From assembly GCF_030012175.1 (NCBI RefSeq), contig NZ_JASCXW010000008.1, positions 1 through 58,443 on the forward strand: a stretch of DNA of 58,443 nucleotides, read 5' to 3'. Below are positions 1-58,443 of the stretch, piece after piece. The notes beneath the pieces were generated by a model, which searched no databases, was not told the DNA's origin, and saw only the letters and a list, made by a program, of their open reading frames with translations. Numbering within the stretch: position 1 is the first letter of the stretch; every line of letters begins with the position of its first letter. This stretch comes from Peloplasma aerotolerans. Lineage in GTDB: Bacteria > Bacillota_I > Bacilli_A > Acholeplasmatales > Acholeplasmataceae. The translations under genes and the position numbers were made by a program.

Positions 1-39
1 TCCTAAATCTACACTACATATTATACGAGGAGAAGAAAC

Positions 40-1590
40 ATGAAAAAAATATCAATTATAATAACGCTTCTCATGGTTTCGATATTTCTAATTTCTTGTA
101 ATCAAGAGATGTTTCCTACGATTATAGACACAACAGATTACACAGAAGAAATAGAAAGCTTAGCTTTAGAAATCGAGCAATTGATTCCAAATACAATTAA
201 TGCTAATTTTGATCTACCAACATATGATCAGTATGATATTGTATATACACTAGGAGACCAATCATTTACCGATGAGTATGTATATAACTCACCGTTTTTT
301 GACATTGATCAAGAGTTTAAATATCAAATCACACGTGGGCAAGCATCTCTTCAATTTTCTAAAGATGTTAGACATCTTTCTTATGAATCAGGGCAAAATT
401 TTACAAAAATGTATATTGATTTAACAATACCTATCGGACATATATCAAAAGATCATTACACACCAGCTGATGTCACAGTCCGAACAACTAAAAATGGCGA
501 AGAAGTTGTTGAACATTCTACAACAGAAGCACAACTTAGAGGTAGAGGAAATTCAACATGGTACTCATTCGATAAAAAACCTTATCGATTACGTTTTGAT
601 AAAAATACTTCTATTCTAGGAATGCCTGAAGCAAAAAGCTATGTTTTACTTACTGAGTATAGTGATAAATCATTAATGAGAAACGCGATTACACATAAAA
701 TGAGTACATTCTTTCAAAATATACCGTATCACCTTCAAATTAGATATGTAGAATTATACGTGAATCAAGAATATAGAGGTTTATACGTTTTGACAGAACA
801 AGTTCAGGTACACCCAAATAAATATTTCATTGAGTCAGTGCCAGGAAGTTTTAACACAGGATATTTTCTTGAGATGGATTGGAGATTAATGGATTCTGGA
901 ACACAACCAGGTTTTGACTGGTTTAGAGTTAGCGGCATCCCTTATGAAATTAATGAACCTGATGCCAATGACCCCGCATATACAACTGCACACGTCACAT
1001 ACATATCACAATATATAGCTGATGTTGAAAATGCACTTATAGCAAAATCAGGATACGAAGCTTTAATTGATGTTGATAATTTTGTTGAACATTTCTTAAT
1101 CCATGAATTTGTTAAAAATGTTGATGTTGGATGGAGTAGTGTCTTTATGGCTAAAGAAAGAGATGAGAAGTTATTATATCCAATGATTTGGGATTTTGAT
1201 TTAGCAATTGGTAATGCAGATTATATCGATTATGGTCCTGAAAATTTTTATGGTTTCGCATCTAATAAGAATCGTTTGTTTCATCTCATGATGCAAGTAC
1301 CTGAAATTCGCTTAAGATTTAGAGATCGCTTTAATGATTTCTATTTCGATGAGTTACCTATTTTATTGGAAATGATTCCTGTGTTATCAGCATCCTTAAA
1401 TACACAGGTTCAAGCCAATTTTACTAAATGGAACATATTGAATCATTATGTATGGCCAAACCCACCAGAAATGCTTGTTGAAAATACTCATGATGGTCAA
1501 GTTCAATACGTGATTGGTTTCTTAAATGCTCGTGCAGCATGGATGTTGGAAGCCATGCTAACTGAGGATTATGAAAACGGAGTATTTTAA
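40..1590 (+). CDS. CotH kinase family lipoprotein
   Basis: The first 20 residues form a lipoprotein signal (charged start, hydrophobic stretch, LISC lipobox), so the mature protein should be lipid-anchored outside the membrane. The CotH family signature RGRGNSTW followed by KKPYRLRFDK lies near residues 168-186, and a second conserved block MIWDFDLAIGN near 386. The 516-residue length fits the family. CotH proteins are atypical secreted protein kinases, first known from spore coats, but the family is widespread in non-sporulating bacteria. An AGGAG ribosome site precedes the ATG. The natural substrate cannot be read from the sequence. The family call is firm and the function open. Confidence 0.85.
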   Translation: MKKISIIITLLMVSIFLISCNQEMFPTIIDTTDYTEEIESLALEIEQLIPNTINANFDLPTYDQYDIVYTLGDQSFTDEYVYNSPFFDIDQEFKYQITRGQASLQFSKDVRHLSYESGQNFTKMYIDLTIPIGHISKDHYTPADVTVRTTKNGEEVVEHSTTEAQLRGRGNSTWYSFDKKPYRLRFDKNTSILGMPEAKSYVLLTEYSDKSLMRNAITHKMSTFFQNIPYHLQIRYVELYVNQEYRGLYVLTEQVQVHPNKYFIESVPGSFNTGYFLEMDWRLMDSGTQPGFDWFRVSGIPYEINEPDANDPAYTTAHVTYISQYIADVENALIAKSGYEALIDVDNFVEHFLIHEFVKNVDVGWSSVFMAKERDEKLLYPMIWDFDLAIGNADYIDYGPENFYGFASNKNRLFHLMMQVPEIRLRFRDRFNDFYFDELPILLEMIPVLSASLNTQVQANFTKWNILNHYVWPNPPEMLVENTHDGQVQYVIGFLNARAAWMLEAMLTEDYENGVF

Positions 1591-1592
1591 AC

Positions 1593-1611
1593 AAAAAAAG
1601 CCTTTCGGCTT
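1593..1611 (-). terminator. Intrinsic terminator of the IMPACT-family gene
   Basis: Read on the minus strand, AAGCC-GAAA-GGCTT is followed by a run of seven T. The GNRA-type loop and T run fit a rho-independent terminator. It overlaps the stop codon of the minus-strand gene and also separates it from the convergent CotH gene. Confidence 0.8.
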
Positions 1612-2215
1612 ATTGATCAATATATAATATTTGTGGTTCTAATTTTTTATAACTAAGGAGCTGATATTCTATATCAGCGATTATATCAAATTGATTATCA
1701 AGATTTATAATCTTATAAGTGACATGTGTTAGAAATTCCTTTTCTAAGACTGTCGCTTTTTTTTCTAGATACGAGTCCATTTGATTAATAAGTGAGTAAT
1801 CAAATGTAATCTCATATGAATCAACCATTTTCTTCTCATAGAATTTCGCTTTTTTTATAACATCAGCGGTTGCTTTTGTATATGCTCTCACTAATCCTCC
1901 AGATCCTAGCTTAACACCGCCAAAATAGCGTATAACAACACAGAGGATGTTTGTCACGTCATGATGCCTCAAAACCTCTAGAATAGGCACGCCAGCGGTT
2001 CTAGAAGGCTCACCATCATCACTAGCTGTTGCATGTTCAGCTGTTTGGCCAAAAAAAGACGCATTACAGTAATGATTGGCTTTTGGATATGCTTTTTTAG
2101 TTTCATCTAAATATAAAGGTATATCCTCTATATTTTGAAGTGGATATAAGATTGCAATAAATTTTGATTTGTTAATTTCAATTTGATGAGTAGTTTGATC
2201 TTTTAAATAGCGCAT
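1610..2215 (-). CDS. IMPACT/YigZ family protein
   Basis: The 201-residue protein carries the family core: GEPSRTAG near residue 66 and YFGGVKLGSGGLVRAYTKA near 97-115. Members (YigZ in E. coli, YvyE in Bacillus) share a fold with ribosomal protein S5 and elongation factor domains; their cellular role is poorly defined, and the eukaryotic homologue regulates Gcn2. The length matches bacterial members (about 200-210). GGTGA lies just upstream of the ATG. It is followed on the minus strand by an intrinsic terminator and preceded by the reductase-like gene at 2250-2771, with which it may be cotranscribed. Confidence 0.88.
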   Translation of the reverse strand: MRYLKDQTTHQIEINKSKFIAILYPLQNIEDIPLYLDETKKAYPKANHYCNASFFGQTAEHATASDDGEPSRTAGVPILEVLRHHDVTNILCVVIRYFGGVKLGSGGLVRAYTKATADVIKKAKFYEKKMVDSYEITFDYSLINQMDSYLEKKATVLEKEFLTHVTYKIINLDNQFDIIADIEYQLLSYKKLEPQILYIDQ

Positions 2216-2249
2216 AGAATCACCAAGATTAGTATATCATAATTGATGT

Positions 2250-2771
2250 TTATTTTTTCGAGTAAGTTACCATTATAATCTCATCCATTTTTTCTATTTG
2301 CGTAAGTTTAAGTTTAGCTTTTATATCGGATAAAGTGAACAATCTTTTACCCCTACCGATAAGCTTTGGAATGATTGCGATTTGATATTCATCAATTAAG
2401 TCTTGTTTTAGAAATGATTCAATTAAGTTTCCACCTCCAACAAGCCAAATATCTTTCCCTTCTCTTTTTTTGAGATCTTCTACAAGAACATCAAGATGAT
2501 CTCTAAAGATTACACGATGATCTGATGGTCTATCAGATTGTTTTGTCAGTACAAAACATTCATAACCTTCATATGGCCATACTGAATTTTTCTTGATGAC
2601 CTCATAGGTCACCCTACCCATAATTAATGTGTCAACTCGAGTCATTAACTGCTGATAAGAGTTTTGAACTGATTTCAGATCATCATACTCATTTAAAAAT
2701 GAGAAACCATCATTTTCGTCAGCAATAAAACCATCAAGTGTCACTGCAATGTATAATATAATTTTTCTCAT
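2250..2771 (-). CDS. Dihydrofolate reductase/RibD C-terminal fold protein
   Basis: The 173-residue protein begins MRKIILYIAVTLDGFIAD, the standard opening of the RibD C-terminal/dihydrofolate reductase-like family. It continues with LIMGRVTYE near 50-58 and DIWLVGGGNLIESFL near 110-124, where the GGG loop binds NADPH. Members are NAD(P)H-dependent reductases of mostly unknown substrate (the YyaP/YwjB type in Bacillus). No riboflavin or folate genes lie beside it, so the substrate cannot be inferred. AGGTGA precedes the ATG. It lies on the same strand as the IMPACT gene with a 34-base gap. Confidence 0.82.
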   Translation of the reverse strand: MRKIILYIAVTLDGFIADENDGFSFLNEYDDLKSVQNSYQQLMTRVDTLIMGRVTYEVIKKNSVWPYEGYECFVLTKQSDRPSDHRVIFRDHLDVLVEDLKKREGKDIWLVGGGNLIESFLKQDLIDEYQIAIIPKLIGRGKRLFTLSDIKAKLKLTQIEKMDEIIMVTYSKK

Positions 2772-2855
2772 AGGTTCACCTCATTTTTTATCTTATCACA
2801 TAGCCACATTCTCATAAAGATTAACGCACAATCAGTTTTAAAAAAGACAATCTCT

Positions 2856-2876
2856 TGGTATAATGGTTATGGTGAA
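2856..2876 (+). promoter_or_regulatory. Extended -10 promoter and ribosome site of cca
   Basis: TG-G-TATAAT at 2856-2864 is an extended -10 element. Transcription would start near 2871, where GGTGA begins, and the ATG is at 2881. An upstream in-frame ATG at 2863 lies inside the -10 box, so it would not be in the mRNA. No good -35 hexamer is visible. The leader would be only about ten bases. Confidence 0.6.
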
Positions 2877-2880
2877 TAAA

Positions 2881-4029
2881 ATGAGTACACTTAATAGTGC
2901 AAAAAAAGTAATACATGAACTTAAAAAACAAGGATATGAAGCTTACATTGTTGGTGGTGCCGTTAGGGACCATCTTTTGAAGCAACCAACAACAGATATA
3001 GATATTACAACCAATGCAAAACCATATCAAGTATCAAAAATATTTAAAACAAAACCTACTGGTGTTAAATATGGTACCGTGACAGTCTTTATGGGTGAAG
3101 AAACTTTTGAAGTAACGACTTATCGCATAGATGGTGAGTATTTAGATGGTAGACATCCTGATATGGTAGTTTTTGCTGAATCGGTTGAAGAAGATGTTAA
3201 AAGAAGAGATTTTACAATTAATGGGTTATTAATGACTGAAGAGAATAAAATAATTGACTTTGTTAAGGGTCAAGAAGATCTTCGTATTAAACTTATTAGA
3301 ACCATTGGAAATCCTGAAGATCGGTTTAATGAAGATGCTTTAAGAATGATGCGTGCTTTTTATTTTCAAGCAAAGCTTGGGTTTCAAATAGATCGTAGCA
3401 CGAGAGAAGCGATTTCTTTGCTAAAAGATAAGTTAAAAGATATTGCTATGGAAAGAGTGCTACAAGAGCTTATTAAACTATTAAAAGGAAAACATGCTCA
3501 AAAAGCTATTCAATCCATGGTGACAACAGGTGTTCATGAAGTCTTACCAGGGTTGGAAAAAGGTATATTGCATATTCAGAACATGGAAGATATTCCATTT
3601 GTTGATGCGTTTTTCACGCTATGTTTTACGCTTCATGGATCGATTCCAAGTGAATGGTCATTTTCAAATAAACATAGACATCGATATGAAATAGCAAGTA
3701 TGCTAGCAAATACATATAATGAATTTGATGCACATACCCTTTATACTTATGGATTAGATCTTTGTTTACTCGCTAACAAAGTAAATTATATGCTGAATCG
3801 TTCTAGAAATCTGAAATCAAAGATTGAAGAAGATTATAAAAATTTACCTATTCAAAGCGATCTAGATTTAAAACTAAGAGCATCAGACATGATTAAGCTT
3901 GTAAATAAAAAAGCTGGATCATGGGTAAAAACACTTCAAACTCAAATGGTTGAAGAAGTATTGAAAAATAAGCTAAAAAATGAAAAAAGTGCGCTAGAAG
4001 CTTATGTTCTAGAACACGTTAAAGAATAG
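2881..4029 (+). CDS. cca: CCA-adding tRNA nucleotidyltransferase
   Basis: This enzyme builds or repairs the 3' CCA end of tRNA. The class II nucleotidyltransferase head is clear: YIVGGAVRDHLL with the catalytic pair in TDIDITTNA, then the template motifs VKRRDFTINGLLM and EDALRMMRAFYFQAKLGF. About 382 residues is normal for Gram-positive enzymes. The start at 2881 is chosen because GGTGA sits seven bases upstream and the more upstream ATG overlaps the -10 box. The yhaM gene follows after nine bases, so the two RNA-processing genes probably form one operon that ends at the hairpin near 4981. Confidence 0.95.
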   Translation: MSTLNSAKKVIHELKKQGYEAYIVGGAVRDHLLKQPTTDIDITTNAKPYQVSKIFKTKPTGVKYGTVTVFMGEETFEVTTYRIDGEYLDGRHPDMVVFAESVEEDVKRRDFTINGLLMTEENKIIDFVKGQEDLRIKLIRTIGNPEDRFNEDALRMMRAFYFQAKLGFQIDRSTREAISLLKDKLKDIAMERVLQELIKLLKGKHAQKAIQSMVTTGVHEVLPGLEKGILHIQNMEDIPFVDAFFTLCFTLHGSIPSEWSFSNKHRHRYEIASMLANTYNEFDAHTLYTYGLDLCLLANKVNYMLNRSRNLKSKIEEDYKNLPIQSDLDLKLRASDMIKLVNKKAGSWVKTLQTQMVEEVLKNKLKNEKSALEAYVLEHVKE

Positions 4030-4038
4030 GAGTATATA

Positions 4039-4965
4039 ATGGAATTAAATGTAAATGAAAAATACACTGTTGTTGCAAAAGTTGAAAGCATTAATCATGG
4101 TGTCCACTTTTGTAACACAACGGTATTAACTCAAGAAGGAGAACATATTAATCTCAAACTTGAGTTTGAACAACTTGATCAATTAGCTATGGGTAAGGTC
4201 TATCAATTTGAAGCACAAGCGATCGTAAAGATTGAGGATGAATTAGTTTTAAAATGTACATCGATCAAACCTGTAGAAGATGCATTATCTAATGAAGAAC
4301 TAGCACAAGTTTTAGAGTATTTTTATGTTTATGCACCAATACCTATGATGACAATCAAGAATGGTATTGAAGGATATCTTAATAAAATAGAAAATAAAAT
4401 CCTAAAAGAGGTAACAAAAAAGATTTATAAACAAAATGAGAAATCATTTTACATGCATCCCGCAGCAACCAAATTCCATCATGCATATGTTGGAGGATTA
4501 AGTCACCACACATACACAATGTTAAATATGATCGATCCTTTTATAAAAATATACCCATATTTAAATGCTGATCTATTATATGCAGGAACGATTTTGCATG
4601 ATATGTCAAAAATCGACGAAATTAGTGGAGTAGATGGAGAATATACAAAAGAAGGTTTGTTGGTTGGACATTTAGTCATGCAAACTGTTGATATTGATCA
4701 TGTAGCCCATCAGTTAGGATATGAAGATTCAGAAGAGGTTCTTATGTTAAAACATATGATTATATCCCATCATGGACTTTTCAACTTTGGATCTCCTAAG
4801 AAACCTCAAACAGGTGAAGCTCTCTTACTATGGTATATCGATACTATTGATTCAAAGCTTACTGTTTTAGGGGAAACATTAAAAGATACAGCAGATGGAT
4901 CTTTTACAACGATGATATCTGTACTTGACAAGATGCGTTTCTATAAGCATTCAATAAAAAAATAA
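4039..4965 (+). CDS. yhaM: 3'-5' exoribonuclease, YhaM family
   Basis: The protein has an N-terminal OB-fold-like nucleic-acid-binding part (about residues 1-90) and a C-terminal HD metal-dependent domain. Metal-ligand motifs are visible: HHAYVGGLSHHT near 148-159, ILHDMSK near 184-190 and ISHHG near 240. This is the layout of Bacillus YhaM, a manganese-dependent exonuclease that trims RNA and single-stranded DNA 3' ends. At 308 residues it matches the family (about 314). AGGAG precedes the ATG, and it follows cca closely. It ends at a strong bidirectional terminator. Confidence 0.93.
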   Translation: MELNVNEKYTVVAKVESINHGVHFCNTTVLTQEGEHINLKLEFEQLDQLAMGKVYQFEAQAIVKIEDELVLKCTSIKPVEDALSNEELAQVLEYFYVYAPIPMMTIKNGIEGYLNKIENKILKEVTKKIYKQNEKSFYMHPAATKFHHAYVGGLSHHTYTMLNMIDPFIKIYPYLNADLLYAGTILHDMSKIDEISGVDGEYTKEGLLVGHLVMQTVDIDHVAHQLGYEDSEEVLMLKHMIISHHGLFNFGSPKKPQTGEALLLWYIDTIDSKLTVLGETLKDTADGSFTTMISVLDKMRFYKHSIKK

Positions 4966-4975
4966 ATAGATATAA

Positions 4976-5014
4976 TAAAAAAAGAGGTTACTCAATCGAG
5001 TAGCCTCTTTTATC
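4976..5014. terminator. Bidirectional terminator between yhaM and the 980-residue lipoprotein gene
   Basis: A 13-bp stem (4981-4993 with 4998-5010, one G-T pair, loop AATC) has T residues on its 3' side and an A run on its 5' side. It can therefore terminate both converging genes. Confidence 0.9.
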
Positions 5015-5026
5015 GTTATTTATGAA

Positions 5027-7969
5027 TTATAATCCACTTTCTAATATAGCAAACCATGTACCAAATAGGTCATCATAGTTTTGATCATAAACACCAATTG
5101 ATGATAATAAATATTCATTCATTTGACGTCTATTGATTTCTCTTACAACTTCATATCTTGCTTCGCCTTGAGCACTTCCCCAAGTTGCATCTTCTAATAA
5201 TTTGAAGATTAGTTCGCGTTGCATATATGTATTATTGTAACGGTTAAGAACTGGTGTTAAGTAACTGTTAACTGCTGTTTGAACGACTGTAGGTAAAACT
5301 ACACCTTCGTCAGTTTTTTGTTCTTTTAAGAAGAACTCAATTTGTGAAGCAGTCAATGTTTCTGAATCTTCATTGTATACATTAAGAGTTCCATCAGCAG
5401 AAACGTACTTGCCATCTTCGTCTTCATCAGCACTAAAGATTGCGCTTGTTGTCATTCTTACATTAGTAGCAAGAATTAAATGCCAACCGAATGATGATTT
5501 AACTTCATCTAATGCACTTTCAGTTATTACTGTTCCATATAAATCTAAGTGTGGGAATTTAGATGCATCATCTTCAATTTCAGCAAGTTGTGCATGAAGT
5601 TCCATTGCACGGTTGTAGAAGACAGGATCTAATACTGATTGACCAGTAATTTTGTTAGATGTGTTTGTAATAGCAGAAGAAATGTTTTCAAACTTCAAGT
5701 AGAATCCTAATTGACGGTATTCTGCCCATAACAATTCGATTTGATAATCAAATGGAGGTGTTACACTTCCACGAAGAATACGACCTGAATTGTTAAATTC
5801 TGTTGCCATTGCTGTTAGACCTTCAGTAAAGCCTCTATAATCGCCAACTTTGTTATAAATTAGTTCAACTAAATTAACGAGTCCATCAAGAACTTGTTGA
5901 GCACCTGCTTCACCTAAACTTTCAAGATATTCAGTAGGATTATCAGGTGTGCCGTCGCCATTCTTATCAAAGTAAACAAGTAAGTGACTAACGGTTATTG
6001 ATTTAAAGTTTTCATGATGTAATGCAGCTAAATCAGCTAATTTTTCATAAATTGAATAATCTTCAGAACCGAAATGCCCTTCCATATCTTGGAGATATTG
6101 TTCTCTTAGTGATGGGTAAACATAAAGTTGATTTACAGCTTCAGTGTTTGTTCTTGCTCCAAATGCCGTTAATAAGAACTTTTCTCTACCCATGCTAGCT
6201 GGGAATCCAGAAGTTGCAAAATTATTTGCAGAGAATTGGCTAATAATATCTTCGAATTGACTCTTATAGTCTTCGTATTCAGCATCAGTGATTGAATATT
6301 TTTCATCCGCCATCAAGATTTTGTTTGATGCGATATCTAATGCTAAGTTAATACCATAAGATTTTTCAAGACGTTGATAGAACTCATCAACTGTAATTTC
6401 AATATCTGAGATATCAGCTACTACATCGCCACTCTTCGTATTTTTAGTCCCATCATATCCGAATGATTGTTCGTAGAATGTGCGAAGTACTGAATCATAA
6501 ATATTTAAGTTTAGATCTTCATATAATGCATTGACTTTTGATGAAATATAACTATTGTTTAATTTGCCGTTGAATATTCTTTCGTAAATTTCAGCTTTAA
6601 TGTCTAATGCTTCTTGAGAATCCCCGAAAATCATAACATTTTCATTTTGTGTATCATCAATAAGGATATCATCTTCAGAATCACTATCATCATCAAGTTT
6701 AAATACTAAATAACGAGATGAACCAAATGTTTGTACACGTGCTGAGTAAGGTTTACCAGCTGATACATCTTCAGGGTCGTCCATTTTTGCTTCAGCAGTT
6801 AATGTTGTGTATACATGTATTCTTAAACTTGAATTTTGAACGTTTAAGTCATCATATGTAATGGTTGAGTCGAAAGTAGAACCACCGACACCAACAATAT
6901 CACCATCAACATTTACTTCAACTTGTGAAGCTGGATTTAACATATTATAGATATTAACAAATTCTGCTTTAACTTGTGCTGTTGTTAAAGCTTCATCAGC
7001 TAAACCTGTATCTCTACTCGTACTGATTGAATATTGTTTGTAGTAATTTTCAAAATCAGCTACAGTAATTTGATCGCGATCTTCAAAATTAGCACCTAGT
7101 TTACCCAAGATATTTAAATTTTCTAATATAGATTTAACATGTCCAAAGCCAGTTTGACTTAAATCATTTAAATCAATATAACCAGGATCACCAGGTAAAA
7201 TTCTAATATCAGGGATTTTATACCAAAGACCTCTAGAGTCTGATTTTATGCTTGCTTGATATAATGCTGCATTTGCTTCGTTTAAGTTAATGAAACGAAC
7301 AACTAATGCGTTAACATCATAACGACCTTGCATCGAGTTTTTATAAGAGTTGACAAGATCAGCTTCTTTAATGTAATTTGTATGATCTGCATCAATAACT
7401 TCTTCCTCAAGGATTTGTTGTGCATAGTATCTTTGAGTTACTCTTAAACCATAACGTTCCACTAATACTGGAATACTTGAGTATCCTTCATATTTACCAG
7501 ACAAACCTTGAATACTACTAATCACAGATGTAATATCAATGCTGTTATCCAATAGATATAATGAATCTGCAAATTGCTCGATATTTCTAACCCATCTTTC
7601 AGGATTTTCATTGTACATTTTTTCGAGAGACTCTAAATTTGTACCTCCATGAATGGCGTTATTAATCGTTTCATCTAAATATTTGTTTAGATTTTCATCT
7701 CCACTTGCTAGTAAACCTTTAACAGTTACTAACTCTTCAGCAAAGATTTTTTCATCTACCATAGTTGCTAAAACAGAAGCACCTTGCAAACGTAATTGAT
7801 CATATAATTCTTTTTCCGTTACTACGATATCTCCGATGGTTAAATATGGGTCATCAGAAATACTTCCGTAAGGGGTTTTTTCACCGCTTTTGCAAGCAGC
7901 AAGTGTAAGTAAACCTGTCAATATTAGCACAATTATGGCAAGTTTTCTTATATTTCTTAGTTGATTCAT
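5027..7969 (-). CDS. Large lipoprotein resembling PrsA/SurA peptidyl-prolyl isomerases
   Basis: A signal with lipobox LTLAAC (Cys about residue 26) is followed by TIGDIVVTEKELYDQL, the usual opening of PrsA/SurA-type foldases. A weak parvulin-like pattern appears late: KSITVSHLLVYF near 655 and SSFGWHLILATNV near 820. At 980 residues it is about three times longer than a normal PrsA, and the middle is not recognisable. Two aspartate-rich loops of calcium-binding appearance occur (DKNGDGTPDN and DEDEDGKYVSADG). It is probably an exported folding factor anchored to the outer membrane face. A clear promoter lies upstream at 8011-8039. The isomerase activity itself is inferred. Confidence 0.6.
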   Translation of the reverse strand: MNQLRNIRKLAIIVLILTGLLTLAACKSGEKTPYGSISDDPYLTIGDIVVTEKELYDQLRLQGASVLATMVDEKIFAEELVTVKGLLASGDENLNKYLDETINNAIHGGTNLESLEKMYNENPERWVRNIEQFADSLYLLDNSIDITSVISSIQGLSGKYEGYSSIPVLVERYGLRVTQRYYAQQILEEEVIDADHTNYIKEADLVNSYKNSMQGRYDVNALVVRFINLNEANAALYQASIKSDSRGLWYKIPDIRILPGDPGYIDLNDLSQTGFGHVKSILENLNILGKLGANFEDRDQITVADFENYYKQYSISTSRDTGLADEALTTAQVKAEFVNIYNMLNPASQVEVNVDGDIVGVGGSTFDSTITYDDLNVQNSSLRIHVYTTLTAEAKMDDPEDVSAGKPYSARVQTFGSSRYLVFKLDDDSDSEDDILIDDTQNENVMIFGDSQEALDIKAEIYERIFNGKLNNSYISSKVNALYEDLNLNIYDSVLRTFYEQSFGYDGTKNTKSGDVVADISDIEITVDEFYQRLEKSYGINLALDIASNKILMADEKYSITDAEYEDYKSQFEDIISQFSANNFATSGFPASMGREKFLLTAFGARTNTEAVNQLYVYPSLREQYLQDMEGHFGSEDYSIYEKLADLAALHHENFKSITVSHLLVYFDKNGDGTPDNPTEYLESLGEAGAQQVLDGLVNLVELIYNKVGDYRGFTEGLTAMATEFNNSGRILRGSVTPPFDYQIELLWAEYRQLGFYLKFENISSAITNTSNKITGQSVLDPVFYNRAMELHAQLAEIEDDASKFPHLDLYGTVITESALDEVKSSFGWHLILATNVRMTTSAIFSADEDEDGKYVSADGTLNVYNEDSETLTASQIEFFLKEQKTDEGVVLPTVVQTAVNSYLTPVLNRYNNTYMQRELIFKLLEDATWGSAQGEARYEVVREINRRQMNEYLLSSIGVYDQNYDDLFGTWFAILESGL

Positions 7970-8010
7970 AGTGTGTTCACTCCTTCAATGTATTTCATAC
8001 AAGCAAATAT

Positions 8011-8039
8011 AATATAGCATTTTTTAGGGGGTATTGCAA
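8011..8039 (-). promoter_or_regulatory. Sigma-A promoter of the 980-residue lipoprotein gene
   Basis: On the minus strand, TTGCAA (8039-8034), a 17-base spacer and TATATT (8016-8011) form a good housekeeping promoter. GAAGGAG and the start codon follow about 40 bases downstream. Confidence 0.7.
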
Positions 8040-8076
8040 CCACTTTCATTTTATTTGTTAATCTCACATATTTTTA

Positions 8077-8098
8077 TGTTATCATGAAAGAAGGTGAT
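8077..8098 (+). promoter_or_regulatory. Extended -10 promoter and ribosome site of the walJ-like gene
   Basis: TG-T-TATCAT at 8077-8085 is an extended -10. AAGGTGAT (8091-8098) follows, then GTG at 8102. The in-frame ATG at 8084 lies within the -10 box, so the GTG is the likelier start. TTGTTA at 8055 could serve as a -35 only with a long 19-base spacer. Confidence 0.5.
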
Positions 8099-8101
8099 AC
8101 A

Positions 8102-8872
8102 GTGGAAATATTCGTTTTAGCCAGTGGCTCAAAAGGGAATATGACCTACTTAAAAGTAGGTGATATTAAACTCTTTATTGATGCAGGAATTAGCTATAAA
8201 AAAATCAAGGATAAAATGACAGTTTATCAAGAAAATATGTATGATGTTAAGTCGTTGTTAATTACGCATGAACATCATGATCATACAAATGGTTTGAAGA
8301 TGTTGTTGAAACAAAGTTTCATTGAAGATGTTTATCTTACAAAGGGAACTTATGATGCACTTTCTGTTGATGTTGTCTGCTTGTTTCAAAACACACATAT
8401 TATTACGGTTGATATTCCGTTTTCTATAAGTGATATTTTGGTCACGCCTTTTATGCTATCTCATGATGCTGCTGAACCAGTTGGTTTTGTAGTTCAACAC
8501 GATGACAAAAAGGTTGTTGTTTTAACGGATTCTGGATATGTTGATCAATCGTATTATCAGCTATTGAGCAATGCTAGTTTATATATTTTGGAAGCAAATC
8601 ACCATCCTACAAAATTAATGCATTCACCAAGACCATTTCTATTAAAAAAGAGGATCCTTAGCGAACTTGGACATTTGTCGAACGATGATGCTGCTTGGTT
8701 AATGAACCTTTTTGTTAAAGATGGTGTTAGTAAATGGGTTGTTGCGCATATATCAGAGGATTGTAATACGATTTTTGATATAGAAGAGTCGATTATTAAA
8801 GCTTTTGATGATCCGACAAAAATCGAAGTTTTTTATGCAACACAAGAAGGATTACCTGGTATAAAGATATGA
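8102..8872 (+). CDS. walJ: WalJ/YycJ-type metallo-beta-lactamase-fold hydrolase
   Basis: The protein opens with FVLASGSKGN, typical of YycJ/WalJ, followed by the metal site HEHHDH near residues 56-61, LSHDAAEPVGF near 119 and LTDSG near 137, completing the binuclear metal centre. WalJ in Bacillus is a DNA exonuclease-like metallohydrolase linked to the WalKR two-component system. Here no walKR lies beside it; instead the gene overlaps rlmH by four bases. The GTG at 8102 is chosen over the ATG at 8084 because AAGGTGAT sits four bases upstream of it and the ATG falls inside the predicted -10 box. Confidence 0.85.
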   Translation: MEIFVLASGSKGNMTYLKVGDIKLFIDAGISYKKIKDKMTVYQENMYDVKSLLITHEHHDHTNGLKMLLKQSFIEDVYLTKGTYDALSVDVVCLFQNTHIITVDIPFSISDILVTPFMLSHDAAEPVGFVVQHDDKKVVVLTDSGYVDQSYYQLLSNASLYILEANHHPTKLMHSPRPFLLKKRILSELGHLSNDDAAWLMNLFVKDGVSKWVVAHISEDCNTIFDIEESIIKAFDDPTKIEVFYATQEGLPGIKI

Positions 8873-9312
8873 TAAAAATTATAGCCGTAGGAAAATTGAA
8901 TCAAAAATATTTGAATCAGGGGATAGATTACTACGAAAAGCAAATACCATCAAAGGTTGAGTTTATCGAAGTGAGTGATGAGTCAACTGAACAAGGTATT
9001 GTTCTTGAAGGCGAACGCATTTTATCTAAGATAAAAGATTCAGATTTTGTAGTTGCTTTAGCCATCAAAGGTAAGATTATAGATAGTTATGATTTTTCAA
9101 AATTGTTAGACCAAAACTTAACCTATCATCAAGGTGATTTAGTCTTTATCATTGGTGGATCTTATGGGTTGAGTGAAGATGTTTTGAAACGAGCAAACCA
9201 GAAAATTTCATTTTCACAAATGACTTTTCCGCACCAGTTAATGAGATTAATTTTAATAGAGCAAATCTATAGGGGATTTATGATTTTAAAAAACCATCCC
9301 TACCATAAATGA
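8869..9312 (+). CDS. rlmH: 23S rRNA pseudouridine-1915 N3-methyltransferase RlmH
   Basis: RlmH is a SPOUT-class methyltransferase acting on assembled 70S ribosomes at position 1915 of 23S rRNA. Visible motifs are FIIGGSYGLSEDV near residues 96-108 (cofactor-binding knot) and the C-terminal QIYRGFMILKNHPYHK, close to the invariant YR...PYHK end of the family. At 147 residues it is slightly shorter than Bacillus or E. coli enzymes (155-159). Its ATG overlaps the walJ stop, so the two are translationally coupled. The walJ-rlmH proximity is conserved in many Bacilli. Confidence 0.95.
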   Translation: MIKIIAVGKLNQKYLNQGIDYYEKQIPSKVEFIEVSDESTEQGIVLEGERILSKIKDSDFVVALAIKGKIIDSYDFSKLLDQNLTYHQGDLVFIIGGSYGLSEDVLKRANQKISFSQMTFPHQLMRLILIEQIYRGFMILKNHPYHK

Positions 9313-9319
9313 GGTTTTT

Positions 9320-9940
9320 ATGAAATATATATTCTGGGACTTTAATGGAACAATTTTAGACGATGCACGTCTTTGTTTTGACATTTTAAACGAAATGTTG
9401 AAAGAAGAAAAAAGACCATCAGTAACTTTTGAAGAATATTTAATGATTTTCACGTTTCCTGTAGAAGATTATTACGCAAAAGTATATGACTTCAGTCAAA
9501 CTAGCTTTAAAATACTAGCCCACAGGTTTATTGAAAGATATCAACCAAGAAGTCTAGATTTATCGCTACATCAAGGTGCAATCGAAACAATCAAACATTT
9601 TGAAAAAGAAGGCAAAATCAATATTTTACTGTCTGCATCTGAAGAAAAAAACCTTTTAGAACAACTCAAGCATTTTAAGATTGATCATCTATTTACTCAT
9701 ATTTTAGGAACCTCGAATGTATATGCAAAGAGTAAAGTAGAAGTTGCGAAACAATTTATAAAAGAACACAATATAAATCCAAAAGAAGGCATCATGATTG
9801 GTGACACACTACATGATGTTGAAGTAGCTAAAACACTAGGGCTTGATATCATATTATTCACAAAAGGGCATCAACACCCCAATCGACTAAGAAAATATAA
9901 AAATATTGATACGTTTAGCGAATTAATTGGTAAAATATAG
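9320..9940 (+). CDS. HAD-superfamily phosphatase
   Basis: HAD motifs are in order: motif I DFNGTILDD (residues 7-15, nucleophile D7), motif II serine in LLSASEE, lysine in KSKVEVAK, and motif IV GDTLHDVEVAK with the magnesium-binding aspartates. The cap position and 206-residue length fit the phosphoglycolate phosphatase-like/PpaX group. Possible substrates are phosphoglycolate, sugar phosphates or nucleotides. It starts seven bases after rlmH with GAGG upstream, so it is probably cotranscribed with walJ-rlmH. The substrate is not determined. Confidence 0.85.
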   Translation: MKYIFWDFNGTILDDARLCFDILNEMLKEEKRPSVTFEEYLMIFTFPVEDYYAKVYDFSQTSFKILAHRFIERYQPRSLDLSLHQGAIETIKHFEKEGKINILLSASEEKNLLEQLKHFKIDHLFTHILGTSNVYAKSKVEVAKQFIKEHNINPKEGIMIGDTLHDVEVAKTLGLDIILFTKGHQHPNRLRKYKNIDTFSELIGKI

Positions 9941-9979
9941 ATACTAAATATATTTTTAATAAATATAAGGAGAAAATAT

Positions 9980-10831
9980 ATGAAAAAAACAGCGATTCTA
10001 ACATGTAGTAATGCAGGACTTGACTATTTGGATTATCCAAAAGATATTCGTATCTTAAGATCAGTTATTCACTTTGGAACTGACGAGTCTTATGATGATT
10101 TTGTGCAAATGGATGCTAAAACATTTTATGAAAGAATTACAAAAAATCCAAATGATATTCCTAAAACATCTTATGTATCACCAGGTCGTATGATCGAGAT
10201 ATTTGAAGAGCTTGAAAAAGAAGGTTATGAAGAAGCTCTTGTAATTACAATATCATCACAACTCAGCGGTTTGTATGAGGCAGTAAAGAGGATTGCTAAA
10301 GATGTTAACATAAAAGTTACTGTTTTTGATTCTCTTACTTTAGCTTATGCTGAAGCATATATGGTGCTTGAAGCACATCGTCTAGTCGAAGAAGAAAAAA
10401 CGGTAGAAGAGATCATTAAATACCTAGAAAAGATTAGAGATAATGATCGTATATATGTTGCAGTAGATACTTTATTGTATCTTGTAAAAAACGGTAGACT
10501 CTCTAAGTTACAAGGAACATTAGGCACAATGCTACAGTTAAAACCATTGCTCGTATTAGGTGATGATGGCAAAGTTGCTTCACTTGAAAAAATAAGAACA
10601 ACTCATAAGGCACAACAACGTGTTTTAGAAAAATATATTGAAGACACAAAAGATTTAAATGTCCTAACATTTATTTCGCATGCTCATAACGAGGAAGCTG
10701 TACAATGGTTCAAAAATGAGCTAAAAAAAGTATTTCCAGAAAGAGAAGTTGTTAGTGCGTATTTAACCCCAGTTGTTGGTGCACATACAGGTCCTAAAGG
10801 TATTGGTCTTGGATATATCAAACTGGATTAG
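9980..10831 (+). CDS. DegV family fatty-acid-binding protein
   Basis: The layout matches DegV: an N-terminal strand (here TCSNAGLD rather than the usual DST-rich loop), then KTSYVSPGRM near residue 66, ISSQLSGLYEA near 91 for lipid-head contacts, and a C-terminal GAHTGPKGIGLGY near 265-279. DegV proteins (FakB type) bind a fatty acid and present it to the kinase FakA for phosphorylation, feeding phospholipid synthesis through PlsX, whose gene lies at 34.4 kb. No fakA is present here. AAGGAG precedes the ATG, and an intrinsic terminator follows. Confidence 0.9.
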   Translation: MKKTAILTCSNAGLDYLDYPKDIRILRSVIHFGTDESYDDFVQMDAKTFYERITKNPNDIPKTSYVSPGRMIEIFEELEKEGYEEALVITISSQLSGLYEAVKRIAKDVNIKVTVFDSLTLAYAEAYMVLEAHRLVEEEKTVEEIIKYLEKIRDNDRIYVAVDTLLYLVKNGRLSKLQGTLGTMLQLKPLLVLGDDGKVASLEKIRTTHKAQQRVLEKYIEDTKDLNVLTFISHAHNEEAVQWFKNELKKVFPEREVVSAYLTPVVGAHTGPKGIGLGYIKLD

Positions 10832-10844
10832 ATCCAATAAACAC

Positions 10845-10876
10845 AAAAGCTAAAGATGACCTCTTTAGCTTTTTTT
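10845..10876 (+). terminator. Intrinsic terminator after the DegV gene
   Basis: A 12-bp perfect stem (10845-10856 with 10862-10873, loop TGACC) is followed by a run of T. Confidence 0.92.
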
Positions 10877-10925
10877 AAAAGCATAACATAAGCGCTATAA
10901 TAATAGTATAAAAGGAGATGTTAAT

Positions 10926-11411
10926 TTGAAAAAATTCTTTAAAGACTTTAAGTCATTTATGATGAAAGGAAATGTTTTAAATTTAGCTGTCGCAGTGATC
11001 ATTGGTGGAGCATTTGGAAAAATAATCGCGAGTATGGTCAAAGACATTTTAATGCCAGTTATCAGCATACTTATTGGAAAAAATGGATTTGAAAACTATA
11101 AATATATAATAACAGAAGCAAATCCTGATTTAGGTATTGTTGAAAATGCTATTAATTACGGACTATTTTTTCAAAATGTAATTGACTTTATTATTGTTGC
11201 GTTTGTCATTTATATTATTGTTCGACTTGTTACCAAAGCAACTATCTTAGCAAACCAAAAGCAACTTGAGGAAGAGAAAGCTAAAAAGGCTGAAGAAGAA
11301 AGAATTAAAAAAGAAAAAGATGCGCTAGAAGCAAAACAACCCAAGGTTCAAGATTTATTAATGGATATTAAAATATTACTAGAAAAAAATCTCAAAGCAC
11401 AAAAAGAATAA
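10926..11411 (+). CDS. mscL: Large-conductance mechanosensitive channel MscL
   Basis: MscL is a pentameric channel that opens under membrane tension to release solutes in osmotic downshock. The N-terminal amphipathic helix is followed by GNVLNLAVAVIIGGAFGKI, the conserved pore-lining TM1, then a short periplasmic-type loop, TM2 near residues 78-100, and a charged C-terminal helix rich in Lys/Glu that would form the coiled-coil bundle. It is slightly long (161 residues). The start is TTG at 10926: AAAGGAGATG lies at the right distance, and the nearby ATG at 10918 runs into a stop. Confidence 0.95.
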   Translation: MKKFFKDFKSFMMKGNVLNLAVAVIIGGAFGKIIASMVKDILMPVISILIGKNGFENYKYIITEANPDLGIVENAINYGLFFQNVIDFIIVAFVIYIIVRLVTKATILANQKQLEEEKAKKAEEERIKKEKDALEAKQPKVQDLLMDIKILLEKNLKAQKE

Positions 11412-11423
11412 GAAGCAAAAAAC

Positions 11424-11455
11424 AAGGGCTGATCCCAATTGGAATCAGCCCTTTT
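11424..11455. terminator. Terminator between mscL and pdxT, probably bidirectional
   Basis: A 10-bp stem (11424-11433 with 11444-11453) with an inner CC/GG pair is followed by TT on the plus strand and preceded by an A run, which gives a T run on the minus strand. It separates two converging genes. Confidence 0.85.
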
Positions 11456-11497
11456 ACATACGTGAATACTAGATGACTTTTCACGTATTATGGATAT

Positions 11498-12082
11498 TTA
11501 TTGATTTTTACTTTTATGCGTTTTTACGATATCAAGAAAATATTCATGAACATATGTACTATCAGTCAACTCAGGATGAAATGCTGTAGAAATTTGATTA
11601 CCCTGTTTAGCAGCAACCACATGATTATCAACTATAGAAAGAACTTCAACATTTGGACCATATGAAGGAATATATGGTGCACGAATAAAAGTCATTGGGA
11701 TTTCTCTTCCACCAAACTTAGCATGAGTAAAGAAACTTCCTAATTGTCTTCCATAAGCATTTCTTTCAACAGCTATATCCATCGTTTTAAAATGCTCTTT
11801 TTCATCATTTGTTAACTGATTAGCAAGTAAAATCATACCAGCGCAAGTTCCCAGTACGGGAAGTCCTTTTTTTATTTGATCTTGTATGACATCAAAGATA
11901 TCAAGATCTTTTAAGAGTTTCCCCATGGTTGTACTTTCACCACCTGGAAGTATCAAACCATCCATAGGTGTTTGCAGATCTCTTTTTTGTCTTATTTCAA
12001 ATGACTTAACATTGAGTTTATCTAAAGCATGTTTATGTTCAATGAAAGCACCTTGAACCGCAAGGATGCCAATTTGGATCAT
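11498..12082 (-). CDS. pdxT: Pyridoxal 5'-phosphate synthase glutaminase subunit PdxT
   Basis: PdxT releases ammonia from glutamine and passes it to PdxS for one-step synthesis of vitamin B6 coenzyme. Motifs are GILAVQGAFIEH at the start, LPGGESTTMGKLL near residue 46, the nucleophile cysteine in LGTCAGMILLAN near 79, and the His-Glu pair in FHPELT near 168. The 194-residue length is normal. Its start codon shares one base with the pdxS stop codon, so translation is coupled. It ends against the bidirectional hairpin at 11424-11455. Confidence 0.96.
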   Translation of the reverse strand: MIQIGILAVQGAFIEHKHALDKLNVKSFEIRQKRDLQTPMDGLILPGGESTTMGKLLKDLDIFDVIQDQIKKGLPVLGTCAGMILLANQLTNDEKEHFKTMDIAVERNAYGRQLGSFFTHAKFGGREIPMTFIRAPYIPSYGPNVEVLSIVDNHVVAAKQGNQISTAFHPELTDSTYVHEYFLDIVKTHKSKNQ

Positions 12083-12957
12083 TACTTACCTCGTTCTGCC
12101 ATTAACAATTCAATTTCTTGCTCGTTGATGCCTACCATGGCTTCACCAAGATTCTCAGAAATTTCAGCTAAAATTTTTGGATCATTAAAATTAGTTACAG
12201 CCTTAACAATAGCCTCAGCTCGTTTTTTAGGATCACCAGATTTAAATATACCTGAACCAACAAATACACCTTCAGCACCAAGTTGCATCATCAATGCAGC
12301 ATCTGCAGGCGTAGCTATACCACCAGCTGCAAAGTTAACAACTGGAAGTTTTCCATTGTCATGAACAAACTTAATCAAATCATAAGAGACACCCATTTGT
12401 TTTTGCAAAACGTATAGTTCGTCATCCCTTAAAGATTGAATACTTCGAATTTCTTTTTGAATTGCTCTCATATGTCTAACTGCTTGGATAATATCACCAG
12501 TACCAGGCTCACCCTTAGTACGAATCATTGCAGCACCTTCAGAAATTCTTCTAAGTGCTTCACCTAAATCTTTCGCGCCACAAACAAAAGGCACTTTGAA
12601 ATCTTGTTTGTTAATATGATAAATATCATCAGCAGGTGATAGAACTTCGCTTTCATCGATATAATCGATTTCAATTGCTTCAAGAATTTGTGCTTCTGCA
12701 AAATGGCCGATGCGCACTTTAGCCATTACTGGAATTGAAACAGCCTTTTGAATTTCCTTAATCATTTTCGGATCACTCATACGTGAAACACCACCTATGG
12801 CTCTAATATCTGCTGGAATTCTTTCTAATGCCATAACAGCTACCGCTCCAGCAGCTTCAGCTATTTTCGCTTGCTCAGCATTTGAAACGTCCATAATAAC
12901 GCCACCTTTAAGCATTTGCGCTAATTCTTTGTTTAATTTATATCTTTCATTGTTCAT
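12082..12957 (-). CDS. pdxS: Pyridoxal 5'-phosphate synthase lyase subunit PdxS
   Basis: PdxS condenses ribose 5-phosphate, glyceraldehyde 3-phosphate and ammonia into pyridoxal 5'-phosphate on a TIM barrel. Highly conserved blocks are visible: [36 protein letters not shown], the lysine in VMAKVRIGH, and [14 protein letters not shown]. The start at 12957 is preferred over an in-frame ATG three codons upstream, because AAAGGG lies only one base from that ATG but at normal spacing from this one. With it the protein has 291 residues, the usual size. It is divergent from pdxR, with a palindromic site between. Confidence 0.96.
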
Positions 12958-13007
12958 CGTTTTCATCCCTTTCTTGTTTTTTCTTCACTAATATTATAAA
13001 ATAATAA

Positions 13008-13052
13008 CTGGTATAGTTAAATACTCAGATTAAGAAAAACTAAACATACCAG
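13008..13052. promoter_or_regulatory. pdxS promoter region with inverted CTGGTAT/ATACCAG boxes, likely PdxR operator
   Basis: CTGGTAT at 13008-13014 and its exact complement ATACCAG at 13046-13052 face each other across 31 bases between divergent pdxS and pdxR. On the minus strand, TATAAT (near 12998-12993) with a TTTAAC-like -35 lying 17 bases further up forms the pdxS promoter, so one box lies in its spacer. ATACCA is also the half-site reported for the related MocR regulator GabR. PdxR control of pdxST is known in other Gram-positives; binding here is inferred. Confidence 0.55.
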
Positions 13053-13068
13053 ATAGGTTGAGCAGAAA

Positions 13069-14451
13069 ATGAACAAAAATAAGCGTGAAACGCCAATCTA
13101 TGTGAATCTTTACGAACAAATTAAAAAGATGATTCAAGAAGGTAAATATAGCGAAAATGAAAAATTACCATCCAAAAGAAAACTTGCAGCATCTTTAAAA
13201 ATTAGCCCATTAACTGTTGATGCAGCTTATCAACAGTTGATTGCTGAAGGATATGTGTATTCCATTGAAAAAAGTGGGTATTATGTCGCTAAACAAGTAG
13301 AGGTATTGGAAAACACTACTAAGCAGAAATATAAAATTGAATATGAAAATCAAATAGAAACTATAGATTATAAATTTGCATTTAGAACTAATGTTGTTGA
13401 TACATCTTTATTTCCAAATGCAACTTGGGCAAAACTATCTAGAGAAGTTTTATCAGAAAACCATCATGAAATGCTTAATATAACGAATCCTAAAGGCATG
13501 GAACCTTTAAGGAAAGAAATAGCAAAATACCTAGAGTTATATAGAGGTATGAAAGTTCATGAGGAACAAATTATTATTGGTTCAGGGACCACCTCATTAA
13601 TTAGTATTTTGATCGAAATATTTGGTAGAGATAAACACTATGCAATAGAAGATCCGGGATATTCCAAAATATATCATCTTTATAAAGGCAATGATGTTAA
13701 ATTATCACTAATTAATGTTGATGACAATGGTTTAAGTTTAGAACATCTTATCAACGCACAAGCAAACATTGTCCATATTACCCCATCACACCAATTCCCA
13801 ACAGGCATCGTTATGCCAATTCAAAGAAGAAATGAATTATTGAATTGGGCAATCGCTTCTACCGATCGCTACATTATTGAAGACGATTATGATTCAGAAT
13901 TTCGTTTTCAAGGGAAACCTATACCAGCACTACAAGGACTCGATAATCATCAAAAAGTCATCTATATGAATACATTTACGAAAACATTAGCACCTTCATT
14001 TAGAATGAGTTATATGGTATTACCTTTAAAACTATTAACGAAATACAAGGAAATATCAGCACATCATAGTTGTACAGTACCAAACTTCGAACAGTATATT
14101 ATGTACAAATTTATGAATGGTGGATATTTTGAACGCCATATTAACCGCATGAAAAATCAATATCGTCAGAAATTAGACATTATTTTAAAGATGATTCAAA
14201 AATATCCGAATATCGAAATTAAAGGTCATGAAACAGGACTTCATTTTTTGCTAGTCATTGACACCGGTGCATCTGAGCAAACCATTATTCAAAAAGCAAA
14301 AAAACAGAGAATAGAAATATCTGGCCTTAGTTCTTACTATAAAATACAGGGACATAAAAACAGCAAACCAACACTTGTCATAGGATATTCAGGTATAAAA
14401 ACAGAAGAGATTGAAACCTATATGAACGCACTCATAAACATCATTTCATAA
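13069..14451 (+). CDS. pdxR: MocR-type GntR/aminotransferase regulator, probably PdxR
   Basis: Residues 1-75 form a GntR winged helix (LYEQIKKMIQEGKY, LPSKRKLAASLKIS, SGYYVA). Residues 110-460 are a fold-type I aminotransferase-like domain with the PLP region intact: EDDYDSEFRF for the ring-contacting aspartate, and TFTKTLAPSFRMSYM with the Schiff-base lysine near 305. Such MocR proteins use PLP as effector. Its position divergent from pdxST makes PdxR, the activator of de novo PLP synthesis, the natural call. The 460-residue length is typical. No clear terminator follows. Confidence 0.88.
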   Translation: MNKNKRETPIYVNLYEQIKKMIQEGKYSENEKLPSKRKLAASLKISPLTVDAAYQQLIAEGYVYSIEKSGYYVAKQVEVLENTTKQKYKIEYENQIETIDYKFAFRTNVVDTSLFPNATWAKLSREVLSENHHEMLNITNPKGMEPLRKEIAKYLELYRGMKVHEEQIIIGSGTTSLISILIEIFGRDKHYAIEDPGYSKIYHLYKGNDVKLSLINVDDNGLSLEHLINAQANIVHITPSHQFPTGIVMPIQRRNELLNWAIASTDRYIIEDDYDSEFRFQGKPIPALQGLDNHQKVIYMNTFTKTLAPSFRMSYMVLPLKLLTKYKEISAHHSCTVPNFEQYIMYKFMNGGYFERHINRMKNQYRQKLDIILKMIQKYPNIEIKGHETGLHFLLVIDTGASEQTIIQKAKKQRIEISGLSSYYKIQGHKNSKPTLVIGYSGIKTEEIETYMNALINIIS

Positions 14452-14489
14452 AATCTAATTTTGAAAGAAAATTTCATATTATTTTCATG

Positions 14490-14539
14490 TTCAAAGTATT
14501 TATTTTTTATAGTATAATAAAAACAATAGTAAACGTTTA
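14490..14539 (+). promoter_or_regulatory. Promoter and LacI/cre-like operator of the carbohydrate operon
   Basis: TTCAAA (14490-14495), a 17-base spacer and TATAAT (14513-14518) make a good sigma-A promoter. The perfect palindrome TAAACGTTTA (14530-14539) starts just downstream of the expected transcription start, in position to block elongation. The centre matches LacI-family operators and most of the CcpA cre consensus. No LacI-family gene is in the window, so the regulator must lie elsewhere. Confidence 0.65.
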
Positions 14540-14566
14540 GCCAACTTAAAAAAATTGAGGTATAAC

Positions 14567-16741
14567 ATGAAAAAAGTGGTCTTAGGTATTATAGTTTTCT
14601 TCGTCTTATTTCTTGCTAGTGTTGGTATCCAATTTGCCATCAATATGCAAATTAAACCTATTCCAATGAGGCCATTGGAATCTTTTAATGCTGGAGGAAG
14701 TGATCGCTTAATCTATTATTTTGATAAGCATCTTAAAAATGAAGATTTGCCAGAAGGTATTGAACTAACTGATGATTTTATTAATGAAGAATTAGAAGGT
14801 ACTTTTAGATATATTAATGGACGTTATGATGTTGCTGATTTTAGAGTTAACTCATTAGTACGTCTATATTTAGGGTTTAAAGACCATCTACACCCAGACA
14901 CTCAAGAAGATATAAAAACAGTTTTATTAAATTTTAAGTATTGGATGGATCAAGGTGGAGAAGACAGTATGTGTTATTGGTCTGAAAACCATCAGATTTT
15001 ATTTGCAGTAGAAGAATATTTAGTAGGACAAGCTTTTCCTGATGATATTTTTACTGTAGATGGCAAAACAGGATTAGAACATATGGAAATGGCAAAAAAC
15101 AGAATCAATATCTGGATGGAGCAACGTTTCCTATATGGATTCACCGAATGGTATTCAAACAATTATTACCCAGAAGATATATCACCGATGTCTAATTTTA
15201 TCCAATATGCTAATGACCCTGTCATGGTTAACCGTATGAAAATGATTATGGATTTATTATGGTTTGATATGGCAAGTCAAAGTTTTAAATATGAAGGTAT
15301 TGATTCTACAAGCGAACAACCAAGAACATATTATATTTTCAATTCTTCAATGGGCAGAGCATACTCAGATAATAGAGTAAGTGATGATACAGGGAATCGG
15401 ATGAGAAATTATATTGATTTTGTCATGCAACCAGAAGAAACTAAAGGTTTTGAAAATAGTTGGTTTACTTCTAGTAACGGTTTTTTCAATTGCTTTAAGC
15501 AAATGATGGAAGCACTTGATGAGCATGATGAACCTTATTATAGAGTTCCAGATGTAATTAAAGAAATCTTTAATGACTCATCGGAAGAAAAGGTTATTAA
15601 ATCAAGTCAATCTTTAAATGTTGAAGAGTTAGAAGGCGAAGGACTGCTAGGTCTTGAAGATCATCAAATTATGATGCAATGGAATATGGAAGCTTTTAGT
15701 AATCCAGAAGTCGTTGATAATACAATAAAGTATATGAGTAAACATAATATGTTTAGAAATGAATTTTTAAATGATTTTAAAATGGTAAATTTGTGGCCAC
15801 TTAGAGCATTTAACCTTTTACATATGGTGAGCAATCAACTTAATCCATCAACGAATGGTGTCGCGATTGAAAGAGCGAATGTCTACACATACAAAACACC
15901 ACATTATTCTATGCACACTGCACAAGCATACCAACCAGGAGAATATGCAGATCAACATGCTGTTTCTTCAATCAATTTAAGTAACACTGTGTCAGTGTTT
16001 TCAACACAACCCGCTAAAATACCTAGAAGAAGTGGGACGCCAACATACTGGACAGGTAACGGAAGACAACCTTATAGTGTACAGGAAAAGAATGTAAATA
16101 TCAGCATATATCAACCACCTACTAAAGTAGGATTTATGGAACCAATGATACTTAAAGAAACAACACATGTATTTTTTCCTTATCAACTATTTGATGAAGT
16201 AGATGAAACGTATCTAAATCAAGGTTATATCTTTGGTCGTGTTGGCACAAGTATGATTGGTATTAAAGCAAGACATACTCTAGAGTTTGTACCATTTAGT
16301 GTGAGTAGTAACCCAGATGATATGGATGATATGCTCAAACGCGGAAGTGTAGGTAATGTTTTAACTGAGAAATATGATTTAGTTCAAAAGGGTAGTGGAG
16401 ATCATTATTTTGTTACAGAACTATCTACTACAGATGATGAAAGTTTTTCAGCATTTATGAGTAGAATGATGAGTCAAACACTTACATATGATCAAACAAC
16501 CCATACATTGTCCTATTCAACTATTCTAAACAATGAATCTACATTAACAGAACTAATTGCTATTTTTGACACAAGTTTTAGCGTTAATGGACATATTAGA
16601 AATTTAGAATATCAACGTTATGAAAGCAATTATGTAAACGATGGCATCATTAATCGAAAACCTGATGAAATTGAGTTTTTATTTAACGGGAAGTCATTAT
16701 TTCTCGATTATTCAAATCATATACGAACCGTAGGTGACTAA
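14567..16741 (+). CDS. Membrane-anchored protein of unrecognised family, candidate extracellular polysaccharide-cleaving enzyme
   Basis: A single N-terminal membrane segment (about residues 4-24) would leave the remaining 700 residues outside the cell. The first two thirds look mostly helical and the last third strand-rich, as in helical-toroid plus beta-sandwich polysaccharide lyases. Blocks shared with the cytoplasmic paralogue at 18956-20812 include FNFKYWMD-like, WSENHQ (near 138), EWYSNNYYPEDI (near 194) and GVAIERANVYTYKT (near 431). Conserved Asn, His, Tyr and Glu could be catalytic. I do not recognise the family; the enzyme role is inferred from the neighbouring GH105 hydrolase and sugar symporter. 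The ATG at 14567 follows TGAGG; the TTG at 14555 overlaps that site. Confidence 0.55.
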   Translation: MKKVVLGIIVFFVLFLASVGIQFAINMQIKPIPMRPLESFNAGGSDRLIYYFDKHLKNEDLPEGIELTDDFINEELEGTFRYINGRYDVADFRVNSLVRLYLGFKDHLHPDTQEDIKTVLLNFKYWMDQGGEDSMCYWSENHQILFAVEEYLVGQAFPDDIFTVDGKTGLEHMEMAKNRINIWMEQRFLYGFTEWYSNNYYPEDISPMSNFIQYANDPVMVNRMKMIMDLLWFDMASQSFKYEGIDSTSEQPRTYYIFNSSMGRAYSDNRVSDDTGNRMRNYIDFVMQPEETKGFENSWFTSSNGFFNCFKQMMEALDEHDEPYYRVPDVIKEIFNDSSEEKVIKSSQSLNVEELEGEGLLGLEDHQIMMQWNMEAFSNPEVVDNTIKYMSKHNMFRNEFLNDFKMVNLWPLRAFNLLHMVSNQLNPSTNGVAIERANVYTYKTPHYSMHTAQAYQPGEYADQHAVSSINLSNTVSVFSTQPAKIPRRSGTPTYWTGNGRQPYSVQEKNVNISIYQPPTKVGFMEPMILKETTHVFFPYQLFDEVDETYLNQGYIFGRVGTSMIGIKARHTLEFVPFSVSSNPDDMDDMLKRGSVGNVLTEKYDLVQKGSGDHYFVTELSTTDDESFSAFMSRMMSQTLTYDQTTHTLSYSTILNNESTLTELIAIFDTSFSVNGHIRNLEYQRYESNYVNDGIINRKPDEIEFLFNGKSLFLDYSNHIRTVGD

Positions 16742-16742
16742 T

Positions 16743-17495
16743 ATGAAGTTAGGTGTCCAAACATATACGATCAGAAAAATCTTTAAAAAAGATCTATTAT
16801 TTGCATTTGACGAACTTGTTAAATTAGGCATTCATGATGTTGAACTAGCTAGAGTTGATTTGAACAATGATTTGATTGCAACGATGAACAAGAAGAAAAT
16901 GAGCGTGCTATCCATTCAACTTAAATTAAAAGAAATTAATAAAAACTATGAAAAACTTGTTCATTTTTGTAAACAAGTCAACTGTAATATTGTTGTTGTA
17001 TCTGTTTTATCATTAGATGCTATATTGTTTGGTAAAAAAGCGGTTATTAGATTTTGTAATAGGCTTAATGAACTTTCCAAAAAATATGAGAAACATGGCA
17101 TTACCATTGCTTTTCATCATCATAATTTTGAATTTAAAATGATTACAAAGAAAACAAAACTTGATATCATTATGGCTCACACAAATGAACAAGTTAAACT
17201 TGTAACAGATACTTATTGGACAAAAAAAAGCGGAATTGAACCCCATGAGTTACTCCTTCAATATAAAGAACGAATTATAGGCATCCATTTAAGAGATTAT
17301 ATGAAAAATAGTTTTAGGTTTTCAACAGATTGTGAAGTTGGTTATGGTTTAATTGATTTTAATCTAGTATTTGAAAACATCCCAGAGTCACTTCGTTATA
17401 TGGTTATTGAGCAAAACTCAAATTATCCGATACATAGTCTAACCAAGAGCATAAAGTATTTAAAAGAACATCATAGAGAAAAAATAAATTTATAA
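16743..17495 (+). CDS. Sugar phosphate isomerase/epimerase-like TIM barrel protein
   Basis: The protein belongs to the xylose isomerase-like/AP endonuclease 2 barrel family. The opening MKLGVQTYTIR, the metal-binding stretch FHHHNFEF near residue 124, GIHLRDY near 180, and a final MVIEQ near 220 hold the usual Glu/His/Asp ligands. Enzymes of this type isomerise or epimerise sugars or inosose derivatives. The placement between the extracellular protein and the symporter suggests conversion of an imported sugar. The ATG at 16743 sits five bases after AGGTGA and overlaps the end of the previous gene region, indicating coupling. The substrate is unknown. Confidence 0.75.
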   Translation: MKLGVQTYTIRKIFKKDLLFAFDELVKLGIHDVELARVDLNNDLIATMNKKKMSVLSIQLKLKEINKNYEKLVHFCKQVNCNIVVVSVLSLDAILFGKKAVIRFCNRLNELSKKYEKHGITIAFHHHNFEFKMITKKTKLDIIMAHTNEQVKLVTDTYWTKKSGIEPHELLLQYKERIIGIHLRDYMKNSFRFSTDCEVGYGLIDFNLVFENIPESLRYMVIEQNSNYPIHSLTKSIKYLKEHHREKINL

Positions 17496-17514
17496 TAAAT
17501 AAAGGGAGAAGTAC

Positions 17515-18948
17515 ATGGAAAAGTTGCAAATGAAAAAAAGAGAAAAATTAATATTTGCTTGGGGAGACGTTTTTGGCGGTGGTGCACAAGCGATGATTGC
17601 AGTGCTTTACCTCATATTTTTAACTGACGTTATTGGATTAAATCCGGCAATTGCAGCAACCGCTATTTTAATTTCTAAAATATGGGATGCTGTAAGTGAT
17701 CCTTTGATGGGAATAGCTAGTGATAATACTAGAACTAAAATGGGTAGAAGAAGACCGTATATTTTAGGTGGTGGATTTTTAGTTGTTATCGCTTTTGCTT
17801 TAATGTGGTTACCGATTGGTGGATGGCAATCAGAAACGGCTAAAGTTATTTTTGCAGTTTCGACATTCTTGTTTTATAGTACAATATCAACTGTTATTGC
17901 CGTTCCTTATAGTTCCTTATCAGCTGAAATTACGACCAATGTAAAAGAAAGAAACAACGTTAATGTCATTAGACTTGTTGTTTCTACAGTAGCATCTGCA
18001 GTTTGTACACTAGTACCAACAATGATTCTAGAGTCTTTTAAAGCAGGTAATATAGGTATTGAAACTTTTTACATAGTCGTTGCTTTAGGATTTGGCTTAT
18101 TCTTTGCTCTACCTTTGATATTGATTGGTTTTTTCACAAAAGAACGCGTCCCTATGCCAGAAACTAAATCAATATTTGAAGTGAAATCATTCGTTAAGCC
18201 ACTAAAGGTTAAAGCTTTTAGAGGATTAGTTTATATGTATTTATGTCAAAGTATTTCAATGGATATATTATCTGCGGGTATCATTTATTATTCACTATAT
18301 GTTGTTAGTGGAAGTGCAACAGTATTTTTAGGGATATTTATTGGTGTACAACTTTTAATGTTCCCGGTGATTAATAAACTAGTTAATATTGTAGATAAAA
18401 AGAAAATATATTATTTTGGATTACCTATTGCGATTATTGGATTTATTTTTGTAGGACTTTATCCATCTGATTGGCCAATCATTGGTGCGTATGCTCTAAC
18501 AGGTGTTACAGCTTTTGGATTTGCTGGAGCACAGTTTATGAGTTGGATCATATTCCCAGATGCCGTAGATGCTGGAGAATTAAAGTTAAGAGAAAGACCT
18601 ACTGGAAGTTTTAGTGGTATTATGACATTTATTCGAAAAGCAAGTTCAGCAATCGCTATCCAGATTTTTGGGATTATGCTTTTTGTCTCTGGATATGTGA
18701 AGCCAACAAATGGAGAAGTATTACCTATACAACCTCCAAATGCACTGCTAGGCATTAGACTAGCAATGTCATTAAGTTTTGTTATATTAATGAGTGTCGG
18801 TTATATAGTGGCTAGAAGATTTGTGTTAACCAATGAAAGAAGTTTACTGGTAAGAAAATATTTGCATATATATCAAACTGAGAGTCTTGATCATTTATCT
18901 GAACAAGATCAAGTAGAATTAGATAAGCTACAATCAGAAATTTTTTAA
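17515..18948 (+). CDS. GPH-family glycoside/uronide:cation symporter
   Basis: The 477-residue protein has about twelve membrane segments. Family marks include FAWGDVFGGGAQ at the start, SKIWDAVSDPLMGIASDNT near residues 53-71, and GRRRPYILGG next to it, the conserved loop of the MelB/UidB/YihO (GPH, MFS-related) carriers. These import glycosides, pentosides and hexuronides with a cation. Between the anchored and the cytoplasmic paralogues it probably brings in oligosaccharide fragments. GGGAGA precedes the ATG, with 19 bases from the previous gene. The exact sugar is not readable. Confidence 0.85.
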   Translation: MEKLQMKKREKLIFAWGDVFGGGAQAMIAVLYLIFLTDVIGLNPAIAATAILISKIWDAVSDPLMGIASDNTRTKMGRRRPYILGGGFLVVIAFALMWLPIGGWQSETAKVIFAVSTFLFYSTISTVIAVPYSSLSAEITTNVKERNNVNVIRLVVSTVASAVCTLVPTMILESFKAGNIGIETFYIVVALGFGLFFALPLILIGFFTKERVPMPETKSIFEVKSFVKPLKVKAFRGLVYMYLCQSISMDILSAGIIYYSLYVVSGSATVFLGIFIGVQLLMFPVINKLVNIVDKKKIYYFGLPIAIIGFIFVGLYPSDWPIIGAYALTGVTAFGFAGAQFMSWIIFPDAVDAGELKLRERPTGSFSGIMTFIRKASSAIAIQIFGIMLFVSGYVKPTNGEVLPIQPPNALLGIRLAMSLSFVILMSVGYIVARRFVLTNERSLLVRKYLHIYQTESLDHLSEQDQVELDKLQSEIF

Positions 18949-18955
18949 GGAGAAA

Positions 18956-20812
18956 ATGATGGCAGTCAAAGAAGATGTAGGTATGGACATCAAGATGAAT
19001 ATCAAGTGTTTTAAAGACATTGTACTTTTGGATCAAGGTCAGTCTATTGATGAATCACAGATTCTAGATCTAGTAGACTTTGTAAACAATCGATATGATT
19101 GTGCAGACTTTAGACTCATTTGCTTGATTCGTGCATACTTAGGTTATAAAGATTTATTATCAAATGAAACAATACATCAAATTGAACAGTCTATATTTAA
19201 CTTCAAGTATTGGATGGATGAACCTGGTGAAGATGGAATGTGTTTTTGGTCTGAAAATCACCAACTACTTTTTCATGCATGTGAATATTTAGCAGGCATT
19301 ACTTTTCCGAATCAGGTTTTTTTAAATGATGGAGAAACTGGAAAAGAACATGCTGATAAAGCAAGACCTAAAATTATGAGATGGCTAAAATATAAATTTC
19401 AATTTGGATTTATAGAGTGGCACTCCAACACGTATTATGAAGAAGACATTGCACCATTATCAGTGCTTGTTGATTTTGCAAAAGATGAAGAAATTATTGA
19501 GAAATCAAAAATCATTTTAGATCTTTTACTTCTTGACATGGCAATGCATAGTTATGAAGGGTACTTTGTTGCAACCAGTGGTCGCTGTTATGAAAATCAA
19601 AAAATGAACAGAGAGCTTGCTGATGTCAACGATATCCTAGCATATGCTTTTGGTCTTCAAAAAAGAGATTATGATTACCAAAGAATTTCAGCAATGTTTT
19701 TGCTATGTAAAAATTATAAAGTTCCCAAGATCATTAAGGAGATAGCCAAAACTAAGGGCACTCAGATTATAAAAGACTCGATGGGACTCAACTTAAAAGA
19801 AGTAAAAAAAGAAATACCAAATGATGAGATTGATGATCGAGGTATGTTCTTGTGGCAAATGGAAGCTTTCACAAATAAAGAGTCAATCAATATGACGATG
19901 GATATTTTTAATGCTTGGAAGTTACACGATAATAATTTCTTAAAAGATTTACAAAGCGTCAACATCCCAATATTAAGAAAACTAGGTTTATTACCATTAG
20001 TTGTTAAACTCCTAAACCCAGCAACTCAAGGTGTTGCCATTGAAAGAGCGAATACATATACATATAAAACAGATTATTACATGCTTTCAACCGCTCAAAA
20101 GTATCATCCAAAATCTTTTGGAGATCAACAACATATTTGGCAAGCAACGTTGCCAAATAATATTAGCGTTTTTTCTACACATCCAGGTAGTCCAATGTTT
20201 GATGATGCAGCAAGAAATTTCTCTCCATCTTTTTGGGTCGGAAATGGTATCAATCCACATGCTGTCCAAGATAAGAATTTCTTATTTTTAATGTATGACC
20301 TAACAGCAAGAAAAGGCTATTTAGAGCGATTTAGACAAACTCATATTCATTTCCATTTTCCGACCGATAAATTTGATAAAGTTATTGAAAAAGAAAAAAA
20401 AGTGTATGCAAAATCAGACAAATCGTACATTGGAATTGTATCCTCAAGTGGACACAAAATAATGAATAAAAATGAACTAGTTGTCGAAGGTAAAAAGAGT
20501 CAATTTGTGGTTGTTTTAGGTGATGAATATTCAGATGAATCATTCGATAAGTTCATTGAAAAAATAGAAAATTATGATTTTAAATTCACGAGTAAAAAAA
20601 TAGTATTAAAAGCGGATCAACATTATCAACTGAGATTTAAAAAAGCATTTAAAATTAACGGAGTTGTTCAAAACACAGAGTATCAAAGATTTGAAACACC
20701 ATATGTTGAGGCGAAAAGAAAACCGGAAGAGTTAACGATTAATTATCATAATAAAACACTCTATATTGATTTTGATCGGATGATAAGAAAGGAGATTTCT
20801 CATGTTGGATAA
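18956..20812 (+). CDS. Cytoplasmic paralogue of the anchored carbohydrate-operon protein
   Basis: This 618-residue protein has no signal or membrane segment. It is collinear with the protein at 14567-16741: NNRYDCADFR, FNFKYWMDEPGEDGM, WSENHQ (near residue 99), EWHSNTYYEEDI (near 155), GVAIERANTYTYKT (near 359) and FWVGNGINPHAVQDKN. Since both copies share the same motifs, they probably share a reaction, one outside and one inside the cell. A role as lyase or hydrolase making the substrate of the GH105 enzyme fits, but it is inference. AAGGAG precedes two adjacent ATGs (18956, 18959). Its end overlaps the next gene by 11 bases. Confidence 0.55.
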   Translation: MMAVKEDVGMDIKMNIKCFKDIVLLDQGQSIDESQILDLVDFVNNRYDCADFRLICLIRAYLGYKDLLSNETIHQIEQSIFNFKYWMDEPGEDGMCFWSENHQLLFHACEYLAGITFPNQVFLNDGETGKEHADKARPKIMRWLKYKFQFGFIEWHSNTYYEEDIAPLSVLVDFAKDEEIIEKSKIILDLLLLDMAMHSYEGYFVATSGRCYENQKMNRELADVNDILAYAFGLQKRDYDYQRISAMFLLCKNYKVPKIIKEIAKTKGTQIIKDSMGLNLKEVKKEIPNDEIDDRGMFLWQMEAFTNKESINMTMDIFNAWKLHDNNFLKDLQSVNIPILRKLGLLPLVVKLLNPATQGVAIERANTYTYKTDYYMLSTAQKYHPKSFGDQQHIWQATLPNNISVFSTHPGSPMFDDAARNFSPSFWVGNGINPHAVQDKNFLFLMYDLTARKGYLERFRQTHIHFHFPTDKFDKVIEKEKKVYAKSDKSYIGIVSSSGHKIMNKNELVVEGKKSQFVVVLGDEYSDESFDKFIEKIENYDFKFTSKKIVLKADQHYQLRFKKAFKINGVVQNTEYQRFETPYVEAKRKPEELTINYHNKTLYIDFDRMIRKEISHVG

Positions 20813-21857
20813 AATATATTTTGATAAGGTTGTAGAACTAGCAGACCATATAAAAAGCACGTGGAACCCTAAAATGAAATGGATGTGGGGTGAAGCGCTT
20901 TTCGGATATTCTTTAAGTTTGCTAGACACTCATTTGAAAGAAGATCGATACACTGAATTCTTAACGAAGTATTGTGACTACTATGTCCAAATTCCTCCAC
21001 GTGTTGATCAAAGTGATACATCAGCTCCTGCATTAATCACATATGCAATGTATAAGAAAACAAAGAATGAAGATTATAAGAAATTGACTGATCGTGTTTT
21101 ATACTATATAAAAAATGAACCACGTTTAATTGAAGATTCAGTTAATCATTTAGGCAACAGTTTAGAAGGAAAGTTTTATCCTAAATCGATTTGGGTCGAT
21201 AGTTTAATGATGTTTTCTGTGTTTCCTTCTTTATATGCAAAAGAAAATAACGACCAAGCAATGATGGACATTGCTAGTCGTCAACCTAGAGTGATGGCAA
21301 AGTATATGCAAGACCCTGTTGATAAACTTTGGTATCATAGTTATTGGACCAAACAAAAAACCCATTACCCAAGAAGAAAACTTTATTGGGGTAGAGGTAA
21401 TGGATGGGTAATTGCATCGTTACCGATGATTTTAGAAAACATAGGAAATCACGAAGAAAGAGAAAACATTATTCAAATCTTTAAAGAAACTGCTTATGCA
21501 CTTCTACCTTATCAAAGAGCGGATGGAGCATTTGAAACTGTCTTTAATAAAGTTGGTAAAACTTATAGAGAATTATCGTTTACAGCATTGGTTGCTGCTG
21601 GATTTATGCATGGATATAATTTAGGGTTACTAAGTGAAGTTTATTTAGAAGCAGGTCTAAAAGCTTATCAATGTGTAGTTGATGCATTGATATATGAGAA
21701 AGATGATATCTATATGCCTGAGGTAAGTGGACCAACGATACCATTACCATTATTCCCATATATTGGATATAAGATTATACCAAGAGGAAAGAACTGGTCA
21801 TTTGGTTTAGCAGCATTAATATTTGCAGCCATTCAGTTTGACAAAATTAAAAAATAA
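20802..21857 (+). CDS. GH105/GH88 unsaturated uronyl hydrolase
   Basis: The 351-residue protein has the helical (alpha/alpha)6 pattern of YteR-type glycosidases. WVDSLMM near residues 130-136 contains the expected catalytic aspartate, and WGRGNGWV near 196-203 is the strongly conserved substrate-binding block. The end PRGKNWSFGLAALIFAA is also typical. These cytoplasmic enzymes hydrate the 4,5-double bond left by polysaccharide lyases and release an unsaturated uronate, so a lyase should act upstream of it. It is the last gene of the operon: AAGGAG precedes the ATG, which overlaps the previous gene, and a terminator follows. Confidence 0.85.
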   Translation: MLDKIYFDKVVELADHIKSTWNPKMKWMWGEALFGYSLSLLDTHLKEDRYTEFLTKYCDYYVQIPPRVDQSDTSAPALITYAMYKKTKNEDYKKLTDRVLYYIKNEPRLIEDSVNHLGNSLEGKFYPKSIWVDSLMMFSVFPSLYAKENNDQAMMDIASRQPRVMAKYMQDPVDKLWYHSYWTKQKTHYPRRKLYWGRGNGWVIASLPMILENIGNHEERENIIQIFKETAYALLPYQRADGAFETVFNKVGKTYRELSFTALVAAGFMHGYNLGLLSEVYLEAGLKAYQCVVDALIYEKDDIYMPEVSGPTIPLPLFPYIGYKIIPRGKNWSFGLAALIFAAIQFDKIKK

Positions 21858-21880
21858 AAGCAGATTTCTCTGCTTTTTTT
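21857..21880 (+). terminator. Intrinsic terminator ending the carbohydrate operon
   Basis: AAAGCAGA-TTTC-TCTGCTTT forms an 8-bp stem followed by further T residues. It starts at the stop codon of the GH105 gene and lies just before the convergent HAAS gene. Confidence 0.88.
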
Positions 21881-21882
21881 GT

Positions 21883-22983
21883 TTAAGCATTTTCAATAAT
21901 GCCTGCCATTGGAATAATTAAGAATGCTAACCATGATATATGGAACAAATTAAAGAAGTATCCTAGTGAGAAAAACAGAATAACTGCAATAAATGGTGTA
22001 ATTGCGACAAAATGGAACTTCTTTTCAAACAAAACAATAGCAGCAACCGGTACTAATAAGAAGACTTGCCATGCGTACGCCCAACCATTTAATAAAATAC
22101 CTAGTAATAAGAAAGTCACAATACTAAGGATGATAATGGAAATAAATTTTAGCGATTTAGCACGATTTGCCTTGCTTAGTTTACTATCATAGAAGAAATG
22201 AATGTCACTAAAGATAATACCCATAATAACTGGTAGAGCAAACCCTAATGCACCCATTGACCACATATCATGAACATATCCCATGTATAAATAAAATCCT
22301 ATAGCTAATAAGAATGACAACTCATAAGCTAATACAATCCACTTGTTTGGTTTATATAAAATACCAATCATTGGAACGATCAAGAAGACCAACCAACCAG
22401 GATTCCATAAGTCATAATATGTACCTAGAATCATAAATACAATAAGTGCAATAAATGGTGAGATAGCAACAAATGTATCTTTTTTCTTTGTTGTTAAAAC
22501 GATTGAAGCTATAGGGATTAATAAAAATACTAACCAACCAGGGTGCCATAAATTATATTCAAATCCGATAAACAAAAATGTTAGCACACTTATAAAAGGT
22601 GAAAGTCCGATTAAGCCTTCTTTAATACTTGAATGAAATGCAATGGCAACCACAGGTGTTAGCAAGAATACAAGCCAACCCGGATGCCATAATTCAAAGG
22701 CGAAACCTAAAACCATATAAACAATTAAACTAATAAATGGAGATAAGGCAATTAACTTATTTCTAATATTTTTATGCTTTTTAATTCTTAGTGTATCTAT
22801 TAAATCATAACTAACCTCTTTAGGATCCCCTAACATAGACCAAACTTCTTCATCAGATTTACCAGTACTTAATGCATCATCGTATAATTGGCCATAATCC
22901 ATAAGAATCTCATGAATATCATCTTTACTTGCTTGAAATTTCATTAATTCAGCTTTTAACTTTTCTAAATATTTACTTTTCAT
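21883..22983 (-). CDS. HAAS-domain membrane protein with six internal repeats
   Basis: Residues 1-75 resemble the HAAS/DUF1700 cytoplasmic module (YLEKLKAEL, DYGQLYDDAL, MLGDPKEVSYDLID), which is usually encoded beside a PadR regulator, as here. The rest is membrane-embedded: six units of about 45-50 residues, each a helix followed by a block such as LWHPGWLVFLLIPIASI, giving about twelve membrane segments. The first three units are most alike; units four to six lose the Trp-His-Pro core. It overlaps the padR stop by 11 bases and has AGGAGG upstream. The function is unknown; a membrane-stress or envelope-sensing role is likely by context. Confidence 0.7.
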   Translation of the reverse strand: MKSKYLEKLKAELMKFQASKDDIHEILMDYGQLYDDALSTGKSDEEVWSMLGDPKEVSYDLIDTLRIKKHKNIRNKLIALSPFISLIVYMVLGFAFELWHPGWLVFLLTPVVAIAFHSSIKEGLIGLSPFISVLTFLFIGFEYNLWHPGWLVFLLIPIASIVLTTKKKDTFVAISPFIALIVFMILGTYYDLWNPGWLVFLIVPMIGILYKPNKWIVLAYELSFLLAIGFYLYMGYVHDMWSMGALGFALPVIMGIIFSDIHFFYDSKLSKANRAKSLKFISIIILSIVTFLLLGILLNGWAYAWQVFLLVPVAAIVLFEKKFHFVAITPFIAVILFFSLGYFFNLFHISWLAFLIIPMAGIIENA

Positions 22984-23299
22984 TTTCCATACCTCCTAGT
23001 AATTTGAAGACACCTTTTAAGAATGTTCTCCATTCTGTTTCGTAGTCGTTTAATTTTTTAATACCTTCATTGGTGATTTTATAATATTTTCTTGGTGCAC
23101 CAATATTGGTTTGTTCCATATAGGTGCTAAATAATCCTTGCCCTGTTAATCTTCTTAAAATAGGATAAACAGTATTTTCATTAACTTCAATTTCATTTGA
23201 AAGTTTTTCTATAACTTCAAAACCATACATATCTCTTTGGTTTATGATGCTTAGAATACACATTTCAAGAATACCTTTTTTAAATTGAGTATTCATCAT
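22973..23299 (-). CDS. PadR-family transcriptional regulator
   Basis: This is a small winged-helix repressor of the PadR group: KGILEMCILSIINQRDMYGFEV at the start (helix one and two), then NTVYPILRRLTGQGLF for DNA recognition and PRKYYKITNEG for the wing. At about 109 residues it is the usual size. The ATG-ATG pair at 23299/23296 follows AAGGAGG; codons further upstream lie before the predicted transcription start. It is cotranscribed with the HAAS protein, and two dyad sites overlap its own promoter, suggesting autoregulation. Confidence 0.9.
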   Translation of the reverse strand: MMNTQFKKGILEMCILSIINQRDMYGFEVIEKLSNEIEVNENTVYPILRRLTGQGLFSTYMEQTNIGAPRKYYKITNEGIKKLNDYETEWRTFLKGVFKLLGGMENEK

Positions 23300-23311
23300 G
23301 AACCTCCTTAC

Positions 23312-23358
23312 TGTGTTTTGCACACTACTATAATATCACCTTACTGTGCAAAACACAA
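23312..23358 (-). promoter_or_regulatory. padR promoter flanked by two mirror-image 13-bp operator sites
   Basis: On the minus strand, TTGTGT (23358-23353), a 17-base spacer and TATTAT (23335-23330) form the promoter. TGTGTTTTGCACA at 23312-23324 and its exact reverse complement at 23345-23357 flank it, one covering the -35 and the other the transcription start. Each is itself a TGTG-N5-CACA dyad, as expected for a PadR dimer. Confidence 0.75.
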
Positions 23359-23472
23359 TACCCAAAATAAAAAAAGTGAATTTTGTTGTTTTGATATTTG
23401 ATTCTTGTCTTTTTAAAATTATTATGATACCATAACTACAAACAAAGAATAAAGGTTTAACAGGTGATTTCT

Positions 23473-23517
23473 ATGTTTAATATCCAAAAAGCTGTTTATT
23501 ATTACGCATATTGTTAA
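23473..23517 (+). CDS. Tyr-rich leader peptide of the aro operon
   Basis: This 14-codon reading frame encodes MFNIQKAVYYYAYC, with Tyr at positions 9, 10, 11 and 13 and Phe at 2. AGGTGAT lies five bases upstream of the ATG, so it should be translated well. Its stop codon is directly followed by the first hairpin of the attenuator, the position expected when ribosome movement on the leader sets RNA folding. Tyrosine is the end product of the operon, which encodes DAHP synthase and prephenate dehydrogenase. Chance is unlikely, since four of fourteen codons are Tyr and a terminator follows, but translation has not been shown. Confidence 0.72.
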   Translation: MFNIQKAVYYYAYC

Positions 23518-23582
23518 AAAAAGGATTGCAAGGCATTCCTTTTTAAGCGATTAAAGGAACAGCCAACACATGACAAACGTTC

Positions 23583-23610
23583 ATCCTTGGGGTTCCTCAG
23601 GGATTTTTTT
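23583..23610 (+). terminator. Intrinsic terminator in the aro leader
   Basis: A 9-bp stem (23583-23591 with 23596-23604, two G-T pairs, loop GTTC) is followed by seven T. It lies between the leader peptide and aroF, not at an operon end, so it is likely conditional. Confidence 0.8.
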
Positions 23611-23636
23611 ATACCCAAATCAAAGGAGAAGAAATT

Positions 23637-24656
23637 ATGATTATTCAAATGAAGAAAAACTCTACACAAAAAGAGTACCAAAAGATTGTTGATTACTTAA
23701 AAGCAAAGAATCTTGAAATTATAGATGCAAGTAGCGATGAGGTTCGTGTTTTTGGTGTTATCGGAGATACGACAACAATTGAACCAAATGACTTGTATGC
23801 ATTTGAAGGTGTTAGAGAAGTTACAAGAGTATCAACACCATTTAAGAAAGCCAGTCGGAGTTTTAAACGAAAAGATACTGTTGTTAAGATTAAAGAAGGT
23901 TTAGAGATTGGTGGCAATCATATTATTATGATGGCAGGACCTTGTTCAGTTGAATCGGAACAACAATTAAGAACTATTGCAAAAAGCGTTAAAAAATCTG
24001 GTGCTCATGTCTTAAGAGGTGGAGCATATAAACCAAGAACATCTCCATATGCTTTTCAAGGTTTAGAAATTGAAGGATTAAAGCTATTAAAACAAATTGG
24101 TGATGAGACAGGGTTAGCAATTGTTTCTGAAATTCCAAGTGCTGATTTATTACCAGAATTTGAAGCTTATGTTGATATAATCCAAGTTGGCGCAAGAAAC
24201 ATGCAAAACTTCCATCTTTTAAAAGCGTTAGGTAAAAGTACAAAACCAATTTTATTAAAAAGAGGGTTGGCATCTACGATTGAAGAATGGTTGATGTCAG
24301 CAGAATATATTATGGCTGGAGGAAATCCGAATGTGATTTTGTGCGAACGCGGCATTCGTACATTTGAAAAATATACAAGAAACACTTTAGACATTAGTGC
24401 AGTACTAGCTGTTAAAGAATTATCTCACTTACCAGTGATTATCGATCCATCACATGCAGCAGGTCGTTGGGATATGATTGAAAAATTATCTTTAGCTAGC
24501 GTAGCAGTTGGGGCACACGGTCTTATTGTTGAAGTTCATAATGATCCAGAACATGCTTTAAGCGATGGAGCACAATCGTTAAAACTAAATAAATTTAGTC
24601 AAATGATGGATGAACTCGATAAAATGGCAGTTGTCTTAGGACATAAATTAAAATGA
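23637..24656 (+). CDS. aroF: 3-deoxy-7-phosphoheptulonate (DAHP) synthase
   Basis: The enzyme condenses phosphoenolpyruvate and erythrose 4-phosphate, the first step toward chorismate. About 70 N-terminal residues form a ferredoxin-like regulatory domain, then the KDO8P-synthase-like barrel: MAGPCSVES near 100, LRGGAYKPRTSPYAFQG near 123, CERGIRTFE near 234 and IDPSHAAGR near 262. This is the type I-beta enzyme seen in Thermotoga and many Bacillota; the extra domain mediates feedback inhibition by Tyr or Phe in relatives. AAAGGAG precedes the ATG. It overlaps tyrA by four bases and is preceded by the Tyr leader. Confidence 0.95.
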   Translation: MIIQMKKNSTQKEYQKIVDYLKAKNLEIIDASSDEVRVFGVIGDTTTIEPNDLYAFEGVREVTRVSTPFKKASRSFKRKDTVVKIKEGLEIGGNHIIMMAGPCSVESEQQLRTIAKSVKKSGAHVLRGGAYKPRTSPYAFQGLEIEGLKLLKQIGDETGLAIVSEIPSADLLPEFEAYVDIIQVGARNMQNFHLLKALGKSTKPILLKRGLASTIEEWLMSAEYIMAGGNPNVILCERGIRTFEKYTRNTLDISAVLAVKELSHLPVIIDPSHAAGRWDMIEKLSLASVAVGAHGLIVEVHNDPEHALSDGAQSLKLNKFSQMMDELDKMAVVLGHKLK

Positions 24657-25483
24657 AAATCTTTATTGTAGGACTAGGATTGATTGGTGCATCCTATGCC
24701 GAAGGATTGCATAAAAATGGTCATGTCGTCTATGGCTATGATCAAAAAATAGAAAATATTAAACAAGCGATTGAAATTGGATTTATTGAAAAGGAAAATC
24801 ATATCGAACAAATAACCAAAGTTGATTTAATCATACTTGCTTTATATCCAAAAGATAATGTTATATTTATTAAAAATCACGTCAATCTTCTTAGACCAGG
24901 TCAAATGGTTACAGATGTTAGTGGAACTAAAGCATGGATGATGAACGAAATAGAACAAATCCTTCCAGAAAAAATATCTTATACTTCACATCATCCAATG
25001 GCTGGAAAAGAAACCAATGGTTTTGAATCAAGAGATTATCGAATGTTTCGTCAAGCAAACTTTTTAATCGTTACAGGAAAAAGAAGTGTTAAAAAAGATC
25101 AAGATATATTAAGACTTATCGCAAACAACCTAAAATTTGGTAAAATAACAGTAGTGGATGCGAAAACACACGATGAATTGATTGCTTTTACAAGTCAACT
25201 AACACATGTGTTGGCTATTTCACTTGTACAAAGTGATCATTTAGATGAAACCAAGCACGCAACAGGAGATTCATATCGTGATTTAACTAGAATTGCTAAA
25301 ATCAATGAAACGATGTGGACAGAACTATTTTTCGAAAACAAAGATGCACTATTATTAAAAATAAACGATTTTATGAAAGAATTAAAACATGTTAAGGAAT
25401 TATTATTAGTCGAGGATACAGAGAGTTTAACAACCTATTTAAAAGAAGCTAAAGAAAAGAGGAAATCTTTTGACATTCATTAA
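24653..25483 (+). CDS. tyrA: Prephenate dehydrogenase TyrA
   Basis: TyrA oxidatively decarboxylates prephenate to 4-hydroxyphenylpyruvate, the tyrosine precursor. The NAD-binding Rossmann motif GLGLIGASYAEGL opens the protein. SGTKAWM near 83, HPMAGKETNGFE near 114-125 and LTHVLAISL near 180 are characteristic catalytic-region blocks. The 276-residue length fits enzymes without a C-terminal ACT domain, so end-product control may fall on the leader and DAHP synthase instead. Its ATG overlaps the aroF stop (ATGA). Being second in the operon agrees with tyrosine-dominated control. Confidence 0.93.
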   Translation: MKIFIVGLGLIGASYAEGLHKNGHVVYGYDQKIENIKQAIEIGFIEKENHIEQITKVDLIILALYPKDNVIFIKNHVNLLRPGQMVTDVSGTKAWMMNEIEQILPEKISYTSHHPMAGKETNGFESRDYRMFRQANFLIVTGKRSVKKDQDILRLIANNLKFGKITVVDAKTHDELIAFTSQLTHVLAISLVQSDHLDETKHATGDSYRDLTRIAKINETMWTELFFENKDALLLKINDFMKELKHVKELLLVEDTESLTTYLKEAKEKRKSFDIH

Positions 25484-26483
25484 AATGCCTGATTATTCCA
25501 TTTACATCGAAAATAACGGATTAAATAATCTATTTAAGTACATTGAAGAGATATACCCATATAAAGATGTGTTTGTTGTTACCGATCAAACGGTATTCAA
25601 ACTATACCATCAAAGACTTTTAGATGTACTACCCGATTATAGAATCTCTTTTGTTATTGTCTCAGATGGAGAAAAATCAAAATCAATTGAAGTTTATCAA
25701 TATGTTATTGAACAATTGATTGAACAAGGTATGAAAAGAACCCATTTATTGATATCACTTGGTGGAGGTGTTGTCGGAGATCTTGCTGGATTTGTTTCTG
25801 CCACATTATATCGTGGTGTATCTTATATTCAAATACCAACAACCTTACTTGCTCAAGTTGATAGTAGTATCGGCGGAAAAGTAGCAATCGACTTAAAAGA
25901 GGGAAAAAATTTGATAGGTGCTTTTTATAATCCTAAGCTTGTACTCATTGATCCTGTTTTCCTAAGAACTCTTTCAAAACGTGAGTACGCAAATGGACTA
26001 GCCGAAATGATTAAAGCAGGATTAATTGGTGATAAAAAACTCTATCATTTTTTACTAGAGAATGAAGAAGTTGGAGAACATGAAATCGCGATGGCGATTC
26101 ATGTCAAAAGAGAAGTTGTTTTAACAGATCCTTACGACCATAAAGAAAGAATGTATTTAAACTTTGGCCATACATTTGGACACGCGATTGAGAAAAAGCA
26201 TGGTTATGAACTATATAAACATGGTGAAGCTATTAGTTATGGTATGCTAATCGCGTTAGAAATTGGCGTTCATATGAATGAGACAAAGCCTGAGTTATAC
26301 GATGAAGTTAAAGACCAATTGATTAAAAGAGGATTAGTTAAAGAACCTCTATTGTTATTAGAGAATTATAAAGATGAAATTTTAACTGACAAGAAAAATC
26401 TAGCTGATGGTTTAAGGTTTATTATTGTACCAAAGGTTGGTGAGGTTAAAATCGTTAAAGTGAAAGCAAGTGATTTAACATGA
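25470..26483 (+). CDS. aroB: 3-dehydroquinate synthase AroB
   Basis: AroB converts DAHP to 3-dehydroquinate with NAD and a divalent metal. The signature LGGGVVGDLAGFVSATLYRG (near residue 97) and QIPTTLLAQVDSSIGGKVAID (shortened here to its first part) are diagnostic, and metal ligands occur in NFGHTFGHAIE near 230. The protein has about 337 residues, normal size. The start is TTG at 25470: AGAGG lies seven bases upstream, while the first ATG (25485) is too far from any ribosome site. It overlaps the end of tyrA by 14 bases. Confidence 0.94.
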   Translation: MTFIKMPDYSIYIENNGLNNLFKYIEEIYPYKDVFVVTDQTVFKLYHQRLLDVLPDYRISFVIVSDGEKSKSIEVYQYVIEQLIEQGMKRTHLLISLGGGVVGDLAGFVSATLYRGVSYIQIPTTLLAQVDSSIGGKVAIDLKEGKNLIGAFYNPKLVLIDPVFLRTLSKREYANGLAEMIKAGLIGDKKLYHFLLENEEVGEHEIAMAIHVKREVVLTDPYDHKERMYLNFGHTFGHAIEKKHGYELYKHGEAISYGMLIALEIGVHMNETKPELYDEVKDQLIKRGLVKEPLLLLENYKDEILTDKKNLADGLRFIIVPKVGEVKIVKVKASDLT

Positions 26484-27739
26484 ATATAACGATTACACCA
26501 AAAAAACTTTCTGGAGAAGTATCGGTTGTTTCATCTAAGTCATTATCACATAGATATTTAATTGCAGCAGGGTTATCAAAGGGAACAAGTGTGATTGAAA
26601 ACATTCTTGACTCTGATGATTTGGATGCGACTAAAGAAGCATTGAAATCTTTAGGTGTAATAATAGATGGTAACCAAATTACTGGTGGTAACCTTAAAAC
26701 TGTCAAAGATACGATTGATGCAAAAGAGTCTGGTTCTACATTAAGATTCATGATTCCAATCGCTATGCTTTTAAGAGATAAAATAACTTTTACTGGACAA
26801 GGAAGATTACCCAAAAGACCATTAGATGTCTATTTTGATATTTTTAAACAAAAACATTGTTACTATAATCAATTGACTACAGACTATCTACCATTAGAAG
26901 TCAAAGGTCAATTGAAGCCAGGATTCTATCAAGTGCAAGGAGATATAAGTTCTCAGTTTTTAACAGGACTTTTATTCGCATTACCACTATTAAAAAAAGA
27001 TTCCGTTATAGAACTTATTACACCATTAGAATCTAAAGGTTATATTGATTTAACAATGGACGTTTTAAAATCTTTTGGTATTCAAATTGTACATATTGAT
27101 GAGTTTATTTACATTAAAGGTAGCCAATCATACTTGCCACAAAGTGTAACCGTTGAAGGTGATTATTCTCAAGCTGCTTTTTGGATGGTTGCTGGATTAA
27201 TTGGAAACCATATTGAACTATTTAATTTAGCACTTGACAGTAAACAAGGGGATAAAAAAATAATTGATATCATCAAAGAAATGAATGGGAATATTACCTA
27301 TAAAAGTCTATCTAAATCTTATGTAGTAGAACCAAGCCTAACCAAAGGTGCAACAATTGATTTAATGCATGTCCCTGATCTTGGACCTATACTGATGGTG
27401 CTCGCTGCGCTTAGCGAAGGAACAACAAAATTCATTAATACTAGTCGTCTTAGAATTAAAGAATCTGATCGCCTACAAGCAATGTATGAAGTTTTAATTA
27501 AGTTTGATGTAGATATGGAGATATTGGGTGATGAAGCGATAATCCATGGTAAAAAAATTCTAAAAGGTCATCAAAGCTTTGATTCTTATGGAGATCATAG
27601 AATTACAATGGCAATCGCAATTGCGGCAATCAAAGCAGATGGACCTGTTACTATATTAAACGCTGGTGTAGTTAATAAATCATATCCAGAGTTTTTCAAA
27701 GTATATCAATCTTTAGGAGGTGCTATTCATGAGTCTTGA
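26480..27739 (+). CDS. aroA: 3-phosphoshikimate 1-carboxyvinyltransferase (EPSP synthase)
   Basis: AroA joins phosphoenolpyruvate to shikimate 3-phosphate. Family motifs are present: SKSLSHRYLIAAGLSKGTS near residues 14-32, ESGSTLRFMIPI near 87, GDISSQFLTGLLFALP near 154, DLGPILMVLAALSEGTT near 299, and SRLRIKESDRL near 320. It is close to the usual length (419 residues). The start overlaps the aroB stop by four bases, and chorismate mutase begins inside its 3' end. Shikimate kinase, which makes its substrate, is not in this cluster. Confidence 0.94.
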   Translation: MNITITPKKLSGEVSVVSSKSLSHRYLIAAGLSKGTSVIENILDSDDLDATKEALKSLGVIIDGNQITGGNLKTVKDTIDAKESGSTLRFMIPIAMLLRDKITFTGQGRLPKRPLDVYFDIFKQKHCYYNQLTTDYLPLEVKGQLKPGFYQVQGDISSQFLTGLLFALPLLKKDSVIELITPLESKGYIDLTMDVLKSFGIQIVHIDEFIYIKGSQSYLPQSVTVEGDYSQAAFWMVAGLIGNHIELFNLALDSKQGDKKIIDIIKEMNGNITYKSLSKSYVVEPSLTKGATIDLMHVPDLGPILMVLAALSEGTTKFINTSRLRIKESDRLQAMYEVLIKFDVDMEILGDEAIIHGKKILKGHQSFDSYGDHRITMAIAIAAIKADGPVTILNAGVVNKSYPEFFKVYQSLGGAIHES

Positions 27740-27983
27740 GAAATATAGAAAAATGATTGAAGATATCGATATTAAAATGATGGACTTATTCGAAAAAAGA
27801 ATGCAAGTCTCTTTATTGATTGGTAAATATAAGAAAGATCATCAACTACCTATATTAGATAATAGTAGGGAAATAGAAATCCTAAACAAGAGAAAACAAC
27901 AACTAAATAATGATGAACTTTGGCCACACTATGAATCATTTATAAAAGAAATTATGCGTCTATCTAAGGAGTATCAAAAGTGA
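27729..27983 (+). CDS. Chorismate mutase, AroQ type, monofunctional
   Basis: This protein of about 84 residues converts chorismate to prephenate and so feeds TyrA. It has the three-helix AroQ pattern: YRKMIEDIDIKMMDLFEKR with an early Arg and the Arg of EKRM, then IGKYK with the active-site Lys, and a closing Arg/Glu-rich helix. The ATG at 27729 lies eight bases after AGGAGG within the end of aroA; an in-frame GTG at 27720 overlaps that ribosome site. It stands alone rather than being fused to aroF or a prephenate enzyme. Confidence 0.88.
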   Translation: MSLEKYRKMIEDIDIKMMDLFEKRMQVSLLIGKYKKDHQLPILDNSREIEILNKRKQQLNNDELWPHYESFIKEIMRLSKEYQK

Positions 27984-28768
27984 AGATGCGTTATGGTTTA
28001 ATAGGCAAAAATATTCAATACAGCAAATCTCCTACAATTCATGAGTTCATGGCTAAAAAACTAAACATTGATTTACGCTATGATTTGTTTGATATTGAGG
28101 AATCTGACATTCCGCATTTGTTTAAACACTTAAGAAATTACGTTTTCAAAGGTTTCAATGTAACCATACCATTTAAACAGATTGTGATGAAACATGTTGA
28201 TGTTCTTACTTCCAAAGCAAAACGAATTAAGGCAGTAAATACCATCTATATTAAAGATGGAAAAATAGTTGGAGATAATACTGATTATGACGGTTTCTTA
28301 GGTTTACTTAAGATGAGTAAAATTAATGTTGAAAATCAAAGGATCTTTATTTTAGGAACTGGTGGTGCAGCAAAAGCTGCATATGTAGTTTTAACTGATC
28401 TTGGAGCAGATGTTACTGTTGTGACTAGGAATACAAACAATATAGATCCTATGTTTCAAAAGGTTATTACTTATAGTAAGTTATCATCTGATCAAGTTGA
28501 TATTTATGTTCAAGCAACACCAATTGGAACGTATCCAAAAGTAACAGAGTCTGTTTTAAATCAATCATTGGTTGCAGGTAAAACAGTTATTGAATTGATT
28601 TATAATCCACCAATTACTCAAATGATGAAGTATGCTAGTAAAAGTTATGGTGGTGCAAACATGTTAATTTTACAAGCTTTAAGAAGTGAAGAGATATGGT
28701 TCAATCAAAAAATCAGTATAAACAATCAGTTAATAGAAGAATTAAAGGAAGTGATTTATAGTGAATAG
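27980..28768 (+). CDS. aroE: Shikimate dehydrogenase AroE
   Basis: AroE reduces 3-dehydroshikimate to shikimate with NADPH. Visible motifs are YSKSPTIHEFMA near residue 14 (substrate binding), NVTIPFKQ near 60 with the catalytic Lys, NTDYDGFL near 95, and the nucleotide-binding GTGGAAKAA near 126. The length of 262 residues is normal. The start is GTG at 27980: AAGGAG sits eight bases upstream, and the following ATG is too far. It overlaps the mutase gene by four bases. The preceding dehydratase step (aroD) is absent from the window. Confidence 0.93.
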   Translation: MKMRYGLIGKNIQYSKSPTIHEFMAKKLNIDLRYDLFDIEESDIPHLFKHLRNYVFKGFNVTIPFKQIVMKHVDVLTSKAKRIKAVNTIYIKDGKIVGDNTDYDGFLGLLKMSKINVENQRIFILGTGGAAKAAYVVLTDLGADVTVVTRNTNNIDPMFQKVITYSKLSSDQVDIYVQATPIGTYPKVTESVLNQSLVAGKTVIELIYNPPITQMMKYASKSYGGANMLILQALRSEEIWFNQKISINNQLIEELKEVIYSE

Positions 28769-29753
28769 TTATGGTCGTTTTTTTCAAGTAACATTATATG
28801 GCGAATCACACCAAGATGCTATTGGTGTTGTTATTGATGGAATGCCTTCAGGTATATTGATTGATGAATCAAAAATAAAAGCTGATTTAGTAAAAAGACA
28901 ACCTGGAGCAATAGGAACTACACCTAGAAAAGAAGCTGATGAGTTTAGAATTACATCAGGTGTCTTTAATGGATATTCAACAGGATCACCCATTCATCTG
29001 ATGATTGAAAATAAAAATATTCAATCTAAAGATTATGAGCATTTAAAAAAACATCCTAGACCAGGACATGCTGATTTTGCAGCAAATGTTAAGTATCGTG
29101 GATTCCAAGATTATCGAGGCGGGGGAAGGTTTTCAGGTAGACTTACAGCAGCATTGGTTGCTGCTGGAGCAATTGCTAAAATGATTATCCCTTTCGAATT
29201 ATCTCACAAATTATTACAAGTTGGGAATTTAACTGATTTGACTTTGATTGATGAATATTTGGAAGAAGTTAGTAAATTAGGCGATTCAGTTGGAGGTTTG
29301 ATCGAAGTAAAAGCAACCAACATGATTGTTGGATTAGGAGAACCTTTTTTCAACAAACTAGATTCTGAAATTGGAAAAATGATGTTTTCAATACCAGCTG
29401 TAAAAGGTGTTGAAATCGGAGTTGGCTTTGATTGTTTACTAATGAAGGGTAGCACTTATAATGATGAGATTATAGATGTACAAGGAAAAACAAAAACCAA
29501 CCATAGTGGTGGGGTTACCGGTGGTTTAAGTAACGGTAACGATTTAGTTGTTAAAGTAGTAATTAAACCTACATCTAGTATTCAAAAAGAACAAGAAACA
29601 TTTAATTTTGATACAGGTAAAATTGAATCTCTTGAAATAGGTGGACGTCACGATGTCTGTATTGCTAGAAGAGTTGGAATCGTTTTAGAAAATGCTTTAG
29701 CGATTGTTCTTGCAGATTTATACTTAATCCAAAAATCGTATATCACTAAATAG
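28761..29753 (+). CDS. aroC: Chorismate synthase AroC
   Basis: AroC eliminates phosphate from EPSP using reduced flavin, giving chorismate. Motifs run in order: YGESHQDAIGVVIDGMPSG at the start, TGSPIHLMIEN near 73, PGHADF near 94, DYRGGGRFSGRLTAALVAAG near 109-128, and GGRHDVC near 294. At 330 residues it is shorter than most (about 350-390), chiefly through a compact middle. The start is GTG at 28761, overlapping aroE by eight bases. It closes the aro operon, and a terminator overlaps its stop codon. Confidence 0.93.
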   Translation: MNSYGRFFQVTLYGESHQDAIGVVIDGMPSGILIDESKIKADLVKRQPGAIGTTPRKEADEFRITSGVFNGYSTGSPIHLMIENKNIQSKDYEHLKKHPRPGHADFAANVKYRGFQDYRGGGRFSGRLTAALVAAGAIAKMIIPFELSHKLLQVGNLTDLTLIDEYLEEVSKLGDSVGGLIEVKATNMIVGLGEPFFNKLDSEIGKMMFSIPAVKGVEIGVGFDCLLMKGSTYNDEIIDVQGKTKTNHSGGVTGGLSNGNDLVVKVVIKPTSSIQKEQETFNFDTGKIESLEIGGRHDVCIARRVGIVLENALAIVLADLYLIQKSYITK

Positions 29754-29777
29754 GAACTATGATTATAGTTCTTTTTT
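29752..29777 (+). terminator. Intrinsic terminator ending the aro operon
   Basis: AGGAACTAT (29752-29760), loop GATT, ATAGTTCTT and further T residues form a 9-bp hairpin that begins within the aroC stop codon. Confidence 0.85.
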
Positions 29778-29778
29778 A

Positions 29779-29838
29779 TTGAAGGTTGTATGATATTGTG
29801 ATATTATATATATGAACATATGAGCAATCACTCATATG
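29779..29838 (+). promoter_or_regulatory. Promoter and ArsR-type operator of the cadC-cadA operon
   Basis: TTGAAG (29779-29784), a 17-base spacer and TATTAT (29802-29807) form the promoter. The perfect dyad CATATGAG-CAATCA-CTCATATG (29817-29838) covers the start of transcription, as expected for an ArsR/SmtB-type repressor that is released by metal. Confidence 0.72.
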
Positions 29839-29850
29839 ATGGAGATTAAA

Positions 29851-30210
29851 ATGAAAGATTATTTGTGTGATGCAATATTCATTCACAAGAATGCAATCAA
29901 AGAAGTACAACAACATATATTAAAAGATAAAGAATTAGATACTGTTAGTCGTTTTTTTAAAGCTTTATCTGATCCGACCAGAATTAAAATCCTTTTCGCA
30001 TTAGAAAAAAGAGAGTTATGTGTTTGTGATATTGCTGTTGTTCTTAAAATGACACAAAGTGCAATTTCTCATCAATTGAAAATTCTTAAAGATATTGATT
30101 TGGTAAGATCAAAAAGATCTGGGAAATCAATATTTTATACATTAGCTGATGAACATGTGCATGTAATATTCAATCAAGCAATAACCCATATCAAGGAAAG
30201 CATAAAATAA
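29851..30210 (+). CDS. ArsR/SmtB-family metal-sensing repressor, CadC-like
   Basis: This winged-helix regulator of about 119 residues has the ArsR core FKALSDPTRIKILFAL and QSAISHQLKILKDIDLVRSKRSG. ELCVCD places two cysteines at the start of the alpha-3 helix, and a further Cys lies at residue 6 (YLCD); together these form the alpha-3N thiolate site known from CadC, which binds Cd, Pb or Zn. The ATG at 29851 follows GGAG. The upstream ATG at 29836 sits in the operator, so it is less likely. It is followed after two bases by the metal ATPase. Confidence 0.88.
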   Translation: MKDYLCDAIFIHKNAIKEVQQHILKDKELDTVSRFFKALSDPTRIKILFALEKRELCVCDIAVVLKMTQSAISHQLKILKDIDLVRSKRSGKSIFYTLADEHVHVIFNQAITHIKESIK

Positions 30211-30212
30211 TT

Positions 30213-32306
30213 ATGAGAAAAAAGTATAACATCAAAAATATGGATTGTGCGAATTGTGCATTGAAAATAGAAAAAAAATATAGTGAACTTGATGGTGTCA
30301 AAACTGCTAGAGTCGATTTTGGACGTGAAAAAGTCTTTATTGAAGGTGATATTGAACAATATGATTCAAAATCATTGCAAAAAATAGCGCGAAAAATTGA
30401 GTCAAATATCATCGTCAAAGATGAAAATGAAAAGTTAAATGAAAAAACGACATGGATAAATAAAATAGAATTGCCAATAAACATCATGGGTGTTGTTTTA
30501 GTCGTTATTGCTTTAATTTTTAATTTTATTGATTCATTGGTTATTAGTCAAACATTGCTAGTGATAATTTACATTACCTCATATTTTTTTATAGGTGGCA
30601 AAGTCATCATCAGAGCTTTGACCAATCTGTTGAGAGGTAAAATTTTTGACGAAAACTTTTTAATGACGTTAGCAACCATTGGTGCATTAGCTATTAATGA
30701 TTATTTAGAAGCAGTAGCAGTTATGTTGTTTTATAGAGTTGGTGAATATTTGCAAGACCGATCAATTGATAAATCTAGAAAAAATATTAAAGACTTAATG
30801 GATATAAAGCCATTAATTGCGCATTTACAAAAAGGTATGTATTTAACTGAAGTTCGTCCCGAAGATTTAGAGATTAATCAGATTATTATTGTTAAACCGG
30901 GAGAAAAAATCCCTGTCGATGGGATAGTTATTGAGGGCAATTCATCAGTTGATGCAAGCAGTTTAACGGGCGAATCGATGCCTAAGGATATTACTAAAGG
31001 ACAAGAAGTGATTTCGGGCTCTCTAAATATCAATGCTCCATTAACTGTCAAAGTGTTGAAAAAATATCAAGATTCTACAGTTGCAAGAATTCTAGATTTT
31101 GTTGAAAACAATGCAAATAAAAAAGCGAAAACTGAAAAATTCATAACAAGATTTGCAAAATATTACACACCTATTGTTGTAGGCTTTGCGATAATATTAG
31201 CATTTGCTGTTCCTTTCATAATATCTAATATTACGGGGTCTACTTATCAAGATGAATTCGCTATTTATTTTAGAAGAGCATTAATATTTCTTGTAATTAG
31301 TTGTCCATGTGCACTTGTTTTATCAATTCCATTATCATTTTTCGCAGGTATTGGCGCATCCTCGAAGCAAGGCATATTATTTAAAAGCGGTAGTGATCTA
31401 GAGATGATGACTGAAATTAATCATTTTATCTTTGATAAAACAGGAACATTAACTAAGGGTAGATTTGAAGTATCCAAAATTGTATCAAATGATAAAGATA
31501 AATTATTGGAATACGCAGCTCATGTAGAGTCGCAATCAAATCATCCAATATCACAATCAATCCTATCTGCATATAATCAACAAATCAAAAATAAAGTTGA
31601 CGATATCAAAGAAATATTTGGCAAAGGAATCCAAGCAATATATAATAACAAACAAATTTTTGTGGGAAACGCTATTTTTATGCAAGAAAATGGTCTTAAT
31701 TATCAAAATCCAACTGATGTAGGAACGATCATTCATGTAGCAACACATCAGGAATATTTAGGATACTTAGTGATTAAAGATCAGATCAAAGAGTATTCAA
31801 AATCATTGGTAGAACAGTTGAATAAACAAGGCAAGAGTATATCAATGGTTACAGGTGATCAAGAATCATCAGCAAAAGATATAGGGAAACAATTAGGTAT
31901 TGATTCCATCTATTTTAATTGTTTACCAGAGGATAAAGTTAGAATCGTTAGTGAACTTGTAAAAAAGGATAAAGTTGCATTCATTGGAGATGGAATTAAC
32001 GATGCACCTGTGCTAACTGTGGCAAACCTAGGTATTGCCATGGGAGTTATAGGCAGTGATGCAGCTATTGAAGCATCAGATGCAGTTATCATGAATGATA
32101 ATCCATCACAGATTCTGGTAGCTCAAAAAATAGCACAGAAAACAATGAAAATTGTTGTGCAGAATATTATTATGGCATTGGGAGTAAAAACGATAGTCCT
32201 AATATTAGGTGCATTGGGATTTGCTAATCTATGGTTAGCGATATTTGCTGATGTTGGTGTTTCTATTTTAGCGGTTTTTAATGCGATGAGAATTTTTAGG
32301 AAATAG
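30213..32306 (+). CDS. cadA: CadA-type P1B heavy-metal-exporting ATPase
   Basis: The N-terminal heavy-metal-associated domain has MDCANC (residues 10-15). The pump core shows TGES near 254, the membrane metal site CPC near 365, DKTGTLT with the phosphorylated Asp near 408, the SNHPIS histidine block and GDGINDAPVL near 592. CPC with this neighbour and repressor indicates export of Cd, Zn or Pb rather than copper. At 697 residues it is a normal CadA with one metal-binding domain. It is cotranscribed with the CadC-like repressor and ends at a hairpin. Metal preference is inferred. Confidence 0.93.
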   Translation: MRKKYNIKNMDCANCALKIEKKYSELDGVKTARVDFGREKVFIEGDIEQYDSKSLQKIARKIESNIIVKDENEKLNEKTTWINKIELPINIMGVVLVVIALIFNFIDSLVISQTLLVIIYITSYFFIGGKVIIRALTNLLRGKIFDENFLMTLATIGALAINDYLEAVAVMLFYRVGEYLQDRSIDKSRKNIKDLMDIKPLIAHLQKGMYLTEVRPEDLEINQIIIVKPGEKIPVDGIVIEGNSSVDASSLTGESMPKDITKGQEVISGSLNINAPLTVKVLKKYQDSTVARILDFVENNANKKAKTEKFITRFAKYYTPIVVGFAIILAFAVPFIISNITGSTYQDEFAIYFRRALIFLVISCPCALVLSIPLSFFAGIGASSKQGILFKSGSDLEMMTEINHFIFDKTGTLTKGRFEVSKIVSNDKDKLLEYAAHVESQSNHPISQSILSAYNQQIKNKVDDIKEIFGKGIQAIYNNKQIFVGNAIFMQENGLNYQNPTDVGTIIHVATHQEYLGYLVIKDQIKEYSKSLVEQLNKQGKSISMVTGDQESSAKDIGKQLGIDSIYFNCLPEDKVRIVSELVKKDKVAFIGDGINDAPVLTVANLGIAMGVIGSDAAIEASDAVIMNDNPSQILVAQKIAQKTMKIVVQNIIMALGVKTIVLILGALGFANLWLAIFADVGVSILAVFNAMRIFRK

Positions 32307-32311
32307 AAAAT

Positions 32312-32339
32312 GAAGCCAATAGATATGTTGGTTTCTTTA
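32312..32339 (+). terminator. Intrinsic terminator after cadA
   Basis: GAAGCCAA (32312-32319) pairs with TTGGTTTC (32328-32335) with one G-T pair, followed by a T-rich stretch. Confidence 0.75.
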
Positions 32340-32357
32340 TTTATATAGTGAATGAAG

Positions 32358-32376
32358 TATAATAGTTATAGGTGAT
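32358..32376 (+). promoter_or_regulatory. -10 element and ribosome site of recG
   Basis: TATAAT at 32358-32363 is followed seven bases later by AGGTGAT (32370-32376) and the TTG start at 32381. The leader would hold little more than the ribosome site. A -35 hexamer is not obvious. Confidence 0.5.
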
Positions 32377-32380
32377 TAAA

Positions 32381-34345
32381 TTGGAAATAAAGCTTGATCA
32401 AATTAAAGGTGTAGGGCCAAGTTTATTACACGCATTTAGAAATCAAGGTATATGGTCAACATATGACCTTATTTTAAATTACCCCAAATCCTATGAAGAT
32501 TTTTCAATTACGTCACTTGAACATGTAAAACATAAAGATATTATCACTGTACAAGGTATCATCACAACAGAACTTAAAATGTCTAGATATGCCAAATCTT
32601 CACCAGTTTCGTTTAAAGCCAAAGTTTTAAATGAAACGATTGATGTCATTGCATTTGGTCGTGGATATCTATTAAAAGCACTACAAAAAAATGATGAGGT
32701 AGTCATTAAAGGCACATATGATTTATTCAAAAATCAAATCAATGCATCTTCGGTTATAAAAGTCGATAAAAAAGTACCTATTAAACCACTATATAAAATA
32801 GAAGGTGTCCATGATAAAACGATATCAAATATCGTATCGACTATTTTTAATGAGAAACAAGTCAATATTTTCGAAACAATTCCACAGACTTTAATCAACC
32901 AATATAAGTTACTGCCAAGACTTGAAGCTTATCAAAAACTACATCTCCCGAACTCTTTTGATGATGTAGAAAAAGCAAGAAGAAGATTCAAATATGAAGA
33001 AGCATTCTATTTGCAACTAAAACTAGTATCCAATCAGCCTTCTAGTCACCAAAGACCTCCTAAATCATATGATATTCACAAGGTAAAAGATTTAATTCAT
33101 CACCTGCCATATGAGTTAACTCAAGACCAAAAAGAGGCTGTAAACGATATATTTAGAGATTTTAAAAAGGATGTAGCGAGTTATCGTTTAATACAAGGTG
33201 ATGTTGGTTCAGGTAAGACATTAGTTTCGTTATTAGCAATTTATGCAACGATTACTGCAGGTGAACAAGTATCTTTTATGGCACCTACAGAATTGCTTGC
33301 TAATCAGCACTTTCAATATTTTAGTAACTATTTAAAAGATGTAAAGATTGCGTTGTTAACAGGAAAAACTAAGAATAAAGATATTTTAAAAGAAAAAATC
33401 AAAAATCATGAATATGATCTTGTTATTGGAACACATGCATTAATAGAAAAAGATGTTGTTTTTGCTAACCTAGGATTAGTTGTTATTGATGAACAACATA
33501 AATTTGGTGTTCAAACACGAGAAGAACTTATAGAAAAATCAAATTCAAAAGATATTATTTATTTATCAGCAACACCAATTCCTAGAACTTTAGCAATGAT
33601 TGCTTTTGGAAATTCTCATGTTAGTATTATTAAAGAGAAACCTAAACATCGAATCGCTATTGACACTAGATGTATAACTAAAAATCAAATTCAAAGAATG
33701 TATGATGATATGCATTCAGCTGTTATTCGAAAAGAACATATCTTTTTAGTTGTTCCAGCAATTACCTCAACGAAAGTTGATGATAATATCGAAACTGTAT
33801 ATGATGAAATTAGAAATGAGTTTACTGCACCAATCTTTGTCTTACATGGACGTCTTTCTTCAGATGAAAAAGAAAACATCATGGAGCAATTTATTTATAC
33901 TCCTGGTAGTATTTTAATAGCAACAACAATGATTGAAGTTGGTATTGATATACCTACAGCTACTTTAATTGGCATTTATTCTGCAGAAAACTTTGGGCTC
34001 AGTCAACTCCATCAGTTAAGAGGTAGAGTTGGAAGAGGAACATTAGCTAGCGTTTGTTATCTAATATCAGAAAAAGATGATTTAGAAAGACTTACCTTGT
34101 TATCAAATACAAATGATGGATTCAGATTATCAGAATACGATCTAGTTTCAAGAGGTCCTGGTGATTTTCTTGGTGTTGAACAAAGTGGATATTTAAAATT
34201 TAATTTTTTAGAATTGTTAAAAGATTATCCGATCTTAATAGAAGCTCAAAAAAATGTAAGAGAACTGATTTCAAAACCAGACTTTAAAACAAATCCAGCA
34301 TATAAATATTTGAACAAGTACATAACAGAGTCTTTGAAGATATGA
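32381..34345 (+). CDS. recG: ATP-dependent DNA helicase RecG
   Basis: RecG remodels stalled replication forks and Holliday junctions. An N-terminal wedge/OB region (about 1-200) is followed by superfamily 2 helicase motifs: GDVGSGKT near 274 (Walker A), DEQHKFG near 370, SATPIPRT near 397, ATTMIEVGIDIP near 507 and QLRGRVGRG near 540. Its length of about 655 residues is near the usual 680. TTG at 32381 is preferred to the GTG at 32372, because AGGTGAT spans that GTG and the transcript should begin close to it. plsX follows after 31 bases, as in many Bacillota. Confidence 0.95.
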   Translation: MEIKLDQIKGVGPSLLHAFRNQGIWSTYDLILNYPKSYEDFSITSLEHVKHKDIITVQGIITTELKMSRYAKSSPVSFKAKVLNETIDVIAFGRGYLLKALQKNDEVVIKGTYDLFKNQINASSVIKVDKKVPIKPLYKIEGVHDKTISNIVSTIFNEKQVNIFETIPQTLINQYKLLPRLEAYQKLHLPNSFDDVEKARRRFKYEEAFYLQLKLVSNQPSSHQRPPKSYDIHKVKDLIHHLPYELTQDQKEAVNDIFRDFKKDVASYRLIQGDVGSGKTLVSLLAIYATITAGEQVSFMAPTELLANQHFQYFSNYLKDVKIALLTGKTKNKDILKEKIKNHEYDLVIGTHALIEKDVVFANLGLVVIDEQHKFGVQTREELIEKSNSKDIIYLSATPIPRTLAMIAFGNSHVSIIKEKPKHRIAIDTRCITKNQIQRMYDDMHSAVIRKEHIFLVVPAITSTKVDDNIETVYDEIRNEFTAPIFVLHGRLSSDEKENIMEQFIYTPGSILIATTMIEVGIDIPTATLIGIYSAENFGLSQLHQLRGRVGRGTLASVCYLISEKDDLERLTLLSNTNDGFRLSEYDLVSRGPGDFLGVEQSGYLKFNFLELLKDYPILIEAQKNVRELISKPDFKTNPAYKYLNKYITESLKI

Positions 34346-34376
34346 TATAATAAATTCAAATGAAAGAAGGTATTTT

Positions 34377-35384
34377 ATGATACGTATTGCAGTAGATGGA
34401 ATGGGCGGAGATTACGCTCCAGAACCAATCGTTAAGGGAACCTTAATGGCTTTAGAAAAATTTGATAATATTGAAATCACACTTTTTGGTGATGAAACTA
34501 AAATGGCTCCTTATTTAAAACAACATCCAAGACTACAAGTGATTCATACAACTCATTTTTTAGAAATGGGTGAAAAAGATCCTATTCGAGCTTATAGAAA
34601 AAATAAAGAGTTATCAATGTTTATGGCAATGCAACATGTTAAAGATGGACTATCTGATGCTGTTGTAAGTGCTGGTCCTACACAAGCTTTAGTTGTTGGT
34701 GGACATTTTATTATTAGAAGAATGGCGAGTATGCCACGTGTAGCAATCGCACCGATTGTTCCATCTTTAGACGGAAGAGGCAGAATTTTACTTGATTCTG
34801 GAGCAAACGTTGATTTTAAACCAGAACATTTATTATCATTTGCTATTTATGCTTCTATCGTTGCCAATAAAGTCTTGAAAAGAGAAAAACCTCAAGTTGC
34901 ATTAATCAATATTGGAACTGAAGATAGTAAAGGTAGAGACTTTGATAAAGAAACATTTGCATTGCTTGAAGCGAGTAAAGATATTAATTTTTATGGGAAT
35001 TTAGAACCTAAAGAAATATTGACTTCTGAAGCGGATATCTTTTTAAGCGATGGTTTTACATCAAATATCGTTATGAAGACTATGGAAGGCACTGCCAAAG
35101 GTATGGGAATGATTTTAAAAAGAGAAATTAAATCTTCAATTTTCGCAACCATTGGAGCTCTTTTTATGAGAAAAGCCTTGAAACGATTTAAAAAGTCACT
35201 AGATGCATCTGAAATAGGTGGAGCATTATTAATGGGTTTTGATGGTATCGTTATCAAAGCACAAGGTGCTTCTCAATCATATGGTTTTATGAATGGCATT
35301 CGACAAGCTAAAGAAATGGTTGACGCAAATGTTATTCAATTAGTATCAGAAGTATTAACAAAGAAAGAAGCGGTAGGAGAATGA
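34377..35384 (+). CDS. plsX: Phosphate acyltransferase PlsX
   Basis: PlsX makes acyl-phosphate from acyl carrier protein for phosphatidic acid synthesis. The opening IAVDGMGGDYAPEPIVKG is the family hallmark, with SAGPTQALVVGG near 101 and SDGFTSNIVMKTMEG near 223-237. The 335-residue size is typical. AAGAAGG precedes the ATG. A TATAAT lies in the gap after recG, so it may have its own promoter. It overlaps rnc by four bases. It connects with the DegV/FakB-type protein at 10 kb, whose product also feeds acyl-phosphate. Confidence 0.95.
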   Translation: MIRIAVDGMGGDYAPEPIVKGTLMALEKFDNIEITLFGDETKMAPYLKQHPRLQVIHTTHFLEMGEKDPIRAYRKNKELSMFMAMQHVKDGLSDAVVSAGPTQALVVGGHFIIRRMASMPRVAIAPIVPSLDGRGRILLDSGANVDFKPEHLLSFAIYASIVANKVLKREKPQVALINIGTEDSKGRDFDKETFALLEASKDINFYGNLEPKEILTSEADIFLSDGFTSNIVMKTMEGTAKGMGMILKREIKSSIFATIGALFMRKALKRFKKSLDASEIGGALLMGFDGIVIKAQGASQSYGFMNGIRQAKEMVDANVIQLVSEVLTKKEAVGE

Positions 35385-36055
35385 AAGCATTATTAAAAAT
35401 GCTGAATCTCCCTTATAAGGATGAATCTTTATATGAAATGGCACTTACACACAGTTCCTATGCTTATGAAAATCAAACTGAAAAGAATGAGAAGCTAGAG
35501 TTTTTAGGAGATGCAGTAATTGAACTTTTAATGAGTGATTATCTTTATAATGAAGATTTAGCTGATGAAGGCGCAATGACAAAAAAAAGAGCACAAGCAG
35601 TTTGTGAGGAAGCTCTTGTTAAATATGCGACACAAATTAAATTAAAAAAATATTTAAAATTAGGAAAAGGTGAAGAAGCTAAAGGTGCGAATAACTCAAT
35701 GATTGCTGATGCATTTGAGGCATTATTTGGTGCTATTTATCTAGATTTAGGATTTGAAGCTGTTGTTCAAACATTTAATAAAGTAGTTGTTCCTAATTTG
35801 AACTTAGTTTGGAATATCAAAGACTATAAATCGACATTACAAGAACTTATTCAAAGTGGCGATAAAAGAAACATTAGTTATCATATAGTTAAAGAAACAG
35901 GACCATCACATGATAAAGAATTTGAGGCGGCTGTAAAACTAGATAATCATATTATCCTAGGTTTAGGTAAAGGTAAAACAAAAAAAGAAGCTGAACAAAA
36001 TGCAGCGCATGATGCATTGAAGAAGGGGAATTATGATACTCAAGAGATTATATGA
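35381..36055 (+). CDS. rnc: Ribonuclease III
   Basis: RNase III cuts double-stranded RNA in rRNA precursors and mRNA. The catalytic domain shows NEKLEFLGDAVIELL near residues 37-51 with the acidic metal ligands, and ADAFEALFGAIYLD near 108-121. The C-terminal double-stranded RNA-binding domain spans about 150-220 (TLQELIQ, GKGKTKKEAEQNAAHDAL). At 224 residues it has the normal length. It is translationally coupled to plsX (ATGA) and overlaps the DnaD gene by 23 bases. plsX-rnc order is common, usually with fabD/acpP between; those are absent here. Confidence 0.96.
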   Translation: MKALLKMLNLPYKDESLYEMALTHSSYAYENQTEKNEKLEFLGDAVIELLMSDYLYNEDLADEGAMTKKRAQAVCEEALVKYATQIKLKKYLKLGKGEEAKGANNSMIADAFEALFGAIYLDLGFEAVVQTFNKVVVPNLNLVWNIKDYKSTLQELIQSGDKRNISYHIVKETGPSHDKEFEAAVKLDNHIILGLGKGKTKKEAEQNAAHDALKKGNYDTQEII

Positions 36056-36647
36056 AGATTTCGATCTTTCGATTGAACGCATTTTAATCAAAGAATATAA
36101 ACGTCTTAATTTAACAATGCAAGAGATGACAGTTTTGCTTGCATTGTTTTCGATATATAAAAAGAGAAAAACCTTTTCAATTGCATCTATTTCTAGACGT
36201 GTTGAATTAAGTAAAGATGAGATAGGAAGTGCTGTTGAATCGTTATTGAATAAGAATTTTGTAAACATTACACTAGAGGAAAAAGACGATAAAGAAAGAG
36301 AAGTTTTCGACCTTGATCGTACATTCAAGTTGATAGAAGAACTTTATCGCCAGGATGAAATTGAAAAAATAAAACAAGAAGAAGAATCTTCAGTCTATGA
36401 AACGATACGTTTATTTGAACAGGGGCTAGGCAGATCTTTACGTCCTTTTGAATTAGAAAATATTCGAAGATGGTATGAAGAAAGAAGTTATTCACACGAA
36501 ACAATTAAACAAGCTATAGAAGCATCTGAAGATAGAATTAGTATTAAATATGTGGAAAAGATATTAAACCAAAATATTCCAGAACCAATTGAAATTGATC
36601 AAGATGTCGAAAGGGCACTTGATGAGATTTTCAAAAATATTAAATGA
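36033..36647 (+). CDS. dnaD: DnaD-domain replication protein
   Basis: The protein has an N-terminal winged helix (residues 20-90; LTMQEMTVLLALFS and SISRRVELSKDEIGSAVESLL) and a C-terminal DnaD/DnaB-like domain (about 120-190) with YETIRLFEQGLGRSLRPFE and the final IRRWYEE followed by an IKYVEKIL block. DnaD takes part in helicase loading at the origin in Bacillota. Location directly before nth is the same as in Bacillus subtilis. AAGGGG precedes the ATG. At 204 residues it is slightly shorter than Bacillus DnaD (232). Confidence 0.88.
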   Translation: MILKRLYEDFDLSIERILIKEYKRLNLTMQEMTVLLALFSIYKKRKTFSIASISRRVELSKDEIGSAVESLLNKNFVNITLEEKDDKEREVFDLDRTFKLIEELYRQDEIEKIKQEEESSVYETIRLFEQGLGRSLRPFELENIRRWYEERSYSHETIKQAIEASEDRISIKYVEKILNQNIPEPIEIDQDVERALDEIFKNIK

Positions 36648-37285
36648 CAAAAGCTGAACATATTTTATCAGTTCTTGACCACATGTTTCCGGATGCGCAT
36701 GTTGAATTAAATCATCGAAATCATTTTGAATTACTGGTTGCTGTTGTTTTAAGTGCACAAACAACAGATGTTGGTGTCAATAAAGCAACACCGCTATTAT
36801 TTATGAAATATCCTAGACCTAAGGATCTTGCTGAAGCTGATGTGCTAGACATAGAAAAACTTATTAAGACAATTGGCTTATATCGCAATAAAGCAAAAAA
36901 TATAAAATTGCTTGCTCAAAATTTGGTCGATAAGCATCAAGGTGAAGTTCCAAATAGTCGTGAAGCTTTAGAAGCTCTTCCAGGTGTAGGTAGAAAAACT
37001 GCCAATGTTGTTTTAAGCAATGCATTTGGTATACCTGCACTTGCAGTCGACACTCATGTAGCTAGAGTCTCAGTTCGCCTAGGATTAGCAAAAGAGGGAG
37101 ATTCCGTTTTCCAGATTGAGAAAAAGTTAATGAAAAAATTACCGAAAGATAAATGGCAGAAAGCACATCATCAACTCATTTTCTTTGGAAGATACCATTG
37201 TTTAGCGAAAAAACCTAAGTGCTATGCATGCCCAATTGTTAAAATATGTCAATATAAAAACAAAAATTTTGAAAAGGCTGAATAA
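36644..37285 (+). CDS. nth: Endonuclease III, DNA N-glycosylase/AP lyase
   Basis: Nth removes oxidised pyrimidines and cleaves at the abasic site. The helix-hairpin-helix LPGVGRKTANVVL (near 109-121) carries the catalytic Lys, and the Asp lies in VDTHVARVS near 136. The four iron-sulfur-cluster cysteines near 186-203 have the C-x6-C-x2-C-x5-C spacing. At 213 residues the length is standard. Its ATG overlaps the dnaD stop. A hairpin with T-rich tail overlaps its own stop region. Confidence 0.96.
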   Translation: MTKAEHILSVLDHMFPDAHVELNHRNHFELLVAVVLSAQTTDVGVNKATPLLFMKYPRPKDLAEADVLDIEKLIKTIGLYRNKAKNIKLLAQNLVDKHQGEVPNSREALEALPGVGRKTANVVLSNAFGIPALAVDTHVARVSVRLGLAKEGDSVFQIEKKLMKKLPKDKWQKAHHQLIFFGRYHCLAKKPKCYACPIVKICQYKNKNFEKAE

Positions 37286-37303
37286 TCCGGTCTTTTCTTT
37301 TTC
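37271..37303 (+). terminator. Probable intrinsic terminator after nth
   Basis: GAAAAGGCTG (37271-37280) pairs with CGGTCTTTTC-type bases (37288-37297) through ten pairs, two of them G-T, followed by a T-rich tail. The stem runs through the nth stop codon. Confidence 0.65.
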
Positions 37304-37372
37304 TAATTTTTTTGGATTTTTAAAAAACAAAATTTTATAATTAAACATAAAAAAACATTTCTGGGAGGGAAT

Positions 37373-38635
37373 ATGAACGCTAACATTTTACAAATCCACA
37401 AACAAATTAACAAAAGAAAGGAGCAGAAACTATATGAGATAAAACCAGTAGGATCCGCAATCAAGTTTAAAAGAAAGGAAATGAACATGACATTAGAAGA
37501 GGGTGCTGAAGGTATATGTAGTGTATCTTACTTATCAAAACTAGAGAATAATCTAATTCACCCGGGTATTCAATTTATTGATTTATTAATGGATCGATTT
37601 AATTTAACTGATACTTTCAACAACGATTATAATCTTTATGTATCACATATTGATCTAATTATTGATTCCATGATTTCCGTAACAGACTCATTAGATAACA
37701 TCATTTTAGAATATGGTACAAGAAAAGATTATCAAGCATTCCTCATACGTTTAGGTGTATACACGATTAATATGGAATTTGAAAAAGCCGGTTTGCAATA
37801 TAACGAACTAAGGACATCAATTCCAAATCTTAATGACAATGAATTATCGCTTTTACTCATATGCTTAAGCGAAATGCTATATCATCAGAATCAGTATAGT
37901 GATGCATACAAAGTTTTATTATGTGCACCACCAGCAGCAAAAATTGATTCAAGATTAGTCTTACTATTAATGAAGAATAGATTATTGAATGCTTTCCGCA
38001 TGCATAAGGTTGCTGATATCTTGAGTTTATATTCGGAATACGTGAATCAATTGATTGATTATCAGTATTACCATTTTCTTCAAGACATAAAAAATAAATA
38101 TGTGTTATTTCAATCCATATATCAAGAGCCTTATGAAATCAAACGAAAATTATCAAAAATGAAACAAATATCAAAATATGATAAATCTTATACTTTGGCA
38201 CAAGCACATTTTAATCATCAACAATATGATGAAGTCATCAAGTATACAACTCAACATTACAAAAAGTGTTCTAGGTTTCTAATCTTGCATCTCATCTCTC
38301 TTGATTATTTGAGTCAAGAGAATCAAATTAATCAAGTGCTTGAAGAGACCAATCAAATGACAAATCTATGCCAAACCGTAAAACTTATTATTACTCATCT
38401 TAGGCATAAATATAGTAGGGATAAAACAAAGTTGCTTAATTACTTAAGGAGAGAGATCTTAGGTATCAAAGCATTAACAGATGATTATCAAGTTCTAGAC
38501 TATCTAATGTTTGATACTCAACACTTGTTTTCAGAGTATCAACACTACAAAGAGGCAGTTCAAGTCACCAAAAAGTTTCTCCCAAAATTGAAGATGTTGA
38601 AGAGAACAGAACAAGGACGAAATAGTGAAGATTAA
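37373..38635 (+). CDS. XRE-family regulator with TPR-like C-terminal domain
   Basis: Residues about 24-80 form an XRE-type helix-turn-helix (IKPVGSAIKFKRKEMNMTLEE, shortened, then SVSYLSKLENN). The remaining 340 residues are helical with the rhythm of tetratricopeptide repeats. This architecture matches RRNPP/Rgg-PlcR and similar peptide- or protein-responsive regulators. GGGAGGG precedes the ATG and TATAAT at 37336 with TTGGAT upstream forms a possible promoter. It lies immediately before the ABC exporter genes on the same strand, but a terminator separates them. Control of the exporter is possible; the ligand is unknown. Confidence 0.72.
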   Translation: MNANILQIHKQINKRKEQKLYEIKPVGSAIKFKRKEMNMTLEEGAEGICSVSYLSKLENNLIHPGIQFIDLLMDRFNLTDTFNNDYNLYVSHIDLIIDSMISVTDSLDNIILEYGTRKDYQAFLIRLGVYTINMEFEKAGLQYNELRTSIPNLNDNELSLLLICLSEMLYHQNQYSDAYKVLLCAPPAAKIDSRLVLLLMKNRLLNAFRMHKVADILSLYSEYVNQLIDYQYYHFLQDIKNKYVLFQSIYQEPYEIKRKLSKMKQISKYDKSYTLAQAHFNHQQYDEVIKYTTQHYKKCSRFLILHLISLDYLSQENQINQVLEETNQMTNLCQTVKLIITHLRHKYSRDKTKLLNYLRREILGIKALTDDYQVLDYLMFDTQHLFSEYQHYKEAVQVTKKFLPKLKMLKRTEQGRNSED

Positions 38636-38656
38636 GGCATTTCTTAATCTTTTTTT
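38630..38656 (+). terminator. Intrinsic terminator after the XRE-TPR regulator
   Basis: GATTAAG-GCATTT-CTTAATC followed by seven T; the stem includes the stop codon. Confidence 0.88.
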
Positions 38657-38695
38657 CTTTTTACCCCCTTTTTTGTGCATTATACCTAAAAAAAA

Positions 38696-38724
38696 TTGAC
38701 TAAAATTGACAATTCTTATATACT
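38696..38724 (+). promoter_or_regulatory. Promoter of the ABC exporter operon with TTGAC direct repeat
   Basis: TTGACT (38696-38701), a 17-base spacer and TATACT (38719-38724) form a strong promoter. AAAATTGAC occurs twice ten bases apart (ending 38700 and 38710), the second copy inside the spacer, so a regulator contacting one helix face could bind here. AAGGAGG precedes the gene. Confidence 0.7.
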
Positions 38725-38748
38725 TATATAGGCTAAGGAGGGAACATC

Positions 38749-40593
38749 ATGCGAATCATAAAATTATTCGGCTTAGCAAAGGGCTTTTTAGTACTATTCA
38801 TGGTAGCTGCATTCTTAACAGCCTTTCACCAATGGACTTACTCGAACGTTCCCTTGTTTACACAATACTTAATCAAGGCACTTTTAGCGCAACCAGGAAT
38901 CGCGCCAGGAAGTGTATCTGTAGGTGAAGTCAACTTACCTTCTTTTCTAATTGCATATTTTGAAAAGAGTAGTGTTTTCATAGAAGTTGTCTTCAGAATT
39001 GCATTATCTTTAATGGTACTTCAAATATTTAGATTTACGCTTAGATTTTTTGAAATGTGGCTTAAAGGATCAATCCAAGAGCGCATGGCAGAAAAAATGA
39101 GAATTAATTTATATGGACACATTCAAGATTTAAATTACGAGTTTCATAATAATGCAGATAGTGGAGATTTAATCCAACGCGTAACAACCGATGTTGAAGC
39201 AACCACAGGTTTCTTAACTGGCAGAATGTTAGATGTTGTTCATTTATCAGCTACCTTGTTTTTTGGTGCTTATCAACTGATTCGTATCAATCCAACAATG
39301 GTTTGGATAACACTTGCGATTGTTCCGTTGGTTGCAGTATCATCCACGATTTATTTCGTTAAAATTGACAAAATATTTAAAAACATTGAAGAAACCGAAT
39401 CTAAAATGATGACTGTGGTCCAAGAGAATTTATCAGGAGCTCGCGTTGTTAGAGCGTTTGCAAATGAAGTATTCGAGATTGAAAAAATGGATACTAAAAA
39501 TAGAGAATATGCAGATGCACTTAAAAAGGCAAATAAAATTGTTGCCGTATATTGGGGAGCAATGGACTTTGTTGGTATCAGCCAGTATTTAGTTATTATC
39601 GCAATCGGTGTATATGCTGTACAAAGAGGTACAATGGATGCTTCTGGTGTCGTGGCATCGTTATCGCTGGTTGGTATGTTAATTTGGCCAGTTAGAGGTC
39701 TAGGTAGAATCATTAATGACTTTGGAAAAGCATTGGTTGCATCAGATCGTATTAATGAAATCTTGGATAAACCAAGTGAATACGAAAACGATGGAACACA
39801 AAAGCCAGAAGTTCAAGGTTCAATAGAATTTAGGGATGTATCCTTCAAATTTTCTGATACCAATGATCATTTACTTAAAAAAGTTAGTTTTAATATTAAA
39901 GCAGGACAAACAGTTGCTATCATAGGACGTACAGGTAGTGGTAAATCAACAATTATTAATCTACTTTTAAGAATGTACGAATATGATCAAGGCGATATCT
40001 TAATTGATGGTATTTCATTAAAAGACATTAGTAAAAAACACATTCGCAACCAAATTGGTGTCGTTTTACAAGACCCATTCCTATACTCTAAAACAGTATT
40101 TGAAAATATTGCGATTGCACAAAAGAACGCGCAAAGAGAACGTGTTTACCGCGCTGCAGAAACAGCAGCACTTGCGAAGGACATTAGAACGTTCAAACAA
40201 GGTTATGAAACCATTGTTGGTGAAAAAGGAACAACTTTATCTGGTGGACAAAAACAAAGAGTTGCGATTGCTCGCGTCTTAGTTTCTGACAAACCGATAT
40301 TGATATTTGACGATGCACTTAGTGCAGTTGACAATAAAACGGATATGATGATACGAGAAGCTTTATTAAACAAAGATTACAAGCATACAACAGTCATTAT
40401 TACTCACCGTATTACAACTGCTAAAGAAGCAGATCAAATTATTGTCCTTGACCAAGGACATATTGAAGCAATCGGTACTCATGAAGCCTTATCTAAACAA
40501 GAAGGTTTATACAAGAAACTTTGGGATATCCAAGGTAAGCTTGAAAAAGAGTTCCAAGCTTTGTTAAAGGCAGGTGAAGACGATGCAACGTGA
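38749..40593 (+). CDS. Heterodimeric ABC exporter subunit with degenerate ATPase site
   Basis: Six membrane helices (about residues 1-310) are joined to an ATPase domain: Walker A GRTGSGKST near 395, signature LSGGQKQR near 495, Walker B ILIFDDALSAVD near 517. The residue after the Walker B aspartate is Asp rather than the catalytic Glu, so its own ATP site should hydrolyse poorly. This is the pattern of the BmrC/TM287-type half of heterodimeric multidrug exporters. The partner gene follows with an 11-base overlap. The substrate could be a drug, lipid or peptide; none can be named. Confidence 0.88.
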   Translation: MRIIKLFGLAKGFLVLFMVAAFLTAFHQWTYSNVPLFTQYLIKALLAQPGIAPGSVSVGEVNLPSFLIAYFEKSSVFIEVVFRIALSLMVLQIFRFTLRFFEMWLKGSIQERMAEKMRINLYGHIQDLNYEFHNNADSGDLIQRVTTDVEATTGFLTGRMLDVVHLSATLFFGAYQLIRINPTMVWITLAIVPLVAVSSTIYFVKIDKIFKNIEETESKMMTVVQENLSGARVVRAFANEVFEIEKMDTKNREYADALKKANKIVAVYWGAMDFVGISQYLVIIAIGVYAVQRGTMDASGVVASLSLVGMLIWPVRGLGRIINDFGKALVASDRINEILDKPSEYENDGTQKPEVQGSIEFRDVSFKFSDTNDHLLKKVSFNIKAGQTVAIIGRTGSGKSTIINLLLRMYEYDQGDILIDGISLKDISKKHIRNQIGVVLQDPFLYSKTVFENIAIAQKNAQRERVYRAAETAALAKDIRTFKQGYETIVGEKGTTLSGGQKQRVAIARVLVSDKPILIFDDALSAVDNKTDMMIREALLNKDYKHTTVIITHRITTAKEADQIIVLDQGHIEAIGTHEALSKQEGLYKKLWDIQGKLEKEFQALLKAGEDDAT

Positions 40594-42412
40594 AGATGAA
40601 CATGATGTTCAGTATAAAATCCAGTTAAGTACATGGAAAAAGATTTTAAGCATCGTATTTAAATCGAAAAAAAATCTTATATTATTAGCCCTGTTTTCAG
40701 GGATGTTAGCCATATTAGATGGAGCATTTCCTTTGATTAACCGTTATGCAATAGACGTGTTTTTCGTTGAAGGAGATTATTCTACATGGCCGTATTTTGT
40801 TGCTGCCAATTTATTAGTTGCAGCTGGGTTTGGGTTATGTGTATGGGGATTTATTCATCAAGCTGGTGTTATTGAAGCAGATACAAGTTATGAACTACGC
40901 AGACAAGCATTTAAAAACTTACAAACGTTATCGTACTCATATTTTGATCAAACCCCACAAGGTTGGGTTATGGCACGTATGACTTCAGATGCAAGAAGAC
41001 TTTCACTTATTATTTCATGGGGTTTAGTCGATTTTGTGTGGGCAGGGTTATCCATGATTATCATTATGATTATTTTATATGCAACTTTTGCTAAACTTGC
41101 ATTAATTATTACAATCATTTTACCAATCATGCTCGCAGTTGCTTATGTATTTAGAAAACTCATTTTAAAACAACATAGAAAAGCAAGAAAATACAACTCA
41201 CAACTTACTGCACAATATAGCGAAGGTTTCCTAGGAGCAAAAACAACAAAGAGTTTAAGTATTGAAGAAAGCAACTATGACGAATTTGCATATACAGCAC
41301 AGTTATTAAAAAAATCAAGTATTAAAGCGGTTATTTCATCAGCTGTATTCTCATCTATTATCTTAGTTTTAGCATATATTGCTGTAGCAACCACCATGAT
41401 TCAAGGATCAGTTTATGTACTAGAAGTTGTCATTACAGTAGGTACATTATCAATGTTTATTGCTTATACAGTCAATTTCTTTGAACCAGTTATGGCAATT
41501 TCAAGAATTTTATCGGATTTTCAAAATGCACAAGCATCAGCTGAACGCATTGTTGGATTAATTGAAATCAAATCAGATTTAGTTGACACAAAAGAAGTTG
41601 AAGAAAAATATGGTTCATTATTTAATGACAAAAAAGAAAACTGGGAAGATCTTAAAGGTGATGTTGAATTTAAAGATTTAACATTTTACTACAATGAGAA
41701 TGAAGTCATTTTAGACCATTTCAATTTAAAAGTAAAAGCAGGACAAAGTGTTGCGTTAGTTGGACACACTGGATCTGGTAAAACAACCTTGATCAACCTA
41801 TTATCGAGATTTTATGAACCAAAAGAAGGATTGATTCTAATCGATGGTAAAGATTATCGCGAAAGAAGTATCCATTGGCTACATAGTCGCCTAGGTTATG
41901 TTCTTCAAAGTCCACATCTATTTAGTACAACCGTGATGGAAAACATTCGTTATGGTAAATTGGATGCTACAGACGAAGAAGTTATTTATGCAGCTAAAAT
42001 GGTTGGTGTTGATAGTTTTGTTTCAAAACTAGACTTAGGATATCAAACATTCGTTGGTGAAGGTGGTAACTTATTATCTGTAGGTCAAAAACAATTAATA
42101 TCATTTGCTAGAGCAGTATTAGCGAACCCTAGAATACTTATTCTAGATGAAGCAACCTCTTCAATCGATTCAGAATCTGAAGTGGTCATCCAAAATGCTA
42201 CTGAAAAATTGTTAAGCGATCGTACAAGTTTTATAGTTGCTCACCGCTTATCAACAATTGTGAATTCAGATTTAATTGTTATGTTAGATATGGGGCAAAT
42301 TGTTGAAATGGGTACCCATGAAGAGCTTCTACAAAAAAGAGGGGCATACTTCGAGTTATACAAAAACCAATTTTTTAAAGAAAAAGGTCAAGAGCTCGAA
42401 GCGGTATTATAA
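40583..42412 (+). CDS. Heterodimeric ABC exporter subunit with catalytic Glu but altered signature
   Basis: Same fold as the preceding gene: membrane domain to about residue 320, Walker A GHTGSGKTT near 394, Walker B ILILDEATSSID near 519 with the catalytic Glu. The signature reads LSVGQKQL near 498 in place of LSGGQ. Since a signature works on the partner's Walker A site, this change falls on the site already lacking the catalytic Glu, so the two defects coincide in one degenerate site and the other site remains intact. The ATG at 40583 follows AGGTGA; the GTG at 40574 overlaps that site. Confidence 0.88.
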   Translation: MQREDEHDVQYKIQLSTWKKILSIVFKSKKNLILLALFSGMLAILDGAFPLINRYAIDVFFVEGDYSTWPYFVAANLLVAAGFGLCVWGFIHQAGVIEADTSYELRRQAFKNLQTLSYSYFDQTPQGWVMARMTSDARRLSLIISWGLVDFVWAGLSMIIIMIILYATFAKLALIITIILPIMLAVAYVFRKLILKQHRKARKYNSQLTAQYSEGFLGAKTTKSLSIEESNYDEFAYTAQLLKKSSIKAVISSAVFSSIILVLAYIAVATTMIQGSVYVLEVVITVGTLSMFIAYTVNFFEPVMAISRILSDFQNAQASAERIVGLIEIKSDLVDTKEVEEKYGSLFNDKKENWEDLKGDVEFKDLTFYYNENEVILDHFNLKVKAGQSVALVGHTGSGKTTLINLLSRFYEPKEGLILIDGKDYRERSIHWLHSRLGYVLQSPHLFSTTVMENIRYGKLDATDEEVIYAAKMVGVDSFVSKLDLGYQTFVGEGGNLLSVGQKQLISFARAVLANPRILILDEATSSIDSESEVVIQNATEKLLSDRTSFIVAHRLSTIVNSDLIVMLDMGQIVEMGTHEELLQKRGAYFELYKNQFFKEKGQELEAVL

Positions 42413-42463
42413 TATTAAAGTAAAAGGATATGATAACTACTATCATAAGATAGAGGTGAAATC

Positions 42464-44533
42464 ATGTCCTTTTTATTATCCCTTTTTAGTTTTTTTACGG
42501 TCTTAAGTTATCGAATCGATTGGATTAATGATTTTTTAACTTTGCAGTTGCATGAAAATGTTGATGACTACGTAGAATTACCGGAAGCAAGACTATACAT
42601 CAATGAAAAACGTGTCTATGATCCAGATATGTATTATATTAGAAATGGTGTTGAGTGGACATTTATTTCAACTGTCAACACAAATGTGGTGAAAACTTAT
42701 TCAATCAAGTATCGTGTCTATTTCCCAACTTACTCAATCACTCAAGTCAAAACAATAACATTTGATGTTGTTGATTCAATATCACCAACATTTCATCATA
42801 TCCCACAATATAAAATACCTTTAAATCAAAAATTACCTGATCTAAAAGCAAATTTGATCTATAGCGACAATTATTATTCAGTAGAACAACTAAACTTGAA
42901 TATTGATTCAACCAAAGTTGTTTTAAATCGTATTGGTAGCTATCCCATTGTATATCAAATTTCTGACCCATCAGGAAATGTAACGATTCAGACGGGATAT
43001 CTTGAGGTTTATGATCACTTACCACCAGAGATTACACTTAAAAAAGAGTTGATACTACCCTACAATGCTCTTTTCGTTTGGCAAGACTATTTTACGATTA
43101 AAGATAATTATGATTTAGTTTTAAATATTAATATAGATGATTCACATGTTGATTATACGAAATTAGGTGTATATCCAATTTCTATTACTGCATCCGATCA
43201 AAGTGGCCTAAGTACAACCATTATTCAAGATATAACAATTGTTGACCTTGTAAAACCAGTAATCATTTTAAAAAGTCAACCACCACCTATAGAAGTCTTT
43301 TCAAATTTAAATGAAAATGAATTGAAATCATATATTATCGATGTTTATGATAATTATGACCAATTGTCAATCGATGATGTTATAGTGACGCACGATATAG
43401 AATATGATGTATTGGGTTATTACTATATCTATTATCGTATATCTGATTACTCCAACAACACACTAGATGTCAAAGTAAAAGTTCAAGTCGTTGATCAAAC
43501 AAAACCTGAAATATGGGTGCTTGAACCTCTTGTTTTTAACGTTTTTGATCCTATTCCTTTTTTAGATACTTATATTGATTATTCGGATAACTATACACAT
43601 AAAGATCAGTTAACTTTAAAAATAACATCTTCATTCAAGATGAATACTATTGGTAAATCAGCAGTTTCCTTTGAAGTTACAGACGGTTCCAAAAATAAAA
43701 CAACGCTTCAAACATATATTGAAATCATAGATAGCATACCACCAGTAATCAATCAAATGAATGATATTATTATTACAGATTTTCAAAAGAAGTTACTCAA
43801 CCATTTTTTTGAATATGAAGATAATTACGATATAAAATCTAACTTAAAACTTGAAATTGATGATCAATTTGTGGACTATGAAAAAATAGGAAGTTACCCG
43901 CTTTATGCTTATGTAACTGATACATCAGGCAATACAACGCAGCTAGATTCAGAAGTTATCGTTCTTGATATTGTTGAACCTGTTTTATTGCTAAAACATA
44001 GTATTGCTCATATTCAAATAGGAAGTGAGCCACTTAACTTAAAGTCATTTATTTATGAAGCGTATGATAATTATGATGAGTTGACGATTGATGATGTTAT
44101 TATTTATCATCAAATTGATTACGAAGAAATTGGTGTTTATGATGTCCTATACGTTTTAGTTGATCAGTCACAAAACATGAGTCAACAGATTCTATATGTC
44201 TCAATAGATGATTGGATTCCTCCTTGGATATCCGGGAAACCATTATCGATAGCAACAAACGATTTTTTTGATCCCCTAGAGGGTATTGAAGCAGGGGATA
44301 ATCTGAACGACTATGAAATCACCTATTTCCCAAAAATGATTGATACATCGACACCAGGAGATAAAACAATAACATATATCATTACAGATTCAAGGGGCAA
44401 CTATACTACATTTGATCGCATAATTACTGTGTATCCAATAAAGGGAAAAAGAGAGATTACGGCATATGTTCCCGTTATGATTGTTACAGTTCTAGGGATA
44501 GCGTCTTGTTTATACATTTGGAAAAAAATGTAA
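42464..44533 (+). CDS. Membrane-anchored surface protein with seven Ig-like repeats
   Basis: A short hydrophobic start (residues 1-16) may be a signal or anchor, and a clear membrane helix near 663-685 ends in a basic tail, so the repeats should face outward. Between them lie about seven units of 75-85 residues, each starting with a PP-I/V or KP-I/V motif, then a DNYD-like turn and a GxYxVxYxVxDxSGN ending, the layout of DUF5011/HYR-type immunoglobulin-like domains. AGAGGTGA precedes the ATG. It follows the ABC exporter after 51 bases with no terminator. It is probably an adhesive or structural surface protein. Confidence 0.72.
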   Translation: MSFLLSLFSFFTVLSYRIDWINDFLTLQLHENVDDYVELPEARLYINEKRVYDPDMYYIRNGVEWTFISTVNTNVVKTYSIKYRVYFPTYSITQVKTITFDVVDSISPTFHHIPQYKIPLNQKLPDLKANLIYSDNYYSVEQLNLNIDSTKVVLNRIGSYPIVYQISDPSGNVTIQTGYLEVYDHLPPEITLKKELILPYNALFVWQDYFTIKDNYDLVLNINIDDSHVDYTKLGVYPISITASDQSGLSTTIIQDITIVDLVKPVIILKSQPPPIEVFSNLNENELKSYIIDVYDNYDQLSIDDVIVTHDIEYDVLGYYYIYYRISDYSNNTLDVKVKVQVVDQTKPEIWVLEPLVFNVFDPIPFLDTYIDYSDNYTHKDQLTLKITSSFKMNTIGKSAVSFEVTDGSKNKTTLQTYIEIIDSIPPVINQMNDIIITDFQKKLLNHFFEYEDNYDIKSNLKLEIDDQFVDYEKIGSYPLYAYVTDTSGNTTQLDSEVIVLDIVEPVLLLKHSIAHIQIGSEPLNLKSFIYEAYDNYDELTIDDVIIYHQIDYEEIGVYDVLYVLVDQSQNMSQQILYVSIDDWIPPWISGKPLSIATNDFFDPLEGIEAGDNLNDYEITYFPKMIDTSTPGDKTITYIITDSRGNYTTFDRIITVYPIKGKREITAYVPVMIVTVLGIASCLYIWKKM

Positions 44534-44544
44534 CAGTATACTTT

Positions 44545-44573
44545 TTGACAAACCCAAACAATTACACTATAAT
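44545..44573 (+). promoter_or_regulatory. Perfect-consensus sigma-A promoter of the flavodoxin gene
   Basis: TTGACA (44545-44550), a 17-base spacer and TATAAT (44568-44573) match the consensus at every position. The start codon follows 47 bases later after AAAGGAG. Confidence 0.93.
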
Positions 44574-44620
44574 GATTGAGTAGATAACTTTATAAAAATG
44601 AGTAAAAGGAGAATATAAAC

Positions 44621-45052
44621 ATGGCAAATGTATTATTAGTATATTGGAGTGGAACAGGCAACACAGAAATTATGGCCGAAAAAATAAAAGAAGGTCTAGA
44701 AAACGCTGGTGAGACTGTTGATTTTCGAACAGTAGATGCAGTTGAGCCAAGTGAAGTTGCTGATTTTGATAAACTTATATTTGGATGCCCATCAATGGGT
44801 GTTGAAGTATTAGAAGAAGACGAGTTTGAACCATTTTTCGAAGAAGTAGAAAGCAGTCTTTCAGGTAAAAAAGTTGCACTATTCGGATCTTATGGATGGG
44901 GCGAAGGAGAATGGATGGATGCTTGGCAAGAGCGTGTTGTTGGAGCTGGAGCTACACTATTCAAAGATGAGGGATTAAAAATCAATTCAACACCAAGTAG
45001 TGAAGAAGAAGAAACATGTGTTGAATTTGGAGCAGAATTTGCTAAGTTCTAA
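44621..45052 (+). CDS. Flavodoxin
   Basis: This 143-residue FMN protein carries low-potential electrons. The phosphate-binding loop YWSGTGNTE (residues 8-16) and the later GCPSMGVEVLEEDEFEPF and LFGSYGWGEGEWMD blocks form the FMN pocket of short-chain flavodoxins. The high acidic content is typical. It stands alone, between its own strong promoter and a terminator, which suggests abundant expression. In an organism like this it may serve the flavin-reducing needs of chorismate synthase, ribonucleotide reductase or isoprenoid enzymes; the partner is not shown. Confidence 0.93.
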   Translation: MANVLLVYWSGTGNTEIMAEKIKEGLENAGETVDFRTVDAVEPSEVADFDKLIFGCPSMGVEVLEEDEFEPFFEEVESSLSGKKVALFGSYGWGEGEWMDAWQERVVGAGATLFKDEGLKINSTPSSEEEETCVEFGAEFAKF

Positions 45053-45060
45053 AACATAGA

Positions 45061-45092
45061 AAAAAATGCTGACCCAAAAGCATTTTTTTTTA
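45061..45092 (+). terminator. Intrinsic terminator after flavodoxin
   Basis: AAAAAATGCT (45061-45070) pairs with AGCATTTTTT (45079-45088), loop of eight bases, followed by T residues. Confidence 0.9.
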
Positions 45093-45110
45093 ATTATATA
45101 ACCATTAACT

Positions 45111-45132
45111 TGTTATAATAAGACTAGGTGAT
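45111..45132 (+). promoter_or_regulatory. Extended -10 promoter and ribosome site of dnaE
   Basis: TG-T-TATAAT at 45111-45119 is an extended -10. AGGTGAT (45126-45132) follows at once and GTG at 45137 is the matching start codon. In-frame starts at 45128 and 45131 overlap the ribosome site. Confidence 0.58.
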
Positions 45133-45136
45133 GAAT

Positions 45137-48100
45137 GTGTTCGGTGTATTATACTTACAAAGTTCATACAGTATGCTTAAAAATGCAATTCCACTTCCTT
45201 CTTTAGTTAAAGAAGCGAAACGCAAGGGATATGACTTCATTGCTTTAAGCGATGAAAACTTGCATGGCATGCTTACGCTTTTTAAAGAAGCGAAACAAGA
45301 GCAAATAAAACCGGTGTTGGGTTTAAAGATCAATGTATCTATAGAACTCGAAGAAACGGGTTTTTTAGTGTATGTTAAAACCAATGAAGGTTTCCAAAAC
45401 CTATTAAAAATATTACTATTAAAAAGCGAAACCGAATTAACTATTGAGCATTTAGTTCAACATCAAAAAGGACTTATTTTTGTTACATCTGGTCCAGATT
45501 CTATCATTGATAAATCTATTATGAATGGTAATGAAGATATTGCATTTAGATATATTCAAGATTTTAAGCAAGTCTTTAATCATTTCTATTTAGGTATGTC
45601 TTTAGATACCTTTGATCATGAGATGAAAATTGCTCCTACTTTATATGAGTTATCTGAAAAGACTAAAGTAAAATTATTACCGATACATCAAACATCATAT
45701 TTAACGAAAGATGATCGTGAAGCATATGAAGCATTAGTGAAAATCGATGATGAAAAGAATGAAATGCCTAAAGAAGCAAACTATGCTTTCTTGAATAAAA
45801 AAGAACTCATCAAATTATACTCCGATTATCCGTTTATTTTTGACACACTAGAAAAAGTTATTCAATCAATTAGCTATCAGTGGGAACAACCAAAGTTTGA
45901 AATGCCGATATACAAAGTAGATAACGGAACACCTTATGAATACCTAAAATCTTTAGCTACAGTCGGACTAAAAAAGCGTTTAAAAAAAATAATAAATGCA
46001 AATTTAAAAGAGTATCAAGAACGCTTATATTATGAGCTATCTATTATTCATAAAATGGGTTTTGATAACTATTTTTTAATCGTATATGATTTTGTAAAAT
46101 ATGCAAAAACCCATGATATATTGGTTGGTCCAGGACGCGGATCTTCAGCTGGATCACTTGTTGCTTATTGCTTAGGAATTACAGATGTAGATCCAATTAC
46201 TTATGATCTATTATTCGAAAGATTTTTAAATCCTGAGCGAATATCAATGCCAGATATTGATATGGATTTTCCCGATAATAAAAGAGATGAAGTCTTACAA
46301 TATGTTAAAGAAAAATATGGCGATAAACATATCATTTCGATTGTAACATTTGGAACCTTTGCACTACGCTCATCCATTCGTGATATTGCACGTGTCATGA
46401 AAATCGATACTTCAAGAGTTACAGGGATTATACAAAGTGTTATCAATGATAAAATTGATACTACAGATGAAGAAATGACACGTCTTCTAAAGGTTGCAAA
46501 ATCAATTGAAGGACTGCCCAGACACACAGGAACACATGCTGCTGGCATGATTATGGCAGAGCAAGATCTTTCTCAATATATTCCTTTACAAAAAGGATTA
46601 TATGACTTTTATCAAAGTCAGTTAGAGGCATCAGATTTAGAGTCATTGGGATTACTTAAAGTTGATTTTTTAGGCATTAGAAACCTTACAATCATTGATG
46701 ATGTCATCAAAACGATACATCGCCTTGGAAAGCCTTTTTCACTTGTTGATATCCCTTTAGATGATTCGAAAACATATGAGTTATTATCACGTGCTGAGAC
46801 AAGTGGGATATTTCAACTTGAATCAAATGGAATGCGTGCTGTTTTAAGAAAGTTGAAGCCAAATACATTTGAAGATATTATTGCTATCTTAGCACTATTT
46901 AGACCAGGCCCTATGGACCATATTGATGAGTACATAGATCGAAGAAATGGAAAGAAGTTTTCATATATCCATCCTAAACTTGAAACCATACTTAATCAAA
47001 CTTATGGAATCATTGTTTATCAAGAACAAATTATGAGAATTGCTAACGAATTCGCAGGATATACTTTAGCTGAAGCTGATCTTTTAAGACGAGGTATTTC
47101 AAAAAAAGATTTAACCATTTTGGAAGAAGAACGCAAACGGTTTGTTGATAAATGTCAATCACAAAATTATAGTAAAGAAATCGCAGAACAAATTTATGAT
47201 TTAATTGTAAAATTCGCTGATTATGGATTTAATCGAAGTCATAGTGTGGCATATTCTATGATCGCTTATCAGATGGCATATTTGAAAGCTAATTATTATC
47301 CTGAGTTTATGACAATTTTACTTTCAAGTATTACAGGCAATGAAGGATTAACAAATGATTATCTTAATGAAATCAGAAAACATCAGATTCAAATTCTACC
47401 ACCTGATATCAACACAAGCACTGATCAATATATCCATACTGATCAATCCATATTTTTACCATTACTTTCAGTTAAAAGTATTGGTCGTTTAACGGTCCAA
47501 AAAATTCTTGAAGAAAGAAGTTTAGGAAATTTTAAAGATTATCAAGATTTCAAATTAAGAATGAAAAAAGATTTAAATGAAAAGAATGTTGAAATGTTGA
47601 TACATAGTGGAGCACTAGATGCTTTTAAACTTAACCATAAAACTATGAATTATCATAAACAAATTGATGATGCAGGATATGAACAATATATTACAGATTT
47701 CAAATTAATGACTACAGATGAGTACAGTTTTGCCGAAAAAGCACAATTTGAGAAAGAAGCACTCGGTTTCAATGTATTATATAGCCCAATTATGGCACAT
47801 CGTGATATCATAAAGAAATACAAGCTAAATACGCTTGATGATTTAAATCATCAGCAACAAGTTGAAGTATTGGCTTATATTAAAAAAACAAAAGCGATTA
47901 AAACAAAACAAGGAAAACCGATGGCTTTTATCGAACTTGATGATGGAATGACACAACTAGAAGCAACACTATTTACAGAAACGTTTATCAAATATGAAAA
48001 TCTACTCAATAAAGATGTTCAGATTTTTAAGATTAAAGAAAACCAATTCCGAAACAAAAAAACATATGTCGTCGAGCATATACAACCGATTGACAAATAA
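45137..48100 (+). CDS. dnaE: DNA polymerase III alpha subunit DnaE
   Basis: DnaE is the replicative C-family polymerase. Palm motifs are clear: GPGRGSSAGSLVAYCLGI near 332 and PDIDMDFPD near 372, with the third catalytic Asp region SDLESLGLLKVDFLGIRNL near 508 (cited in part). Helix-hairpin-helix and OB parts complete the C-terminus. At about 988 residues it is a compact Gram-positive-type DnaE. The N-terminal PHP domain lacks its metal ligands: QSSYS stands where HxHSxYS is usual and SDEN where TDHG is usual, so proofreading there is unlikely. GTG at 45137 follows AGGTGAT. Confidence 0.95.
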   Translation: MFGVLYLQSSYSMLKNAIPLPSLVKEAKRKGYDFIALSDENLHGMLTLFKEAKQEQIKPVLGLKINVSIELEETGFLVYVKTNEGFQNLLKILLLKSETELTIEHLVQHQKGLIFVTSGPDSIIDKSIMNGNEDIAFRYIQDFKQVFNHFYLGMSLDTFDHEMKIAPTLYELSEKTKVKLLPIHQTSYLTKDDREAYEALVKIDDEKNEMPKEANYAFLNKKELIKLYSDYPFIFDTLEKVIQSISYQWEQPKFEMPIYKVDNGTPYEYLKSLATVGLKKRLKKIINANLKEYQERLYYELSIIHKMGFDNYFLIVYDFVKYAKTHDILVGPGRGSSAGSLVAYCLGITDVDPITYDLLFERFLNPERISMPDIDMDFPDNKRDEVLQYVKEKYGDKHIISIVTFGTFALRSSIRDIARVMKIDTSRVTGIIQSVINDKIDTTDEEMTRLLKVAKSIEGLPRHTGTHAAGMIMAEQDLSQYIPLQKGLYDFYQSQLEASDLESLGLLKVDFLGIRNLTIIDDVIKTIHRLGKPFSLVDIPLDDSKTYELLSRAETSGIFQLESNGMRAVLRKLKPNTFEDIIAILALFRPGPMDHIDEYIDRRNGKKFSYIHPKLETILNQTYGIIVYQEQIMRIANEFAGYTLAEADLLRRGISKKDLTILEEERKRFVDKCQSQNYSKEIAEQIYDLIVKFADYGFNRSHSVAYSMIAYQMAYLKANYYPEFMTILLSSITGNEGLTNDYLNEIRKHQIQILPPDINTSTDQYIHTDQSIFLPLLSVKSIGRLTVQKILEERSLGNFKDYQDFKLRMKKDLNEKNVEMLIHSGALDAFKLNHKTMNYHKQIDDAGYEQYITDFKLMTTDEYSFAEKAQFEKEALGFNVLYSPIMAHRDIIKKYKLNTLDDLNHQQQVEVLAYIKKTKAIKTKQGKPMAFIELDDGMTQLEATLFTETFIKYENLLNKDVQIFKIKENQFRNKKTYVVEHIQPIDK

Positions 48101-48119
48101 TATATGAAAAGGAGACCAC

Positions 48120-48653
48120 ATGATATCTGATTCCTGGAGCAAAGAAAAAAGACAACAATTTGATATTGAGTACTCTAAACTTTTTGGTGGACAAGTACGT
48201 GCAATGAAATCTTTATATAAAAACAAGAAAGATTTGATCTTTCTAGAGGATTTATTAAATAATATCAGCAATAATATATATCAAACACTGATGCAAAATC
48301 AACTAGAAATGGCAGAAGCTTTTCTAGAAAGAATGTTTTTAAGTTCACTTGACTATGAAGTTGTTGTTATGAACAGTCATATCGAAGATGAATTTTCAAT
48401 TTACGTCTATTTTTATAATGATTTCCATACAATAGAATATGATGAAATTCGTATTAAGAATGTTGAAGATGTTAAAATGTTGATTGAACTCATTATGTAT
48501 GTCGGAAATGTTTATCATAACCTAGCTAGATATGATGAAGAGATTGACATAAACCTACCCGAATATCAATTTCACTCAGGATTTAAGGCAGATGTTTCAA
48601 TTAACATGGAACGATCAGAAGAAATAGAAGAACCTAAAAGATTTTATAGTTAG
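48120..48653 (+). CDS. Conserved-looking protein of unknown function
   Basis: I do not recognise this 177-residue protein. It has no membrane segment or signal. The first half is helical with basic residues (WSKEKRQQFD, MKSLYKNKK, then LLNNISNNIY); the second half alternates hydrophobic and acidic residues (FSIYVYFYNDF), suggesting a small mixed alpha/beta domain, and the tail is acidic. AAAAGGAG precedes the ATG, so it is a real gene. It lies 19 bases after dnaE and eight bases before the CDF transporter, and is probably transcribed with both. Confidence 0.6.
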   Translation: MISDSWSKEKRQQFDIEYSKLFGGQVRAMKSLYKNKKDLIFLEDLLNNISNNIYQTLMQNQLEMAEAFLERMFLSSLDYEVVVMNSHIEDEFSIYVYFYNDFHTIEYDEIRIKNVEDVKMLIELIMYVGNVYHNLARYDEEIDINLPEYQFHSGFKADVSINMERSEEIEEPKRFYS

Positions 48654-48661
48654 GGGAAAAA

Positions 48662-49546
48662 ATGACACAAGAACAAAGAAAAAGGTTACTGCACGCAATA
48701 ACTATTGGATTAATTGCTAATGTTATATTAGCAGTTTTAAAACTTACATTTGGAATATGGGGGAACGCTCAAGCATTAATTAGTGATGGGCTTAACTCAT
48801 TTTCAGATGTTTTTATTAGTATACTTCTTTTGGTTGTTATGAAGGTTGCGACAAAAAAGCCAGATCATGATCATCCATATGGTCATGAAAAATTTGAAGG
48901 TTTAGCATACTTTGTTTTAGGTATTATCTTTTTTATAACTTCCATTTATATTGGCATAACTTCTATCACATCGATTTTTAATTACATTAAAGACCCTACA
49001 GAAGCAATCAAACCACATCTTTATACTGTCATTATTTCTATATTTTCATTAATCATTAAATTTATACTATTCAAATATTTCTTAATCATCAGTAAGAAAT
49101 ATAACAATCCAACCTTGAGAGCAGATTCAAAAAATCATTTACTTGATGCTTGGGCAACATTGTTTTCAGTCGTAGGTTTGTCTTTAGCCCAAATAAATCT
49201 GATTGTTTTTGATTATATAGCAGCATTGATTATAGGTTTATTTATCTTTAGATTAGCATATCAAGTCATCAAAGATTCAATTTCATATCTTGTTGATCAA
49301 GCACCTACAAAAGAAGAAGTTGAGCAAATCCACAAAATTATCCTTGAAGTAAAAGGTGTTATTAAGGTTGATGATTTAAAAGTAAGAAGACATATGACTC
49401 GAAAGTATGTCGATGTTGAAATTGGTGTAGAATCTTCATTATCATTAAAAGAAGCACATAGAATTGCTGAGAAAGTTCATCATCAAGTTGAAGATGAGTT
49501 TCCAGACGTTATTCACTGTATGGTTCATGTTAATCCAGCAACTTAG
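48662..49546 (+). CDS. Cation diffusion facilitator metal transporter
   Basis: The 294-residue protein has six membrane segments (about 10-205) and a cytoplasmic metal-sensing domain (210-290). The metal-binding residues appear in SDGLNSFSDV near 43-52 and ADSKNHLLDAWATLFSVVG near 155; a histidine-rich loop PDHDHPYGHEKFEG lies between TM2 and TM3. CDF proteins export Zn, Mn, Fe or Co by proton exchange. The GGGG-A ribosome site precedes the ATG. The exact metal is not readable; SD plus HD pairs are compatible with Zn or Mn. Confidence 0.9.
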   Translation: MTQEQRKRLLHAITIGLIANVILAVLKLTFGIWGNAQALISDGLNSFSDVFISILLLVVMKVATKKPDHDHPYGHEKFEGLAYFVLGIIFFITSIYIGITSITSIFNYIKDPTEAIKPHLYTVIISIFSLIIKFILFKYFLIISKKYNNPTLRADSKNHLLDAWATLFSVVGLSLAQINLIVFDYIAALIIGLFIFRLAYQVIKDSISYLVDQAPTKEEVEQIHKIILEVKGVIKVDDLKVRRHMTRKYVDVEIGVESSLSLKEAHRIAEKVHHQVEDEFPDVIHCMVHVNPAT

Positions 49547-49578
49547 TTTTATCAAAATATAAACGAAGTTATATTTTA

Positions 49579-49607
49579 TTGTGTTTAAACTCCTTTTTTG
49601 CTAAAAT
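49579..49607 (+). promoter_or_regulatory. Promoter of the giant repeat-protein gene
   Basis: TTGTGT (49579-49584), a 17-base spacer and TAAAAT (49602-49607) form a plausible promoter. AAAGGCGG precedes the start codon at 49642. Confidence 0.55.
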
Positions 49608-49641
49608 AGATGTAAGTAATCAATAGAAAGGCGGAATACAT

Positions 49642-52600
49642 ATGATGCCATCGTTATTGTTGATTCAATGGGGTGTTGTTGGCTTTTTCATAGTCATGCA
49701 CTTTTTAATAGGGTTTATAAGAGGAACGAGTAAATCAACCTACTTCACAATTGTCAACATATTGATGACAATTGTTACTTTATTATTGATTTCTCTCATA
49801 TCGCTTAATCTCATTTTATCACCATCATTTACATTTCAAGATTTGGTAATCCGAATTCAAAATATGTCTGGGAATATTATCCCAGAAGATGTTGTTACAT
49901 ATATTACAGACCCAGCACTTACGGGGTTTATTGTAGCGATCATTGATTTGGTGCTGAGAATCGTAGGATTCTTCACTTTATATCCAATCATTAAAGGATT
50001 TTTTACTTTGATTATTTTTAGACCTATATGGAGTTTTGGTATAAAAAAATCACTTCTTAGAAAACAAAATGAAAAATTACAAATAGAATTTAATGAAAAG
50101 CAAACCGGGAAAAAGAAATTTGTACCCACTAAACGACTCAAGAAAAACATTTCAAGTCGCTTTTTCGGTGGGACAATTGGTGCTGTCAATGGCCTCGTAG
50201 TTGCTTTTATTTTTCTATTACCTGTACTTGTTATGGCAAGTTTTATTTCGGGATTTAATGATACGGTAACAGTTGCAAATCATCATTCAATTACTGAACT
50301 TAGCACAACCAATGAGGAGTTAATCACTATACCAAATGAGATACAACAATATTTAAACGAAGTTGCAGAAATGAATGAAAAAGGGTTTTCATCAATAACA
50401 AGACAAATTGTTGTTCAAGGAAAACCTATAGATCGTTTAATATTTGATATGATTTTTACAACCTATGTTGTCGAAGATGAGGAAAAAACACCAATTAACT
50501 TTATTGGGGAACTAGAAGGACTTGTTGGTATCGCTGAAGTTATTTATACTGGAGGTTATTTAGAAGACGATTTTGATTACCGTGATATATCTAGTGACAA
50601 CTTGGGAGATATTGAAAAAATATTTGGACATATAGGAAATTCTAATCTAATCGGGTATATGATTCCATTTGCGACTAAATATGGAGTGGAAAAATTTCTA
50701 CCGGACTATATTGATGGTGTTAATTTATATGACAGACAAGGTAGTGCTGCAGCGCTTGATGAGTTTACAAGCATAGACTGGTCAGATGAATTCAGTAATA
50801 TTTATGGAATTGTCGAAGCTATACTTGAATTTGGTTCTGTTGCAGAAATATTAAACTATGCTAATAACCCAGAATTAATGCTTGAATTATCTCCTGATGA
50901 AGGTGTTCGTTTAGCGAATATCATTAGAGCGGTCGGAGAAATGGAAACATTCTCACTGTTAAGTGCAGCTGCAGACTATGCAACAACACTTACTGAAATT
51001 CAACAAGAGATATCGTGGATGGATCCAGCTGAAGTAGAAGGTTATTTGCAATATAAATTATCATTTATCATCGATAATCCTAAATTCTTTACAGGAGAAA
51101 ATGGTGAGATATCTAGAATTGCTAACTTGATTGAAGCCATATACTCAGATGAGTTTGGTGATGTCAATCTCGTAGAACTTGTTAACAGCATAAATGATCC
51201 AGAAACATTTTTGGAAAATCAAAATGCCGATTGGACAGGATCATTATTAGAAAAAATAGTTGAAATTCAATTATTAATTGAATCAATCCCAATAGGTGTA
51301 GATTATGGTGTCTATAATACATTAGGAGACCAAATTGAAAGAGAATTAGCTGATCAAATCTCTGAAAGTTTAAATGAGGTTGGTTGGGATGATGAGATAT
51401 TAAATGTTGGAGAAATATATAAAGAAGTTTTGAAATTAGGATTAGCTAGAGCATTTGGTGTTGAGCCAGATTATTTTGGTATTGTTGATGACATAGCAAT
51501 TAACCACATGGGTTCTGTTAGAACTATTGTTGAAAAAATATTTGAGGAAAGCCAAGTTGTTAATACTGCTATAGAACTTGCAAGTCCAATTATCGTTGAT
51601 ACAGTCATCCAAGATCAAGAATTAAAAGAACTCGTTAACGAAGCATTGATTAGCGATCCAGATTCAGGGGTAGTTGATTTTAGATTTGGGCAAGAAGTTA
51701 ATAATTTATTAACGTTAGCTGAGTCAATTTATTTGTTTACAACAGCAACACAACTTGTTAATATATCATCTATGACACAAGATGCTCAAATTGAATTATT
51801 TGCTGGTTTCGGATCACTTACTCAAACACAATATGGAAAATTAACCTCAGCAATCGAAGAACTTCAAATATTTGAACGTACTGGTGCAAGTGGTTTAGAA
51901 TATGCAAAAAATAGATTTGAAATAGAACAGTTATATATTCCTGAGGAAGTACAATTAGGACAAGAATTATCATCAATCGTAGGTTTCATATACTATGCAG
52001 CCTCATATACTTATGATAATAGGCTGAATTACTATAGTTATGAAGAAATTGATTTTGCTCCTTTACTAGCAGATGAAATCTTTAGATCACATCTTCTAGC
52101 GACTGAATTAGAAAATCATTCACACTTATTATTAAGTAATATTGCCCATAATTTAATGATATACGCAGGAGATCAAGCGATTAGTCAATATCTTGCTATT
52201 CCTGAAAATTTAAGTATTGCTTCCCCAGAGAGTGAAGACTGGATGGATGAGTTAAATGCATTATTAGGTGCAGTCTTTGATTTAGGGGCTTCATTCCAAG
52301 GTTCAGAAGCTATCACATTATCATTTAGAGATGTTGTGACATTAGCTGAAGACCCTATGTCCGCTCCAATCTCATTAATTACACAATTTCAAGATATCGT
52401 TAGAGCTAACGATGCATTTGGAAGTTTGGATGCATCTCAAATATTAAGAACCTCAATTGTCAATGCAATCGATAATTTAGGGCCAACATTAACTGCGAAT
52501 TTAAATGGATATGAACTAAAAACACCAGAAGTAGCACGTGATGGCAATATGATTAAGATTGGTATGATTGTTGAGTTAATTCACGGTTTAGCGACCGTAA

Positions 52601-55600
52601 TTGATGATGCAAACAACACTTTAAATTATCAGACATTTGCTGATATCTCGAGTACAACATATATGTACGATTACGTGAAGGCATATAATAATCTAGCTGA
52701 TGCATCACTAGAAACATTGGCTGATATTACTTTATTAAGAGGTTTTATCAGTGATGCATTGCTAAGTCCTGATTTACAAGCATATGCTAGAGATATTGTT
52801 AACAATTCGGGAAACATAACCGTCAGTGATGGTTTCTTAGCATTTGAAAGAGAAGATAATGTCTTATCAACATCAGACTTATCTGAACTATTTATCTCGG
52901 TTAAATCAATGCAAGTTACGGAACCATTTTATGCAAATCCTGGTGCTGGAATTTATGCATTCCTTCAAACCTTTGATGATGAAAAATTAGACAAAGTTTT
53001 TGATGCTACAATATTGAAAGAAATATTTACATTCGCACTTACCGATCCAGAAGCATTACAATCACTTGCTGGAATCGTAGAGACCGCATATTCAGGTGCA
53101 CAATCAACAACGACATTCTTAGGCGCTATTAACCCAAGATTTTTACCGATTGTGAGTGCTTTAGGCACATATAAAGATGAAGATGATCTATTTGACGTCA
53201 ATGAAATTAAAGCATTAATTAGAGCGTTTAATAATTTAAATATCGATTCATCGGCAGATTTAAGTGCTCTATCTGATTTAAACACAATTCACCGTAAGGT
53301 AAGAAATACAACTGTAATAGAAAACTTATTTGATTCAAATTGGTTGTATGATCAAGTTAATTATGTTTTCACAAATGATTTATTCTTAGAAGAATTGGCA
53401 GAAATTGCTTCACAACAAGTCTTCAATCAAACTGGTTTAGATAAAGAATTTACAAAAGAAGATGTCAGTTTTGCTCTAGACAAATACGATATGATTGAAG
53501 TTGGTGGTCGTAGAGAAGGTGGCGTCAAAGTTGTTGAAATCAAGAAATTCATATTGTCAGGAACAAGATTAGATTGGGGAGCATTAGAACTTGGAACAGG
53601 TGCGGGTATTGCATCTAATCTATCAGCAATTTTAATGCAAGATGGAACAGATGGAGAACGCCACATTGACGTTATCCTTGAGTCCAATTTATTGGTTGCT
53701 ATCTTTGATAAACTACTAAACTTTGAGTATAATGGCATCGGCATGGATGAAGTTGCTATTGCATTCTTGAATACTAAACTTGAAGGTGTCGAAGCACTTG
53801 AAGGATTACAATTACAAAAAGAGTTTTTACATTACGACACACGTGCCTATGATGAAAACGAAGTCTTAAGAAGAGAAGAAATCATTGAAATGATTGAAGC
53901 CGTATCTTTTGTAGACTTGACGCAAACCATAGGTATTCCTACATTCTATCAAATGATTGAAGATGATACATTTGATGAAATATTTGACTCATATATCCTT
54001 CATAGTCTTATTTCAAATGCTTTAACAAATGAAGATGTCCAACAATTAGGTATTACTAAAGCGAATAATGCACAAGAAATCGTAGAATTAGCAAATGATT
54101 TCTTAGCTGTTGATCCTATATTAATGGATGGCGATTTATTTAAATCTGAAGAGATTAAAAATATCTTAATTGCATTAAATACAATGGGATTAACGGATTC
54201 AGCAGGATTTAATAGCATCGGTCTAGCTACATTCTCAGAACTTAACGGAAGAAATGTTGATATAGATACAGGAGAAGATGATTTTGATCGTGTCTTTAGT
54301 GCTGGATATATATATATTATTTTAGACCGTGCACTAAAACTTGAAAGTTTAGGTGATTATGTCGGAACGATGTTAGGTAATGCATTAGACACAACCATTG
54401 AAGATCTAGATACAACACCTTCAGATGCAATGCTTGGTACGATACTAGATTCTGAAATTGAAGCAGATAGAGTAACAAAAGCTGAGTTTAGAAGAATGTT
54501 TACTTCATTTGGATTACTTGGTGATATTGGTGGCATCGGATTAGGAACGTTTACGAACATGGTTGATACAGCAGCACCTTCAGATGACTTTACAACATTT
54601 ATTGCATCAGATTATATCTACACCATTTTAGCTAGATTATTTGATCATCCTGCGTTTGGAGATTATGTTGGGGATATGTTGTCAGGTGCATTTGGCGATG
54701 ATGATGTTGATTTAGACATGACACCACCAAGCGACAGTAAAGGAACAGTTGTCGGAGATGTTGAAGAAGGTTTAATCACGAAATACGAACTTAGACAAAT
54801 GATGATTTCATTTAAATTCTTAGGTTTAGACGATGGAACAGATATAACTGTTGAAACTATTATGAACTTAGTTGGTGAAGATAGTGATGAAAATGGCGAA
54901 GACGATTTTGATCAGTTCTTAGAGTCTATCTATATTAGAGATAAAGTATCTATTTTACTGATGTCTGATTCAGTCATCGAAAAACTTGCTGATGGTAGAT
55001 TTACACCTGAAGCTTTTAGATTACTCATTCCAGAAACAGCAACAGAAAATGTTGATGATCGTGATCGATTAACTAAGATTGAAATTTACGACTTATTTAA
55101 TGGATTAAAGATTTTAGGTGTTACGGATCTTGAAGGTTCTAATATTGGACTAGATACGATTACCGATTTAGAAGATGCAGAAGTGCTACAAGTATTAGAG
55201 TCATCATATCTATATGTAACCATTCATTTAATGTTGGATACTGAAGAAAACTTGAATGTTCCACTTGATGCATATGAAGAAGATGGAGATTATGAAGGTT
55301 TAGTTAAGAAGAATGAGATTGTTAATTTACTTAATGCATTTGATGTTTTAGGAACAAGCAATCCTGACGAGATTGATGCAAATACAATTTCGATAGCTGA
55401 ACTAAAAGATTTACTTGATCTCAATTCAGTTATTATTGATCAAATTATTTCTGACGCAGTTGTTGACGCATTAGATTCAGTACCAACAAGTTCATATAAC
55501 GATGATCAAACAAGATTATTGAAGTCTGAATTATATAATTTAGTTGAAGTGTTATTAATACTTGCTGATGGTGATGATACACAAACATTAGCAAGCTTAA

Positions 55601-58410
55601 CACCAATCGATACAGATGCTATAACAAGAGCTAAGCTAAGAGAACTTTACGACCTAGATTCTAGATTGGTAGACCGCATCTTATCACAATCCATTATTGA
55701 TAGTGGTATTAGTATTCACTCATTAAGTTATGATGAAGATAGCGAAGTCGACGAGTTTGATAATAAGCTTGATTTGAAGAGAAGTGAACTACTAGCTATG
55801 ATTGATGCACTAGACATACTAGAAATCGAAATTGCTGATGCTGATGTTATAGATACAACAAAATTAACTCCAGATAACATTGATGCATTATTAGATCTTG
55901 AATCACCTATTATTTACCGTTTAGTTGGAGAAAATATTATTGATCAAGATTTACATACAGATGAATCAATTGCAGAAGCTGGAGACAATAACTATGACCC
56001 TGAACTACCAGGATCAGATGTAAAGATTTCTGAAATGTATGCATTAGTTGAAGCAATGCGTGTATTAGGTATAGCTAACTTAAGCGAAGAAATAGATGTA
56101 GACAATACGACAATCGCTCAACTACAATTGCTACATTATATTGGTTTAGGTATAGATCCAGTTGAAGATTTACATCAATCACTTATTGTTCATAGATTAC
56201 TCTCAGAATCTATAATCGGGGCACTTGAAATACCTACTGATGCATATATGGTTGGTTCATTATTAGATTTAGTACCAGATGAAATTCAAGGAGTTATTGG
56301 TTCATTACTTGTGTTAAGTGGTGGTGATGACACAGAAACATTAGCCGGATTAACTCCAATTGACACATCATTGTTAACTCCTGATGATATTGAAAGTTTA
56401 CTAGACTTAGAATCACTTATTATTTATAGAACTGTAGCTAGTGGTATTATTGATCAAAACTTACAAACTGATGAATCACTTGCAGAAGATGGTGATATTA
56501 ACTATGATGAAAATGCAATTGGCTCAGATATAAAAGTCCCAGAAATGTATGCATTAGTTGAAGCAATGCGCGTGATGAATATCGTTAATTTAGGAACAAC
56601 TATTGATATTGATACAACAACCATAGCTCAATTACAACAACTACATTATCTAGGTTTGGGTATAGATCCAATTGAGGATAAATATGAATCTGTTATTGTT
56701 CACAGATTGTTATCAGAAGCTATTATAGACGCATTAGTTATACCAACAGATGCTTACATGACTGGAACTATATTAGACTTAGTACCTGATGAAATACAGG
56801 GTGTTATAACATCGTTACTCGTATTAAGTAATGGCGATGACACAGAAACGTTGTTAGGATTAACACCGGTAGATACAACAGTGTTAACACCAGATGCGAT
56901 TGAAGAAATTTTAGATACAAACACACTAATCAATTATAGAATGGTTGCAGATGGTATTATCGATATGAATTTACAAACCGATGAATCACTTGCTGAGGTT
57001 GGAGATTTCAACTATGATGAAAATGCAATTGGTTCAGATATTAAGATTTCTGAGATGTATGCATTAGTAGAAGCAATGCGTGTTATGGGTATTATTAATC
57101 TTGGAACTCCAATTAATACCGAAGATGCAACAATTGCAAACTTACAACAATTACATTATCTTGGTTTAGGTACTGACCCAATTCAAGATGTCTATAATTC
57201 TGTTATCGTTCATAGATTATTATCAGAAGGAATTATTGAATCACTTAACATTCCAACAGATGCATTTATGGATGCTATGCAACTTGATTTAGTTCCTGAT
57301 GAAATACAAGGTGTTATTGATGCGCTTCTATTGATAAGTGATGGAGACGATACACAAACATTGAATGACTTGACACCGGTAGCAAATAGTACATTAACAC
57401 CAGATTTAATCGAAGGCTTGCTTGATTTAGATAAACTTATTATTTATAGATTGATAGCAGAAGGCATTATTGATGCAGAGCTTGATACACTTGAATCACA
57501 TGCTGAACTAGGTGATGCAAACTATGATGAAAATGCGATTGGTTTAGATATTAAGGTTATAGAAATGTATGCTCTCGTAGAAGCAATGAGAATAATGGAT
57601 ATTATCGACTTATCTGTTACAATCGATGCGACTGGAGTAGAAATTGCACAACTTCAGGCATTACACTATGTCGGTTTAGGTGAAGATCCTATCGATGATG
57701 TCTATAATTCGAGAATTGTACATCGAATCTTGTCTGATGGCATTATCAGTTCACTCGATATACCTACAAATGCTTATATGAGCATTGCACAACTTGATTT
57801 AACTCCTGAAGAAGTTCAAGGTGTTATTGATGCTCTACTAGAAATTAATGGTAATGATGATACAGGAAAACTTGCTAACTTAACACCAATTGATGACTCA
57901 TTATTAACATCAACTGTACTTGCTAACTTGATTGCAATCGATACATTAATTGTTTATAGATTGATTGCTGACGGTATTATTACAGCAGGTATAGCAACAG
58001 ATGACTCTTATGCAGTAGATGGTGATGTAAACTTTGACTCTAATGATGCAAATGCAGACATTAAGATTGATGAAATGAATCATATTGTAGCATCAATGGA
58101 TATTTTAGGAATTACAAACATCTTGACAGTTGCATCTGATATTGCTGCATTCGACTTTACTAGTTTAGATGACACTCAAATAGAAACCCTCGTTGAAGCT
58201 GATACTGATGGACCTAACACAATTATTTACTACATTATTTCAGAGACTTTGGATCCAGATAACGATGTGTTTGATATGTTAGTACTTTATGATCCAGTAG
58301 AATATCCAGGACCTGCAGATGATTATTATGAATTAGATGAACTTGACAATCGATTAAGATTGAAGAGGGCTTCGATTAAAGATGTTATTGATTACTTGAA
58401 ATCGTTATAA
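49642..58410 (+). CDS. Giant CvpA-like membrane protein with long C-terminal repeat region
   Basis: The N-terminus (residues 1-202) has four membrane segments near 5-29, 36-58, 92-125 and 178-202, the start GFIRGTSKS and the block FFGGTIGAVNGLVVA, a pattern like the CvpA family; a strongly basic loop at 130-173 places TM2-TM3 ends inside. The other 2700 residues are acidic, probably exported, with no recognisable enzyme domain. From about residue 1070 a helical motif of the form KxEIxxLIxALxILGI recurs about 21 times, each followed by a helix such as IIYRLIADGIID. CvpA-like membrane proteins are normally about 160-200 residues. The function is unknown; a surface scaffold or adhesin is possible. 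No downstream terminator can be completed before the window ends. Confidence 0.75.
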   Translation: MMPSLLLIQWGVVGFFIVMHFLIGFIRGTSKSTYFTIVNILMTIVTLLLISLISLNLILSPSFTFQDLVIRIQNMSGNIIPEDVVTYITDPALTGFIVAIIDLVLRIVGFFTLYPIIKGFFTLIIFRPIWSFGIKKSLLRKQNEKLQIEFNEKQTGKKKFVPTKRLKKNISSRFFGGTIGAVNGLVVAFIFLLPVLVMASFISGFNDTVTVANHHSITELSTTNEELITIPNEIQQYLNEVAEMNEKGFSSITRQIVVQGKPIDRLIFDMIFTTYVVEDEEKTPINFIGELEGLVGIAEVIYTGGYLEDDFDYRDISSDNLGDIEKIFGHIGNSNLIGYMIPFATKYGVEKFLPDYIDGVNLYDRQGSAAALDEFTSIDWSDEFSNIYGIVEAILEFGSVAEILNYANNPELMLELSPDEGVRLANIIRAVGEMETFSLLSAAADYATTLTEIQQEISWMDPAEVEGYLQYKLSFIIDNPKFFTGENGEISRIANLIEAIYSDEFGDVNLVELVNSINDPETFLENQNADWTGSLLEKIVEIQLLIESIPIGVDYGVYNTLGDQIERELADQISESLNEVGWDDEILNVGEIYKEVLKLGLARAFGVEPDYFGIVDDIAINHMGSVRTIVEKIFEESQVVNTAIELASPIIVDTVIQDQELKELVNEALISDPDSGVVDFRFGQEVNNLLTLAESIYLFTTATQLVNISSMTQDAQIELFAGFGSLTQTQYGKLTSAIEELQIFERTGASGLEYAKNRFEIEQLYIPEEVQLGQELSSIVGFIYYAASYTYDNRLNYYSYEEIDFAPLLADEIFRSHLLATELENHSHLLLSNIAHNLMIYAGDQAISQYLAIPENLSIASPESEDWMDELNALLGAVFDLGASFQGSEAITLSFRDVVTLAEDPMSAPISLITQFQDIVRANDAFGSLDASQILRTSIVNAIDNLGPTLTANLNGYELKTPEVARDGNMIKIGMIVELIHGLATVIDDANNTLNYQTFADISSTTYMYDYVKAYNNLADASLETLADITLLRGFISDALLSPDLQAYARDIVNNSGNITVSDGFLAFEREDNVLSTSDLSELFISVKSMQVTEPFYANPGAGIYAFLQTFDDEKLDKVFDATILKEIFTFALTDPEALQSLAGIVETAYSGAQSTTTFLGAINPRFLPIVSALGTYKDEDDLFDVNEIKALIRAFNNLNIDSSADLSALSDLNTIHRKVRNTTVIENLFDSNWLYDQVNYVFTNDLFLEELAEIASQQVFNQTGLDKEFTKEDVSFALDKYDMIEVGGRREGGVKVVEIKKFILSGTRLDWGALELGTGAGIASNLSAILMQDGTDGERHIDVILESNLLVAIFDKLLNFEYNGIGMDEVAIAFLNTKLEGVEALEGLQLQKEFLHYDTRAYDENEVLRREEIIEMIEAVSFVDLTQTIGIPTFYQMIEDDTFDEIFDSYILHSLISNALTNEDVQQLGITKANNAQEIVELANDFLAVDPILMDGDLFKSEEIKNILIALNTMGLTDSAGFNSIGLATFSELNGRNVDIDTGEDDFDRVFSAGYIYIILDRALKLESLGDYVGTMLGNALDTTIEDLDTTPSDAMLGTILDSEIEADRVTKAEFRRMFTSFGLLGDIGGIGLGTFTNMVDTAAPSDDFTTFIASDYIYTILARLFDHPAFGDYVGDMLSGAFGDDDVDLDMTPPSDSKGTVVGDVEEGLITKYELRQMMISFKFLGLDDGTDITVETIMNLVGEDSDENGEDDFDQFLESIYIRDKVSILLMSDSVIEKLADGRFTPEAFRLLIPETATENVDDRDRLTKIEIYDLFNGLKILGVTDLEGSNIGLDTITDLEDAEVLQVLESSYLYVTIHLMLDTEENLNVPLDAYEEDGDYEGLVKKNEIVNLLNAFDVLGTSNPDEIDANTISIAELKDLLDLNSVIIDQIISDAVVDALDSVPTSSYNDDQTRLLKSELYNLVEVLLILADGDDTQTLASLTPIDTDAITRAKLRELYDLDSRLVDRILSQSIIDSGISIHSLSYDEDSEVDEFDNKLDLKRSELLAMIDALDILEIEIADADVIDTTKLTPDNIDALLDLESPIIYRLVGENIIDQDLHTDESIAEAGDNNYDPELPGSDVKISEMYALVEAMRVLGIANLSEEIDVDNTTIAQLQLLHYIGLGIDPVEDLHQSLIVHRLLSESIIGALEIPTDAYMVGSLLDLVPDEIQGVIGSLLVLSGGDDTETLAGLTPIDTSLLTPDDIESLLDLESLIIYRTVASGIIDQNLQTDESLAEDGDINYDENAIGSDIKVPEMYALVEAMRVMNIVNLGTTIDIDTTTIAQLQQLHYLGLGIDPIEDKYESVIVHRLLSEAIIDALVIPTDAYMTGTILDLVPDEIQGVITSLLVLSNGDDTETLLGLTPVDTTVLTPDAIEEILDTNTLINYRMVADGIIDMNLQTDESLAEVGDFNYDENAIGSDIKISEMYALVEAMRVMGIINLGTPINTEDATIANLQQLHYLGLGTDPIQDVYNSVIVHRLLSEGIIESLNIPTDAFMDAMQLDLVPDEIQGVIDALLLISDGDDTQTLNDLTPVANSTLTPDLIEGLLDLDKLIIYRLIAEGIIDAELDTLESHAELGDANYDENAIGLDIKVIEMYALVEAMRIMDIIDLSVTIDATGVEIAQLQALHYVGLGEDPIDDVYNSRIVHRILSDGIISSLDIPTNAYMSIAQLDLTPEEVQGVIDALLEINGNDDTGKLANLTPIDDSLLTSTVLANLIAIDTLIVYRLIADGIITAGIATDDSYAVDGDVNFDSNDANADIKIDEMNHIVASMDILGITNILTVASDIAAFDFTSLDDTQIETLVEADTDGPNTIIYYIISETLDPDNDVFDMLVLYDPVEYPGPADDYYELDELDNRLRLKRASIKDVIDYLKSL
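55768..58410 (+). repeat. In-gene tandem repeats with exact 510-bp period
   Basis: The codons for ALVEAM-type sequence begin at 56041, 56551, 57061, 57571 and (diverged) 58081, each exactly 510 bp apart. The LDLVPDE-type codons begin at 56263, 56773, 57283 and 57793, again 510 bp apart. Each 170-residue unit contains two related halves of about 83 and 87 residues. An earlier, less similar unit lies at 168 residues spacing (55537), and the gene ends with the first 17 residues of a further half-unit. No insertion or deletion interrupts the period. Confidence 0.9.
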
Positions 58411-58443
58411 ACAACACAATAAAAACCACTTTGGAATCATTTC

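Follow-up and report, generated by a model that had tools for sequence, protein, structure and literature searches.

What supplies the substrate of the unsaturated uronyl hydrolase encoded at the end of an operon of Peloplasma aerotolerans? The operon spans positions 14567 to 21857 of the forward strand of the window (the whole 58,443-nucleotide stretch of DNA that was analysed) and consists of five genes, which encode, in order, an outer protein that we refer to as Fo, a TIM-barrel protein, a GPH symporter, an inner protein that we refer to as Fi, and a GH88/GH105-type hydrolase. The substrate of an enzyme of this last type must carry a 4,5-unsaturated uronyl end, which can be generated by a lyase or, as has recently been described, by a uronate dehydratase (PMC8511951, PMC12269599). 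We consider it probable that Fo and Fi are themselves uronic-acid polysaccharide or oligosaccharide lyases, built from a toroid and a beta-sandwich, that act first outside and then inside the cell and feed the GH88/Kdu pathway.

The genes of the operon are tightly spaced, with gaps that are short or negative; the gene for Fo overlaps that of the TIM-barrel protein by 8 bases, and the gene for Fi overlaps that of the GH88 enzyme by 11 bases. Fo (14567..16741, +) begins with a membrane anchor (14567..14647, +; residues 2-27 form a helix in the model) whose hydrophobic character is retained in 10 of 10 orthologues. The anchor proposed in the sequence-only reading thus holds, and the length of 725 residues given there becomes 724 when counted from the ATG. 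Fi (18956..20812, +) has the 618 residues expected and is without signal or anchor. Between the two lie the TIM-barrel protein, which is of the sugar-phosphate-isomerase type (AP_endonuc_2; 16734..17495, +), and the sugar:cation symporter that the pair had been said to frame (17515..18948, +; 217 bits to MFS_2, and 208 bits to TIGR00792, which is below the cut-off of 231 for that model). The hydrolase gene, correctly placed at the end of the operon by the same reading (20802..21857, +), encodes a protein that matches PF07470 with 169 bits and can be aligned with YteR as well as with an unsaturated rhamnoglycuronyl hydrolase; its catalytic-type residues Asp72 and Asp133 (the latter in IWVDSLMM) are invariant in 37 of 37 operon copies. 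No known lyase was found among the operon genes in scans with Pfam and NCBIfam, in agreement with what had been noted from the sequence. (Note that two other candidates were set aside. The MocR-type gene upstream was rejected as the operon's regulator, as it is PdxR by equivalog score and lies beside pdxS/pdxT. The TIM-barrel protein was rejected as a replacement for KduI as a main idea, as the genome holds a true KduI; the operon's TIM barrel is not closely related to the one in the kdu cluster.)

When Fo and Fi were compared by BLASTP, they aligned with 35% identity over 646 columns (345 bits), which argues that they are true paralogues rather than a chance resemblance. In a phylogenetic tree, they fall into two deep clades with support of 0.88 and 1.0, and a strongly hydrophobic N-terminal stretch is present in 36 of 36 members of the clade on the Fo side and in 0 of 34 on the Fi side. 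The depth of the clades and the distribution of the anchor argue that the outside/inside division is ancient and that the pair therefore did not arise by recent duplication. One paralogue of each type is also carried at two other loci (L054 and L068).

Neither Fo nor Fi reached any Pfam or NCBIfam model, and 61 family members scanned singly matched no Pfam family above chance. Moreover, a profile built from these 61 members gave only three spurious matches when compared with all PDB sequences at E values up to 10, and none to the solved structures of PL8, PL12, PL15, PL17, PL21, PL23, PL33, PL35, PL38 and PL39. At the level of sequence, then, Pfam, NCBIfam, the PDB profile search and hhalign, run against a small set of heparinase II/III sequences, revealed no homology to a proven lyase. 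A scan of contigs confirmed at least 381 relatives in GTDB genomes, and 199 records of a plasmid collection, including records from Rhizobium and haloarchaea, contain the family, mostly as "hypothetical protein" where they are annotated at all. The hosts comprise Firmicutes, Acholeplasma-type bacteria, Actinobacteria, Spirochaetes, Bacteroidota, Proteobacteria and some archaea. A literature search for the motif WSENHQ found no paper. We rate the family as new and unclassified when compared with Pfam, NCBIfam and PDB sequences and as being of a known kind, namely that of the toroid-type uronate beta-eliminases.

An alignment of 67 family members, alphaproteobacterial and haloarchaeal sequences included, revealed that E100, N101, H102, F122, G129, W143, E154, S157, Y160, D164, R210, Y212, Q391 and P434 (Fi numbering) are invariant. 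Two blocks hold residues predicted to be catalytic. The WSENHQ block (14978..14995, +, in Fo; 19247..19264, +, in Fi) contains the predicted catalytic pair Asn141-His142 of Fo and Asn101-His102 of Fi, its Glu, Asn and His being the same in 67 of 67 sequences. The second block, EWYSNNYY in Fo (15146..15169, +) and EWHSNTYYEED in Fi (19415..19447, +), contains the predicted catalytic Tyr200 and Tyr160, respectively, and its Glu, Ser and Tyr are likewise present in all 67. Farther along lies Arg210-Cys-Tyr212 of Fi (19583..19591, +), for whose invariant Arg and Tyr contact with the carboxylate or the substrate is a candidate role. We infer that the invariant residues form one active site. The core (Glu-Asn-His, Glu, Ser, Tyr and Arg/Tyr) holds down to 23% identity. 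With regard to the blocks originally picked out in the pair, WSENHQ, EWxSNxYYxED, GVAIERAN and TYKT all occur in both proteins, although GVAIERAN and TYKT are clade-specific and only the first two contain residues that are invariant across the family; WSENHQ and EWxSNxYYxED are kept in every close homologue that shares the operon, and the core residues persist in homologues of 23-29% identity. The distance from N101 to Y160 in Fi is 59 residues, close to the 53-57 that separate the catalytic Asn from the catalytic Tyr in PL12, PL17, PL35 and PL39 (PMC12088678).

The AlphaFold2 models of Fi and Fo (mean pLDDT of 93 and 90, respectively) both predict a helical toroid followed by an antiparallel beta-sandwich, and comparisons by VIA-align and Foldseek group both proteins with the toroid lyases, for which such a comparison had been suggested, the top-ranking families being PL12, PL8, PL17 and PL35; PL15 and PL21 are matched as well. 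In the case of Fi, every one of the 50 PDB entries in the VIA-align listing is either a polysaccharide lyase or the related human dermatan sulfate epimerase. The best of these are PL12 structures (5jmf, Z 13.7, rmsd 6.9, 381 residues aligned; 4fnv, Z 13.0, rmsd 5.3, 391 aligned), and the PL8 structures 1cb8 and 1egu each give a Z of 11.8. (Note that PL5 and PL38 are not among the matches listed for Fi, which excludes nothing.) Foldseek returned 13 matches for Fi below an E value of 0.001, all of them lyases. For Fo the list is also led by lyases, with a Z of only about 9, a level at which a match may reflect a common arrangement. Given the low aligned TM-scores and the large rmsd values, the kinship of Fo and Fi to the toroid lyases, as far as it can be read from models, appears to be distant. 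A search of a viral fold library yielded weak matches only, among them baculovirus ODV-E66, a solved relative of which is described as a chondroitin lyase.

We compared the neighbouring open reading frames in 79 fetched loci, 78 of which were usable; the neighbour counts come from simple ORF calling. A GH88 gene is the immediate neighbour in 34 of the 78 loci, usually with an overlap of a few bases, and in four more (L052, L062, L070 and L081) the family member and GH88 are fused in one frame, the family member first, with the GH88 part confirmed by Pfam in three of the four fused proteins. A GPH symporter is present in 42 loci besides the window. In about half of the sampled loci GH88 is not found within three genes; some of these loci end at contig ends, and in others Gfo/Idh/MocA oxidoreductases or sulfatases take its place. 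The linkage extends to distant homologues, in the range of 23-29% identity, with the arrangements F-GH88-GH28-ABC transporter in Rhizobium, F-GH88-MFS in Catenovulum, F-GH88 together with kduD-kduI and rhamnose mutarotase in Thioclava, and kduI-F with kduD and a nearby GH88 in Pseudosulfitobacter (F being the family member). In one locus of the Bacteroidota (L084) the order is SusC, SusD, GH5, GH99, F, GH88.

The family is linked in addition to the pathway for unsaturated uronates. One locus (L031) reproduces the operon of the window gene for gene (Fo-X-symporter-Fi-GH88) and adjoins kduD, kduI, a TIM-barrel gene, IclR, kdgK and eda, of which kduD, kduI and eda score above NCBIfam cut-offs; kduI is also close by in L039, L054, L068 and L072. 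In P. aerotolerans itself the cluster eda-kdgK-IclR-X'-kduI-kduD is on another contig (C45). Within the genus, all 12 genomes that contain the family have kduI (in one only as fragments), as against 1 of the 8 that lack the family (Fisher p=1e-4, shared ancestry being ignored). Elsewhere in the P. aerotolerans genome there are a heparinase II/III-like gene and a second GH88; a phmmer search of the PDB with this heparinase-like protein returned repeat artefacts only.

These findings bear on whether the scaffold might serve a glycoside hydrolase or another enzyme that does not eliminate. Alpha/alpha barrels are common to several hydrolases, GH146 and GH92 turn up at low ranks in the Foldseek list, and some family members in Bacteroidota and Paenibacillus lie beside GH99, GH92 or GH38. 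However, all of the top fold matches are lyases, and adjacency and fusion to GH88 call for an unsaturated product, so that we regard this explanation as very improbable.

A more serious alternative, though still an unlikely one in our estimation, is that Fi, or both proteins, are uronate dehydratases that act on a saturated uronic acid in the non-reducing terminal position and, by stripping it of water rather than of a sugar, prime it for the GH88/GH105 enzyme. Such an activity would give an identical gene context and the same unsaturated product for GH88, and it would fit an enzyme that works in the cytoplasm and is supplied by a glucuronide-type symporter. Two unrelated dehydratases with such an activity have been described beside GH105/GH88: P29_PDnc, which is similar in length and reported to have a two-domain toroid/beta-sandwich structure (PMC8511951, PMC6168547), and the former GH154 family (PMC12269599). 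However, the P29 pattern (D248, E254, E255, D269, D290, R300 or R230, K303 and Y306) is missing from 67 of 67 family members even when up to two mismatches are allowed, and the GH154-type structure 9o4u, which is shorter and has one alpha/alpha domain, was not matched by the family profile (on the assumption that 9o4u is included in the 2026 copy of the PDB sequences). Moreover, the arrangement of Asn-His and Tyr resembles the one seen in lyases, and a dehydratase anchored outside would be an unusual partner for a GH88 enzyme in the cytoplasm. The proposal that the pair belongs to an unplaced lyase family thus gains from the fold, the invariant residues, the GH88 fusions and the kdu linkage, but sequence and context do not separate a lyase from a uronate dehydratase. 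We favour the lyase on account of the fold, the residues, the surface anchoring and contexts of the PUL type, and our preference is stronger for Fo than for Fi.

The two paralogues differ at H393 and H409, the family's candidates for a beta-domain His that would complete a catalytic triad as in the toroid lyases. H393 is conserved in 94% of the aligned sequences and H409 in 99%, for H409 with anchored members included. In 10 of 10 Fo orthologues H393 is replaced by Ala and H409 by Gln, and the Asn, His, Tyr, Glu and Arg core is fully kept. Because these histidines are lost in the Fo orthologues and nearly invariant elsewhere, Fo and Fi may not share the same chemistry. Taken to an extreme, the replacements could mean that Fo is an inactive surface binding protein and that Fi alone is an enzyme. 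The intact core of the same 10 orthologues speaks against this idea, as does the retention of H409 in other anchored members, and we think it improbable. A further scheme, which we put forward tentatively and hold to be less likely than not by a wide measure, is that a single fold family split long ago into outer true lyases and inner uronate dehydratases (or oligosaccharide-specific lyases) that have repeatedly been kept together in one operon, with cutting outside and end-priming inside.

According to the lyase model that we prefer, Fo, tethered outside the cell, would use beta-elimination to cleave a polymer that contains uronate, the GPH symporter would take in the short products, and Fi would cut these further in the cytoplasm, leaving a 4,5-unsaturated uronyl residue at the end of each. 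This residue would be taken off by the GH88/GH105 enzyme and converted to pyruvate and glyceraldehyde-3-phosphate by KduI, KduD, KdgK and Eda, whose genes lie in another part of the genome. In the active site, we infer that Asn101 (with Arg210 or other residues) would neutralise the carboxylate, that His102 and/or a residue of the beta-domain would accept the C5 proton, and that Tyr160 would protonate the leaving group. The earlier suggestion that one copy acts on polymer outside and the other on imported oligomer inside is upheld as to location, but the substrates assigned to each are not supported. The neighbours of alphaproteobacterial members (GH28 and rhamnose mutarotase) point to pectic or rhamnogalacturonan-type polymers, and in Bacteroidota and Paenibacillus the neighbours suggest uronans that contain mannose (GH99, GH92, GH38) and sulfated ones (sulfatases); given this difference, the members of the family probably differ in specificity.

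More than 380 genomic loci thus carry a family that is nameless in Pfam and NCBIfam. If its members are lyases (or dehydratases), many genomes thought unable to open uronate polymers would gain an entry to the pathway, operons with an orphan GH88/GH105 gene could be interpreted, and pectic, algal or mannan-type uronans would have a new set of enzymes that act on them. The operon is in addition a simple test case for one fold divided between outside and inside.

How does the family compare with known systems? The heparinase II/III pattern (PF07940) NH...DGxxxExSxxYH is analogous to the NH...GxxExxSxxYY of the family, in which there is no Pfam match and no profile similarity to PF07940 (hhalign probability of 0.15%, a weak test against only six sequences, which were taken from other genomes and selected by a motif filter). 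Members of GH154, now beta-D-glucuronate dehydratases (BcGDH, BT_3677), likewise have a GH88 partner and make an unsaturated end, but BcGDH has a single alpha/alpha domain, there is no sequence match, and the only fold match is a weak one to 9o4u at rank 50 of the Fo list. P29_PDnc/PL37 of Formosa agariphila likewise has about 620 residues, a helical toroid with a small C-terminal beta-sandwich, and a GH105 partner; it is set apart by the published residue pattern alone, the catalytic D248/R230/K303 pattern being missing from the family. With regard to the toroid-type polysaccharide lyases (PL12 heparinase III, PL8, PL15, PL17, PL21, PL35 and PL39), there is no detectable sequence or profile similarity, the candidate H393/H409 of the family are at another distance and missing in Fo, and the family has about 100 more residues between the Tyr and the beta-domain than PL12 or PL35, as estimated from residue numbers. 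What the family has in common with these lyases is the same predicted fold of both domains, an Asn(-His), in the family a predicted catalytic one, followed 53-59 residues on by a Tyr, and GH88/GH105 and Kdu enzymes as partners.

At L052:1729-4650, L062:9986-13144, L070:8732-12880 and L081:9983-12898, single open reading frames join a member of the new family, that of the outer, membrane-anchored paralogue Fo and the inner, cytoplasmic paralogue Fi, to its partner hydrolase, GH88, with the GH88 domain C-terminal and in frame. The family also recurs in a different context without GH88, together with a ThuA-like protein and Gfo/Idh/MocA oxidoreductases (L037, L041, L048, L074, L088 and L092). Members were found in archaea as well, in a Lokiarchaeota MAG (L066) and on a Haladaptatus plasmid (L101), and were probably acquired from bacteria; the neighbours of the haloarchaeal member are Gfo/Idh/MocA oxidoreductases and TIM-barrel isomerases, not GH88. 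Within the bacterial group studied here, H393 and H409 (Fi numbering), which are otherwise near-invariant, are replaced by Ala and Gln, respectively, in 10 of 10 anchored (Fo) orthologues.

(Note that the window also encodes, at 21883-22983 on the minus strand, a 366-residue membrane protein with an N-terminal helical domain followed by several tandem WHPGWLVFLL-type transmembrane modules. The shikimate/tyrosine run at 23637-29753, comprising DAHP synthase, prephenate dehydrogenase, AroB, AroA, AroE and AroC as named from the ORFs alone, is striking in a small Acholeplasma-like genome. Elsewhere in this genome, contig C34 encodes a heparinase II/III-like protein with NH and DGSYFEGSTYYH motifs, at L110 8021-9763.)

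The same genome carries a compact eda-kdgK-IclR-TIM barrel-kduI-kduD cluster (L108, contig C45, about 70.3-75.2 kb) that covers every step by which unsaturated uronate is converted into pyruvate and glyceraldehyde-3-phosphate. Here the cluster is distant from the operon, whereas in L031, which repeats the operon gene for gene, it adjoins it. The operon's own TIM-barrel gene (16734-17495) is retained in most genomes of the group, and relatives of its product are also encoded close to kduI in L068 and L072. The likeness of this protein to IolE is weak (54 bits against a cut-off of 290).
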